A stretch of DNA of 64,000 nucleotides, from positions 62,001 to 126,000 of the forward strand of contig JAJLTO010000018.1 of assembly GCA_030568195.1 (NCBI GenBank), written 5' to 3'. Position 1 is the first letter of the stretch. Every line of letters starts with the position of its first letter. The stretch comes from Dipodascopsis uninucleata var. uninucleata. Its lineage: Eukaryota; Ascomycota; Lipomycetes; Lipomycetales; Lipomycetaceae. A program made the position numbers and the translations under genes. Below the pieces are notes generated by a model. It was not told where the DNA came from, searched no databases, and saw nothing but the letters and a program-made list of their open reading frames with translations. Shown piece by piece: positions 1 through 64,000 of the stretch.

Positions 1-575
1 GCGAGCTTTATACTGCCCATTTGGCGATGGCTTATTTGTCAAAAAACCGCGGAAACACGCCACGCGATCGTCATCTAATCTTGATGTCCTCGGCGGCAGG
101 TATCTGTCCTTTAACAGCTCTGCCACTTTACACCACTTCAAAGCATGGCGTAGCTGGATTGTTCAGAGCCCTCCGTGCAACAGGTATGACTTATCATGGC
201 GTGAGGGTGAACATGCTCAACCCCTACTTCTGCAAGACACCATTGCTGGCAAAAAGGAGTGAAATTTTGATGGCAGGTATCGCTTTCGCTGAATTGGACG
301 ATGTTATAGAGGCTGCAACTAGACTAGTAGTTGATAAATCAATCATTGGTCGTGCACTTGCTGTCGGACCTAGAGCGTCTCGTGATGTGGTGGAGCAGGT
401 TGGCTTATCATTTACTAGTGGCAATAGCGAACAATCAATTTGGGATGTTTATTCTGGTGATTTCGATCAAACTGACATATTCACTCGAAGATTCATTGCT
501 ATTACAAATATTGTGGCCGCGACTAAGGGATGGATCGGATTTTTCAAAGACATTGCCAGCGCTTTGAGGAGGTAG
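1..575 (+). CDS. short-chain dehydrogenase/reductase, 3' part (cut by window start)
   Basis: The reading frame is open from the first bases of the window, so the gene begins upstream and the N-terminal Rossmann motif is not visible. What remains is the second half of an SDR fold. A serine strand (LMSSAAG) carries the catalytic Ser, and YTTSK is the YxxxK catalytic pair. VRVNMLNPYFCKTPLL is the usual post-catalytic strand with the substrate loop. A further 100 or so residues form the variable C-terminus, which has a hydrophobic tail. The pattern resembles fungal 15-hydroxyprostaglandin-dehydrogenase-like SDRs of unknown substrate. The TTG at 21 and the ATG at 26 are internal and are not the start. 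Substrate and pathway cannot be read from the sequence. Confidence 0.8.
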   Translation, partial: ELYTAHLAMAYLSKNRGNTPRDRHLILMSSAAGICPLTALPLYTTSKHGVAGLFRALRATGMTYHGVRVNMLNPYFCKTPLLAKRSEILMAGIAFAELDDVIEAATRLVVDKSIIGRALAVGPRASRDVVEQVGLSFTSGNSEQSIWDVYSGDFDQTDIFTRRFIAITNIVAATKGWIGFFKDIASALRR

Positions 576-660
576 GCTACTTCCTGATGGCATATGTGCA
601 ATGGAATAGATGTGACCTATTATTTAGTATATATCTTAATCTGATAATACACAACTGCAC

Positions 661-2618
661 TCACTCTTTAAGCGTAGTCTGTGCCTTTTCATTTAATCTT
701 TTCAGAAACATAGCATGCCATCCAAATGAGCTAGAGAAATTTTCCGTGATGTTTTCTATAACTTGTATGCCTGTCTCTATTATATGATCCAAGTCATTTT
801 CGAGAATAGATCGTAAATAAGGATTAGTTCGCGCAACTATAAGAATTGTTGTCATAGTGATAGTTGCAAGCCCGGGAGAGAAGACACCGGTAATAGGAAC
901 AATGTCTCCGTTTGCCATTTCTAGAATAAATGATCGACATCCTAATAAACATTGTCTGCAGCAGCTCAGTATTTCAGCCCTCTTATGCTCCTCTATCATA
1001 AATTCTTCATTATGCAAGACATAGTCTACAAAATTTCGATTAATAATATAATTGAAGGCCGATCTTCTGCGCTTCAACCTGTTCACATTCCACTTCACGT
1101 TTGGTGGTGTGTTATATATGTATTTTGGAATTCTTTCCTGTAGTGCACTGTGATGTTGTTCAAATTCATGTGTATACTGAAACATCCACACAAGATAGTC
1201 TGCTCGTGCATTATTTGTAATATCTCTGCAGTATATGGTAGCATTGATTCGATTTATAGATTTTCTCATAGATGAGTTTGTTATTAACTGTAGCAGAAAA
1301 ACTTCGTCTTCTCCTCCAGCATTGTCATAAGTGCCTGGGTGATACATATGTCTTGGCATAGAAACTATGTCACTTGAAGGATATGGGACTAGATCCTCAT
1401 ACTTGGTTATACCAGTAGGTGAAAATAGGTCAATTTCCGATAAAATATCATTCTCATAACAGTAAAGACACCAAAATGTACAGCAAAAGCTTTGTGACAT
1501 CTTCTTATTCTGCTTGATGTAAGTCTGCGATGCAGTCGAAGCAATCTGGAGATACCTAAAGCACTCACAGATCTTGCTTTTTGCGCCTAAATAGAAACTA
1601 CAAAAGTTAGCGGTATTCTTCCACGTATGGCACGGAAACCTTACGCGGCTAGAGCACATGCTTGTATGCTAAAGATGGATGTGCTAGTATTAAGTGCCAG
1701 TAGTACGGTAGTAGAATTCCAATATTTACTCTCTATCATGGCTCTCTCAGCTTCATCGGCTGCTTTATCCTTGGCTGCTAAAGCTCCAAATGTTATGACA
1801 ATATTGAGTAGAATAGCCAAACCTGCTTCCGTGTTGCTATTTGCAGTTATTGAAAATAGCCTGTTCACCGTTTCAGAATCAAGTATAGGAAAATAGCAGT
1901 GTACGTTAACCATAAAGTATGTAATATACTTTGAAAGAATAAGTTGTTCAAGTTGTGGCACTTTTGAAACATTAATATTTGCCGGCATATCAGTGACCTC
2001 TTCCTGATAAAAGGGACCTAAGCCTTCAAATAATATTAGAGGTGTTTCCTGAACGTCGCTTGTCATCAATTTCGTCACTATGGGCCAGTTGATTACTTTC
2101 ATCATGCTACCAAAATGCTTACGAGGCATCTCTAACCCTGAATAATCGAGTAAAACATCTTCGGACCGCGTATATTCACTATTAACGACCACGTTGCTAG
2201 ATTTTGAGAATCTTTCTATTCCGGTGAGAAGATTGGTCTCTAAAGATTGAAGACGTTCCATTAATGCGCGGACATCCAAATTTACCGTGCTGCCTTGTTC
2301 TTGGCTTTGATACATGTCAGTACTGCAATTACCCGTTATCGCATATAAAACATACGTAAATGACACATCCTCGCGATATTGACACTTCCAACCTTGCATT
2401 TGGCAAAGACCACATTGTGGTCTCGAGCGATCACATCTTGATTTACGCTGACGACAAGCATTGCATACAGGATCTGTCCGTTTCTGTGGTCGAGGGGAAT
2501 AATTATCATTGACTGTACGTCTCTTCAAAGTGGCCTCGCCCGAACCTGGTAGTTCAAGCATAGTAGATGTACTGTGAGGTACATTCGACATTCTCCATCG
2601 AAGGTGTCGTTTCTGCAT
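661..2618 (-). CDS. Zn2Cys6 fungal transcription factor
   Basis: Two exons, 1645..2618 and 661..1597, give about 636 residues. The N-terminus holds a binuclear zinc cluster at about residues 52-79 (CNAC, then C, C, CGLC and C in the Cx2Cx6Cx6Cx2Cx6C spacing) preceded by a basic stretch. A leucine-rich linker follows (ALMERLQSLETNLL), probably a dimerisation helix. The rest is the fungal-specific regulatory domain, with the usual block IQACALA..FYLGAKSKICECFRYLQIAS. The 47-nt intron (1598..1644) has donor GTAAGG, branch CTAAC and acceptor TTGTAG, and it restores that conserved block. A second, 33-nt in-frame intron at 2323..2355 is possible but unproven. The target genes are unknown; the neighbouring glycosidase and sugar porter are candidates by position only. 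Confidence 0.85.
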
Positions 2619-2885
2619 TATTATTGACGATGCTAGTTATTATGTTGATAAAATATATGTTTGGATGAATTATCGCCTCTTATAAATCATTTTATCCATA
2701 ATCGGTAGGCACTAGAAGGAAGGCGGGGAACTATGATCTGTCATTCAAAGTTTGCTCTGAGAACCGACTTTTAAAGTTTTGCTGTCTGGGAATTACAAAT
2801 ATCAGGGAACAGGGTCATATATATTCAATTATCCCACAAACTTGTTAAATACATTCGAAAAAAGAAAATATGTCTAAGCGGTATT

Positions 2886-4543
2886 CTACTTGGCTGCTCT
2901 CTCGAGAACTGCTTTTCTTTTTGCAATTTCCAATGGTGAAAGTTCAAATACGCCATCTTGGCTACCAGAAGTCTTAGCTGATGGGATGACATTTACAAGA
3001 TGAGGATCATCAGGCAGCATTCGCGAATGAAGCTTCAATAGAGCGTTGAGCTCGTTGCGACCCGCAGTCTTTTCAAATGACCATGACTTGGCTAATTCAT
3101 CAAGTTGTTCATATGAAAGATCACTGAAGTAGTCCGCAAATTCAGGAATCATGTATTCCGCGAGAGTAATACCGCGGATACCTCTGAACACATGCATGTG
3201 CATACGCCACTGCCATGGATACTTCCTGCTGTACTTCTCTGGAATATTTTCCTCGAACCACTTGTGTATTGGTCCAAAGAGTCCCTCCTGAAGATGAGCG
3301 TCATCATAAGCCCACGAATCGACTGCAAGCTGCTGCTTTCTCTTGATAAATGGTCCTAGGAGTTTGTACCAAGCAGAATCATGAGTGACATATCGCATTC
3401 CCATAACATTAATATCCTTGTATGCCCAGATAGACCATGCAATACCCTCATGCGAGTAAATAGAGAGCTGCTTCTCTAACATGTCGTATCTTTCCTTGTT
3501 CTGTACCACGTAGTCTTCATTATACTCAGGGCGCTCATAAATAGGACCGAATTCGCCGTTCCATATTGGTACATTATGCTTCTTCATGAACTCTACCTTT
3601 CTGTCATACATGGCGCGTATATATTTGTCCTGATCTGGAAGGCCCTTATATCTTCCAATACGATTTGGAAAACCATATCCACAATAGTCGTGAACGGCAT
3701 AAACAGTATTTGGGAAGACCTTCTTGAAGCCAGAGAAATCCATAGAAAATGTGTTGCCATCGAGCCAAAGAATATGATCTGGATCAACGGCTCTAATAGC
3801 CGCTTCAATACGATCATAGAAAGCAAGCAAGCGAGTCCACTCTTCGTCAGCAGGTTCATTCAATGGGTTGTATCCAGCAACCCATGGATTTCCTTTGTAA
3901 CGACCAGCGATCACAGTCCACAGATTAACAACACGATCCTGGAATGACTTCTGGTCCCAGAACGCAGGATATCCTGTTGGATTATCACAATGCCAATCTT
4001 GTGATTGGCCGCCTGGAGCAGAATGAAGGTCTAAAATAGTATAAATACCATGACGGGCGCACTATATGAGGTTAGATCCACTTACGAACCAATCAGTATA
4101 TTCTCCTTGACTTACAATGTCAATAACTCGATCAAGATGCTTGAAGCCCTCCTCTTTGATAACGCCGGGATTCATGTCATCCTCGAGATGGTGATAATTA
4201 AATGGCAACCTAATGGAGTTAATACCGAGACTCTTCAAGAAGATGGCATCTTCCTCCATAAAGAAGTACTCTAGAAACTTGTCGAAGAAGTAATCACACT
4301 TCTCCTGACCGAGAACTTTAGCGAGAGCCTTACGGATTTGCATTTCTCTTCCCGGGAATCCATTCATAAAATTCTCCATCATCATCCAGCCTCCAAGTGA
4401 GGTCTATTGTTAGAGCGTTAGTCATCAAACGGCGCATACTACAGAATTCATGTACAATCACCACTTACACCACGGAGGATCACCTGCTTACCGCTGTTAT
4501 CGACTATTTTATTTCCTTCAACACGTAGCACAGAAGCAGTCAT
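2886..4543 (-). CDS. glycoside hydrolase family 5 enzyme
   Basis: Three exons (4469..4543, 4116..4403, 2886..4061) encode about 512 residues. GH5 landmarks occur in order: LGGWMMMENF near the N-terminus, GINSIRLPFNYHH, GIYTILDLHSAPGG, the acid/base motif NPLNEP (Glu about 190), HDYCGYGF, and the nucleophile motif WNGEFGP (Glu about 291). Both catalytic glutamates are present. There is no signal peptide, since the protein starts MTASVLRVEGNKIVDN, so it probably acts in the cytosol. Intron 1 (4404..4468) has a GTAAGT donor. Intron 2 (4062..4115, 54 nt) was chosen because it joins DRVIDI to CARHGIYTILDLHS without a gap. The family splits beta-linked glucans, mannans or glucosides; the subfamily and substrate are not decided here. 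Confidence 0.88.
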
Positions 4544-5670
4544 CTTGGATTTGCTTGCAGTTATTGTCTACATTATAGAGAATGGAAGGTGTAATTTACG
4601 GCGATTAACTCATGTATTTAAAGTACAAAATTTCTAAAACATCGTTGAGATCGTTCTTTCGCTAAGATATTCTCTACGGCTGATGAATGTAATACTTCAT
4701 GTGCTTTAGGAGTTTCCTCCATTTGGCCATATTTTCGTGCCTTGTCGGTCCTCATTCCGATATTATTTCCTTTTTCGGCTAAGACTTATATGCATGCTAA
4801 CTATGTTTTACGAACACCCCGCATGGGGTTTGAGACCTCCTACTTTCGCAAACTTTCTGCCCGTTGTCTAGATTTATTTACCTATCAGTTCTACTCCAGT
4901 TACCAATGGGCAAAGCTATAAAATAAGGATCCACAGAGTAAGTATGGCTACGTATTTGGAGCAACTCTCAGCTGTTCTTATGATGCTATTGTTTTCTACG
5001 ATGACAAATGTCTTTTCTCATTCCAACGAGTACTACTGGAAGGACTGCTAAAGTATCCAACAGAGCAGTGCGGGATACTAATATCGACATCGCCAATGCA
5101 AGCCGCTAATGAATAACATTTGCAATTAGAGAAAACTGCGGAGTGTTGTACAACTAGGATTCTATTGAGTCGAACTGCTGGCTATAGCTTTTTTATAGTG
5201 CGAGTAGTTGTGCCCCGCATTTCTTGTTAAAGCTTGCATTCGAGTCACTATCAGATCCAGTCAAATCTTCGGACAGCGGAAGGGTTCTCCGAGAAAATTT
5301 CTTTTCTAAGGAATGGCAGCTAAATTTCATTAAAATGGTGCATATGACTTTCTATGTCTTGATAAATTGAACACTCTTGTCTACGTGCATCATTTTGTTG
5401 TAAACTATGGAGTTTACAGAGGAAAAGACATTTGCAAGAAATACATTAGCCCCATATTCCAACTGTCAGATAAGTCTGCTGAGCTTGTCGCACTTATAAT
5501 CGGTTCGCATAATCCACGCTAAATCCCTGTGTTTAGATATATGGCGAATATGGTAGCATATTAACTATATATTCATCCTATACCCACGATTTTCTGTCAT
5601 AGCTATGCGCGCTCTGCTCATTTCATACTATATCTAATATCATAGTCCAACTATATATCTGAAGGCAATA
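4544..5670. other. intergenic, divergent upstream region
   Basis: These 1.1 kb separate the divergently transcribed GH5 gene and an MFS sugar porter. No open frame of coding character is visible on either strand. The stretch is AT-rich, with pyrimidine tracts and TATA-like words (for example TATATATC at about 5651, just upstream of the porter start). It probably holds both promoters. I see no RNA gene in it. Confidence 0.5.
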
Positions 5671-7421
5671 ATGGTAATGAATTTTATCTCAAGACTACCG
5701 GGGCCTCGTCAGGCACGAGAGTTGAAGAGAAAAAAGGCTATTGGACTAGTCACAACAGTGTTGGCTGGGTCAGAAGAGAATGGAGATATAGTATTGGACA
5801 GTATCGACAAACTAGCTCGAAGTGAGGAGCCTTGGTACAAGAAAAATGAGCGAATAAAGCTCTATTTCCTACTCTTTCCTGGAGCAATCATGGCCTATGC
5901 TACATCAGGCTACGATGGTAGTATGATGAATTCTCTGCAGACTGTTTCATACTGGGACGATTTCTTTAATAATCCACGAGGGTCATCACTTGGCTTACTA
6001 TCTGCTAGCATGTCGCTTGGTGCCATTATTTCCTCGCCAATCGCGCCATTTGTTGCTGATAGGCTTGGTCGTCGTGTTAACATTACAGTCGGAAGTATAA
6101 TTATGATTGCAGGTGCCATTATTCAGTGCGAGTCAAAAACGTTTGCTGTGTTTGTGGTTTCGCGATTCATTCTTGGATTTGGACTTACGTTTTGTGCTAC
6201 TGCTGCACCTTCTCTAGTAGCAGAACTTTCACACCCGAAAGAAAGGACGACTATTACGTCAATTTGTAACACATGCTGGTTCCTGGGCAGTATAATAGCG
6301 GCATGGATTACGTTTGGAACAATGAGAATCCCTTCTGTAAGTAATGATCATCTTGACTTTTATATCTCACTCTAGTCATGCATCTTAACAGTTACTGACC
6401 CATCACTTAGACGTGGTCATGGCGTATTCCAACGCTTTTGCAAATGATTCCATCGATTTTGCAGCTTTCCTCAATTTGGTTCTTGCCAGAGAGTCCAAGA
6501 TGGCTTGTCTCTCATGGTTACTCAGACCAAGCTCTTGAAATTCTCAAGAAGTATCACGGTGGAGGAGAAGCGACTGAACTTGTCAAGTTGGAGTTTGCAG
6601 AAATTCAAGAGGCGATAAAATTTGAAACTGAGTCCGACAGGACGTCTTGGAGTAGCATGCTTGCTACCAAAGGCAATAGGCTTCGTTTATTCTTGGTGTT
6701 GTGCATGGGAATTTTTTCACAGTGGTCAGGAAATGGCTTGATATCATACTGTAAGTCTCTGCGATAGCTATTTGCTTAAGCTATACTAACAAACTCAGAC
6801 TTGTCTCGAGTCCTTGATTCGGTAGGAATCACTGATAAAAACATCCAGGCGCTTATCAATGGTATTATTAACATTTGGAATTTTGCCATTGCTCTTTCCT
6901 CCGCTTTTTTCGTCGACAAAATTGGTCGTAGAACATTATTCATCGTTTCACTTGTTGGGATGACAATAGTATTTGCATCGTGGACTGCGGCAAGCGCACA
7001 ATTCACTCTTAATGGAAATAAGTCCGCTGGCAGTGCTGTTATTGCTCTTATTTTTATTTACGAATTTTTTTACTGTATAGCATTCTCACCTTTACCTGTT
7101 GCCTACTCTGTAGAGGTTCTACCATATAGTATTCGTGCTAAGGGTATGGGTGTTTACGTATTCTCTACAAAGGCAGCAACATTTGTTAATCAGTTCGTGA
7201 ATCCAGTCGGTCTTGCCAACATAGACTGGAAATATTATATTGTATACTGCGTATGGTTGACGATAGAGACAGCAGTTGGATATACTTTTTTCGTCGAGAC
7301 CAAGGGCTACACACTCGAAGAAATTACCATTATCTTCGACGGAGAAAGCGCACTGAATATGCTACAGGATCTTCCTGCTGACAAGCACACGATTGTTCAT
7401 AAAGAGGACACTGAGTTATAG
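5671..7421 (+). CDS. MFS sugar porter (lactose-permease-like family)
   Basis: Three exons (5671..6336, 6411..6750, 6799..7421) give about 542 residues. A cytosolic N-terminus of about 70 residues precedes twelve predicted membrane helices. Sugar-porter signatures are present: GYDGSMMNSLQ in helix 1, ADRLGRR between helices 2 and 3, PESPRWLV before the central loop, DKIGRR between helices 8 and 9, and VETKGYTLEEI after helix 12. Both introns (74 and 48 nt) have GTAAGT donors. Joins fall at IPS/TWSWRIP and ISYY/LSRV, where the family is continuous. It is a plasma-membrane proton-sugar symporter by family; substrate unknown (disaccharides are common in this branch). It is convergent with the hydroxyacid dehydrogenase downstream. 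Confidence 0.9.
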
Positions 7422-7891
7422 CTGGAGCATTTTTCGATGTAATTTAGTTATTTTAAATAATATTTCTTTTGAACCACCGTCAATCCTCTTGTACTGTAAT
7501 TTTTTGAACTTGTGAACTTTTAATCCAGTAAAACATCTTGTATGGAAATATAGTATGCCAAAAGTCAGATGATACGGCAATTCGCTACAGTGCACCGTTT
7601 GTTATGGCCAATAGGATCTTTAAATAAATAAATGCCTTGTCAGTCATCGAACAGCAGTATTGAATTGTGCGGTTCTCAGCCTGATTTACCTATATGCTTA
7701 AATACTGGATAGATAGACAGAATTCTGATAATTACACAAAAAAACTTAACAAAATAGAATACGTAGGTAAAAAGAGAACTCCATTAAATATCATTGCCGT
7801 AGAACAAGCTTAGGCCTCGGAATAGTCTTTGAATTGCCATACATTCTTGCTATTAGATACATAAATTTCTCATATATACCTCGATGCTTCT
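7422..7891. other. convergent 3' intergenic region
   Basis: 470 bp between the ends of two convergent genes. It is AT-rich and holds only terminator-like T and A runs. No gene, repeat or RNA is seen. Confidence 0.5.
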
Positions 7892-9543
7892 CTACAATTT
7901 CGATTTGAATAAAGGGGGCTGCATTTCACTGTATGCTGCTTCTGACAGAGCATCTACTGGAAGTGCTGTGTGCATGGAAAGACTAGAGGTGTCGATATAA
8001 GACTCATTCAGTTGGCTAAGAGATGTAACTCCCAACAGTCTCATATTCATCTCGATTTCACTCTTGAGTACTAGTAATTGTAAGCTTATCATCACAAAGA
8101 TTCAAATACACAATAGATGGCAAAAAAATCACTTACACTGGATCATCCGAATCGCTCCTTCCTCGCCGTAGGTTGATAGTGCATATAGTAGTGGGCGGCC
8201 AATACCTACACCCTTCGCTCCAAGACAAAGTGCCTTCATAACATCAGTTCCGCGACGGATACCACTGTCTAAGTATACTTCAATTTTATCCGCAACACCG
8301 TAGCGCCTCAATGCGGCCATTACTTCAACTAATATCTCAATAGACGGTCGAGAGAATTCTAGCTGTCTACCGCCATGATTAGAAACTACAATAGCACTAA
8401 CTCCGCTTTCAACAGCTAATAGTGCGTCCTCCGCGCATTGGATTCCTTTGAGAGCAATGGGCATTTTTGTTATTGACTTAAACCATGCAATATCATCCCA
8501 GCAAAGACCTGGGTCTATTACAGTTGTGGTTGCAAGAGTAGACCCAAGATTATTCGCTTCGACATCTTCAGCTCCATTATTCTTCTCCAACTCCTCCATA
8601 TGCTTAGCTCTTATATCTTTTTCACGACGTCCAACCTGTGCTACATCAACAGTGACCCATAGACCCTTACAGCCTCGTCTTTCAGCATTTTCAATGGCTT
8701 CTCTGGCTTTTGCTCGATCCTTATGAACGTATAATTGCAGCCATTGGACTTGGTCGGATGTAGCTGCATCGGCCACTTCGTCATAAGTACAAGAACCTAG
8801 CAATGGAACCATTTGATGAATACCTTCTCGAGCAGCGATTCTAGCTAATGCAACTTCACCATCAGGGTGAGCAAGTTTTCCTTGGCCGGTAGCTGTAATG
8901 TAAAATGGAGCCTCTGCCAATGCACCTAACATTTTTGTACTGTAATCAACCACGCTGACGTCTCTTAAGACTCTAGGGCGAAACCAAATACGCTGAAAAG
9001 CATTATGGTTTTCTCTCATTGTTATTTCATCATCGGCGGCTGACGCGTAGTATCCAAATGTTGTTGGCTTTAGGACCTGTTTTGCGACATTCTCAAAGTC
9101 CAGCAGATTGTAGCACTGGCTAAGTGGAGGTATGTTTTTGACTCGTTCTAGTCGTGCTATCTCTGAGGCCGTAAGTTTTTCCTCGCCGGCTAACTCTACG
9201 GTAGACATGTCAACATCCCCAAGGTGCTTGTCTAACGGAAGATACTTGGCTAATGTGTCAGATGGATGAATTGGGTCAAACTCTTTAGTGGCATCTTTAC
9301 CTGCGTATCGCAGTATGATTCTTTGACCACCTGGGTGCTCAGGAAGAAATTCTGTGACGTCGTAGCATTTTCCATGCACTATTACCCAACAGCTTTCTTT
9401 AGATGCATGTTTCTCGACTACATAAGAATGATTGTGTTAGCATATACCTTTTTAATGTACAATATTCATAGGTTCGTAAAAAGTTAATTCTATCAAGATA
9501 AGAATATAACGAGCTTACCCTCGGCACCTGTAAGTCGAGGCAT
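7892..9543 (-). CDS. cytochrome-b2-type FMN 2-hydroxyacid (L-lactate) dehydrogenase with PTS1
   Basis: Three exons (9519..9543, 8137..9417, 7892..8070) encode about 494 residues. A cytochrome b5 domain at about residues 1-80 carries both heme histidines (in EHPGG and in FDPIHP). An FMN alpha-hydroxyacid dehydrogenase domain follows, with YYASAADDE, QLYVHKDR, the catalytic His in SNHGGRQ, LDSGIRRG and GIGRPLLY. Family members oxidise L-lactate or related 2-hydroxyacids. Classical yeast CYB2 has a mitochondrial presequence, but this protein begins MPRLTGAEVEKHASKES with none and ends in LFKSKL, a textbook peroxisomal signal. Peroxisomal location is therefore inferred. The first exon is only 25 nt; its GTAAGC donor and the resulting AEVEKHASKESCWV match the family. 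The last intron (66 nt) joins IQLLKSEIEMNM. Confidence 0.92.
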
Positions 9544-10084
9544 TTTGTCTTATCGTGAAACTGAATAAATTTTGTCTGTTATAAATTTATAGCAGTCTAT
9601 ATTCTAATACTATCAAGCAAAATAGAAACTGACGACTCGTTTTACTCTTATATATATATATATATATATTTCAAAGAGTGCTAAAGCATATCAATATTAG
9701 GTGAAACAAAGTTAGTACCCCGCTTAAAATATGAGGAGGGACTAGGTTTTTCCTACTTGGGGCAACCGTCGAAAGCCGCTCAATAAGCGTGCATCACATA
9801 CAAAATAATTGTCATAAACATCTTTCTGTATGAGAATACGGTATGATTTTAGGAAACAGGATATTAGATACTCCTATTTCTATGTGGTTGCTAGTACGGC
9901 TAGAATTTATATAAACGACGGAGTTGGATAGCTGGGTCTGACACATGTTCTAAGGCAGGGGAGCTTATACGTTTACTAGCGGTATGAACCGCGATTGATA
10001 TCGATATTTCGAAATATTGTTATTAATTAGTACATAAATATTATGAAACCCGCGATCTTATTAAAAATGATATAAATAAAAATT
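9544..10084. other. intergenic region with a TA microsatellite
   Basis: 540 bp upstream of the b2-type dehydrogenase and downstream of the ferric reductase. It holds an uninterrupted TA dinucleotide run of about 21 bp (9649..9669) roughly 110 bp upstream of the start codon. Otherwise it is AT-rich with no coding potential. Confidence 0.5.
9649..9669. repeat. (TA)n microsatellite
   Basis: About ten consecutive TA units, read directly. It lies in the promoter region of the b2-type dehydrogenase, where it may act as a TATA-like or nucleosome-poor element; that role is inference. Confidence 0.85.
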
Positions 10085-11936
10085 TTAAAATCCCTCCGTA
10101 TGTAAGTAAATACCTTGCGCTCCACTACCTTTGTGTACACCTCGTCTATCACTGATCTTCGCAACTATACGACGCGTTTTGCTTAAAAGTCCCATTGACC
10201 CACATACAGCAATGCCGGTCTCTCCCCTAGCAGACTTGACAGTATTCAAAATAATTTCTTCCAGATCAGGGCGCTCGTATATGATATTATACTTCTCTAA
10301 AAGTGACTTATCTTGCAGTGAGACTTTCTCTGTCTCAATACTGTCACTACTCTGTGCCTGATCAAGCATGTTCTTATCACTCGTGATAAATAGTCTAATT
10401 CTTAGCGATATCCTTGTAGCGGCTAAATCGCTTTCAACTTGATTCAGCTCGTCTTCTATCCATTTCAAATCAGTGACATTTTTGAATATGAGCACAAACT
10501 CGATCTGTTTAACTGGAAGGCTAGCAGAAGCTGCTCGTGAAGCAATGTCTGATAATACTGGCATAGTGAAGGTAACACCTGTCGAAGCTGCAATCAGAAT
10601 GACAGTATCAAATGCAGCAAAGTCGCTATTTGATGAGCTGTATGGACCTTCCAGGAACGCTCTAAATGCATTTCCTTCTGAAGGTGTTTCGTCAATTGGT
10701 TTTCTAGCAAGAAATTTCTGGACCCTGTGAATCCTTCGAGTGAAACCTGACTTTCGTTTGAGAAGGAAAACCATTTCATCGCTATCCGGTGATGGTCGAT
10801 TCAATATTGTAGCAGGATGTGACTGAAATGGCCCAAAAGATGGAATAGAAAGCAAAACGTGAGCACCCGGCGTCCAGTTCTTAATATTGCATCGTCGGAC
10901 AAATATCTTCGTCACATCACCGGAGAGAGGAACCAGCTGAGCTGACGTTTGACGATAGTTGTTGTAGACCCAGAATAGACCACGCAAGAGCATATCGACC
11001 AAATAAAACGCAACTGGAATGTATACATATACTCTGGAGTAAAGTGCTGTAGAAGGTAGATGGAGCATGAGTGCAATTACAAATCCGAAAAACGTTATAA
11101 TGTGCTGAGTAACAAAGAACTCATAGGACAACTTTCTGAAAGGGGCTAATGTGGACAAATTTATCCACAATAGCAGAGCATAGGCACCCATACCAGTAGG
11201 AGGACAATCATCAGTATCCCATTCGAGCTGCATAAGTCCATAACTGTTCCACCCGTAACTCTGGTACCCAAAGTGCAAAGTGGCCATTAAGAGCAGCCCT
11301 CGCGCTACCCACTTGTGGAGGATCATCAGCTGCGAATGCGAGGACCCAGTGATATAACCAATAAGATTATTCTTATTTATTAGCATTACTACCAATGGCA
11401 TTTGGGCTACAGCTAGCCACGCCGCTCTAGTCCCAAGGGCCTGGAAGTGCTGTTCACCCGAGATATGATCTTGTATGAATTCAAGCGCAAGAACGAAACA
11501 CAGATAGACCACTAGGACTATGATGGTACCAAGAGGTGGCACTTCGACGAAAGAGAATATACCAGGAATGCTAATCTGCGGGTATGAAGCCTCTCGTAGA
11601 ATAGCTGAGACTGTGGCTATGACCTGGTCAAACAAGTTCTGTGGTATTGTTGTCACATTATCTGGATGTTTCGCAGAATTATTTAACCTACAGTCGTTAA
11701 TCATTAGGATACTTTCGCATATTTCCAACTTACTCGAAACATACATACCTTATTCGGAGGGTGATTTTCTGTGCTGCGTTGCAAATACCAAAAATCGTGA
11801 CTACCACCACAATACCGTACCAGAAGTATCTCGCGTATTGGTTACCAGTGATCTGCAGTGTCGTGTCATCGAGTATGTCGGCCAGCTGATCCAAGGCGGC
11901 ATCATCGCTGTCTGTAGAGTTATCTGACATGTCCAT
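10085..11936 (-). CDS. ferric/cupric reductase-type transmembrane flavocytochrome
   Basis: Two exons (11749..11936, 10085..11687) encode about 596 residues. An acidic luminal or extracellular N-terminus (MDMSDNSTDSDD) leads to a first membrane segment (FWYGIVVVVTIFGI), then the ferric-reductase core with heme histidines in HKWVARG..ATLHFGY and TQHIITFFGFVIALMLH. A FAD-binding domain follows (the HPATIL motif), then a NAD(P)H-binding domain (VILIAASTGVTFTMPVL and AVCGSMGLLSKTRRIVAKI). The length and order match fungal FRE/FRP proteins, which reduce extracellular Fe3+ or Cu2+ at the plasma membrane for uptake. The intron (61 nt, donor GTATGT, acceptor CTGTAG) restores the frame at LRIRLNNSAK. 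No ferroxidase or permease partner is adjacent. No iron-regulator site was identified. Confidence 0.9.
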
Positions 11937-12804
11937 TTTTGCACAAACTTTGGACTATACCGGGTATAGTATATCTGAAAGTCTTAGCTACCTCCTAGTT
12001 GATAATACCAAGAAATCTAGACAGTTCGCATATTTCTTGGCTGCGAGAATATGCAGTTCTTATAAGTCTTGGGATCTGTGAATTTTTGATGTCAAATACT
12101 TTTGGATGTCAAGAGTGTAAACGAGCAAAACTAGTCCTAATTTGACATAGAGCTCTGAATATTTGCTCATATTGCCTCTTCTTAAAGTAGAAAAAGTTTC
12201 TTACTAGGGAAAGTCGCCGTGATTGCAGTTACCCATCTAACTGTTTATAGTAATTTCACGTTGAGCCGCACCGTATTATTTTATTGCAGCTTTAAGCAAG
12301 GCTACGTCCCTGAGTCAGAAGAGCGATGAATTTCCACAGTTCGTACTGCCAAGTATCTTTTATTCTCCTTGGCAGCCAATTACTGCTAAGTTTATGGTTC
12401 AATGCTAATGCTTACTGTCAACTAACATTCTTAGAGCTGAATAGCATTGAAGTAAGCCAGTAGTGGTATGAGCGTCAAGAGACAAAGTACTCCATTTGTC
12501 AGCTGAAGCTACGCTCGTGCGGCGCTCTGTTGCCGTGTGCCCATCAGAACAGAGATAAGTACATAAGAGCTACCCTTTACGATGTTAGTCACAGTAAAGC
12601 CGTCTATGCATATTACTGTTCGTTCTATGCGCTTATTTGTATAGGCCCAACTTTAGCAACAGGACAAAATAGCATGCGTTGCCCCGGTAAACACAATTAG
12701 TCAGTCAGACCTAGATTTGGTTTAGCTTTGCCAGGAGGGTTTCAGCGCACTGCAGTAAGAACATCTGCAGGTGGACATATCTTCAACAGTTAAAATCATC
12801 GACT
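11937..12804. other. intergenic, divergent upstream region
   Basis: 870 bp between the divergent ferric reductase and carboxylesterase genes. No coding frame is supported. It is the likely promoter region of both. Confidence 0.45.
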
Positions 12805-14643
12805 ATGATTGACTTACCTATGAGCAAATTAGAGCACGATTCCCTGGCGACCACCCTGGTGGGTATACTATCAGATGACGGGAGTCTGGAGTACTTTAGA
12901 GGTATTCCGTATGCGAAGGTCTCACAGCGTTGGGAACAAGCCAATGAGATTGAGTCCTTCGAGGATCTCGCTTCGCTCGACTGTACCAAGAACGGGTATA
13001 TTCCTACCTGCCGAATATCGTATAGAAATTGTCGTGAAGCTAATTAGCATATCATTCTATTCGAATTTAGCGCGAAATGCCCTCAAGAGGAGTTTGGCAA
13101 TAACTCATTGACCTTTGGAGTAGATATCCCATTCCCATCAGACGTCACCAACGATGAATTTAATTGCCTCAATTTGTTCGTCATAAGGCCCGCTAATACT
13201 CCTAAAGACGCTAAACTTCCGTGCTTTGTCTGGATACATGGCGGAGGCTTCGCATTCGGAGCGGCAAGTGATCCTATGTGGGGTAAGGATATCTGTGAGT
13301 TATATCTTTGAAAGGCTTCTCTATTCTAACGGAGTATGATAGATCCGTCGAATCTTGTTCGAAAGTCCATCGAGAATGGGACTCCGATAGTCACAGTAAC
13401 GATAAATTACCGTCTCTCACTTTTCGGTATGATCTCTTCAAGTGATTTGTTGAAATGCAATAGCAGAAAAAAATCTATTTACAGAGGAAACTATCTTCTC
13501 GGTGACCAACATATTGCTCTTAAGTGGTTGAATAAGCACTTGCCTGGCTTCGGAGGCGATGTCAATAACATAACTGTTGCAGGTCAATCCGCTGGTGGCT
13601 GTGCTACTAGTTGCCAAATATTGGGAAACTCTCCAAATCTATCCGAAAAGCCTTTGTTCAAGAGAGCCATAATGCACAGTGGCGCTGCTGGAACTATAAC
13701 TGTGGATCCCATTGAGAAGAAAGATGAAGAGTGGTTTTCCTTGTGTCGTCAATTTGGAATTGATGTAGACAACACTACTCCGGAAGAAAGAGTAGCAAAG
13801 ATGAGAGATGTTTCTGCTGATGATTTACTTACCGGCGCCCGTGCCCTTGGCATCTTTATTCAAGCTATTTTGCTGGACGATGTTTTCCTGACGGATAAAA
13901 CATATTCCATTAGAGAGCGCCATGTCATCTTCTCAGAGGACTTCAGAACATATTGTGAAGAGGTCATGGGCGGATTCGTAAGGGATGATGGTTATGGTGT
14001 GCTAGTAAACCCATCGAAGCCACTGACCAAGGCAAAACTTGCCTCTATGAAGGCATCATACAGTGGTGACTTCGAAGCCCTTGATAAATTAATCAGCACC
14101 TATAACATGGACTCTGCAGATCCGATGCAAGCAACTATTGGTCTATGTAACTTTGCTACTGATTATGTTTTCGGAAGACCATCGAAGGCAGCTCTGGATA
14201 ACTTGCCATCATATACGAAGCGATACTTATTTTTTGGGACGAAGGGCAACCCTTTTAATAGAGCACGATATGAGAGCGCACACCATTGCGTTGATTTGAT
14301 ATACATGTTTGATGCATTCAAGGAATTTATCGATGAATTGGAAGACAAAGATGAGAAGATATTTGCTTCAAACTGGGGCGATATCTGGCTAGATTTTATC
14401 ACCGGTATTCATCGTCTCTCTGTCGCCACAGACAAACAAAAGTGCACATTCTCATGGAGTCAGCTGAGTGGCACGAGCACTAAGTCGTTTATTTTATTTA
14501 ATAAAGACCTAAAGATCAGCGTTGCTGGCGAAAACGACTGCGAAGACTACAGTAAGTTTTTGGTGAGAAGTAAGGCTATACCAGCTGATGCTGCCACCAT
14601 CTATGAGTCTTTACTTGAGGCTCTCAACGCCTCAGATCCATGA
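12805..14643 (+). CDS. type-B carboxylesterase/lipase
   Basis: Three exons (12805..12995, 13071..13294, 13343..14643) give about 571 residues of the alpha/beta-hydrolase carboxylesterase family. Landmarks: EYFRGIPYA near the N-terminus, the oxyanion-hole motif WIHGGGFAFG, INYRLSLFG, nucleophile GQSAGG (Ser about 221), and a late HHCVDLIYMF block holding the catalytic His. The introns (75 and 48 nt, donors GTATAT and GTGAGT) join NGAKCPQEE and GKDIYPSNL. No signal peptide is evident (MIDLPMSKLEHDS), so an intracellular ester hydrolase is likely, in contrast to secreted yeast lipases. The substrate is unknown. It could serve detoxification or use of plant-derived esters. Confidence 0.88.
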
Positions 14644-15341
14644 GAAAGTGTTTTTAGAGATTTCAGTGGCTACTATTAAATTATTATATGTATATTTCAC
14701 GTACTTTCGAGTATAGTTAAATTAAGCCGCTGAACTGAACTGATCTCGGTTTCACCATATTAGCGATAAGCACTCTCTCCAATATCTATTGAAATGTAAA
14801 TTTCTGACCATGTGAAAATATGACTATATATAAATGGTTACCTTCTTAAATATCAGTTGCGGCCATACCAAGAAGAAAACACAGTTCCCCGTCCGATCAA
14901 CACCAGTTAAGCTTCTTTGGGCCTACTCAGTACTGCGGTGGGAGACCACGCTGGAATCGTAGGTGCTGCAATTCTTATACTTTTTTTTTTAAATCATAAT
15001 TTTTCCTAACCTGATATCGGTGAACAAAAAAATTAAACCTTTTCTTTTTTTCGCTATCTGCAAATCTATGAAAGTAGTTTTAATTTTTATAAACTTGGAG
15101 AGGGACAGTATAACACACGGGGTTAAGTGTATTAACAGCTAGAGCCTTTCTAACTCTTGGATGGATATGTATTAGGACAGCAGATGGATTTCTAGCTACA
15201 TGTACCACTTACCAAGCCAAAATATCCAGCGTCAGGAATACCTATCAAGCTTCGAACACAAAAGGTCTCGGTACGTTCATTAATAGCAAAAGAAATACTC
15301 TCGATGGCACCTTTGCAATAATATGTGCTGGTAGTATCCTG
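14644..15341. other. intergenic region, possible gene debris
   Basis: AT-rich sequence after the carboxylesterase with T homopolymers near 14980 and 15045. A short minus-strand stretch at about 15200-15330 reads coherently for about 30 residues (ERTETFCVRSLIGIPDAGYF) but is not assignable. No complete gene. Confidence 0.35.
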
Positions 15342-16560
15342 TCAGATAGGGCGAAGCATGTTAGGATGTAGTATTTGCCCTATTGAGGCGAAGAGGATCA
15401 TACCAGGATCCATAAGAATTAGATAGATTACTATGTTGACGAACATTACCCACAATAGTGTATCTGCTGGATAACATTCTAGAACGTTGATACCACAAAC
15501 AATGGAGACTATTAGAATACAAAACCTTGTCAGGGACATCCCTTGTATTTTCTCATCATTCGTGATAATGGATCGTCGTATTTTGTAAACTCTGATTCGT
15601 TAAAATGTATAGTACTATACCAGAATTCATTCATTACCGTCGGTATCGTCCTCCACTCTGCGAGAATAACGTAAATGGTAGTCATGGTATAGTTTAGGTA
15701 AGTGGCACCTGTATATAATATTTGACCTACAGGTAGAGAATATGCGCTGTAAGGTTTTTATCAAGCGTATCAATAGCTGATACTACTTTTAGTGGCATTG
15801 AATATTTCTCCGGTTCTATCGTTTACAATAGCGATATTAGGAGATAGGAATGCTGTATACTTATAATTTGAATAGTGAAATGCAGTGACAAAATTCCACC
15901 GAGGATAATGCCATTATATCTAATAACGTATACATTAAGAGGCAACATAGGAGTTTTGTAATGGATGATCGCTCCGTCAAAAGATATAATTGGACTGAAT
16001 CCCATGCCTATATAAGAGCCAGTAATAAAGGCAAGATTTTTGTCTTGTGATGCGACCCATGTAGTCCATTAAAGTAAAAGACAAGTCATAAGATAATCAG
16101 GAATAAATATAGAAAAAAAAGAAGATAAATACCATGAATATTTTGCACCTTGATATTACCCAGCCATTGGTATTCTGATATTTCTCAAAAGAATATGAAG
16201 TCTTATCCAAAATACTACTATGTCGTAAACAAGGATAATCTCCACAAAGATGTTGGATCATCATTATCGAGAGCTTTTACGGAATAAATTGCTTGATAAT
16301 TGTTCAATCGAAAAAAATTTTAATATTCAGTTAAGTAATTTTGAATTTGCAGCTCAGATGCTTGAAATAGCTAATACACAAAAGCCTCAATGAAGTAGAA
16401 CCCGTTATAAGATGGGCCGATAAAAATAGAATAGTAGCCGCTGCAACTGCAATGCGGTTTGCCAATGCGAGGCTGTACAAATAATATGAACGCGAGAAGC
16501 ATTGCTCCCTAAAAACATGTAGTATAGTGCTGTCAAGAGCATCTATTCTTCAGCTATAAC
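15342..16560 (-). pseudogene. decayed oligopeptide transporter (OPT family) remnant
   Basis: Read on the minus strand, 15.8-16.1 kb gives a stretch typical of fungal OPT proteins: LAFITGSYIGMGFSP, then SFDGAIIHYKTPMLPL and RYNGIILGGIL, and shortly after, in a shifted frame, a TIDRTGEIFNATK-like block. That is the family's FDW and PINSNxxFDxxGxxYN region. A second hydrophobic fragment (15342..15539, YPADTLLWVMFVNIVIYLILM) fits a later membrane segment. Stops and frame changes separate the pieces. Splicing cannot easily join them, so this looks like a broken host transporter gene. The boundaries are approximate. A stretch at about 16536-16900, ending NWEFLGLESSEM on the same strand, may be its other end or an unrelated fragment. 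Confidence 0.5.
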
Positions 16561-17032
16561 AGATATCATCTCACTGCTTTCAAGGCCAAGAAATTCCCAA
16601 TTTACCGGAGGCTGATTTTGATCTATGCGTGCAATGAATGCTATGAGACGTTTTTGGGCTGCATTTCTAGAATTTCGGAATAATTTTGTTCTTGCTCCTA
16701 TTACTCCTCAAGATTCTATAAAATGTGACTTTGCGGAAAGCAATTTTAGCAGGTTGTACAAGAGTCGGCTCAATCTTGCTGCTACTTCGAATGATTTTTC
16801 TAAGTTTGCTCATTTTATCCAATGAGTCACTTAAGCCCCAAATTGTAGCTGTAGAGATGCTGTTGCCAACAGATTCTGGTATAAGACGCAACATGGTTAA
16901 GAAATGGAATGGAGAGGTTAGATATTCGACAGATCCAAAGCAAAATCAATTGATGATGAAGGTGCGAAAATACATATACGAGAGACTTATAAACTTGACT
17001 AAGAAGAAAGTTTGCTTAATACCAAATAGAGA
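16561..17032. other. 3' flank of the sugar porter with a possible coding fragment
   Basis: Minus-strand reading gives a coherent C-terminal-looking piece (RIDQNQPPVNWEFLGLES...) and a 75-residue open frame (16667..16894) without recognised family. It is either debris of the neighbouring decayed transporter locus or of another gene. Not annotated as a gene. Confidence 0.3.
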
Positions 17033-18565
17033 TTATTTAGGCTTGTCGAGCTGCTCGAAAGTAGCCTTTTCTCCGGCCTCGAGTTCGAGCGCTTCGTCTT
17101 CTAAACGAGTACTGCCTGGCTTGGTTCTCCAAGCTGGTAGGGCACCAGGAGCAAAGAGATCGTCAATCTCTTCAAGAGTTTTTCGCGCAGTTTCAGGGAA
17201 CATAAAAAACATATGAACGAACATAGCACAGCAGAATACTCCGAAAATGATGAATGTTTTCCAGCCGATGTTATTCATTGCGGGTGGAACGTAGTAGGCA
17301 AGAGCAAAGTTCATAGCCCAGTTTCCTGCAGCAGCAAGGGCCATACCTTTGGAACGAAGATAAAGCGGAAAGACCTCTGGAGCATAGACCCATGCAGTAG
17401 GAGCCCACGTGAGGGCGTAAACCATGGTAAACATATAACTGCAGACAAGGACGGCTCGGGAAGCACCATAGTTATTCTCTAAAGTAATATGAATATTGGA
17501 ATTTCCACCAACAGATGCAGCTGGCTCTCCATACCGGGCAAGCAAGCCTCCGACTGCGAAGATGAAGGCCGCCATACCAACGGAGCCACTCAAAAGTAAC
17601 AGGCGGCGGCCAGTATGGTCAATATAAAACAGTACAGGAAGTGTAAAGACCAACAAAACAACATACTGAACGGACGAAGCAATAAGATTGACGTTCCCAC
17701 TAAGACCAGCCATCTCAAAGACGTATACCACATAGTACATCATAACATTGCCTCCAGCAAGTTGCTGCCACACTTGGGTCATTATACCCACGATAGTGCG
17801 CTTATAATTTGTCTTGCTAAAGAGAGTCAAGTAGGAACTATTAAGAGATGACTCTAGATCAACCATATGTCGAATTTCCATTAGTTCAGCAAGAACGACA
17901 GGGTCTTCGCGGTTACCACTGGCGTGAACGTGGGCAAGTATTTCGTGACATTCGTCCCACCGTTCTTTACTAGCTAACCATCTGGGTGACTCTGGAAATA
18001 ATGGCAAGACTAGGAACAGGAAAAGTGCCGGGACAATCTGAATACCCCATGGAATGCGGAATGATGCAGTAGAGTTGATGAAACTGCAGCCATATCCAAT
18101 GAAATACAGGATCAAAATACCCCATTCAATAGACCATTGCTGAATGCCAATGACCTTTCCGCGGATCTCGTGCTTAGCAAGCTCAGCAAGGTATACAGGC
18201 ACTTGACTGGATGTACAGCCAACACAGAGCCCATTGAAAATACGACCAACAATAAGCATAGGAACATTTTGTGCAGCGCAGCAAATGATAGATCCCACAA
18301 CCCAGAGGAGACACGAGTATTGAATTGACGTTTTCCTACCGAACCTATCACAAAGCAAACCCGAGATAATAGATCCAAGAAAAGACCCCGCAGCCATGGA
18401 CGCAGTAATACCGCCCTGGAGATCAGACGAGGGATTGTTGAAGTAATCAATGTACTGCTGTGTACCTATGATGGCGGACATCGAAGAGATATCGAAACCA
18501 AACAGCGCACCTCCAATCGTGGCTACGATGGCGGTCAGGTACGTATTATAGATTTTTCTAACCAT
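17033..18565 (-). CDS. MFS sugar porter, hexose-transporter type
   Basis: An uninterrupted frame of about 510 residues. I place the start at the ATG at 18565 (MVRKIYNTYLTAIV); the upstream in-frame TTG is not a plausible start. Twelve membrane helices are expected. Signatures: GGALFGFDISSMSAIIG in helix 1, CDRFGRKTS, PESPRWLASKERWDEC, QQLAGGNVMMYYVVY in helix 7, DHTGRR, WVYAPEVFPLYLRSKG and PETARKTLEEIDDLF. The C-terminal tail is acidic and cytosolic. It resembles the high-affinity glucose porter branch (K. lactis HGT1-like) by eye, but substrate assignment needs a phylogeny. It has no intron, unlike the other three sugar porters in the window. Confidence 0.9.
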   Translation of the reverse strand: MVRKIYNTYLTAIVATIGGALFGFDISSMSAIIGTQQYIDYFNNPSSDLQGGITASMAAGSFLGSIISGLLCDRFGRKTSIQYSCLLWVVGSIICCAAQNVPMLIVGRIFNGLCVGCTSSQVPVYLAELAKHEIRGKVIGIQQWSIEWGILILYFIGYGCSFINSTASFRIPWGIQIVPALFLFLVLPLFPESPRWLASKERWDECHEILAHVHASGNREDPVVLAELMEIRHMVDLESSLNSSYLTLFSKTNYKRTIVGIMTQVWQQLAGGNVMMYYVVYVFEMAGLSGNVNLIASSVQYVVLLVFTLPVLFYIDHTGRRLLLLSGSVGMAAFIFAVGGLLARYGEPAASVGGNSNIHITLENNYGASRAVLVCSYMFTMVYALTWAPTAWVYAPEVFPLYLRSKGMALAAAGNWAMNFALAYYVPPAMNNIGWKTFIIFGVFCCAMFVHMFFMFPETARKTLEEIDDLFAPGALPAWRTKPGSTRLEDEALELEAGEKATFEQLDKPK

Positions 18566-21500
18566 TTTCAAATTAATGCCTTTCGCAAGCAGTAGAGCTA
18601 TAAGGTATTTGAAGGAAGCTTTCTAAATGATAGTTATAGATAGTGTTCCTATCCATGTATTTCCTACTGGCTGGATCTCGACAGATTGCGAATAATCGTT
18701 ATTCGTAAGAATAGCAATGGCTACGCGATTGCGCGTTCTTACTTTTCCAACGTTGACTTTGCACTGCTCTCGAGATATGGTAAATTAAGTTGTTTGTGAA
18801 GCTTCTAACACTTTATTTAGCTTTCCTGCTATGTGTTCGACTTACAGTTCGCTATCACTTGAGATGCCCTACTGGCTAGTAAAGAGAAGATATACACTAC
18901 AGCGAATGCACTGAGCAGCCCTCTAGAGATCCGAAAATCTCTGTCTTTATATATCTAGGGAGGCTATATTCATTTTGATATGGCTATTTTACTGTTATTT
19001 TCGCAACTCTGCTAACGCCACTATTATATACGCGATCCGACGGAGTGCCCGTGCCATTCCAATCAGCATATCTGGGCAATAGAGATGTATGCTCGAAAAC
19101 TCGGAGCTACTATACAGCTTTAATGTTTCATAGTCGGCAGCTCTAAAATATAAACTAGTCAGTATTTGCCTATTTAAATGCTTCTATTCTTCTTGAATGA
19201 GACTTCTGCGGGAACCCAGACGTGAAACCAATGTGCAGCACTGGACTTCATACTATTACCCCACATGCTAGGGTTTAACTGGCGACAGAACGTACATTAC
19301 TGTAGTAGCTCACCAATTCTGCGCCGCACATTGCGGGGAAGGTTTAGGTCTAGTGCTTTCATTTGCGACAGTGCAGCCCACAGGCGGGGAAGTTATCCGG
19401 GGGATAGGCTATTTTACTAGATAGACGCAGGTGGCTACGTTCTTTGGTGTCGGAACCAATATAGGCAGAAATTACGCGCTTAACTGCATATTATGCTCTT
19501 TTTTTATGGCTACGGATAAGCGCATCAATAGTGTGTAGCAGGGCCCGGCTTTGCGTTATGTGGTGCCTCTTTGGAATGTCTGTGTGAGGACTAGCTTCGC
19601 TTTCGAGAGCAACATAGTTAGCTACAAGCTTTTGTCAGATAGTTAGACCTCTTCACTTGAACGTAGAGGAGCATACGAAGATGCGCTGCCGCTGTTAGTA
19701 CAGTTGACGTAGCATAGGCTATGTAGAAGTCCACATATAAGCCATGCATCCTACTATGTATTGAAAGCGCAGATCCACCCAAAATCGCATAAACGGAGAT
19801 AATACCGTAATCTTGAAATCGAACGCAAGCACTAAGCAAAGAGATATTAAGACGCAATGCCCAAAATGCCAGTACTGGAAAATATTTTCGACAGCACAAG
19901 CAGTGTGACAACACGCAGAGCTACAAAGGAGATGTAAGTACGGAGATAGGGCCAGGTCCACGCGTACAGCACTTGAAAGGGTGAAATGTATTCGGAGCGT
20001 GAGAAAAGCGAAAATGAAAACCGCGCAATCTGACCCTGTACTCAATTAGGTGAATTGGCCTCTTTGCCTAGCTTGCGATAATATATTCTTTCACGAAGAA
20101 GGGCTCTAGGCTCCGGCTCACTCTACTTGGTAGTATACCAGTAATCTATAGCTTCACACGATCTCTACCGAAAGCATTCAAGATTTTTCGCGTCGCAAAT
20201 CGTACGAGCCATGTATCTGTTAATTGCTTTGCAGTATAGCAGTATCGTGTACGTGAAATTACTCGTCTACTGTAGTCTAAAACTCTCGCGAAACTCGATG
20301 GCACTCGATAATGCCACTACTCCGTCCACAACTTGCTGAACTGCAGCATCGCCAGGCCCTCGACTCATTGAGTCTATCACTATATGCTGTGCCTGTCGCG
20401 AAGTCCTGTTTGTAAGTACAGTTTTAGCCGCAGTCAGTTCCTCTATTGTAATGGACAGGAACAGTTGAACATGGTTTAGCAATACACTGTGCCAGCACTA
20501 AAATGCGGGTAAGCAGTCAAGCCACATCTCTGATAAAAGTTTTCTTCTTCAATAGAATCTTTTACTTACCCTAAACATCATTGGTATGTGCCTTGAATCA
20601 GGTAAAATGGTTAAATCACTGTTCTTTGTTGAGATAATCTGTGATCTGGTACTTGTGGCTGTGCCTCTGAGTTTTGGTGTCACGAAAATTAGCTATTTTC
20701 GTTACCTGCAATTGTTACTGTGTCGTCGTCGTTTAGCAAGCGCGCTCTGTAACTAACTGAATGTGCCAAGCCATATACTAGTGTTAAAGGTCTATTATGT
20801 CATCATATGCCGAAGTCTCTGACTGCGCTCTCTCGACGAACAGGATCTAATTCACACACCGGAGATTTAACTAGTATCAGAGCGACATGATCTTATACGG
20901 AGTAGTCTATTTATTGAAGTCGAAATACATTGAGGAAAATTGTACTATGATACATTATAGTATACGTAAAAGTCTTTTGTCTGCTACGAGACAAGTATAG
21001 TAACTAAGCGCGTATAGTGGCTATAAACAGATGCACTCGTCCGGAAACATAGATGGGAAGTAGCTACGGTTATATTAATAAGCTCTTGCTTTATACCAGT
21101 ACTTGGTCTGTCATATCAACTTGCAATATTTTCTGAGAGTCAGTGAATCAAGTAGGTCCAGGAAGAGGGAAGAGCCGGCAGTAATAGCCATGGAAGTTTT
21201 CCGACCAGGTTCGAGCGATCCGCGAATAAAGCTTAGATAGCAGTTCTCATTTGCTTATATGGCTCTGAGACACCAATATTCGAAGTACTCTAGCCAAGGG
21301 CCATAGTAATAAATAGCCGGCCAGTTGAAATGCCGACGGTAGTCATGGTAAAATAGTCATGTGAAGATAGTCGACAAAGTATCAGTCGAAGGTCACTGCA
21401 TAGTTAGAATCTCACCTGCATAATCCTACCCAGATAGTTGAGCTACTGCTCCAGAACTCAGCATTCAGTTCTCCGCTGGGCGTAGTTTAGTGGAGAAGTC

Positions 21501-22801
21501 ACAACGAGATCTGGCTACGTACTTATTCAGCGGAGAGCCGTGCTAGCAACATCTCGTATCCTCACAACTCTCAAATAGATCCGTTGTGGGCTTTGGCCGC
21601 GCCCAACGTGCTCTAGTCTATTTTAAAGTCGTCGCGGACCATTTATGTAATAATACAAGGCATAAGTGTTTAGTACTAATATTCCGGTATAGTAAACAAT
21701 GGATTCGTTGAGTAAAAGCACCTGGGTCTTGATGTGCAAAGACACTCGGTGCCTGAAATCAGGGCACTGTACCTGTCGTTGGCGCTCTGTAATATAATCA
21801 ATCAGTAGCAGGAGCATTTGCTTAAGATGATTCTGCAAATGCGCACTTTAGTTGTCTATGTTATTTGTTTATATTATGTTGCCGGTCAAGAATTTCGCGT
21901 GAACAAGGTCAAGTTAGCACGTGTCCGAAATCCGAGATCTATGATGGTAATGAAACGGTGGCTGTTATCATCACAATAGATATCAATTACTTATAGTTGT
22001 TGATAGACACAATTGTTTTATGAAGTGGGTCTAATGTGGCTGTCCTGTCAAAATAACAGCTGCATTATTCAGGTTGACGAGATCCAGAAATGAATGAGCT
22101 TTCACTTAAATCTCGCTGTTGATGTGCATTCATTGCTCCACCTTCAGCCTCGACGAATCTTCAAGTGTAGTAGACTTAAGATTTTTAATATTCCACGTGT
22201 ATACTCTAGAGTACTTTAATCCCCTCTTCTTGCTCCCAGAGGAGACATGCGGGGAGCCGCCAAGTCACACTAAGAAGTGAGATCTGACTTTAAATAGATC
22301 GATCTAGGACTGTTCGAGATTAAGCTGTGGTCAGTGTGTATATCTCGTGCAAACCTTCAGAATCTCATCAAATAGAACGAGGTGCAGCTAGATGAACGGT
22401 GAATTGGTCTATTCTTTAAATCTGAGAAGCTGAAAAGTGATAGCCAGCACTTCGACCTTTCTATAACGCGATATTAAAATAATATTAACGACAGATAACC
22501 TAAGCAAATCTATTGTCAGAGTCTAGCAGGGACTATCAAGTGGGGATTTTATAATATGGCTATTCATTGCGTGGACGCTCCTTATACTTGTGGTAACGAG
22601 ATCCAAACGAGCCGTTTATCAAGTTAGATTCGAAATCCACATATCTGACACCTATTGTCGCTAGTCACGTCGTGCATTAAAGACACACGTATTGTTTAAT
22701 TCTATATCAACCATCTTGTTCTATATTGGAAAGAAATAAAATATCACGTCTGCGGTTCGTCTGGCGAAATATAGAGTATACATTAAATTCAGAGAGACAG
22801 A
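18566..22801. other. 4.2 kb gene-free region between two sugar porters
   Basis: The two flanking porter genes diverge from this region. Only short, unconserved frames are seen (the longest are overlapping minus-strand frames of about 100 codons at 19.6-20.0 kb), with no domain, no intron-joined protein and no tRNA T-loop motif that folds. The base composition is intermediate and no tandem repeats are visible. It may be decayed genes, a long regulatory region or a chromosomal element. Confidence 0.45.
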
Positions 22802-24597
22802 ATGGCCGGCAGTCAACCATTTAATATTTTCAAACTAAGCACTGGTAGTACTCCCAAAGAAGCACTCAACTGGAGATTGTTCACTGCAGTTCTCTGCTTT
22901 GGACTCATGGGAGCTTCAAGAGGCATTGATGAAGGTCTAATATCCGGTACGATCCAGCAGGTATCATTCATTGAACAATATCATCTTAATGATCCTAATC
23001 TGAGTACTCAGAAGCGCTTGCAGATTACTGGGAATATAACTGCCATGGTCCAGATAGGCTGCGTTTTCGGATCCATTGTCGCATTTTTGGTCTGTGATCG
23101 CATTGGCCGTATTTGGGCTACGCGAGAGCTTTGTGTCGTCTGGATCGTGGGCATTATAATTTTCCTGACCGCCGACGGTAAACTTGGTCAAATATACGGT
23201 TTGTCAATACCCAAAATAGTTCTAAAGAACATGTACGAGAGCATTACTGATGGTTGTCATAGCTGGCCGCTTCATAGCGGGAGCAGGAATTGGTCAGACC
23301 GCTGTTGTTGCGCCAACATATTTGGCTGAGATCGCACCTAGAGCTATCCGTGGACTTTGCATATGCGTATTCTCGGGTAGTGTCTATCTAGGAATCATGT
23401 TAGCATATTTTGCTAGTTGGGGTGCCGCCACAAACATTAGCAATGAGAACAATCTACAATGGGTACGTACAGTTCATGAAAGTTACTTGCAGACAGCCGT
23501 TAATTTAATCTAGATTTTACCCTCAACAATGCATATTATGTTCGCAGTTGTTATTCTTGTTCTGACATTCTTTACTCCTGAGTCGCCAAGATACTATCTG
23601 AAAGTAGGCGAATATGAAAAAGGTGTGAAGACCTTATCTTATATAAGAAACCTCAAACCGGATCATTCATACGTTGAACAAGAAGTGAACGAAATCCAGG
23701 ACCAACTTATGATTGTGAGTGAAAAAAGTGAACTAGATCGGGTACTATCTAACGATTTTCTAATAGGAAGAAGACGCTAGCAGTAGTTCTAGATGGTTTG
23801 GCACTGTAAAGGAGCTCTTCACCAGTCGCTCCAATTTATACTGTTTACATATCGGTATCATGTCGCAGCTCTTAGGACAATGGAGCGGTGCGAGTAGCAT
23901 AACCATATATGCACCTAGCTTTTTTGAAATGCTAGGAAACACTGGTCAAGGCGAAAAACTCTTTGCAACTTGTATTCTTGGAATTGTCAAGCTTGTGGCA
24001 TCACTAGCATGTGCTCTGTTTCTTATCGACTTTCTAGGGAGAAAGAGAGCACTAAGCATAGGTATTTCTCTTCAAGTCATCTCTATGTTGTATATTGCGA
24101 TATACCTTACAGCTGTACCTCAGCTTGAGTATAGTGCAAACGTTACAGGATCAGCAAAGAGCGCAGGAAAAGTAGCAGTCGCGTTTATATATTTCTCAGG
24201 AATTGGATGGGCCGTCGGCTGGAATTCATTACAATACTTAATCAATGCAGAAATCTACCCGCTTCGCGTTAGAGCTCTCGGAAGCTCTCTGATTATGTGC
24301 TTTCACTTTATCAACCAATATGCTAATAGTAAAACTGTTCCACTTATGCTGAGTAAATCCTCTCTCACTCCAGCTGGCACATTTTGGTTTTTCGCAGCTG
24401 TCACACTCCTAGGGCTCGTCTGGATGCATTTTTTCTTGCCAGAAACTTCCAGTCTCTCCCTTGAAGGAACGCAAGTCCTGTTTCAGCAGCCTTGGTACAA
24501 GATTGGTCGTACCACGTTCATTTCAGAGGAAACAGATGCCGATATCAGTAGTAAAGTCAACAGCCTTCCAAATGACAAACTATCTGATGCTACATGA
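22802..24597 (+). CDS. MFS sugar porter (hexose/polyol type)
   Basis: Four exons (22802..23198, 23263..23462, 23514..23714, 23767..24597) give about 542 residues. Features: GASRGIDEGLISGTI in helix 1, CDRIGRIWATREL, AGRFIAGAGIGQTAVV in helix 4, PESPRYYLKVGEYEKG, QLLGQWSGASSITIYAPSFFEMLG in helix 7, DFLGRKRAL, and LPETSSLSLEG after helix 12. Every junction was set by family continuity: GQIYAGRF, NLQWILPST, QLMIEEDASSSSRW. Intron 1 has a weak donor (GTTTGT); the others are GTACGT and GTGAGT. The gene opens the putative sugar-oxidation neighbourhood and lies only 179 bp upstream of the LDH2-family gene on the same strand, so shared regulation is plausible. Confidence 0.9.
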
Positions 24598-24776
24598 TAC
24601 CTATTTACTTGATTTTAAGATACCAGATATCAATTATCGTTTTGCGCAATTTTGCACTGCTCCATTTCTCACTTTGCAAGTTGTGTTGTATCTAGATTTC
24701 TCACGTGATAAATATATCCCATGTAGTGTTAACTTAATCATCATCTACTGTAGAATGTAAAATCAATAAACGTGAT

Positions 24777-25871
24777 ATGATGGTCGACACGGACAATAGA
24801 GCCAACGAAGCTGCAAAGAATGATTATAAAAAAGTCACCGCCGAGAATGCGAAATTTTTTGCTAAAAGCGTATTGATTGGAAATGGTGTGCCCTCGAATA
24901 ACGCAGAGATCATTGCGGCGTGCTTAGTGAAAGCGGATCTACGAGGAGTAGATACTCATGGTATCAACAGACTACCATCTTACATGGAACGCATTAGACA
25001 AAATGTTCTGGATCCAAAAGCTGAGCCAACCGTAGAAAAAATAACACCAGTTATTGCACTTGTTAATGCTCATAATTCATTTGGCTTCTTGGGAGCACAT
25101 CTAGGAATGAAAGTAGCAATTGATATGGCTAAAGATTTCGGCATTGGTATGGTATCTGTGAAGCATTCAAACCACTTTGGAATGTCCGCTTGGATTGTGG
25201 AGCAAGCATTGGAAGCAGACATGATGAGTCTTGTCTTTACAAACTCATCACCGGCGTTACCACCGTGGGGTGGTAAGAACAAGCTATTTGGTGTGTCGCC
25301 CATTGCCTGCGGTGCTCCGTCTGGAAAGACTCCCGCTTTTATTCTGGATATGGCGCCATCTATAGCTGCGCGTGGAAAAATATACAAAGCACTAAGAAGA
25401 GGCGAGAAGATACCAGAAACCTGGGCGCTGGACGCAAATGGTGAGCCTACAGACGATCCTGCTGAGGCGCTTAAGGGTGTGATGCTTGCAATGGCAGGAC
25501 CAAAGGGCTCAGGACTTGCAATCATGATGGATGTGTTTTCTGGTGTTTTATCTGGGTCAGCTTTCGCAGGACATGTTACAAATCCCTACGATCCTTCAAA
25601 GGCTGCTGATGTGGGTCATTTTCTTATTGCAATAAAGCCAGATCTCTTTATGAGTCTCGACGAATTTAAAGAACGCATGGATTATCTTTATAATCGCACA
25701 GTTGGAGTAGAACTTCGACCTGGCTTTGACAGAATATATTTTCCTGGAGAAATAGAGCATGATACAGAAATTAAACGACTAAGAACCGGGATTCCATTCG
25801 TGAATGCAGAAATAGAGGCTCTTAATAAGGAAGCTTCCATGGTCAACGTTGATAGTATTTCTCTATTATAG
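24777..25871 (+). CDS. LDH2/malate-lactate dehydrogenase family NAD(P) oxidoreductase
   Basis: A single-exon frame of 364 residues in the family of LDH2, ureidoglycolate dehydrogenase, 2,3-diketogulonate reductase and delta1-piperideine-2-carboxylate reductase. These are non-Rossmann enzymes that reduce 2-keto acids or oxidise 2-hydroxy acids with NAD(P)H. Landmarks: ADLRGVDTHGINRLPSYMERI, the catalytic-His block VKHSNHFGMSAW, NSSPALPPWGGKN (nucleotide-binding region), FILDMAPSIAARGKI, ALDANGEPTDDPAEAL and GPKGSGLAIMMDVFSG. Length and motifs look complete. The family is far commoner in bacteria than in yeasts, so old transfer is possible (inference). It ends 25 bp from the convergent SDR stop. 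Next to a sugar-acid dehydratase it could act on a 2-keto-3-deoxy or 2-keto sugar acid. Confidence 0.9.
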   Translation: MMVDTDNRANEAAKNDYKKVTAENAKFFAKSVLIGNGVPSNNAEIIAACLVKADLRGVDTHGINRLPSYMERIRQNVLDPKAEPTVEKITPVIALVNAHNSFGFLGAHLGMKVAIDMAKDFGIGMVSVKHSNHFGMSAWIVEQALEADMMSLVFTNSSPALPPWGGKNKLFGVSPIACGAPSGKTPAFILDMAPSIAARGKIYKALRRGEKIPETWALDANGEPTDDPAEALKGVMLAMAGPKGSGLAIMMDVFSGVLSGSAFAGHVTNPYDPSKAADVGHFLIAIKPDLFMSLDEFKERMDYLYNRTVGVELRPGFDRIYFPGEIEHDTEIKRLRTGIPFVNAEIEALNKEASMVNVDSISLL

Positions 25872-25896
25872 AGCTCGATAATGCTATTAAACATAT

Positions 25897-26706
25897 CTAT
25901 GTTCTACCTGTAGACGATGTAATTCCACCATCTACTACAATTTTCTGTCCTGTGATGTATTTAGATTCATCAGAGGCTAGAAATAATACAGCATTCGCAA
26001 CGTCCCATGCATCACCCATCTTACCCATCGGTACCTGTTGATCTCTAGTCTGTAGCATTTCTTCCACAGTAGACGTTTTAGCATATTTCTTTACCATCTG
26101 CTTTGTATACGGTGTATACATAAGCCCAGGGACAACAGTATTAAGTCTTACTCCTTTTGATGCATATATTACTGCTGTTGCTTTGGTGAATTGAATGACA
26201 GCAGCTTTTGTAGCGCTGTATGCGACTTGGTCTTTCCCAATGTACCGCATTCCCGCTACACTGGAGATGTTTACGATAGAGCCACCAGTTCTTTGTCTCT
26301 CCATTATAGGCAGTACTGCATGACAGCTGTTGTATACCGAATTGAGATTTATGTCGACCTGACTATTCCAAACCTCCTCTGACATCTTCGCAGGACATCC
26401 TGGCTCAGATCTACCCACATTGTTGATCAGTATATCTATGCGACCAAACTTCTGCATGCAGGCATCCACTAGTTTAGTCACATCCTCCAAGGAAGTCGCA
26501 TCTGTCTTCATAATCTCACACTTTCCACCTTCAGCTTCTACTCGTTTCTTAGTTATGGTAGCGCTTTCAATTGTGCGATTACCTCCCATGATTACCGCGC
26601 CCTGACGAGCAAGCAGTACCGCAATTGCACAACCGATTCCCCATCCTTCATCCTCAGTCTGACCTAGACCTATAACAAGAGCCACTTTTCCGTGTATATC
26701 TAACAT
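25897..26706 (-). CDS. short-chain dehydrogenase/reductase, probable sugar or polyol dehydrogenase
   Basis: About 269 residues. I choose the ATG at 26706 (MLDIHGKVALVIG) because the conserved SDR fold starts immediately there; an in-frame ATG lies 29 codons upstream. The cofactor motif is a variant GLGQTEDEGWGIG in place of the standard TGxxxGxG. Also seen: NNVG, INLNSVY, catalytic Ser in NISSVAG, YSATK (YxxxK), the post-catalytic strand VRLNTVVPGLMYTPYT, and the classical C-terminal FLASDESKYITGQKIVVDGG. Its closest look is to bacterial-type sugar and 3-oxoacyl reductases; the substrate is not decided. It shares a 209-bp divergent promoter with the dehydratase gene and is nearly abutted by the LDH2-family gene, supporting one metabolic role. 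Confidence 0.9.
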   Translation of the reverse strand: MLDIHGKVALVIGLGQTEDEGWGIGCAIAVLLARQGAVIMGGNRTIESATITKKRVEAEGGKCEIMKTDATSLEDVTKLVDACMQKFGRIDILINNVGRSEPGCPAKMSEEVWNSQVDINLNSVYNSCHAVLPIMERQRTGGSIVNISSVAGMRYIGKDQVAYSATKAAVIQFTKATAVIYASKGVRLNTVVPGLMYTPYTKQMVKKYAKTSTVEEMLQTRDQQVPMGKMGDAWDVANAVLFLASDESKYITGQKIVVDGGITSSTGRT

Positions 26707-26915
26707 TGCTAGAACTGCCGGATTGTGTACAGCAATGATAGAGCTGCTCTGGCGTGAGAATTTGGCTGCGGGGTATTGGATGTAGCCTTTCAACTAAGGT
26801 CTAAATCGTAGAACTCCACTTCAGAGCTGGTTGGGACAACTTTAGAAACATAGAATTACACTCGGTTTAATAGGTCCATCAAAATAGACAGCAAGACATA
26901 GGCCACATTTTCATT
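26707..26915. promoter_or_regulatory. divergent promoter between SDR and sugar-acid dehydratase
   Basis: Only 209 bp separate the start codons of two divergent genes that fit one pathway, so both promoters must overlap here. No specific operator was recognised. Co-regulation is inferred from spacing. Confidence 0.5.
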
Positions 26916-28924
26916 ATGATTGAACAAAATGGAGACTCTACGAAGAATCAACCTAATGAGGCTACTCGAGATTATTTGCGAGATTATGATCTGACCCAAC
27001 CTTTGGTCTCTAGTGGTGGACTTCGACATAGTCTGACCTCATATGGCGATCCCCATTTTTCGCTCTTCCTACGAAAAGTGTTCATTAAAGCACTTGGGTA
27101 TAGCGACGATGCTCTATCGAGGCCAATTATCGGAATTATCAATACTTACTCAGGTTATAATCCGTGCCATGGCAATGTTCCCCAGCTAATCGAGGCTGCA
27201 AAGCGTGGAATCCAGCTTAGTGGAGGGCTTGCAATTGAATTCCCAACTATTTCTCTGCATGAGTCGTTTTCTTCACCCACTAGTATGTTCCTAAGAAATC
27301 TCATGAGCATGGATACTGAAGAAATGATACGAGCCCAGCCAATGGATGCGTGTATTACAATTGGAGGTGAGCGAACTCTATCATTGTTAACCTATAGCTA
27401 AGCGCAAGTACTTACAGTCGAATGTACATCATCAAATAGGCTGCGACAAGACTGTGCCAGCTCAACTGATGGGTAGCATCTCGGCTGATAAACCCGTTGT
27501 ACCGCTGCTAACAGGACCAATGATGCCTGGAAACAACCGAGGAGAGCGAATTGGTGCCTGTACAGACTGCCGAAATAACTGGGCACGCTACAGAGCGGGT
27601 GAAATCGACATCGAAGACATTGTCAACATCAACGAAGAACTTGCTCCCACTGTACGTTGACGATATCGTTTATATGAAGCATTCGATAGACTCTAGTTCA
27701 CAGAAGGTTAACTAATGTCTTTAGATAGGAACATGTGGCGTAATGGGAACAGCTAGTACCATGGCATGTGTCATGGCGGCACTGGGTCTGGTACCCTTGA
27801 AAGGAGGAGCTTCGGCGCCTGCTGTGTCCTCTTCGAGAATACGGATAGGCGAAGACAGTGGGCGTTTGGCGGTCGACGTAGCTCTGCATAAGCGAACGCT
27901 ACAAGATGTTCTTTCTAAAGAATCATTTTACAACGCGATTACCGTGATTCAGGCCATTGGCGGGTCGACTAATGCTGTGATCCACTTGCTCGCCATCGTA
28001 AACAGACATCCAAAGCTTTGCGGAGTGATTACGCTGGAGACATTTAACGAAATCGGTAAGAAAGTGCCTCTCCTTATTGATCTTAAACCAAGCGGCGATA
28101 ACTACATGACCGACTTTCACAATGCAGGTGGCATGCTGGCTCTAATGCACACTTTGCGACCTTTGCTGCACCTGTCGGCGATGACGCTGACCGGACAGAC
28201 CTTAGGCGAAGTTCTAGACAGCACGCCGTTCAAGCCCTTCCCCTATTCTAGGCAGATCGTCCATGAGTTGTCAGAGCCACTGCACCCGTCGTCCTCGCTT
28301 CAGGTTCTGTATGGAAACCTGGCACCCAATGGTGCAGTGATTAAGGCATCAGCATCAAAGTACAAGAATCTCCTTTCGCACGCAGGGCCTGCAGTTGTAT
28401 TCAACGGAAGTGAGGACCTTGCGCGGCGTCTGGACGACCCTGATTTGCCAGTAACGAAGAATTCTGTGTTAGTTTTGAGGCAGATAGGGCCAGTCGGAAA
28501 CCCGGGAATGCCTGAAGCAGGCATGATTCCTATTCCCCGCAAGCTTGCTGCCCAGGGAATCCAGGACATGCTGCGCATCTCCGACGGACGCATGTCTGGA
28601 ACTGCCGGCGGAACCATTATTCTACACGTGTCGCCTGAGTCTGCGCTGCCAGATTCGCCCCTAGCTGTCGTTCAAGACAACGATGTCATCGTTCTGGACA
28701 CAGAGCAGGGTACTTTACGTCTAGAGATCAGCGACGAAGAGCTCTCAGCACGAGTGGCTTCTCGTGGAGTCGAGCTCGAGCTCGACCGCGTGCGCTCACA
28801 GCCGTCACATGTAGCAAACACGAGGCAAACCACGCGAGGCTATCGCGGACTTTACCAGCGGCATGTGAATCAAGCGCACGAGGGAGCAGATTTTGATTTC
28901 ATGACCGCCTCAGCATTTACGTGA
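26916..28924 (+). CDS. IlvD/Edd family sugar-acid (aldonate) dehydratase
   Basis: Three exons (26916..27366, 27440..27651, 27725..28924) encode about 620 residues. The family uses an Fe-S cluster and Mg2+ to dehydrate dihydroxy acids. Cluster-type cysteines lie in YNPCHGN, TIGGCDKT (Cys about 152) and IGTCGVMGT (Cys about 225). MLPG-like GPMMPGNNRG and GACTDCRNNWARYRAG, and a C-terminus RGYRGLYQRHVNQAHEGADFDF, match pentonate and hexonate dehydratases (L-arabonate or D-xylonate type) rather than the valine-pathway enzyme ILV3. No mitochondrial presequence is seen. Both introns are 73 nt, with GTGAGC and GTACGT donors. The product would be a 2-keto-3-deoxy aldonate. Exon 3 looks more GC-rich than exons 1-2 and the neighbouring porter. 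Confidence 0.9.
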
Positions 28925-30010
28925 TTTTCAAATACGGGAGCTCGAGCTGGCACGAGAGCTCACATTTGCTGATATATAGATATCAGCTGCTGCTGCTGCA
29001 GGGACGCGATAAAGCGACAAGGACCAGAAACAAATAAATAAATGAACAAGACAATATCAATTTAGTGTATGCAAGATTAACTGAGCAATAGCGAACAGAT
29101 AACCCAAAACAACTAAAATCTCTTAGCGACTCTGGTCCCCCCACGTCGATGTCGCGCAGTGCTAAATCTTTCTGTATGTCGCATTCCAGCCAGACACAGT
29201 TCGCTAGCTGCTGCAGGCTTTGGGCAACGCCCCTGCGACACATTATTTTGAAGTGCCTCATCACTGGGAGTGCTGATATTCACGTGCCCTACTGTACGAA
29301 CAGCGCCACATACCGTGCGATGCAGTGCCTGTACACGAGCACTATAGGTGGGATGATTATATAAAAGTACACAAAACTTACGTAAGGACTGAAAGATCTG
29401 TTTTAGACGCGTGAAGACCGCGCTGTATAGTCAGAGCGCCACATAGACATTATATAGCTGTGCATACCGGCCGATCTCGCTTTGAGAAGGGTACAATGCC
29501 CGCATTCCTGACCCGCGTCCTGCTTTTCCGAGCGCTTGCTAGTCACTGATCACAAAAGTCGCTGTCGCACAGCGCATTACGCGCCCTCTTGCTAAGCACT
29601 CCGGTTCTGTGTTAGTAAGCAACAGAACCTAGCGCCATACTAACTACCAATAACTCGGTTACTATACCTAACATCGAAACGGAAATCATACTTTTTCAGC
29701 AAAGTTAGAAAATATGACCGGGGAGGCTCTATCTGGAAACCTCCAAGCTACATAGACAAATCAATGTCACAAACAGCTATCTCCACGGACTCGCTTCCTG
29801 ATAGCATTCAAATAGAGGAGAATCGTATCTGGCTCTTTATATAAAGGCCAAAGAATCCTCGACTCTTTTAAATAGTCGGCGGCAGTAGCTTACACACTAT
29901 ATAATCCAAGCACCCAGGACGCGCTACCGAGCTCTATTCTCAGAGCCTTAACAACAATACAAAAAGTCTTCTTCGGCCGTTCGGACTAGCGCACTCGTGT
30001 TCTAGCAAAA
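28925..30010. other. intergenic region upstream of a Gfo/Idh gene
   Basis: 1.1 kb without a supportable gene. It starts with a CTG-rich run (about 28986-29000) and carries a TATATAAA box near its 3' end (29838..29845). No RNA gene was recognised. Confidence 0.5.
29838..29845 (+). promoter_or_regulatory. TATA box candidate
   Basis: TATATAAA followed by GG, about 165 bp upstream of the ATG at 30011. The position is reasonable for a fungal core promoter. Not tested. Confidence 0.45.
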
Positions 30011-31164
30011 TGGTGTTCACACTGCGGTGGGGTCTCGCAGGCGCAGGTATAGTACGTACTCATATCCGCAGCTGGTGTTCTGTGCTTCTAGAATCAAGAC
30101 TAACGTCCAAAGAATAGATCTCCACGGACTTCGTGAGGGATCTCCAGACTGATCCTTCCACGCGCGGTGTCTCTGATGTGAAGCACGTCCCCGTAGCTAT
30201 CGGTGCTCGTGATCTGGCCAGAGCCCAGCGGTTTGTCGCCGACAATGCTCTGACTCCTGAGGCGAAGGCTACTATGAAGGCTTATGGCAATTACGACGAT
30301 TTGATTAATGATCCCGACGTCGATATCATCTACGTTGGGACTACGTCGCCTACTCACTACACAATCTCGCTCGCAGCACTCCGCGCTGGCAAGCACGTGC
30401 TTTGCGAGAAAGCATTCACTTTTACTGCCGACCAGGCCAAGCATCTTGTGAAGGTCGCCAAGGAGAGGAAGCTCTATCTTCTTGAAGGTGTCTGGACTCG
30501 GTTCTTTCCGCTGACTATCGAGTACAAGAGACTGATCCACGAGGAGAAAATCCTTGGACCTATACGCCGTGTATTTGCTGATTTCTCTGTCGAATTTCCC
30601 TCTGATCTGAATAATCGCATCCACGACTATGAGGGCGGTGGTGGGTGTGTGCTCGATCTCTGTGTATACTCGCTAGTCTGGGTTTACTTGACTTGCTGCG
30701 AGCACCCCGAGAACGGCCTTGCCAAGCCCGACTCCATCAGCGCTTCCTGCGTTCGCTCGAGGCTCAGCAACGTCGAGGAGAGTGTGTGCATTGCGACTGC
30801 CTGGAACAAACCGAACATCCTCGGTATCTCAACCTCGCATATCATGATGAACACTCCCGAAGACAACGTCGTTCGCGTCCAGGGAGACCTTGGTGAGATT
30901 ATTGTTGGTATTCACGGGGCGCATCCCAATGAGATCAACATCAAGCTAAAGGGCCAGCCACCCAAGAAGCTTACTTTTGACATTCCTGCCGGAACAGGTC
31001 TCTTTTGGGAAGCTGATGCCTGTGCTCGTGACATTCGTGACGGCAAGATTGAAAGCGATATCTATCCACTTTCTGAGGCCATCATGTCCATGGAGATCAT
31101 GGACACGGTTCGCGAGCAGATTGGGCGAGACTATGCGCCTGAGTACATGCGTTGCGACATGTAA
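30011..31164 (+). CDS. Gfo/Idh/MocA dehydrogenase, D-xylose 1-dehydrogenase-like
   Basis: Two exons (30011..30052, 30118..31164) encode about 362 residues. The tiny first exon gives MVFTLRWGLAGAGI, the glycine-rich start of an NAD(P) Rossmann fold. The 65-nt intron (GTACGT donor, CTAAC branch) restores AGIISTDFVRDL. Then come DVDIIYVGTTSPTHY, the catalytic Lys in VLCEKAF (about 111-112), EGVWTRFFP, GGCVLDLCVYSLVWV and FWEADACARDIRDGK. Order and motifs match fungal NADP-dependent D-xylose dehydrogenase (Trichoderma Xyd1) and mammalian dihydrodiol dehydrogenase. The reaction would be an aldose to its lactone. A nearby aldonate dehydratase makes a sugar-oxidising role attractive. It looks more GC-rich than the flanking porters. 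Confidence 0.88.
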
Positions 31165-32883
31165 GCGGCGAGCTTTTTCGGTCTGTTGTGAGCTGCCGCC
31201 CCTCCTTATTTCTCTTATCTCTTTGTCTTCTCGTATGATGTCTCTTGAAAGTTCTACTATTGGTTTCGGCTATGGTTTCTAGTATCTGGGGATTGGTGGG
31301 TTGTAGTAGAATAATTGAAACAAAATCTATTTTCACTAAGCTATATTCGTTTGTCCCGCTTTGTACCAGTACCGATACGCAGCCGCGCAAAATGTGAAAT
31401 AAGTTGAAACAAAACAGATTTCAGGAAAGGTAAATTTCGAGCTCTTGAGTCAAAAACGCTTTTACGGAAACTCAGCCCCAGCCTCTGTTCCTTTCCTTTT
31501 ATGCTCTAAGCTATATAGCTACGGACAGCCTGTCTCTGGCCAAACTTTTGTAGATTTAATAGGAACGTGGCACGTCCATATATAGTAAGCTAACAATCGA
31601 GTCTCGGCTTTATCGTAAAGTGAGAAACCAAGGTTCTTCTGCTATATGCTCTCAAGCTATACAGAAAGAGGTTGTCCGTAACATGAGTCAGACCGCTTTC
31701 CAGCACCCATGTTACCGATTAGCATGCCACTTGGCGCCTATATATACCGAGTGGACTTTTAAGGCACCAAACGACATCGCTGTAACAGAGGACGTCCGCT
31801 GATCAGAAATGATAGCTGGATTTACTATGCTCCACCGGACTTCTTTCCCTAATCCAATAGACCCCACATTTCTAATAGGGACAAACGAGGAGCGACTGCG
31901 AGCGAACAGCGCCTTCGTTCTCTCTTGCACTACTTTCTGCTCTTCTGGCTTCGCTAGCTCTCCAGAGACACTCCCCGAACCGTGACAGCTAGCTCTTCTA
32001 GAGCAAGAGTCATCTGCACACGCGTCTACCCAGTGACGTTCTGTAGTGTGTGCAGACGCCAGTCGCAGAATTCGTTTGGGCTCACAGTGTTCGCTGTGCA
32101 GGAACGCAAATTCGCCCTCCGTGATCTGCACTGTGCAATGCTCTTCGAAAACCCTATCGTACCCTCGACTTAACGTCTGCGGAGGCGTACTACGTTTGGT
32201 GCTTCTGCATCATTGCCGCCGCACCTAAGATCCATGATGTAATAAGACGGCGCGTCTATTTCTGCCTGTTATTCCACCGTGTGCTCTCAGTGTCGGCTCT
32301 CGAAGGCCACAGGAACATACGCAGGAAGTTTTAATCCCGCGGACTCGCTTCCAGGCTCAGCAGCGCAACCAGCCGTACCGCAGATCGACGACCTCTTCTC
32401 GCTATAGAATATCCGAAAAGCGGCCAGCGAGAGCAGCCAAGTAGGGTAAGTATGCAAACGTAGGGAGCATTTACGCGCTAGTCCCAATAGGTTTAGTCAA
32501 GTTACTCTCCACCGGCGAATAGCGAGGACTGGCCAGGAACTATAGCCATTTGCAGTTGTCTGTAGTGAAGTGTGTGAGGATAGATTGGCATTCGTAGAAC
32601 TGCAAGAGCCCAAAGGAATTGCTTGCGGAAGAAAGACCTGCTGTTACAGCGTATCTCAAAAATATAAAATATAAAACACATATCTTCTCCAGTATCGTAT
32701 AAATCCGTTTGCATTACTGTTAACGTCGGTGGCTATCCGTGAAAGGTATGTTCGTTGAAGGGTTCTCGCGATTATATGCGTGTGTTGTGCACGCGTCAAA
32801 CGGTCTTTTGATGCGGGATCAGCTCGTGAAAGTTGGCCTTTAACATAGCTTATTTAGTCATTGCGAAATCATATCCCGAAACA
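31165..32883. other. intergenic region between two Gfo/Idh genes
   Basis: 1.7 kb with no coding frame that shows conserved motifs. The upper 1 kb is less AT-rich than usual and could be decayed coding sequence, but no family was recognised. Confidence 0.4.
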
Positions 32884-33945
32884 ATGTCAGTTAGGAGACT
32901 TAAGGTCGGATGCGCTGGTCTTGGCCGTATGGGTCAGCGACACGCGCTCAACTTCCTGTACAGAACTCCTCGTGCACAGCTCGTCGCCGTGTTCACCCCT
33001 GATGCAAGAGAACAGAGCTGGGCTCAAGAAAATCTCGTCCCCCACGGCATCACGGTCTACTCTGACTACGATGAGATGCTCAAGCACGAGGGCCTCGAGG
33101 CTGTCGTCCTTGCTACCGTTACTGCCGTCCACGCTGAGCAGGCTATCAAGGCAATTGCTGCTGACAAACATGTGATGAGCGAGAAGCCACTCTCAATCAG
33201 CCCAGAAGTCTCTCAGCAAGTTGTTGATGCTGCAAAGACAAAACCTCACCTCAAGGTTATGTGCGCTCTCAGCCGAAGATTCGACGCGTCTTACCGAGAT
33301 GTCAAGGCTAAGATTGACAGTGGTCTGATTGGCAAGCCCACTGTTTTCTATGGTCAGACTGGTGACAAGATCGACCCTAGTGGTTTCTTTGTCCAGTATG
33401 CACAATTCTCTGGTGGTATCTTTGTCGACTGTACTATTCACGACATTGACCTCATGCTTTGGTTCTTCGGTGAAGATATCAAGGTCAAATCCATCACAGC
33501 TACTGGTGTTGCTGCTCTCCAGCCAGAACTCATTAAATACAATGACCGCGACAATGCTGTTGGCATTGTTGAATTCTGGTCAGGTCAGATTGCTACCCTT
33601 TATGTTACACGTATGATCGCCTCTGGACAGGAAGATCAGACATTTATTGTTGGAACTGAAGGAAAGCTTAGTATCAACATGACACCGGCCATCAATCACG
33701 TCGATATCCACGACAAGAATGGTATTCGACGCGAGATCCCACAGAACTACTTTGAGCGTTTCTATGAAGCTTTCACTCTGGAGGCCAATGAGTTCACCAA
33801 GGCGTGCCTCGATGATCTTCCAGTTCCTTTGGATCCCCAAGGCGCTGTTCATGCTGTTAAGATTGCACTTGCCCTCCAAGAGTCTATGATATCTGGTAAG
33901 AAAATCTACTATGATGAGGATGAGAATGTCATTTCTAAGGAGTAA
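32884..33945 (+). CDS. Gfo/Idh/MocA dehydrogenase, inositol-2-dehydrogenase-like
   Basis: A single-exon frame of about 353 residues from the ATG at 32884 (MSVRRLKVGCAGLG). The 17 upstream in-frame codons add nothing conserved. Features: Rossmann motif GCAGLGRMGQRHALNF, the catalytic Lys in MSEKPLS, CALSRRFDASYRD, and GGIFVDCTIHDIDLMLWFFGE with the Asp and His typical of inositol dehydrogenases. Members oxidise cyclitols or sugars (myo-inositol to 2-keto-inositol, or an aldose at C1) with NAD. Distinct from the D-xylose-dehydrogenase-like protein upstream, with which it shares only the fold. Whether it joins the same pathway is unknown. Confidence 0.9.
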   Translation: MSVRRLKVGCAGLGRMGQRHALNFLYRTPRAQLVAVFTPDAREQSWAQENLVPHGITVYSDYDEMLKHEGLEAVVLATVTAVHAEQAIKAIAADKHVMSEKPLSISPEVSQQVVDAAKTKPHLKVMCALSRRFDASYRDVKAKIDSGLIGKPTVFYGQTGDKIDPSGFFVQYAQFSGGIFVDCTIHDIDLMLWFFGEDIKVKSITATGVAALQPELIKYNDRDNAVGIVEFWSGQIATLYVTRMIASGQEDQTFIVGTEGKLSINMTPAINHVDIHDKNGIRREIPQNYFERFYEAFTLEANEFTKACLDDLPVPLDPQGAVHAVKIALALQESMISGKKIYYDEDENVISKE

Positions 33946-34803
33946 ACTTGACTTCGCGATTGTGAATTTCGGTCTATATATGAATTAAATTTAATTTCGC
34001 TATACTATGATTATGAAGTTTACAATGTTTTTCTAAAGTCTATATGCCTATTTATCTGTCGTTGAAGAGGGATTTGAATAAAATGTTACTGGGATTTGAT
34101 TTATCTCCAGCGTTATTCATAGTTTTGTTCACAATAGCCTATGATTTGTTTTTTTACGCTTTCACATTTTTCCAGGAACTTCCGAATCGCCTTAAGTTAG
34201 AGTTGAAACAGTTTCTTTAGAACAGTTTTACTCTTGCTCTTAGCAAGATGTCAGTAGTATTGCACAGAGTTATAAATACACTGCGTCGAACGTGAATACA
34301 GTTGAAGCGTTTAGGATCTGTTTTGGCGAAATACTGTTTTTTCACTGTGAGTTTATTTTTTTCGTCTGTTACTTTTTTTGGGTCATTGGAATTACAAAAG
34401 TTATAACTAGTTTTTAATTGCATGTTACTTCTCATCCTTGAATCTTGTGGCTTCCAGATCATAGATCTATGTAATATAATATATAGCCTACTGTCAAGAA
34501 TATCTGATATCAAAGGAAAAAGTGGGAACATGCTGGCAACATTCAATGAAACGTGAGCACAGATATGAACTAAAGCAATCATGCATAGATTTACCAACAT
34601 TTGCCTAAGCGATAGATTTAGCTATATATCATCATCGTATGTAGTTTATAATCTACTCTTGTTCGATACTACGGTCACACAGAGTAGAGTAGACTATACT
34701 ATCCACTATAACAATCAAATCAGAAACACCAAACCACTATTCCTTGTTTTTCTGATTACCTTAAACTAAAAAAAAAACCAATACGCCGCTACATATGCAA
34801 CTG
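33946..34803. other. convergent intergenic region
   Basis: 860 bp between the convergent Gfo/Idh and MFS genes. AT-rich with an A9-type run near 34770. One 127-codon minus-strand frame (34217..34600) lacks any recognisable feature and is not called. Confidence 0.45.
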
Positions 34804-36548
34804 TTAGTCGCTGCTACTACCACCAGTGGCACTTTCCAAGTGAGCAGCATTTGGCATTTGCGCTGCTTTGCTATCCTGAATGTCATGCATAGACTTCATT
34901 CCGATACCAGCCTCCAAATTCTGCTCAAGCTCAACAATATCAATATGGTGTCTGGGCAAGTTCTTGGCAATCTTGACCACATCCCACGGAGTCTTTCCAT
35001 TGCTGAGAGCAAAAATTTGGTCAATCTCCTCAAGGGAGCGGCCCTTAGTTTCTGGGTAGAAGAGAAACACACTTGGGACGACAATAACTGCCGAAATGGC
35101 TGCGAAGATGAGATATGCGTATGAACCGATGTTGCTGATAGCTACGGGAGTAACCATGACTACCATAAAGTTGAACACCCAGTTGCCGGCAGTAGCAAGA
35201 CCAGTGGCTTGTGCTCGAACCTCAGTAGAAGAAATCTCAGCAGGATAAACCCATGGTGGATTAGACCAACCAATGGCAAAACAAGTATCGTATAAAAAGA
35301 TCATAACAACTGATGCAACACCTGCCTTGGTGTTACCAGTCATGGCTTCATGAACAGTACCAGTCAAACAGCCTAAGAAAATCGCGAGACCAACTGCACC
35401 CCAAAGCATGAGGTCTCGTCTACCAACCTTCTCAATGATAAAGTAGGGAACACAAGCAGCAGCGAAGTACTCAGTTTGCGAAACTGCAGCAATGATCTTA
35501 GAGTTCAATTCGGAAAGTCCGACAGAGACCTGATATACATAAGCGGCATAATAAGAGATAATGTTAATACCACCTAGCTGCTGAAGAATCAAAATTGCAA
35601 CAGCCAAGCAAGTTCTGTGAAAGTGCTTCTTCTCTGATTTCATGTCAAACATCTTACTGAAACTAGAGGATTTTTCTATGGAAATAGCCTGTTTAATCTC
35701 AAGTAATTGTTCTGCAATATATGGGTGATCAGGATCTATATCATTCAGAGCACAGAAAACTTCGATAGCTTCCTCTTCGTCGTTATGATAAACTAGCCAA
35801 CGAGGAGACTCTGGTAGAGGAAGTACTCCAAATAAGATCACTATGGCGAAAACACATTGAAACGCAACAGGGAATCGCCAGTTAGCCTGGTTATCTTTCA
35901 AAAAATAAAATCCAAGGTCAACCCTATATGAATAACAAACAGATTAGCATTCTCCAAATTCTTTCGACTTAGTGTTCTGTAACCGAACCCGCTCTTAATA
36001 ACAAATATTTTAATATCTTACCAGTTCGAAAAAGCAATGCCACCAGTCACAAGTGCACCAGATATCATAACAAGGGGACCACGGTGTTCAGGTTTCGCGC
36101 ACTCTGACTGCCACATTGGCACAGTAGCTGTAATAAATCCTGTTCCACAGCCAGTTACAACTCGAGCAACAGCCATTTGTGCCAAGGAAAACGCAGAAGC
36201 CTGTAATGCCGCACCGACCATAATAATGATTGAGCCAGCAAAAATAATTTTTCGTCGACCAAATTTATCTCCGACGAAAGTACAAGTGAGAGCACCCATC
36301 ATACAGCCTATTTCGTAAACTCCAATAACTGCACCCTGCACAGTGGAATTGTGGGATTTCTCTTCAGCAGTGAGAAAATCACTCGAGCTGTCCATTTCAG
36401 GGAAGGTTTTGACGAAAGTGTCGAGAGTCAACAAGCCTCCCATGACACCCTGATCGTAGCCGAAGAGCCAAAAGCCCATGCCAGCAATGAACGCAATAGC
36501 TCTGTTTAGAGTCTTCCCTCTGAGACCGTGGTATTTTCCTCGTGCCAT
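34804..36548 (-). CDS. MFS sugar porter
   Basis: Two exons (36022..36548, 34804..35923) encode about 548 residues with twelve expected membrane helices. Signatures: FWLFGYDQGVMGGLL in helix 1, GDKFGRRK, WQSECAKPEHRG, PESPRWLVYHNDEEEA, QQLGGINIISYYAAYVYQ in helix 7, EKVGRRDL, WVYPAEISSTEVRAQ and PETKGRSLEEIDQIF. The 98-nt intron (GTAAGA donor, ATATAG acceptor) joins FSNWVDLGFYF. The cytosolic tail is acidic with Ser-rich end. The substrate is unknown. It closes the 22.8-36.5 kb sugar-metabolism neighbourhood. Confidence 0.9.
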
Positions 36549-38959
36549 CTTGATTACGGTTGCCCTGAAATTTTAACGCTGTTGGCGTATCAGTACCTTG
36601 AAACGACTGAGTGAAGTAAGTTATACCGTGACGCTTATACTAACTAGAAGCAATTCACGCAGCTATTGCCTGAGAATATATTCAGTGTAGCTAGCACGTT
36701 GTAATATTTTAATACTAAAGCACGAAATATGGCTACGCACACGTCTGCTTGTTCCGCGTACTAGGGTCTCTTTAGTAGGATATATATGATTTAATATATC
36801 TGTAAACTTTTGTATATTGAACGATCACTTCAGCTTATATATATAATATATTTCTGACGCAGAGATCGGTCGATAATGTGATCGCGAAGGTAAGAATCTA
36901 GCGAAATTCTCAATTATTGAAACGAGATTGAGAAATATTGATTTCGAAGGCAACTACCGTCAAATTTATAGCGAACATTCGACAGGCACATTTGCATGTT
37001 AATCGCCAAGATAATCTAAAGGGAATAGACGCACCCATACAAAGAGTTTATTCGCTCTTCGCTATACTTATGCACACATGCCGAGTTTACCCCATTCTAA
37101 AGTTGCTATAAAGCATCGATAAAATGCGGGGTTTCAACTATGAGATAACTACAGATGGACAAATACAAAAAGCAATATCCGTGGCGAAATTATGATTTCA
37201 ACATCTCCAGTAAAGTTTGCGCTACTGTCTGCCTTACATTTGAAACTACTAGGTATCGATTCATTTCCTACACTACTGCACTGATATTAAAACTGTAATC
37301 GCATTTTGCTGGGGTAATTCCCTAACACTGAGCAGCTAATTTGTCCTTCTATGATCTAATGTATCTCCTGCAAGCTGGCCCAAAGGAAGGTATTGCGCAT
37401 CCGCACGCAATACGTATATCCTGGTTTGGGAGGTTGCCAGTATCTACTGCAATGGAGCCTGTAGCAATGCTGGCTGTCACTTCTGCAGGCGCTTCAATCT
37501 GCCATTGCAATCGAGAAAACCAAGCTGTCATTTCGGGCCACGGAAAGACCGAGAAGAAATGACAAATGAACTAAACGATAAATAAAATAAAATAAAGCAC
37601 ATTGGTATGAAACTAACCATTTGCTGTTACCGTGCCTGGCTCGGCGGTCCACTTGCTACACGAAGAGTAATAGGCGCTGAAACCTTCGTCTTCTTAGAAC
37701 GCAGACAAGCACTCTGTATTCAGGAATACCGTACCAGAGTACATATTGGTCTGCGTATATTGTCCACACTGTCCCATCTCCATAGTATCTGCTCTTAGTT
37801 CGCCGCCGGCTTTACTAGTCTAGAAAACCGTACAACTTTGTTTAGTCATTTGGTTCCTTTTTTTCCTGCCCTGCCCTGCCCTATGCAAATCCAATTTGTA
37901 CTCAGTACTCCGCCACAAGATATTCGAAGACTACATCATTTCCTACGACTGCTATATTTCGTCAGAGTCGAGTCCACACACTACCCCCATGCTTTGATCA
38001 CACTGCGTCTAGATATTGCATGATATCGACTCGCAGCTGTCCTAGCAAGCAGCTGCTACTTCCCCCGCCCCGGCTCCCCTCGGAGCATCTGGTTCTGAGA
38101 CCCTGTTTCTGACAGTTTCTCCTACATTAGGTCATACTTTTCGTGGGACTACTAGCCTCGAGAAAAATCTCGCTAGCATATCTTTATACTTCCGTGCTGC
38201 GTCATAGCTTGTACCTTTTTAGTCTACTTCGTTCTCTTACATTCGCTAGCTGATGTCTTCTTGTTTGAGCATCGATAGGCTTTAAAGTTTCCTGTCCACC
38301 GACATTACCTGATATCGACCTTCCTCTTGTAGGCAGCTTTCGAACACCATCTGTGGGGTAGTTGACCTAATTACTTTCGTTTATCGTCTAAACCCTATCA
38401 CGTGAACAAGAGCCAGGAGGGTAAATGAGAATGAGGCTGACTGGAGGACACGAGGCCCTCAGAACGGGTAAAGCGAGTAAAGGTGGATGGGAAAACAAAA
38501 ATTTGCCAATGGCAGAAGAAAGTGGATTGAGCGGATCTGCAAGTACACGAGTAGAAAATTTACCGGCAGCAGCGTTTTTTTTTTGGCTCGAAGTAGGTCG
38601 AAGCGACATTTTACTAAAAGTAGAGATTATAAGCTCATGTAAGCTGTTGGATTGAGCGTTGAAAGGTATTATATGATTTTAGTTTCTTTTACGTGGTTGC
38701 TGGATAACTGGACGCGGTAGAACTGGAATAGCATTTCTCTCGGTTGTATGAGGTTGACCGGTTTTATCAAATAGTTTTAAGTGGTTGGCATAGATGTCGT
38801 ATTGAAATTATAGTGGTCGACAAGAGACAAGTATCTGGGACATTTTAGACGCATAGCAAAGGTTCTCGGTAAGAGCAAATAGCCAGATTTTCGAAGCATT
38901 ATCACTGAGGGGAAGGTACAACAGAAACTGCCTCTGTTCGGATTATAGGCGACCGCGAT
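36549..38959. other. 2.4 kb intergenic region between accessory and core segments
   Basis: Separates the divergent MFS porter and RCY1. No gene is supported. A TA-rich stretch lies near 36835-36853 and a short CCTGC tandem (three units) at 37865-37882. The RCY1-proximal half is pyrimidine-rich on the plus strand, as expected of a leader or promoter. Confidence 0.45.
37865..37882. repeat. short CCTGC tandem repeat
   Basis: Three consecutive five-base units read directly, in non-coding DNA. Minor feature. Confidence 0.7.
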
Positions 38960-41900
38960 ATGGCAGCAACAGCGTTGTCGTCACCGTCGCCCTCGTCCTC
39001 GATATCGTCAAGAGCACCGCTGGGCTCTAGAGGGAGACTTCGCAAGTTCTCAAGCTTATCGATCCTACCGATATTGCCTGTATCAAAGGATAAAGAGCGA
39101 CTCATACTCTCGCCGCTACTCTACGCGACCATTCTTGGATACCTGCCGATTGGCGATTTCATTCACTGTGCGCGAGTCTGCAGAGCATTCCGGCAAATTG
39201 TTTACGATGATGCGCATTGGATGTATTTGCTTCGGCAAATGGATGTGTGGGACGATGAGATCGCGGACTCGTTCATAAAATCAGCTAATCGCCGCAATGC
39301 TGGCAGAGAAGCGATTCAACGAGGTCTAACTGGAAGTAAGTTTGATTTACAGAAGCTGATTTGTTAGAAATTCTTTATTAAGGCTACTGAAGAGCAATTA
39401 TTGACTTGGTGCTTATAGAATCAATCACTGCTTTCAATGTTCTCTCAACGGTGCATTCTGTCCCAGGTTACGCGCGACATGAGTTTTCCCGCGTTTATGC
39501 ATATCTAGCCCCAATATATTTCAAAATAACCAAGCCTGGAGAAAACCGAGACTCGAGAGTCATCCACTCGTTCAGGGCCCCTGAGCAGCAAGCCTTAGTT
39601 CTCCGTGCCTTGCTACAGTTTTCTAATGCACCAATTGACGACCATTACGAGGAGCGCAGACAGCGACTGCTTGGCATTGTCGAGATCTTCGAGAACGCTG
39701 CGTTACGCGAATTTGAGGCTGCATTGGAGGAAAAATCATTCAGTAGCGATGCGCGTCGATATGCGACCGTATTGACCATGCTAAATGGCGGTAACACGGC
39801 TATGCAAGCATTTGTTCAGTATTCTCTTGTTCGATTTGGTTTGCAGCAATTAAATGGAAAGCCGAGTATCCAACCGGAGAATCTCAACACACTGAAGCAA
39901 ATCGTAGATCCGTTTAAATCAATTTTGGATATGGTTTCCAATGGCTTAGAAGAGCATGAGCAAATCATAAGAACAGTCTTTGCCGCAGACAAAGAGGTTG
40001 CTAAGAGCACTCTATTGATTGTCACTGAGCGTATAATTGAAGATGTACTTGGGGAATACGTCTCGCAAGTTATACAAACTTGTCATGATAAATGTTCATT
40101 GGAAATCTATCTGCAAGTAGTATCAAGACTTTACAGCGAGTTGCTGGAATTTGCATACAATATTCTTGGTCCAGAGGAGTCTGATCCTCCTCAAGATGAC
40201 ACTGATCAGGATAGCGTAACTGATAACGATAAAGATGTCTTGAGCACTAGCCGTACATCTGACTCCAAGAGAAATGATCTGCTAGTGGACATACGCGAAT
40301 TTCATCTCTATGTCACAATTGTTATAGATCGTATCTATGAGCAACACGTCGATGTCTACTTTCAGGAAGAATTAGAAGAATTTAAGCGAAAGTGCCAGAC
40401 AGAAGTTGACCAATTTGACCGTAATGTTACTAAACAACAAGAGCGGGCCGAGTCGATTGTCCGAAACAAATTTCGCGAAAGTCAGTCGCAGTTTCCGGAC
40501 AGTATTGACCGGTTTGATTTCTTGAACGCATTCAAGAAGGTACTCTTTCTTCCTGTTGTAGCTATTAGCAACTCAACGCCCGGATCTAAATTTAGTATAA
40601 CGGCTGGCGGGTCGATGTCGTCCAGAGCATCTTCTAGCTTTCGCGACGAGATCTCTGACAAGCAGTTACAGCAGCAATCTCAGCAACAGCATACTTCCTG
40701 GATATGGAGTAAAGAGCCCCAGCCAACCTACGAATTAGCTGCCAGCGCTGCTGTGTTAAATTCTCGTCTAGCCTCTATCGGCATGTTGTTTTCGCTGGAA
40801 CTAGCTTTGAACTTGATCAAGTTTGCACGTGAGAGTATTGAGAGAATATCTGTGTTTGCCCAGTTTGGCAACTCCACCGGAGAAGAAGCGAAGGAGCAAT
40901 GTCAGCTCGTTTTCGTCGCCCTTTTAGAGTCTTTAGGTTTCCATCATATTCAGCATGGCTTTGATCGTGCATTAGTAAGTCTTACTGAATACCAGGCACC
41001 TCGTGCTGTTGATATTGAAGATGATGATGAACGCGCGGATGATGATGTGACGGGCAAATTGCTCACCGATTCTATTTCAGCCGGACCCAAGAATGCTTTG
41101 AATGCATCCGCATCGAAAGACACTTCAATTGTAAGTGATAGTGCTGAATTCGATATCACGCCTGGTAATGGTTCCGATCCTAGTGAGCCCGATAAGGCAT
41201 CGGGGACCACTTTCGCGTTTGATGCCTCGTCTATTCCAGACCCCGCATTTCTGAGAAATACCATGTCTAGATACAAGTCCCATGACTCCTCTTATAATGA
41301 CATCGGTCTATCCGGCGGAGGTTCTGAGAGATATGGAAATGGGTATGAGTATGGATACAATGGTATGGGCGAAAGTGTGAACAAGACTATGGAGAGTGGG
41401 AGACAGTGGCGGTCACCATCCGTGATTGGAAATACAACGGGCATGAGTTCTGAGGTATCTATGATATCGATAGGAAGCGATAGAAGCTCGAGTGCTGAGT
41501 CTACTGGAGCAAATGCCAATCTTGAGAAAGAAAAGGATATTAGTGTGATATCTACCAAGGATAGGGAGAAGCGCAATCGCACTGTGGATTCAGTGTCTTC
41601 GTCCGAGTCGGTTGAGCCTCTGATAACATTTTTAGAACTGGTTAATGTTGGTGATCTCATTACTCAGATGATAGATGCATTTTATGAAAAAGAGCTTGCA
41701 TCTCGAAATGTCCTGAAGACTGGTGATTTTTTGAGTCCTGCAGTGAAGCAGAAGAAGAAGTTCGAACAAATGCTTGATGATCGCGTTGCAAGCGGTTTAA
41801 ATCGCGGAATTGACGTACTGATCGACCAGGTAGATTATATCCTTGCGAAAGAGCAAAAGACAAACGAATTCAACATCAACAACTACACCGTTCACACGTC

Positions 41901-42528
41901 TGCAAACTCAGCCTTTACTGCAGGTGTAGGACGAGTTGCAGGTATCAATAGCATGACAAGTGGTAATGCGAATAGTAAAAAATCTAAAGATGCTTCCGGT
42001 AGATCTATTACTATGTATGTCACGAGTAACCATATCATCGATTCGCGATTGGGACCTACTAAAGCAGCTCTTAGAGTTGTCCAGACAGTTGGTACACATA
42101 CAAAGCTTCTAAATGGTAATACGGACAAGACTACATTAGATGTATTCTTACAAGAAGTTGGTCTTAGGCTGTATTCATCTATATCGAAGCATATCAAACG
42201 GCATAAAGTTGCTTTCGATGGCGGAGCGGTACTCCTCATATCAGACTTGAATTATTACTACCAATTCGTCGAGCGAACACTTCGTCAACGGACCGTACTA
42301 CCTTATTTTGCTGCTCTACGAGAAATTTCTCAGCTCTATTTGATCGACACCGAGAGTTCTAAAGAACTGGGACGACTAATTACCGTAGTGGTTCAGAAGT
42401 TTGCTGGCATAATAAATGCAGAGGACGTTCTAGAATTTGTGCAGTGCCGTGCTGACTGGATGTTGGTTAAGCGAGATGTGGAGAAAGCTATATACGGTCT
42501 GGGACTTACGGATTGTACGATATGCTAA
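38960..42528 (+). CDS. RCY1: recyclin-1: F-box, Sec10-like, CaaX protein
   Basis: Two exons (38960..39335, 39419..42528) encode about 1161 residues. A Ser-rich head is followed by an F-box at about residues 50-95 (LLYATILGYLPIGDFIHCARVCRAF). The exocyst Sec10-like helical region then runs to the end, from EFSRVYAYLAPIYF to YYYQFVERTLRQR and the C-terminal DWMLVKRDVEKAIYGLG. It is interrupted by acidic and Ser-rich low-complexity segments near residues 255-275 and 520-720. The last four residues, CTIC, form a CaaX prenylation box. This architecture is that of yeast Rcy1 and fission-yeast Pof6, which act with SCF components in endosome-to-plasma-membrane recycling and cytokinesis. The 83-nt intron (GTAAGT donor) joins LTGKSITAFNV. 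Confidence 0.9.
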
Positions 42529-44787
42529 TGGGTATGTGCATGTATGTGTATATACTGTACACTATGTGGTTGGTTTGTAAAACTCTTATTTTTGTCTTTT
42601 GTCTATACTGTCGATGTTAGCGATCCGTCGATATGTTTGGTTATGGTTTGCATTATCTGAACACATTTTTTATTCATAGTAGGTTGTATATGTCGAGTTG
42701 TTCTGTTTCCATACTTTTTGTTTTCCCTTTATCGTTTTCCCTTTATTGTTTTCACTGTTTTTTGTTAATATGAGGCATCTTTTTTTTTTGTTCCTGCTTC
42801 ATATGATATCAGCATTTTGAGAGTTGTATAAATTTTTTTCTTGGAAATGGAAAGGAATGGCAAGTATACTGGTTGTCTGTGTGTACATATCGTTTGGTTT
42901 TACTAGGAATGTCATTCCTACAGCAGTTGAAATATTTTTCTTAAATCTAACTTTTTTTTAATCTTATTATTTCAATGATTTTCACTATCCGAAGTTGCTT
43001 TATTGGTATCATCCGAGTATGATGCCATATCAGTCGCTCTACGCTGAAGAAAGCGAGTAGGTGGCTCTATAACTAAACCTTTTTATCTTTGACTATTAGC
43101 TTTACCTATATGATAGTAGCGAAGCTTGAAATTCGATAGAAAGTGCTTGCTAAATGGGGCACTAGCGCGTAAGCAATATTAGTATTGTCGACTATATTTC
43201 TTGAGGTTGTGATCTTTATAGTGTACACATCCTTGGTACCATAAAGGATGCTGATATCTGGTTTCAGACTCAGCAGGTTATATACTTTTATACTTTTAGT
43301 TGGCTATAGTGTTCGACATAGTATGTCTCGAGTGGTGAGTTTTACAGTTCACAACTTAGACCTTACGTATCATAGCTAAAAATGGTTCGTATATATGGTC
43401 ACGTTTGCTTTGTTCATCGTAAGCATATAGAGGGAGTGCTTTATGATGTGCCAATAACCGCGAGTGCTGCTAGGTGTAATAAAACTAATAGTCGGTCATC
43501 AGCGTCGAAACCGCAAGAATGAGCTAGCTTCATGCTATAATAATGGTCTAAGCACATGATGGCTTCGGCTTGCTTCGTCATACTGTTTATGAAAGGTAAT
43601 TTGCTAAGTCCGTAAATATGTACTATGCCATCTTAGTAGCCACATGAATGTGTGTACACATATACGACCAGATCTCGGTATCTTGATGCCTTTGGTACTG
43701 TATATCTTAATAAGGACAGTTTGCATGAATTGCTAGCTTTTCAATTAAAATCCACATGACTATTTAGGAACCACCGGAGCATGCTCTAAACCCATATACA
43801 TACAAAATTTTCACCCGATAGCACAAAAGATACACAAACAAAAACGTGGTGCAAAAGTATAACAGGCTTCTTCCACTATTTTGTATCTGAAAGGGGGGCC
43901 AATAACTAGTATAATTAATTTTTTTCATATCAAGAGCGCTCAGTATTAATCTTGCTATACACTTTAAGCTCCGTTCTTCGAAGTCGCCCCCCCCAGCTTT
44001 GCTCCCCTCCTTCTCACAGACCAATTACTCAGAAGTCTACCTAGCTTTCATCTTACGAGCCAGTATATGGTGCCCCCCCCCCCGGTACTAATAGGCTTAC
44101 ACTCGCATAGTGTAGAGAGCTTAATAACAGTGCTGCTCACTCGTAGCCTATATTACCTTCACCTCTTATGATGGCCAAGAAATTTGTCCACCGGAACTTT
44201 GCACTACTAACAGCAAAATTTCACCACGATGACATCAATTCTGCCTCAACATTAAGTGCTCCTCTGGCCGCATATTGGTCTCTGACTGATAATGTATCTG
44301 CGTCTAATGCGACTCAGTATAGTCCATATTAGCGCAAGAAATGTATGGTGCATGGCAAGTATCCGTCACAGCCGTTTGCGATTCTATTTCGCCAAATTGA
44401 CACCAGAGCAAGCTCTATTCTGAGACCTGATCTCCGCACATGTTAAACCTAAGTTCTTACTCTATATAGTACTACTGTAGCATGCGGGAAATTGGCGCGA
44501 AATTGACATTCGTCTCCTCGAACGTTTACAACTCGGTTCACCTGCTATTAATGCAATGACCCGTAATCATCTTAATTTAGGGAGGTGGAGATGAAAGACT
44601 GAAAGGCAAGGCATGCAATGTCGAAGTACATAAAAGAAAGAAATAACAAAAACAAAAAAACGAAATACTTTTACCCCCACGACTGTCGCCTCAACATGAC
44701 GTCTATGACAAAAGTAGGAAATTCGCAGCATCTATTTGATACGTAAATCCTTTGATATCGTCAAGCATTTAGAGCATTGTGAGCTGT
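42529..44787. other. 2.3 kb convergent intergenic region with C homopolymers
   Basis: Lies between the ends of RCY1 and RSA4. The first 450 bp are T-rich, fitting 3' processing signals. Two poly-C runs occur at about 43987-43994 and 44072-44083. A minus-strand frame at 43764..44024 (86 codons) spans one run and has no conserved feature. No gene is called. Confidence 0.45.
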
Positions 44788-46401
44788 CTAATGCTTCCAG
44801 AGCTTGATCGTCTTGTCCTTACCCCCACTGGCGACGGTAGAACCGTCACTACTCCACTCAACAGCATACACCTCGTCGCTATGGCCAGGCATATCGGCAT
44901 GTAATGTGCCCTTTCGAATATCCCAGACTTTCACAGTACAGTCTTTGGAGCAAGACGCTAGCAATCTCGAGTCAGCTGACCAAGAACACATATACACAGC
45001 GGCAACATGTCCTCTTAGCGTAGATAAAAATGAGCCGGTACTGCCATCCCAAATCTTAACACTATTGTCAAACGCGGCAGACGCAAGAAGACGGCCGTCT
45101 GCAGAAAATGCAACATGATTAATAGCCTTCTGGTGACCCACCATACGAGCAACCGGCTTGATATTAACATCTGAGCCATCGCTATTGACCTTTCCACTTG
45201 GAAATGGATTCCAGAGATACATAGTCATATCGTCACTAGCAGTGACAACACGCTCTACTAGTGCTCCGCCGGTAGTAGCCCCTTTCACAAAGCGTGCGTG
45301 AGCATCCTTCGCGAGATTCGCAAGATCAGCCTCAGTGCTCGGAATGGCCATCTTGGACGTCAGTGGCCTGCCGCGCGCAGTGGGATCAAATCCTCCGGTG
45401 CGCAGAAGATAGTCAGTCGAAAGAGCAATAAAATTAACCCAATGGGCATGCACATTCAGCGTCTTGAGAAGCACGGCTGCATCGCCCAGTGTGTTCCATA
45501 TCTTTACTGTTTTGTCTTGCGAAGCAGTGTAGAGTGCGCCCAGTCCGCCCCATCGGGCTGATGTCACGCTGGCAGTATGTCCGCTCAAAGTCTGAAGCAG
45601 TGCTCTCGTGCTGACATCCCAGATTTTGACTGTCGTATCCTTAGACGCACTTGCAAGTCGCAGACCGCGCGAGCGTCCGTGGATCATGTGCAAGGGCTCG
45701 AAGCTAAGAGCTGTGATCCATTTGCTGTGGCCGGTGAGTGGCCGGCCAAGCTGCTTTCCCGTCTTTGCATCCCACAATCGCACAGTACAGTCCATGCTAC
45801 CAGTGGCAATAACAGTGCCATCTGGGCTCCACGCAACGCTGAGAACCCACTTGTCATGGCCACGTAAGACCTTTATTGGAGTTCCAGTATCAGTATCCCA
45901 CAGCCTTGCAGTGCAATCTCCGCTGCCAGTTACAAGTCTGCTACCGCTCCAGGGAGAAAATGTAGAACACAATATCGTCCCGCCATGACCTGGCATCGTG
46001 GCACTGCATCGTGAGACTGCCTTGACTCTGAAAATCGCCTGGGGCACGTATTCGATTACGAGAACGTCTTCAGTCGATCGAATTTTTGGCTTGATAATAT
46101 CAGTGTATATGTCCGAGTTGATCGCGACAGCATCTTTTTGATCTGATCCAGCTGCCAAGGAGAATGCATATGGCAGAGCTTCATCAGTCTGGCCGAGCAG
46201 GCCATTTATAAGAAGCTCCAGCTGCTTGACTGTGCTGCCGCCAGGGATTCTGTGCATGCCGCCGGTAACAGTACCGGTATCTGCAGCTCTAAACGAGACT
46301 TGCACGAAAGGCAGGTCAGATGGAACAATATTGACATCTTCTTTAGCTTGCTGTGCATCGCGCTTTGCACGTTTCGAAGGAGGAGGCAGAACCGTTGCCA
46401 T
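44788..46401 (-). CDS. RSA4: Notchless/Rsa4 60S ribosome-assembly WD40 protein
   Basis: An intronless frame of 537 residues. The N-terminal ubiquitin-like NLE domain (about residues 30-100: VQVSFRAADTGTVTGG, TVKQLELLINGLL) is followed by eight WD40 repeats forming a propeller, with clear GH...WD units (GTILCSTFSPWSGSRLVTGSGD, then ending DKTIKLWKH). In other fungi the NLE/UBL domain binds the MIDAS domain of the AAA-ATPase Rea1 to strip factors from pre-60S particles in the nucleolus and nucleoplasm. Length and domain order match S. cerevisiae Rsa4 (about 515 residues). Essential housekeeping gene by family. Confidence 0.95.
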   Translation of the reverse strand: MATVLPPPSKRAKRDAQQAKEDVNIVPSDLPFVQVSFRAADTGTVTGGMHRIPGGSTVKQLELLINGLLGQTDEALPYAFSLAAGSDQKDAVAINSDIYTDIIKPKIRSTEDVLVIEYVPQAIFRVKAVSRCSATMPGHGGTILCSTFSPWSGSRLVTGSGDCTARLWDTDTGTPIKVLRGHDKWVLSVAWSPDGTVIATGSMDCTVRLWDAKTGKQLGRPLTGHSKWITALSFEPLHMIHGRSRGLRLASASKDTTVKIWDVSTRALLQTLSGHTASVTSARWGGLGALYTASQDKTVKIWNTLGDAAVLLKTLNVHAHWVNFIALSTDYLLRTGGFDPTARGRPLTSKMAIPSTEADLANLAKDAHARFVKGATTGGALVERVVTASDDMTMYLWNPFPSGKVNSDGSDVNIKPVARMVGHQKAINHVAFSADGRLLASAAFDNSVKIWDGSTGSFLSTLRGHVAAVYMCSWSADSRLLASCSKDCTVKVWDIRKGTLHADMPGHSDEVYAVEWSSDGSTVASGGKDKTIKLWKH

Positions 46402-49400
46402 GGCTGTTACTGCTAATATGCTAAAGGCAAGTTCAGTCTGTGCTGTCCGTTCGATGCCAGTAGGAACAGAAAGAAAATTTCTGCCTGTTTTGCCTTTAGC
46501 GCTTGAAAAATTTCTAGTTGGGAGTTATCTCGAGGACGTCCTGACCCGCTACCGTTCCTGACCCATAATCTTCAGCTCATCCTTTCAGGTTAGACACCAT
46601 TCCAGACCCATCCTGTGCGGCTACTGAAATGACCTAACCCATATAAATTTCAATGCGTGGAATTAGAGCCGGTATATGTGATACTCAGGCGTGCTGCATA
46701 GGTGTTGGAGAGAGCAGCGAAGGCACTGACCGAATCCCAATCGCAAGAACGCGACGATGCTACCGGTATGAGCAACTGTACGTCACTGTCGTTCATGACT
46801 CATTTCATGGCTCATTTGCCGGATACAGATAGTTTTACCATAGATCCACTGAAGAATTCGCATAGCCACATCCAGAGTCATATCTGACGCGGACAGAGCT
46901 GTGCGCTTGCACGTATCTCTTGTGGATCAGCATATGCCGGCTCCGACATACTGTCAGCAGTGATAAAGATTATACTGTGTCGACGATTATCATTATCAGT
47001 CCTTACATTCTATGTTCACACACAGCACATCATAGCGGCGCGACAGCGTGCCATCTGTCTCTGCTCGCACCTATAAACAAAATCGACACAGCACAGATAT
47101 ATCACGACAGATACCTGCTATACAGTGTAATACAAAATATACATACAAATTGTATGGCTACTCACATGTGTCCCGGCCGCAGCTGCTGCGTGCTGTAGAT
47201 TACGTACGTCTGGCATGTCGACGCCTCAGCAGTCTTCCCACGCTAATCCATATTTGGATGCGCATATAAGCTACGTTTGTATAATTAAACCTTAAAAGGC
47301 GCCGCAGCCTCGCTTACCAGGTGAGATATGGCTTAAAGGCCAGATGTCGAGGCATTGTTACGAAGGACTACGTTAATTTTTTTCTCATCAGAGCTATAAA
47401 AACAGTATCAGAGAGGCATGCGTTAGGACCCATAAGACATTAAATATCTATGGATATATGATAGCTGAGCAATAACGAGCATGCTGGCGCCTTCCTTTGC
47501 ACTGATATCTCGAATACCGTGTTACGTGCTCTAGCGGCAGCAGCAATTCGATATCATATCTCACAATATTACGTATAATGTGGCAACTGCTGTGGAGTAC
47601 ATTCTTTATCGTCTTCTCGTTCTCCTTGCGTTCTCAAATGAACTTTCCTCTCGGTTTCATCTGGCACAGCACGCACGACCAAGGACCACGCGGCTTATCA
47701 ACAAAGCCGTTGCCCTGCCCTGCCATGGCAATCGTCGTTCTAGTCACTTTTCCTCACTCTTGGCCGTATTGTCATAATAGACTCGCGATGGTTAGTGCAC
47801 AGGTCACTGCTACTACACGTCTAAAAAGTTCGTACCGTACTTGGTTTACGGAGTGCTATTGTGCTATACTGTACACTATGTGTCGATGCAGGTTTTTGCA
47901 GTTCTAAGCAGATAAGAAAGTTATTTGTTCTTCTGCTTTGGTGCGTGATTGTGCTGTTCGCTACGGCATACCGCGGCTATTCGTGCTTTGCTTCCTGGAT
48001 GCACTGGCCAAAACAATCTAGTTTTCTACGAGATACACAGTGCTTGAGTTGCACCTATACTTTACTCGAGCTACGTTTACATTTGGAGCGGGCTACGTAT
48101 CTGCCTTCTGTGTCCGTAAAGCTCTCTTGTATTAGCCTCTGCTGTTATAGACTGTCGTACGTAGTCTCTAACCATACTGTTACCTGAATTCCCATCACCA
48201 CCCAAGCGTTGCGCCTGCTACTTTACGGCGAGTAGTTATATCAGCCGCACTCTTCCTTCTGTATTACTGCCACATAATCGTATTTAACAGACTTAGATGT
48301 ATTCTAGAGCGGAAATGGAGTACAATAGCGAGAAAAAGTAAAAAGACGTTGATTTTCCTTTGCGCCTGTGCCAAACGTCCTGCCTACAATTCCTTCGTTC
48401 TCTAAGCGGATATTGCTATCGAAAAGCCCTTCATGCGCACCAGCCCTAGTACTTTTCTGGTTGCACATGGTAGTAAGCTATGTAAACTATTCAATTAGTA
48501 GGTAATCTACATGCAATAGGTTTCAATTTCACGAACTTTGTTTCCACCTTCTGCATCTTAAGGTTTCCAGTCATCTATTCTTCCCTCTTGTTGTTCCGTG
48601 ATTCGCTATCCTCTTCTTCCTTAGTCACCTTTTTTCCCTTGCCTACTTATACAGTCGCTGTAGATATACTCAAGGAAGCAACTCCTCTTTTGCAAGCGTT
48701 TGCGGAATTCACAGAATTGTTCTTCGCTCAAGTCTTTGTTAACACTCGCAGACGCCAGAGTTGTCATATGACTTTTCAATTGTGCACAGCTTTAGGTTTT
48801 TTTCTGGTGTAGCAGCTGCGAATACCCTCCAGTACACTTCAAACCATCGTTTGTCCTAACGTTTTATATCTTTTCCTCGCTATCACGGAAACTCGCATGC
48901 GTCTACGCGCAGAACAATCTGTTCCCTTACATTTACTCATCGCGGTCCGTTCGTCTTTCACTCGTTAGTGTCTGTGTGCATCTATCAATCTCTTGCCTCA
49001 CCACGCCGCTACTTCTAACGCACAGTCTTTTCGACCACGCTCTCGAGCTTGGTCCTCTGGCCGGACATCGTCACGTATACGCATAGCTGAATCCTTACAT
49101 GCTACTCTGTGCTTATACTCCCTGTACCTAGCACCTGGAATCACGCCATATCGACTTCTTAGTCTGCTGGTCTAGTGCAGACGATTCAGTTACTGTGTCG
49201 GGCCTGTCTAATCTACACGGCAGTTCTTTATTGACGATCTTTCTTTATTATTTAACGTTACAATTTACTGCTGGTTTGTTCCTTTTCTGTGAGTGGCACT
49301 GATCGCTTTACTTTAGCTCGTATTCAAAACGTCCTACTTTCTATTGCTTTGCTTGCCCAAACCTTTTTTGTTTGAGAGAAAGGGGGAATCTATGCAGAGT

Positions 49401-49882
49401 TGCTGGTGCACATGAATGAGCATCCTCTACTTTCTATCTATTAGTGCTTTGCTGACTCTTTCGTTTGGATCTGACAACAATTGTTTTCTCTTATATTTTG
49501 AAGACTATACTAGAAATTGACGTTATTTGTCCATCAAAGACTCACTTAAATAATTTGCTTTGAAATATCGATCAATCTAACGTTTGACTCGTTTCATAGA
49601 AGGACAAATAACTAGAACGCGGTGCACGTTGATAAGACCCAGCGATATAGTATTCATCTGGCAGCTTTCTCTTCTTATACTTTTAACATCCTAGTTCCGC
49701 TTAATCCTGACTAGACTTTTGTCTTTCATATATTACTTTTCGTCGTTAGGTTTCACTGCTAGATTATCGCAGTACGTACTTGAGCTGTCCTCAGAGCTGT
49801 ATTCCTTATACACGCACGTATATTCGTGAAGATTTGTTTCAGCGACATACAACATTTTTCTGCTGTTATTCTGATATTCAAA
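46402..49882. other. 3.5 kb upstream region of velB and RSA4
   Basis: No coding sequence that I can support. The velB-side 2 kb is pyrimidine-rich on the plus strand, contains many short ATG-started frames, and resembles the long leaders seen before developmental regulators in filamentous fungi. RSA4 and velB diverge from this interval, so both promoters lie inside. Confidence 0.45.
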
Positions 49883-51145
49883 ATGCACCATCCAAACTAC
49901 ACCCACTTGCCTCCTCCTCCTCCCTCAGGACACAATATCACTTCATACCATCCGCAACAGCAGCATTCGCTTCAGCATCCACAACAGCCACAACAGCAGG
50001 CGTCATCGGCGCATACTTCATTACAAAATCATATCGGCCATCCTCTTCCACAGCACCCATCCCACTCGATATCGACAACAGCCTTGTCAGGAATCTCTAC
50101 TTCGCATCCGCAGCAGCACCAACAGCATCAGCAGTCAATGAACGTTATTGCGAATATGCAGACTCAGACTGAGCTCTACGACTATTCACTCAAGGTTGTG
50201 CAACAGCCAGTGCGAGCTCGTATGTGTGGATTTGGCGATAAAGATAGGCGACCAATAACACCTCCACCCTGTATACAGCTGATAATCAATTCGAAAGCTA
50301 CAGGGGAAGAAGTCGACATTTCAAAACTTGACGTCTCATTTTTTGCGCTTACGGTTGAATTATGGTCAGTTGATGAAACACAAAATTTGTCTTTGGTTAG
50401 TATGTTACCGCTTTCGTCCAACTCAGGAACCACCGCGTCATCTTCGCAGCATGGTGGTGGTCATTCATCTTATTATAGCTCAGTTAATGGTGGAAGCGGT
50501 CCATCAGGTCCCAGTGGAACAGCTGCAGGCACTAATTCCACTGGCGCGTTGGCTAATTCACATGCATCAACACCCACGTTCATTGCACCACCTATTAAGA
50601 ATCTTATTGGAAGTGTGGTTGCTACCGCTTTTAAACTCCATGATACACAATCACGTTTAGGAGTATGGTTCATTCTGCAGGATCTATCCGTTCGAACAGA
50701 AGGCGAGTTCAAACTTAAAGCATCGTTTGTGAACCTGGGCTCGCCTCTGCAAAATCTTCCTTCATCGTCCATGGGAAATTCGTCATCGTATTCTGGTATG
50801 AATACACATCAGTCTCAGCAGCCTGTTATGGTTCTGAATACTGGAACTGCTCACGTACAAGCTACGTGCTTTTCGGCTCCTTTTAGGGTTTATATTGCCA
50901 AGAAATTTCCTGGTGTTATTGAATCTACTGAACTTAGTAGATGCTTTGCGATGCAAGGAATAAAAATCCCTATTAGAAAAGATCAGAAGAGTCAAAACAA
51001 ATCCAATGATGAAAATCAACATATGAATACTGGCCGAGGAACTAGCGAACAAAGCAAAGCTGGCAATGGTAATGATAGTCAATATACACGAACATCTAAT
51101 CATGGCACTACTGCCAACTCCATTGCAAATCATCTAATTCGATAA
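49883..51145 (+). CDS. velB: VelB-type velvet-domain regulator
   Basis: An intronless frame of about 420 residues from the ATG at 49883; an upstream in-frame GTG is not a credible start. The N-terminus is rich in Pro, Gln and His (CAG/CAA runs, residues 10-105). The velvet domain begins YDYSLKVVQQPVRARMCGFG and continues DKDRRPITPPPCIQL. It is interrupted, as in VelB proteins, by a Ser/Gly-rich insert of about 70 residues, and resumes IKNLIGSVVATAFKL, GVWFILQDLSVRTEGEFKL, then FPGVIESTELSRCFAMQGIKIPIRKD. Velvet factors bind DNA with an NF-kB-like fold. VelB pairs with VeA or VosA to couple development, light response and secondary metabolism in filamentous ascomycetes. The partner genes are not in the window. 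Confidence 0.93.
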   Translation: MHHPNYTHLPPPPPSGHNITSYHPQQQHSLQHPQQPQQQASSAHTSLQNHIGHPLPQHPSHSISTTALSGISTSHPQQHQQHQQSMNVIANMQTQTELYDYSLKVVQQPVRARMCGFGDKDRRPITPPPCIQLIINSKATGEEVDISKLDVSFFALTVELWSVDETQNLSLVSMLPLSSNSGTTASSSQHGGGHSSYYSSVNGGSGPSGPSGTAAGTNSTGALANSHASTPTFIAPPIKNLIGSVVATAFKLHDTQSRLGVWFILQDLSVRTEGEFKLKASFVNLGSPLQNLPSSSMGNSSSYSGMNTHQSQQPVMVLNTGTAHVQATCFSAPFRVYIAKKFPGVIESTELSRCFAMQGIKIPIRKDQKSQNKSNDENQHMNTGRGTSEQSKAGNGNDSQYTRTSNHGTTANSIANHLIR

Positions 51146-52110
51146 TGGAGAGCTTACTCTTCAGAACATGACATCTGATTTGATTCATTTTGACAATTTA
51201 TATATGTCGTTTCAGTATACATTCTTTTATATCATTATTCGGTATCTTTGTAGCTTTTGTATCCTTTTTTTATTATTTCAGTTGTTATTTTTTGGGAGTA
51301 GAAGTATGGGTAACTCAGTCTGAATATCTGTTTATATACTCTTATTTTCTATGTATAAAATCTATCTAAAACACTGGCTGTTTCCTTGTTTCTCACTAAT
51401 TGTGTCGCCATTTCAGTAAAAGTTTCTCAGTATATTGTTTCTTTCTGATATATTATTTATGCTATAGCCCTTCTGCAGCGTCTTCCAGTTTCCAATCCCG
51501 TATCTTTCTCTTTCCTTTATTGTGCATTTGGCCTATTAGATCGTTATATATAATATATATTTATCATCATCATCTTTTTAATAGCTATTGCACTTGATTT
51601 AATATATATTGATTTTCTGTTTTGCCTTTTGGGTATAAGCAACCTGCCATATTCTTTACTGTACGCGGACTATATTAATAGTAGGAGCAAGTATCTACAC
51701 TTGTATATACAACTGAGTAAATCATGTCATGTATCATATTAGTTTTGTTCTACAATTAACCAGGATAATTTATGATATCTCAGTTAGCTTTAAGGGCAAA
51801 AAATTGTATTACAGAAATGAAAATACAGAATAAAATAGGAACACGTACAACGTGTTCTAACATCCACTTAAATCAATTCAGCTAGCGCATGAAATTACAA
51901 AAGCGACAGTAATTTCATTGTAAATCAATTAATTGAAACCCTCATTATCCAATTAGCATGCGAAACGGAAGCTGATATACGATACTGCATATGCAGAACA
52001 CATGAGCCTGTCATTGTCTCTTGCAAATTGAAGCAGTCCGCAGTCAGTATCGTTTTCACACGAAAGCGAGACATACGCCATCAGTCTCGCGGAGTCTAGA
52101 GGTTCCGGAT
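51146..52110. other. convergent intergenic region
   Basis: 965 bp between the ends of velB and MPC1. Strongly T-rich on the plus strand (3' UTR and terminator-like). No gene recognised. Confidence 0.45.
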
Positions 52111-53009
52111 TTACTTGGTAATAGGTGCGCTTTCTGCCTTCTTGTCACCGTTCAGACTGGAAAAGAACATTAGTTGATAAACTCAATCTCTTTCCGTGTC
52201 ATGATCATATAAAACAAACAATAAAGCTACTTACTACCAGTAGTTAACAAAACGGAATCCCTGGACGAGCTGAGCACACTCATTAACGAAATGGCATCCG
52301 AATAAAAGATAGTTTCGAGGAGTAATAGCCATACTAAAGCATATTAAAGAAATTTAGTATCTGTCGTCGATACATCCTTAAAATGCAGTCTGCCAATTTT
52401 TAATAATATAGACTCAGGCTAGTCAAAAATAAACTACATACGAGTATCTCATGAAAACCAAAGAGTAGACGACCAAAGAACCTGTCATGGCGCCAGAAAT
52501 AAGAACTGGATCTTTCTTAGTATCCATGACGGCTGCAATTGGAATACCAAAGTTGGAAACAGGACCTTGAAGAATAGAAAAAAGTTAGCATCCTAATTAC
52601 AAAATATTAGTAACATAATCTTCTTACCCCAGAAATGAGTAGAACAGACGTCTATTAGGCAATCAAAGAATATTATTAGTAATTAAAGATCGTTTATGTT
52701 ATATTATCGAATATATTGCCGACTTACACCTACACAACAATATTAGTCAGTTACTACAAGACTACCATCTCTATAGCGAGTCATGCTCATCGTTATGTTT
52801 GACCAATATATATCGCTTCTTAGCGACTATCTTTCCTCAAAACTTTTTACATTTCATGTCCCCTATCTTGCTGAAAAGCAAAATCACAAAATCTGCTGAT
52901 TTTTGTCTCCTGAACTTCCCCGGAACAATCTGTACACCCGCACTTACTTGACGAAGTCTTTACTGAACATGAAGTTCGAGAATCTGCTAAATACACTTCC
53001 AGAAGACAT
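52111..53009 (-). CDS. MPC1: mitochondrial pyruvate carrier subunit 1
   Basis: Six exons: 52948..53009, 52728..52729, 52628..52651, 52442..52565, 52235..52333 and 52111..52156, totalling 357 nt and 118 residues. The protein reads [20 protein letters not shown], then [35 protein letters not shown] and [17 protein letters not shown]. It is collinear with yeast Mpc1 (LKYIFTTHFWGP..., [12 protein letters not shown]). Mpc1 forms a heterodimer with Mpc2 or Mpc3 in the inner mitochondrial membrane and imports pyruvate. Three short hydrophobic segments are seen. Donors are GTAAGT, GTAAGT, GTAAGA, GTATGT and GTAAGT. The lysine-tyrosine pair at the first junction needs a two-base exon (see separate entry); without it the frame is lost. 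Confidence 0.92.
52728..52729 (-). other. MPC1: predicted two-nucleotide microexon of MPC1
   Basis: Exon 1 ends with AA and exon 3 begins with AC GTC TGT TCT. Conservation demands Lys-Tyr-(Val/Ile) between them, so two bases, GT, are missing. Inside the 296-nt interval, minus-strand sequence reads CTGACTAAT, then TTGTTGTGTAG, GT, GTAAGTCGG. That is a branch-like site, an acceptor, two bases and a consensus donor. A second branch-like TTACTAAT and a TAATAG acceptor precede exon 3. Flanking introns are 218 and 76 nt. It may be spliced as a true microexon or by a recursive step at the same site. Not proven by transcript data here. Confidence 0.75.
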
Positions 53010-53949
53010 TTTCTAAGTTTGCTGTGGTTTTATTAAATCAGCGCTTATAGTAAACAGTGATTATTCACTAGAAATGATAGTTTTATAAAATTCTTTGAAG
53101 ATTTCTCTATCTCTGTTAAAGATCCCACTTGAAACTGAAAACTCGACCTAAAATTTTTGGTGGGATATCTCGAAAATACTTCTCACGATAGAGAGTAGTA
53201 CAAATACCTTATATAAATTATACGGCGTCTTAACCCATGTTCACCGTAAGCGAACAGCATCAAGTCCGTTTCTACAATTCAAAAACTGATAAACACTGCT
53301 ACCGTGGACACAAACCGCTTAGGGTCAGCAATATTATTGATTAGTCAATCGTGCTCCTGCTACATGTTGGTATTATATATTTATATGGCCGTTGGGCAGC
53401 CCCAATAATACAGAATACGTAGACTACATATTTGTTTTACTAAAGTTTTTGTCTGCAGAAGACTAGAGCCTATGATTCTAAGATGATAAAAGTCAAAGTG
53501 GAATAGAAATACTGATTTATTTGGCAAGAAAATACGATATCTTAAAGTAGAGGATATACAGATGTTGGTATGGAAGCAGAAAAGGTGGTTATAACAGAGA
53601 AATCATACACAAGGAACCACAGTTATGAATAGCACTATTCTAGCGAGAACTAGTCTGAGAAATCCACATTGAGAGTTAATAATTCCAAAATATATAACTT
53701 GTAAAAATACACAACATAGGACCTCAGAAACGTATTAGAATTAGCTCATATACTTGAATATATATTTAAAAGAAGTCATATATCTTTTCACCAAAAAAAA
53801 GAAAAAAAGATTGCAGCTCGAATTACTATTTGAAGATTTATCAAACTGTACTAATATTGCTTAATTCAGAAGTCAAATGAGTGTACGTATAGATAAGGTA
53901 GCAAGAAACATTATTATTAGAAGCATAGAGATATTTGACTTGAGACTAA
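53010..53949. other. intergenic region upstream of MPC1
   Basis: 940 bp, very AT-rich, between two minus-strand genes. Nothing coding or repetitive was recognised. It should hold the MPC1 promoter and the 3' end of the INSIG gene. Confidence 0.45.
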
Positions 53950-55104
53950 TCATCGCTCTTCTACCTTACGGCCAAGAAGTCGACGGCCAATAGTTCCAAA
54001 GCAAACTGAGCTGCAAAAGAAAACAGATGCAATCCAAGTAATTACGGAAATATAATCCTCACTCCAATTGTCAGATTGTCTAAAATAGGAAAATAGGGAA
54101 CCATTAGATTTGAAATAGTGCAGGCAACAACCACAATGCAAACTTACGGAAGGTGAGACGGATAAATCCAGGCAAAGAAAAACGAACCAAAAACGGCCGT
54201 GAGAGATGATATTACGAAGCCGTTAAAAGAACCGTCCATTATCACCCACAGTATTGGATTAAGGACTGCTAAGACAATCGCACCCTGTAAGGTCGATGAC
54301 CATTGAAGTCGGCGCTACAATTAAACAACGAGATGTCAACCATCAGAGAACACAATACTTCATAGCACACCAACTTACAATTCCATATGAAACTCCAATC
54401 AAAATACCAACTGATCGTACTATAGATCTCCATGCCAGCATAGCAGCGACAGTGTTCTGGCTGCCGGGTCCAAATTTTGATGGCGTGACTGAATCAACAA
54501 ACGGTAAAAGAGAGCCGTTGATTAGCCCAAGTATACCCCAGCTCAAAATAAAGTTACCTAAGGGATCTATTTTCAGCGTAGAGGACGTCACAAAGTGGTC
54601 ATCATGAAGCTGAGCCGCCAGATATCCATAAGCAACCCCAAATATGCAAAGAAATAAGAGTTTAACCATAATGTTGACTGGCGTGAAGGCGTTTAGGTCT
54701 GGCATGTTACCAGCGTTTCTAACAGAGAGCGGACTGGCTTTCTTAGCATTGATACCTTGCAAATCCCGTCTACCATATTCAACCCCAGACCCCCCTGAGC
54801 GGAGCTTTAGAATATCATCGGTATAGCTTCCATTATTGGGAGACGTAGAAGGCTGTGTTCGAGTAAGAGAATTTGGATCGGGAGTCTCTGATCTGTTGGT
54901 ATCATCTGTCAAAGTAGAGCCAAATATACCCATCAGAGTTGAAGTTGACAGTGAGACTATTGACTGAGACTTATGGGGTCCATCTGAGCTATTCATTCCA
55001 GAAGTCGGAGTCTCTAGTACTGGAGTTCCCGCTTCTGATGAGTTAGATGATCCGATGAAGGCTCGAACTGGGGTAGGTCGAATAACATCGTCCGATGACT
55101 GCAT
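53950..55104 (-). CDS. INSIG-family ER membrane protein
   Basis: Three exons (54379..55104, 54148..54314, 53950..54079) encode about 340 residues. A Ser/Thr/Pro-rich cytosolic N-terminus of about 145 residues (MQSSDDVIRPTPVRAF) has many SP and TP sites. The INSIG domain follows: VNIMVKLLFLCIFGVAYGYLAAQLHDDH, LSWGILGLINGSLLPFVDS, AMLAWRSIVRSVGILIGVSYGIRRLQW, TLQGAIVLAVLNPILWVMIDG and SDNWSEDYISVITWIASVFFC. Yeast Nsg1/Nsg2 and fission-yeast Ins1 control HMG-CoA reductase stability or phosphorylation according to sterol level. The C-terminus RRLLGRKVEER is basic. The introns are 64 and 68 nt, both with GTAAGT donors. Start chosen at the ATG before the conserved head; the upstream frame is unrelated. 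Confidence 0.9.
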
Positions 55105-55467
55105 TTTTCTGCACACTTGATACTTTTTCTTTCTTTTATATATATAGAATTCTCTGATAATCGTAATAGCCAGTAGATGGCTCAAGAACAGCAGTATATT
55201 TGGATGATGATAGACAAAAAATAATGAGTTGAAGAGCTGAATAATTGGAAAAGTGGAAATAAAAAAACGGCTGATTCGAAGGCGCATGTGAACGACTAAT
55301 TTTAGACTTGACATGATATCAAGATAAATTTTCTGTTGATTACACTTTGCAGACCAAGGAAAGCAACCACAATTTTTTCCTTCAAGTTTCAAACATCATT
55401 TCACTAATTACAGCGTCATTTCTAAAACGATCACCAGATATAGGAAAGGAATCACTTGATATACATA
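55105..55467. promoter_or_regulatory. divergent promoter INSIG gene / TRM112
   Basis: 363 bp between two divergent start codons; AT-rich. It must contain both core promoters. No specific site recognised. Confidence 0.45.
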
Positions 55468-56008
55468 ATGAAACTTCTTACCGCAAATTTTGTACAATGT
55501 ACAGTGAAATCATGCGCATCCTCCAAAGATTGCTTTCCATTGCATTTCGATCAGCAGTCAGCTGAGATGCCTCTAGAACTGGCGCATGAAGACGTCGATT
55601 TCAATGTAGAATTTATTGCAAATATACTACCTAGAATAGAATGGCGAGCACTGATAACTACTACCAGAGAGGTAAGAGAGCTAGGTTCTATCAAGAAGTT
55701 ATACAACCAAAGTATCTTGCTAATTACGTATGTTTGCTATTTAGCTTGGCAACAATCAACTACCAGAAGAAAAACCAGATATTGTCAATCCGCATGCAGA
55801 GGAAAATTTACAGCTTTTAAAGGATCTACATACTTTATTGCTTGAGGTGAGTCGATATTTCTTGGTCAAGCTATATCTATTTGCTGACAACTATGAATTA
55901 TAGACGCAAATTGTACAGGGATCAATGCGATGCGCCAACTGTGGTCATATCTACTTCATTAGAGACTCTATTCCAAATTTCTTGCTTCCTGGTCATCTTG
56001 TTCAGTAA
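55468..56008 (+). CDS. TRM112: Trm112 methyltransferase-activating subunit
   Basis: Three exons (55468..55671, 55745..55846, 55904..56008) encode 136 residues. The start MKLLTANFVQCTVKSC and the zinc-knuckle pair (C10 and C15 region, then MRCANCGHIY near the C-terminus) are diagnostic. The central helical insert reads EFIANILPRIEWRAL, and the end is SIPNFLLPGHLV. Trm112 is the obligate partner of Mtq2 (eRF1), Trm9 and Trm11 (tRNA) and Bud23 (18S rRNA) methyltransferases. Introns of 73 and 57 nt have GTAAGA and GTGAGT donors, all in phase 0. Length equals that of yeast Trm112 (135). Confidence 0.95.
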
Positions 56009-56835
56009 AAAGATTTGGGCGTTAAAGCAATCTTTCATTGTGCTATAAATCGCTACTACAAGGCCACACTAGAAATGTTTGTTCTTGATTTTGTACTTCT
56101 ACTTATCCCAGTGACATTGTATTTATATTAAAAGTTTATTATTTGTACCCATCAAGTCAGTTTGACAGTTCCATAATTATGATTTTATATATTATTGCAT
56201 TAATTCGTTTGACAAAACATTGAGTCAGAGTTTCAAGTAATCCAGTCTCATTGTTACCATCCCAAAGATAAGACATCTGTTCAGACATACGATAATCTGA
56301 AAGAAGATACCATATATTGTTAGCAATACGACATTTATTTGGTTAACTGCTTATAATTTACATATCACGTTGTATATCGAAAACAGTTCTTATTAAACTA
56401 TTTGCAAATCAGGATTGGAAATCGTTAAACAAAACAAAATAAATAAGAGAGCAAGATATTAAGAATCAATTATATCACCAGTATAGCATGATTTATGTCA
56501 CCAGAAATAGTAACTAATGACAATGAATGTTCATTGCTCTTTCTTGTACAAGTAACATCTACTACTCTCTCAGATCAAATATCATACAATCCATATATAT
56601 ATATATATGAATATACCAAAGCATCTTCATGTGATAAAACAGTTAATAAACAGATACCTCGCACCAGTAATGACAACAACCATAATAATACATATAAAAT
56701 AGAAGCAAGTAAGATGTCTAGAACAACCAGTAAGAGTGCATTACATAAGGAGAAATACTTTTGTGTTCCAAGGTTGTAGTTATAAAAAGAGATTAAAACA
56801 AAAAAAAAGGTATTCCACAAAAAAAGATTATTTAA
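56009..56835. other. convergent intergenic region
   Basis: 830 bp, very AT-rich, between the ends of TRM112 and SET1. It has an AT dinucleotide run at about 56593-56608. No gene. Confidence 0.45.
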
Positions 56836-59800
56836 CTAATTTAAGAACCCTTTACATCCTGCAGAACCGCAGAGACAAGGTATACGTTCGTCTGAATTTA
56901 CTTCTCGCTCAAATTTGTAGTCGTATGTGAGTTCTTCATTAGCTTGGATGTCTCGTAAGGCATATATGACAATTCTCTTCTGACCTTCCACTTTAATGAT
57001 CTTTGCCGTACAGCTAGGCGTACAGCAATGATTGATGAATCTTGCAATACCACCACGCTTCGTAGCATCGACTACTGTGCTTTCATCGATTCTAAACAGA
57101 TAGCTACTTCCAATACCATTCTTTAGGTATCGTCGTTCACGCATATCGGCAACTGGCTGTCGAATCACCTCGCCGACATATTCAATGATCATGTCATTTG
57201 CCGCAATATTCTCCATAGCATATAATCCCCAATTATGGATTGCCGAGCGTGCAAATCGAACAGGTTTCTTACGCTTTTTTAGCTGGTTGAATCGCAAAAC
57301 GTCTGTTTCATTACTGAGAATCTGCTTCTGCAGATTAATATCAGCAACTAGACGTCTATTATTAATTCGATTTAATCGTGAAGACGTTGAATCCTTTTCT
57401 CCAGGTGCATCACCGGTTGCGGCAACTAGTGACCCAGTTCCGTCGTCTAGTTCTTCAAGAACTGGTGTTCCATCACGAGTAGCTTTATCGTTTACATCTC
57501 CATTAGCATTATGACGACCTATTTCGGAGGCAGCCTCTGCGTGTTTCTTCTTGCGTAACCTCTTGCGATGCTCTAGATATTCTGTTTTTTCAGTTTCAGG
57601 GATTCTATAATATCCTTCTGTCCGAGCAGAACCAGTAGAATTTGTGCCATTATATTCATCATCAACATAAACTTGCTTTTTGACAGCACCACGATAAACA
57701 TTATCAAAAAAGTTAGCTTTTCGAAGCTTATGTAGATAAGACCAATAATTAACATCCTCAATATTAGTTGATGATACCACATCACGTAAAGCGGCTTGTA
57801 ATAACTTGAAGTCTTCATTATCAGATACAAGATTCTGAATACCATCAAGATCTAACACCGTATCTGATTCAAATGTTGATTGATCAATTACTGTATTAGG
57901 CTTCCAATAAGAATCATCAATAGTGCTCATGTCGAAATCCTCATCAGAAGGTGTAGGTAGCTGTAGATTATCCTCCAAATCATCTTTCTTCATTTTCAAC
58001 TTCGTATCTTCGGCTTCATCTTCTTCGGAAGTTGTGAAATCTATCTTCACTAGCTTTTTCTTGCGTTTCTTAACGTCAGATTTACGCTTTCGTTTCTTGA
58101 TGTCGTCCTGTGAGTCAGTTGATTTCAAGAGCTCCGAGTCAACATCCTTCATGGCCACATCTTCTTTCAAGCCGTCAATTGTCGAATCCTCATCACTGAA
58201 CATCTTTTCAACTTCCGATTTGTCGTATTTTATAACTTCAGCATTAGCGAAATTTTCATTCTCGTGATTTTCAGACTTAATAGTGAAGTCTTTTTCATCA
58301 TCAGAATAATCAGCTCTCAAGGATGGCTCCTTGAGGTTCTTTTGGGATGCCGCTGCAGCCTCATCATCACCAAACTCTTGGATATCATCATCAGAGAAAT
58401 AATCGTTCAACTGGTGATTCATTGGACGAGACAATCTAGCACGAGCATTATGATCAGATGATGACTTGTACTTCGATCTCTCAGGTCCAGACGTAAGATT
58501 TCGTTTCTTAAATCTAGGTAGAGAAGGTAACGTTCCTGAGAATGTGTGAATTGTAGGGATTTCATTGATGTCGTTATAGATGCTAACAATCTTTCCATCT
58601 GACGTAGTTGTACTCTCACTACTTACTTCCGTCGATGAAGCTGGTTTCTCTCGCGACTTGCTATCCTTACTTACTGCTGCCAGCTTTGCTGGATCAAGAC
58701 GATCATAAATAACGGGCACTGTTATTCGCTCCTTAATATCCTTGCGAAGCGCCTCTTGCAATTCCTTCATGATAGCCACAGTAGCATCTTTTACTGGATC
58801 GATCTCTTTAAGGGGTAACGACTTTGGTCTGCTTCGCTGTTTTCCGTCAGAGCTTTTTTCGGCTTGTCGAGACCGGGAAGAACGACCGGTATCATCAGCA
58901 CTATCGTCACTCATATCACCAGCACTTCTAGGAATATGAAGATCCATATTCAATCGATAACGAAGACGTCCCATCATTCGCCCATCCAAATCAAGAAAAC
59001 AAGCTCTGGCTTCTTTAGCGCTCTCAAAAACAATATAAAAGCCAGGACGCTCGTTCTCCTCTTCATCAAACTTTCTGCTACTACGTCTATCACGATCTCG
59101 TCGATAAGAATCTCGTCTATAAGACTCTACAGCAAATACTGAAACCCAGTCATACGATCGTAAGTAGTCCTTCATATCGGAAACGTAAACCTGTGTCGTA
59201 GAAACATATCTATCTGAAATAAAAATATAGGGACGACCGTCAATTCGTGACAAAACACTGTTGCTATACTTCCGTGCGATATGTCGACTGCTTCCTCCAT
59301 AATATGAATTATCGTCAGAGCTGTGGTAATGTCTTTCACGTGAATGTGATCTTGAATCAGATGAATAAGGTGTCAAAGATCGGGAACGAGATCGAGAGCG
59401 AGAGCGAGAATGACTAGGCGACCATCGTCTTGCAAGTCTTGAATTCGATCGGCCTCGTGTTGGAGATCGTGAAGTACGAGATAAAGGACTGTTAGATCTC
59501 TTTTCATAAGAAACCGATGCTGATAATGGGGGAGGTGGTGGTGGATTAATTGTACGCGAAGACTCACGTAGACGTACTGCTTCTTCAACTTTCTTACTGC
59601 ATAAAATGCCATTGTCGTCAAACTCAACACTAACACTATCAAATCCAATTTTAATTCTTCCTGATTTTGCTGCTTCAACAGCCTTCTTAGCGGCTATATG
59701 ACCCATCACATTGTCACCGCCAGTTTTCTTAGTAAACAACTTGTCAGTACTTTTGTACCTAATTAAGCACATTCCCAATGAGACACCTGTAGTAGGATCT

Positions 59801-60699
59801 TTTTGCATTGAAAATTTGTCAAATTCACCATATTCTTTGAACTGTACTGCAACATTAGAATCAGTAACGAGAGGAGAAAAACCCCATACAAATATTTGAG
59901 ATGGAGGACGAGGTCCTATGGATGAAGAATCAAAAGCATACTTGAGCAGGTTAAGCGTGCTTAAGAATAGCTTCCGTTTTGACTTTCTCTCCCTACTGCG
60001 AGGATAATCTTTGATTAAATTTCTCGGATCATACACTCTTGAACTTCCAGAACCCATTGTTTTTCGATATATAGGCTGCTTTCCTCTTGACTTTGTTTTG
60101 TCCAGGTCAGGATCATATTCAATTTGATATGATCTACCTAGTAATGAAAGTACAGAGTCAATTCCGTCTTTACTAGAGTCAGATATTACGTCGCCATTAG
60201 TATGAGAATCGGCTGTATCTTTATTTACATTTCTGTCACTGTTTTTACCGTAATTATCATTATTTTTATCTGTGTTACTGTATCCTGAGCGTATATTAGA
60301 TCGTTCTCCATCATAACGCGGTGATGATTGATGATTTCCTGGCGATAGTTGCGACGACGATCCAATAGTTGACGATAATGTATTATTCATGCTATGCCTC
60401 CTGCTATTTCTAAACTCATCCCTATCTACTAGATGACTATCTCCGCTGTAATATTCACTTGCACCTTCTAGACTTCCTGACGAGTGCTCTACACGGTCAG
60501 GGAAAAATGTCTTCAAACTTGCTTTACCTGATGATCGAACGGGCGGCTCCCGCGACTCAGATCTAGAAGAATGCTCATGCCGCCAGCTATCACCTGAAGA
60601 ATACGCTCGAGAGTTTCGCGCCCAACCATTAGTCGTTCTATCAGCACCACTTGCAGACCGCGACGCGGCAGAAGGATAATACGACGACGGCGGAGGCAT
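56836..60699 (-). CDS. SET1: Set1 histone H3K4 methyltransferase (COMPASS)
   Basis: An intronless frame of 1287 residues. A Ser/Arg-rich head precedes a first RRM (about 262-335: [23 protein letters not shown]). An Arg/Ser-dipeptide region follows (about 410-465), then a second RRM-like Set1 RNA-binding segment (about 480-600), long acidic and Lys-rich linkers, the n-SET region, and the SET and post-SET domains (1145-1287). Catalytic-core motifs are intact: [43 protein letters not shown], and the post-SET zinc cluster [13 protein letters not shown]. The NHCC variant also occurs in S. cerevisiae Set1. It catalyses mono-, di- and trimethylation of H3K4 within COMPASS. It is divergent from eIF3m across about 500 bp. 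Confidence 0.95.
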
Positions 60700-61200
60700 C
60701 TTTTATGCCTATAATTCTACTGGAACTATTTCAGCTCTCGCCCGCTGAGAACTGCTTTTTCAGTCCAGATAGGTCCGCCTGTGATCAGTCAACCTTATAA
60801 GTGCAATCTTGATGCTAATATACTCCAGTATCTTTGATGACTATCAAAATCTAACGAAGGCTACCCTGACACGGTCGTTAACACCTACAAAAAAGGAGGA
60901 AATTTCTTTAGAATAGATTCCGGCAGGCGCAGAGTTTCTCTTGAGTATATTTCAGAATCTTACTCAGTAATATACAGCACTAATATCAGACACACAATGA
61001 CGTTACCCTGTCGAGTAAAATCGTACAATTTTTTTCTTGATCAATAATAAGGCGAAATTTTTTCATATACAGAGAAATCGACATACTAGGAGCTGCGCGG
61101 ATTATTAGGAGCAAGCTGGTAAATATCGTTTTATAAAAGCAAGGAGTAGATCGATAAGGTGTCCCCAAAAACGAAGTAAAGATAGAAATTGGATGAAACA
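60700..61200. promoter_or_regulatory. divergent promoter SET1 / eIF3m
   Basis: 500 bp between divergent housekeeping genes. AT-rich, no gene. An upstream in-frame TTG at 61189 is not regarded as the eIF3m start. Confidence 0.45.
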
Positions 61201-62728
61201 ATGGAGGATCCAGGTACAGATTATAATCAAGGTATTCTCACTATCGTGGGCACCCCAGCAGAACACGTTGCCGAGTTAGCAGCTTTCATCGATGCAGTAA
61301 ATGGTTACGAGGTCCCGGAAACAGAAGAAGAGGCGCCGCTAGGTCCTTTAGCCTCACAGGTTGCTTCGCTTATTGTTGTTCTAACTAGCGAAGGAGAGGA
61401 TGAAGACGAAGCAGCAATTGATCCTGAATCGTTGGAGAGTGCAATCAAGCTGGTGATGGATAATGCCGGTTCTCTTTCAAAGGCTTCAGAGAAAGGTAAA
61501 TATAAAGCTGCTTTTCGGACCTGTGATTATTGTGGTTCTACTACTGAGGATTGATATGTAATATTATCTTTCTCAATGGTGGTGATATTTGTAATTACAT
61601 GTACTTAGTCTCGAACAAATGTTTGACAGACCAATATTGATTGACTACCACTAACATACTATTTCGTCGTTTTCTACAGATTTTGAGCCTGCATATAACT
61701 TACTGCTTCACATTTTAACGTTTTCACCTGTTGGCTTGTCGGCTCATCTACCAAAGCTCTTGACTTTATTGTTGGCTGCTAGCAAGGAGCACGCATTGGC
61801 GTCAATTTCAGTTTTGACAAACCTTTTCAATTTGGTTCCTTTCCAGTCGCCCTTGAGATTCAAGATTATTGTCGCTATTTTGGAAGCGTGCGTGTCTACC
61901 GAGAATGTGACACTTCTGCTTCCTCATTTGCCTAAGCTCCCACAATGGTTCGAAGAATGGTCAACACCAGTCGCTGACCAGGTTTCTCTCTACCTTGATA
62001 TTGCAGAAAAACTCAATAAGCTTAACGACTATCCTACCGCTATTAGATATTTGACTGATGCTCACCAATTAGCAGAGTCCTCATCAGTGGAGATTCCTGC
62101 TAAAGCCACCACTCAATTGGTGAGCCTTGTTTTAAAAGAGAAATCGTTTCTCGATTATGATGCCATTACACGTATTAGTACTGTCAAGAAGTCAGTGCCA
62201 TCTGAACTTTATACTCTTCTAGATCTTTTCGCTTCTGGTGTTCTCTCAGATTTTACTACTTTTAAGCTTTCTAATGGAGAGATTTTCGCAAAGTATGATC
62301 TTGATATCGACATCTTGACAACGAAGATTCGGTTATTAACGTTGGCCACATTGGCCATTCAGGCGACTACCCTTACCGTCTCCTATAGCTCTATTTCTCA
62401 AGCTCTTGATGTTTCTGCTGAGGAGGTTGAATTTTGGATCATTGACGTTATTAGAGCAGGCTTATTGGAAGGCAAGATGTCGCAGCTGGAACAGAAGCTG
62501 TTCGTTCATCGCGTTACGCCTAGAACCTTTGGGTCTGAACAATGGAAGGAAGTTCAACGAAGTTTGGACGTCTGGAAATCCAATTTGAAGGAAGTTCTTA
62601 CTGTTGTTCGCAATGCTCGTGTCCAGGTTGAAACGAAGCTTGCTGGTAAGGATGAAAAACACCAGCACCACCATCATCATCAAAACAATAGAGCTAACGG
62701 AAACAAGGAATCTATTGAGGTCGCATAA
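61201..62728 (+). CDS. translation initiation factor eIF3 subunit M (PCI domain)
   Basis: Two exons (61201..61495, 61680..62728) encode about 447 residues. The N-terminus is MEDPGTDYNQGILTIVG. A helical repeat region follows (HLPKLLTLLLAASKEHALAS..., TAIRYLTDAHQLAES). The PCI/winged-helix domain comes next (LDLFASGVLSDFTTF, LLTLATLAI, VSYSSISQALDVSAEEVEFWIIDVIRAGLLEGKMSQ), with the typical HRVTPRTFG and a final helix (WKEVQRSLDVWKSNLKEVL). The C-terminus is His-rich. The 184-nt intron (GTAAAT donor, CTAAC branch, CTACAG acceptor) joins SEKDFEPAYNLLL; it is long for this window. eIF3m is a core eIF3 subunit in most eukaryotes but absent from S. cerevisiae. Confidence 0.9.
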
Positions 62729-63281
62729 ATAATCCGTGCACTAGCTCATTCCTAGCCTTAACTGGCTTTGAACATAGAAAAAATCGTCATAATAGCGAAA
62801 TGAGATAAGTGCATTCTTGTAGAATTCCTCAATTAAGCTGAGGTAAACGAAAATTGGCAGCCTACCAAAAAAGCTTTATGTTTTACTATTATATCTTTCG
62901 TATTCTCTTGTATGTTTCGTTTGTTATCATGCTCAAATATTTCCTCTTTTTTAAATTGTACCGTCGGCTCTTGTGTTTTTGTTTGCCATAGTTATATGTG
63001 TTACGTCTTCTGTCAGATATTTATAATATTTTCACCTAATCTGTTAAACTGCTACTTCCATTTGTAATTCTCAGAATTGGATTCACCTATGGTAGATCCT
63101 AACTTCGGGACCTCTTCAATTTAACCCATGTATATACAATGAATGATAACAGTAATAGATCGAGTTACAATGATAGATAAATATATTTGTAAATACAATA
63201 CTCGATACTGTGAAACAATATATGTAATTGCTAGATATACGATTACTCCTTCTTCCACAGAGTAGATTACTACCTAATTTT
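62729..63281. other. convergent intergenic region
   Basis: 550 bp between the ends of eIF3m and the proteasome gene; T-rich, no coding potential. Confidence 0.45.
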
Positions 63282-64000
63282 CTACAAATCAAGAGTACGA
63301 ATGCCATCTTTATCAACGGCTTTGACCTATACAATTCGAGAAAAAAATGACAAGTTAGTATCTTCTGATGAAAACTATTCACAACATCAACTTCATTAAG
63401 CACATACCTGGATACCCTTGAAGTCAATGGGAAGTCTAGTACGTAATTCAGCAATGCACATATTCATAATCTTAATGCCCTCCTCCATAGATATATCCCG
63501 ACGATGCCAGCGATCAAGCAAAGATGAAACATAGAAAGCAGCATATCCATGGGCCGTGTAAGGAACTTCTGCTTTGGCGGCAAGATAGTCGACATAGTAA
63601 AGTTTTGGCATTGATTCCGTAACATCGTAGCCAGCAACCAGAAGATTTACCTGATATGGTTTCTACAAACAATAATCTATTAGATTTAATCTCTAAAATT
63701 TTCTTTCTTTCTTTAGTCATCTAATCTGTCACTTTTTCTGAGTTTTAAGGACAGCTGAGAGACGTGGTTTGAGAATCCATAATCGTTCTTTTACTAGTCT
63801 TCCTAAATCCATTAAAAGTCTTTACTCACACGACTCCGCAGACTGTTCGCAAGCTCACTTCTGATAAATGAACTGATGGCTGAAGTAGAAAGCTCCACCT
63901 CATTTCGCATTCCATGAAGTTGTATATTTGCTTGTGCGTATTCGGCAAATTGAACTACGTGTTTCAACTGTCAGCGTTCATCCAATCCAATCTCCAGTTT
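63282..64000 (-). CDS. PRE1: 20S proteasome subunit beta-4 (5' end beyond window)
   Basis: Three exons visible (63830..63954, 63408..63662, 63282..63326); the N-terminal exon or exons lie beyond position 64000. Sequence: VQFAEYAQANIQLHGMRNEVEL, SSFIRSELANSLRSRKPYQVNLLVAGYD, YYVDYLAAKAEVPYTAHGYAAFYVSSLLD, EEGIKIMNMCIAELRTRLPIDFKGIQ, then VKAVDKDGIRTLDL. This matches yeast Pre1 and human PSMB2 (QFAEYIQ, PYQVNVLIGGYD, PYGAHGY, DFKGVIVKIVDKDGIR). Beta-4 is a structural, non-catalytic subunit of the beta ring. Introns of 81 and 167 nt have GTATGT and GTGAGT donors. The upstream acceptor at 63955 is chosen so that a split codon gives the conserved Val before QFAEY. Confidence 0.92.

Follow-up and report, generated by a model that had tools for sequence, protein, structure and literature searches.

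How does a gene for a mitochondrial pyruvate carrier subunit keep its reading frame when the two conserved exons that flank its first intervening sequence are two bases out of register? The question is raised by a locus on the minus strand of a 64,000-nt stretch of Dipodascopsis uninucleata DNA (the window), where positions 53009-52111 encode a product of 118 residues. In a profile search this product matched Pfam MPC (PF03650) with an E value of 2.2e-37 and 128 bits, the curated cut-off being 27, and human MPC1 chains aligned to it with 119.5 bits vs 36.1 at best for MPC2 chains, which identifies the gene, on sequence similarity, as fungal MPC1, a subunit of the mitochondrial pyruvate carrier. 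The gene model comprises exons of 62, 2, 24, 124, 99 and 46 nt, summing to 357 nt, and introns of 218, 76, 62, 108 and 78 nt, every one of them GT...AG; an in-frame stop at 53015 lies upstream of exon 1. Its features are the following.

52948..53009, minus strand: exon 1, 62 nt, starting at Met1 and ending two bases into the Lys21 codon
52958..52963, minus strand: alternative donor GTAAAG in exon 1, score -0.6, the use of which loses SKDFVKY
52730..52947, minus strand: intron 1, 218 nt, GTAAGT ... ACTGACTAAT - TGTAG
52722..52750, minus strand: cluster of splice signals, with overlapping branch-like CTGAC/CTAAT, the TTGTTGTGTAG acceptor, the GT exon and the GTAAGT donor
52728..52729, minus strand: proposed 2-nt exon GT, which would supply the last base of the Lys21 codon and the first of the Tyr22 codon
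52652..52727, minus strand: intron 2, 76 nt, GTAAGT ... TACTAAT ... TAATAG
52628..52651, minus strand: exon 3, 24 nt, completing Tyr22 and extending one base into Gly30 (YVCSTHFWG)
52565-52442, 52333-52235 and 52156-52111, minus strand: exons 4-6, Pfam MPC, with introns of 108 and 78 nt between them

The 62-nt intron sits before exon 4. Candidate branch points are placed near 52743-52747 for intron 1 and near 52676 (or 52663) for intron 2. Exon 3 is itself only 24 nt long, so that three introns fall within 26 coding bases.

Exon 1 ends in GTC AA at 52948, directly before GTAAGT, and the next conserved exon opens with AC GTC TGT at 52651, after TAATAG. These two exons, of 62 and 24 nt, miss a common frame by two bases, and when they are joined directly (predicted mature mRNA junction CAAACGTC) the exon sum drops to 355 nt and a frameshift leads to a stop after 44 residues. 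The bases GT at 52729-52728, preceded by CTGACTAATATTGTTGTGTAG (the upstream flank being also given as ACTGACTAATATTGTTGTGTAG) and followed by GTAAGTCGG, which brings the downstream GTAAGT, make up the deficit. With GT included (predicted junction CAAGTACGTC), a block of 16 residues aligns ungapped to human MPC1 SKDFRDYLMSTHFWGP, at 119.5 bits for the product; SKDF..Y is matched without a gap and the Lys-Tyr that GT supplies falls at the exact human spacing. Since the alignment is ungapped across the 16 residues, exactly two bases are wanted. As to which two, Tyr is restored whenever the second base is T, and the choice of the first base affects only whether Lys or Asn precedes it; the dinucleotides CT and TT (Asn-Tyr) would even score 295 against human MPC1, above the 293 of GT. 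Human MPC1, a distant comparator for one dipeptide, lends support to the Tyr, and the Pfam MPC scores (128, 128.1 and 127.4 bits) do not separate the isoforms. The codons joined across 52948, 52729-52728 and 52651 read AAGTACGTC, recreating a donor-like GTACGT in the mature mRNA, a hexamer that is also the donor of a reference intron at 27652.

This arrangement had been proposed in an earlier note on the same DNA, and its placing of GT, with exon 1 ending in AA and exon 3 starting with ACGTC, was verified in the sequence, as was the claim that GT is flanked by a branch-like site plus AG acceptor on one side and by a GTAAGT donor on the other. Recomputation likewise reproduced the exon sums of 357 and 355 nt and the frameshift on skipping. 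Two features looked for in an ultra-short (1-5 nt) coding microexon are present at GT, namely a canonical AG before and GT after the exon together with a branch-like site, and a need for the exon in both the frame and a conserved motif.

Splicing solutions were enumerated using GT donors, AG acceptors, introns of at least 40 nt and internal exons of up to 120 nt. From 5,504 two-intron and 281 one-intron combinations, 78 open full-length products were obtained, among which the GT-exon product aligned best to human MPC1, with a score of 293 vs 287 for the runner-up, and no other product had donors that all fit GTRNG. Among the best 25 of these 78, only for the GT exon was the internal acceptor preceded by a consensus branch site. 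The earlier statement that the conserved stretch can be built only if GT is included therefore holds for the 10-residue run to which it referred but not for an open frame as such, as 77 other full-length products exist on paper.

Splice sites were scored with a matrix derived from ten hand-picked introns of the window, three of them from the MPC1 gene and seven from elsewhere, ambiguous candidates being left out. The donor of intron 2 (52727) scored 10.1, the best value in 53009-52600, and that of exon 1 scored 5.5, the training donors spanning 7.4-11.9. The acceptor before GT scored 0.5 (tenth among the AGs of the region) and that of exon 3 scored -0.7, both below the training range of 5.9-11.2, on a matrix that is too small to judge acceptors. 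The whole intervening sequence (52947-52652) measures 296 nt and the ten reference introns 48-108 nt; intron 1, with 218 nt, is about twice the longest of these.

To estimate the chance expectation, the 296-nt intervening sequence was dinucleotide-shuffled 20,000 times and a branch site followed by HAG|NN|GTRWGY was sought. Any 2-nt exon arrangement appeared in 230 of 20,000 shuffles, and in 239 of 20,000 with a new seed (about 1.2%), one ending in T and hence restoring Tyr in 53 of 20,000 (about 0.3%), and a GT or AT exon in 40 of 20,000 in the first run and 30 of 20,000 in the second. In the 64-kb window AGGTGTRAGT was found once against 0.20 expected, and AGNNGTRAGT five times, where 3.82 would be expected. 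The latter motif is by itself no rarity in 64 kb, and the unusual point is where it lies, in coincidence with an independent need for two bases. When both strands were scanned for a branch site plus HAG|NN|GTRWGY with a 2-nt gap, two cases were found in the whole window, the second one at 58676 on the minus strand, inside the SET1 reading frame, where it is taken as chance. As a control, the middle of the intron was replaced by other window DNA in 5,076 constructs, which overlap (step 25) and are not independent. Some frame-restoring exon was obtained in 639 of the 5,076 and one of 30 nt or less in 349, and an exon equal to or better than GT was obtained in 8; all eight represent one site, a 2-nt exon CT at 24112 on the minus strand, with a score of 295 vs 293. 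By chance, a site at another place in the window would have served as well as the GT exon.

The two-base deficit, the canonical borders on both sides, the branch-like sites and the Lys-Tyr in human MPC1 spacing can all be read from the DNA. Judged on such sequence evidence, the first intervening sequence (52947-52652) very likely represents two ordinary spliceosomal introns around a two-base coding exon GT. The 2-nt exon put forward in the earlier note is the reading that frame, protein spacing, donors and branch site support best; the exon is probably real, and it would be among the shortest coding exons known.

Among the alternatives, an assembly error or a true mutation would make the intervening sequence a plain single intron: exon 1 would once have ended in AAGT before GTAAGT (a GTGTAAGT run) and one GT would have been lost, leaving a damaged gene if the loss is genomic. 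Such a GT repeat at the end of exon 1 would presumably be prone to loss, and the earlier junction predicted in this way, AAGTGTAAGTGCGG, resembles the microexon junction AGGTGTAAGTCGG. Nevertheless, a rare indel exactly at the junction is needed, together with the independent occurrence by chance of a branch site plus AG|GT|GTAAGT in the intron (the Tyr-restoring class of the shuffles, 53 in 20,000), and the remaining MPC1 exons are intact and in frame; we regard this explanation as improbable.

Three one-intron solutions keep the frame, with donor scores of -0.6 (52963), -5.3 and -5.9. The first of these, a single canonical intron from the weaker donor GTAAAG at 52963 to 52652, was not listed in the earlier note, which had named transcripts with any other frame-keeping junction that lacks GT as evidence against the microexon. 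Such a junction can be built from the sequence, it is open to the end and its product, a protein without SKDFVKY, has a Pfam score that is not lower (128.1 vs 128); however, it deletes the SKDF..Y block common to human MPC1 (107.6 vs 119.5 bits), its donor scores -0.6 vs 5.5 for the GTAAGT located 16 bases downstream, and the internal acceptor-donor pair is left unexplained. It is considered very improbable as the main route of splicing at this locus.

A single non-canonical AA...AG intron (52945-52652, 294 nt), with exon 1 two bases longer and no microexon, would yield a mature mRNA that is letter-identical to that of the GT-exon reading. It is given very little credence: cleavage would be needed two bases inside a perfect GTAAGT donor, and no role would be left for the branch site or the second GTAAGT donor. 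To our knowledge, cleavage two bases inside a GTAAGT donor has no precedent among U2-type introns. The identity of the two mRNAs follows from the fact that the exon is GT and the upstream intron also opens with GT, and as a result RNA-seq or cDNA, the check put forward in the earlier note, can confirm the frame but cannot place the exon. Splice-aware aligners are expected to show a non-canonical intron at the GT exon, which leaves no cDNA trace other than this apparently non-canonical intron, a route by which annotation may fail. In the open-licence literature searched, no report of hidden or GT microexons logged as non-canonical introns was found, and a search there for 'two-nucleotide exon' returned nothing related, judged by title and abstract.

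A longer cassette exon, e.g., one of 20 nt at 52870-52851 (CAG acceptor, GTAAAA donor), which keeps the frame and has its acceptor after a T-rich tract, is scarcely credible given that it has no consensus branch site before the acceptor, a donor score of 0.1 and an alignment score of 279 vs 293, as six extra residues would widen the SKDF..Y spacing. All cassette exons in the enumeration, which went up to 120 nt, fell below the GT exon in alignment score. Three further candidates were rejected. In a stwintron, where an internal intron splits or abuts a donor and no exon is left, the donor would be GTGTAA (-5.9) and the frame would be lost at 355 nt. A zero-nucleotide recursive site, AG|GTGTAA, would rely on that same donor at 52729 (-5.9), with the GTAAGT donor (10.1) two bases on. 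Finally, keeping AG before exon 3 (AAA GAC, KD for KY) needs an AT acceptor and gives 114.9 vs 119.5 bits.

Short fungal introns are thought to be recognized by pairing of their sites across the intron (intron definition). With a two-base exon in MPC1, introns 1 and 2 would each be recognized across itself, and the acceptor/branch complex of intron 1 and the donor complex of intron 2 would overlap on the two bases, so that the introns could not be removed at once and removal would be sequential, in either order. If only 52947-52730 is removed, the predicted intermediate is CAAGTGTAAGTCGG, with the junction CAAGT|GTAAGT, at which the strong GTAAGT would be taken over the regenerated GTGTAA; the latter is far weaker than the GTAAGT two bases on (-5.9 vs 10.1), and this difference would set the frame. 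If 52727-52652 leaves first, the predicted intermediate is TGTAGGTACGTC and intron 1 would then end in TGTAG|GTACGTC. The recursive splice site leaving two bases, which had been offered as a separate alternative to the microexon, falls away as such, being the same exon if intron 1 leaves first. Skipping of GT gives an mRNA in which the stop codon is complete at base 135 and the final exon junction lies at 309; the 44-residue frameshift product, with its stop far upstream of the last junction, would be a probable target of nonsense-mediated decay where this pathway operates. Considering that skipping would lead to a frameshift and probable decay, inclusion of GT is predicted to be essentially constitutive. 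The case bears on how spliceosomes acting across introns deal with two overlapping sites.

Searches for other features of the locus were negative within their scope. No Rfam match up to E = 1 that might explain the 218-nt intron as harboring an intronic RNA was found in 52000-53300, the predicted fold of intron 1 was no stronger than that of shuffles (z -0.66), and none of the repeats within 52100-53100 joined the two donors. MPC1 relatives were sought in two non-fungal collections, with no match in viral_contigs and 23 pattern matches in genome_contigs, none of them a relative. An Rfam scan of the whole window detected only 5S rRNA, elsewhere than MPC1: a 5S rRNA gene at 14855-14974 (plus strand, 97.6 bits) lies amid protein-coding frames, which suggests dispersed 5S genes in D. 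uninucleata. Other genes of the window encode a SET1-like protein, a Velvet factor and a fungal Zn(2)-Cys(6) domain, in keeping with a fungal genome. In a sugar-transporter-like gene (22787-24597) there is a seeming extra intron at about 23200-23300, for which a scan gave no convincing donor.

Two routes may have led to the GT exon. A new intron may have arisen two bases ahead of one already present; alternatively, the AAGTGTAAGT stretch where exon 1 ends may have lost one GT, with the internal AG|GT|GTAAGT rescuing the frame. A loss-and-rescue route of this kind was suggested for CYP621A by Nelson and Syed (PMC12940212). At the two donors, GTAAGTGCGG and GTAAGTCGG are alike, which would fit a donor duplication of the stwintronisation type, but stretches this short cannot prove it.

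A tiny exon also occurs in human MPC1, where it presumably lies within the Ser-Thr codons of STHFWG, some four codons downstream of the fungal GT position, and the two exons are therefore taken as separate. Trichoderma, too, reportedly has a microexon switch, not tied here to any MPC1 gene. The human exon (exon 2) is a constitutive 4-nt microexon, TACG; in minigenes, exons cut to 2 or 1 nt were still spliced and at 0 nt both introns left (PMC9929638). Like GT, it belongs to the MPC1 gene, is not a multiple of three and is needed for the frame. In contrast, the human introns exceed 12 and 3 kb, with branch points at -68/-64 and recognition by exon definition (PMC9929638), whereas those of the fungal gene measure 218 and 76 nt, with some 13 nt between a branch-like site and the acceptor. 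Two human 2-bp microexons are named in the same article, one in a minor transcript and one in a 5'UTR (PMC9929638).

In plants, 1-nt exons have been described in APC11 and VPS55 (PMC4674806, PMC8831610). The exon of Arabidopsis APC11, for which Guo and Liu proposed intron definition and sequential removal (PMC4674806), is like GT a coding exon of less than 3 nt between two introns, and differs in measuring 1 nt, in being from a plant and in having been examined experimentally, with constructs and RNA. Stwintrons, sensu stricto and sensu lato, are known from Lipomyces and other fungi as crowded introns that are removed consecutively (PMC7138796). As in MPC1, two U2 introns with near-duplicate donors are crowded at one position and removed in turn, but stwintrons are nested and leave no exon between them, whereas the MPC1 introns are consecutive and leave two bases.

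The closest fungal parallel is the 1-nt exon G of Fusarium CYP621A, supported by reads in two species and reported for 20 orthologues, the discussion giving 24 genes (PMC12940212). It shares with GT that it is a fungal coding exon of less than 3 nt, needed for the frame in a conserved motif and located in an unusually long intervening sequence, and that it would copy the first base of its upstream intron, as GT does; it would then have the same hidden property, of which no discussion was found in the parts of that article consulted (PMC12940212). The two differ in that the Fusarium exon measures 1 nt, lies in a P450 gene and is backed by orthologues and reads, and the MPC1 exon measures 2 nt and is seen in the sequence of one genome. 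Exons of 1-2 nt had been called extremely rare in the earlier note, a view that has to be tempered insofar as exons of 1-4 nt are already known (fungal, PMC12940212; human MPC1, PMC9929638).

A broader, rather doubtful idea is that tiny frame-setting exons have settled repeatedly in the N-terminal region of MPC1, arising separately in fungi and animals, that G and GT exons make up a hidden class, and that skipping could act as an off-switch for mitochondrial pyruvate import. cDNA would not reveal such exons, since their letters repeat the start of the upstream intron; if the idea is true, they would enter annotation as non-canonical introns displaced by 1-2 bases and could be mined genome-wide. 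Compared with the known systems, the 1-nt exons of fungi and plants and the tiny exon of animal MPC1 are already on record, and what would be new here is a 2-nt exon in a fungal MPC1.
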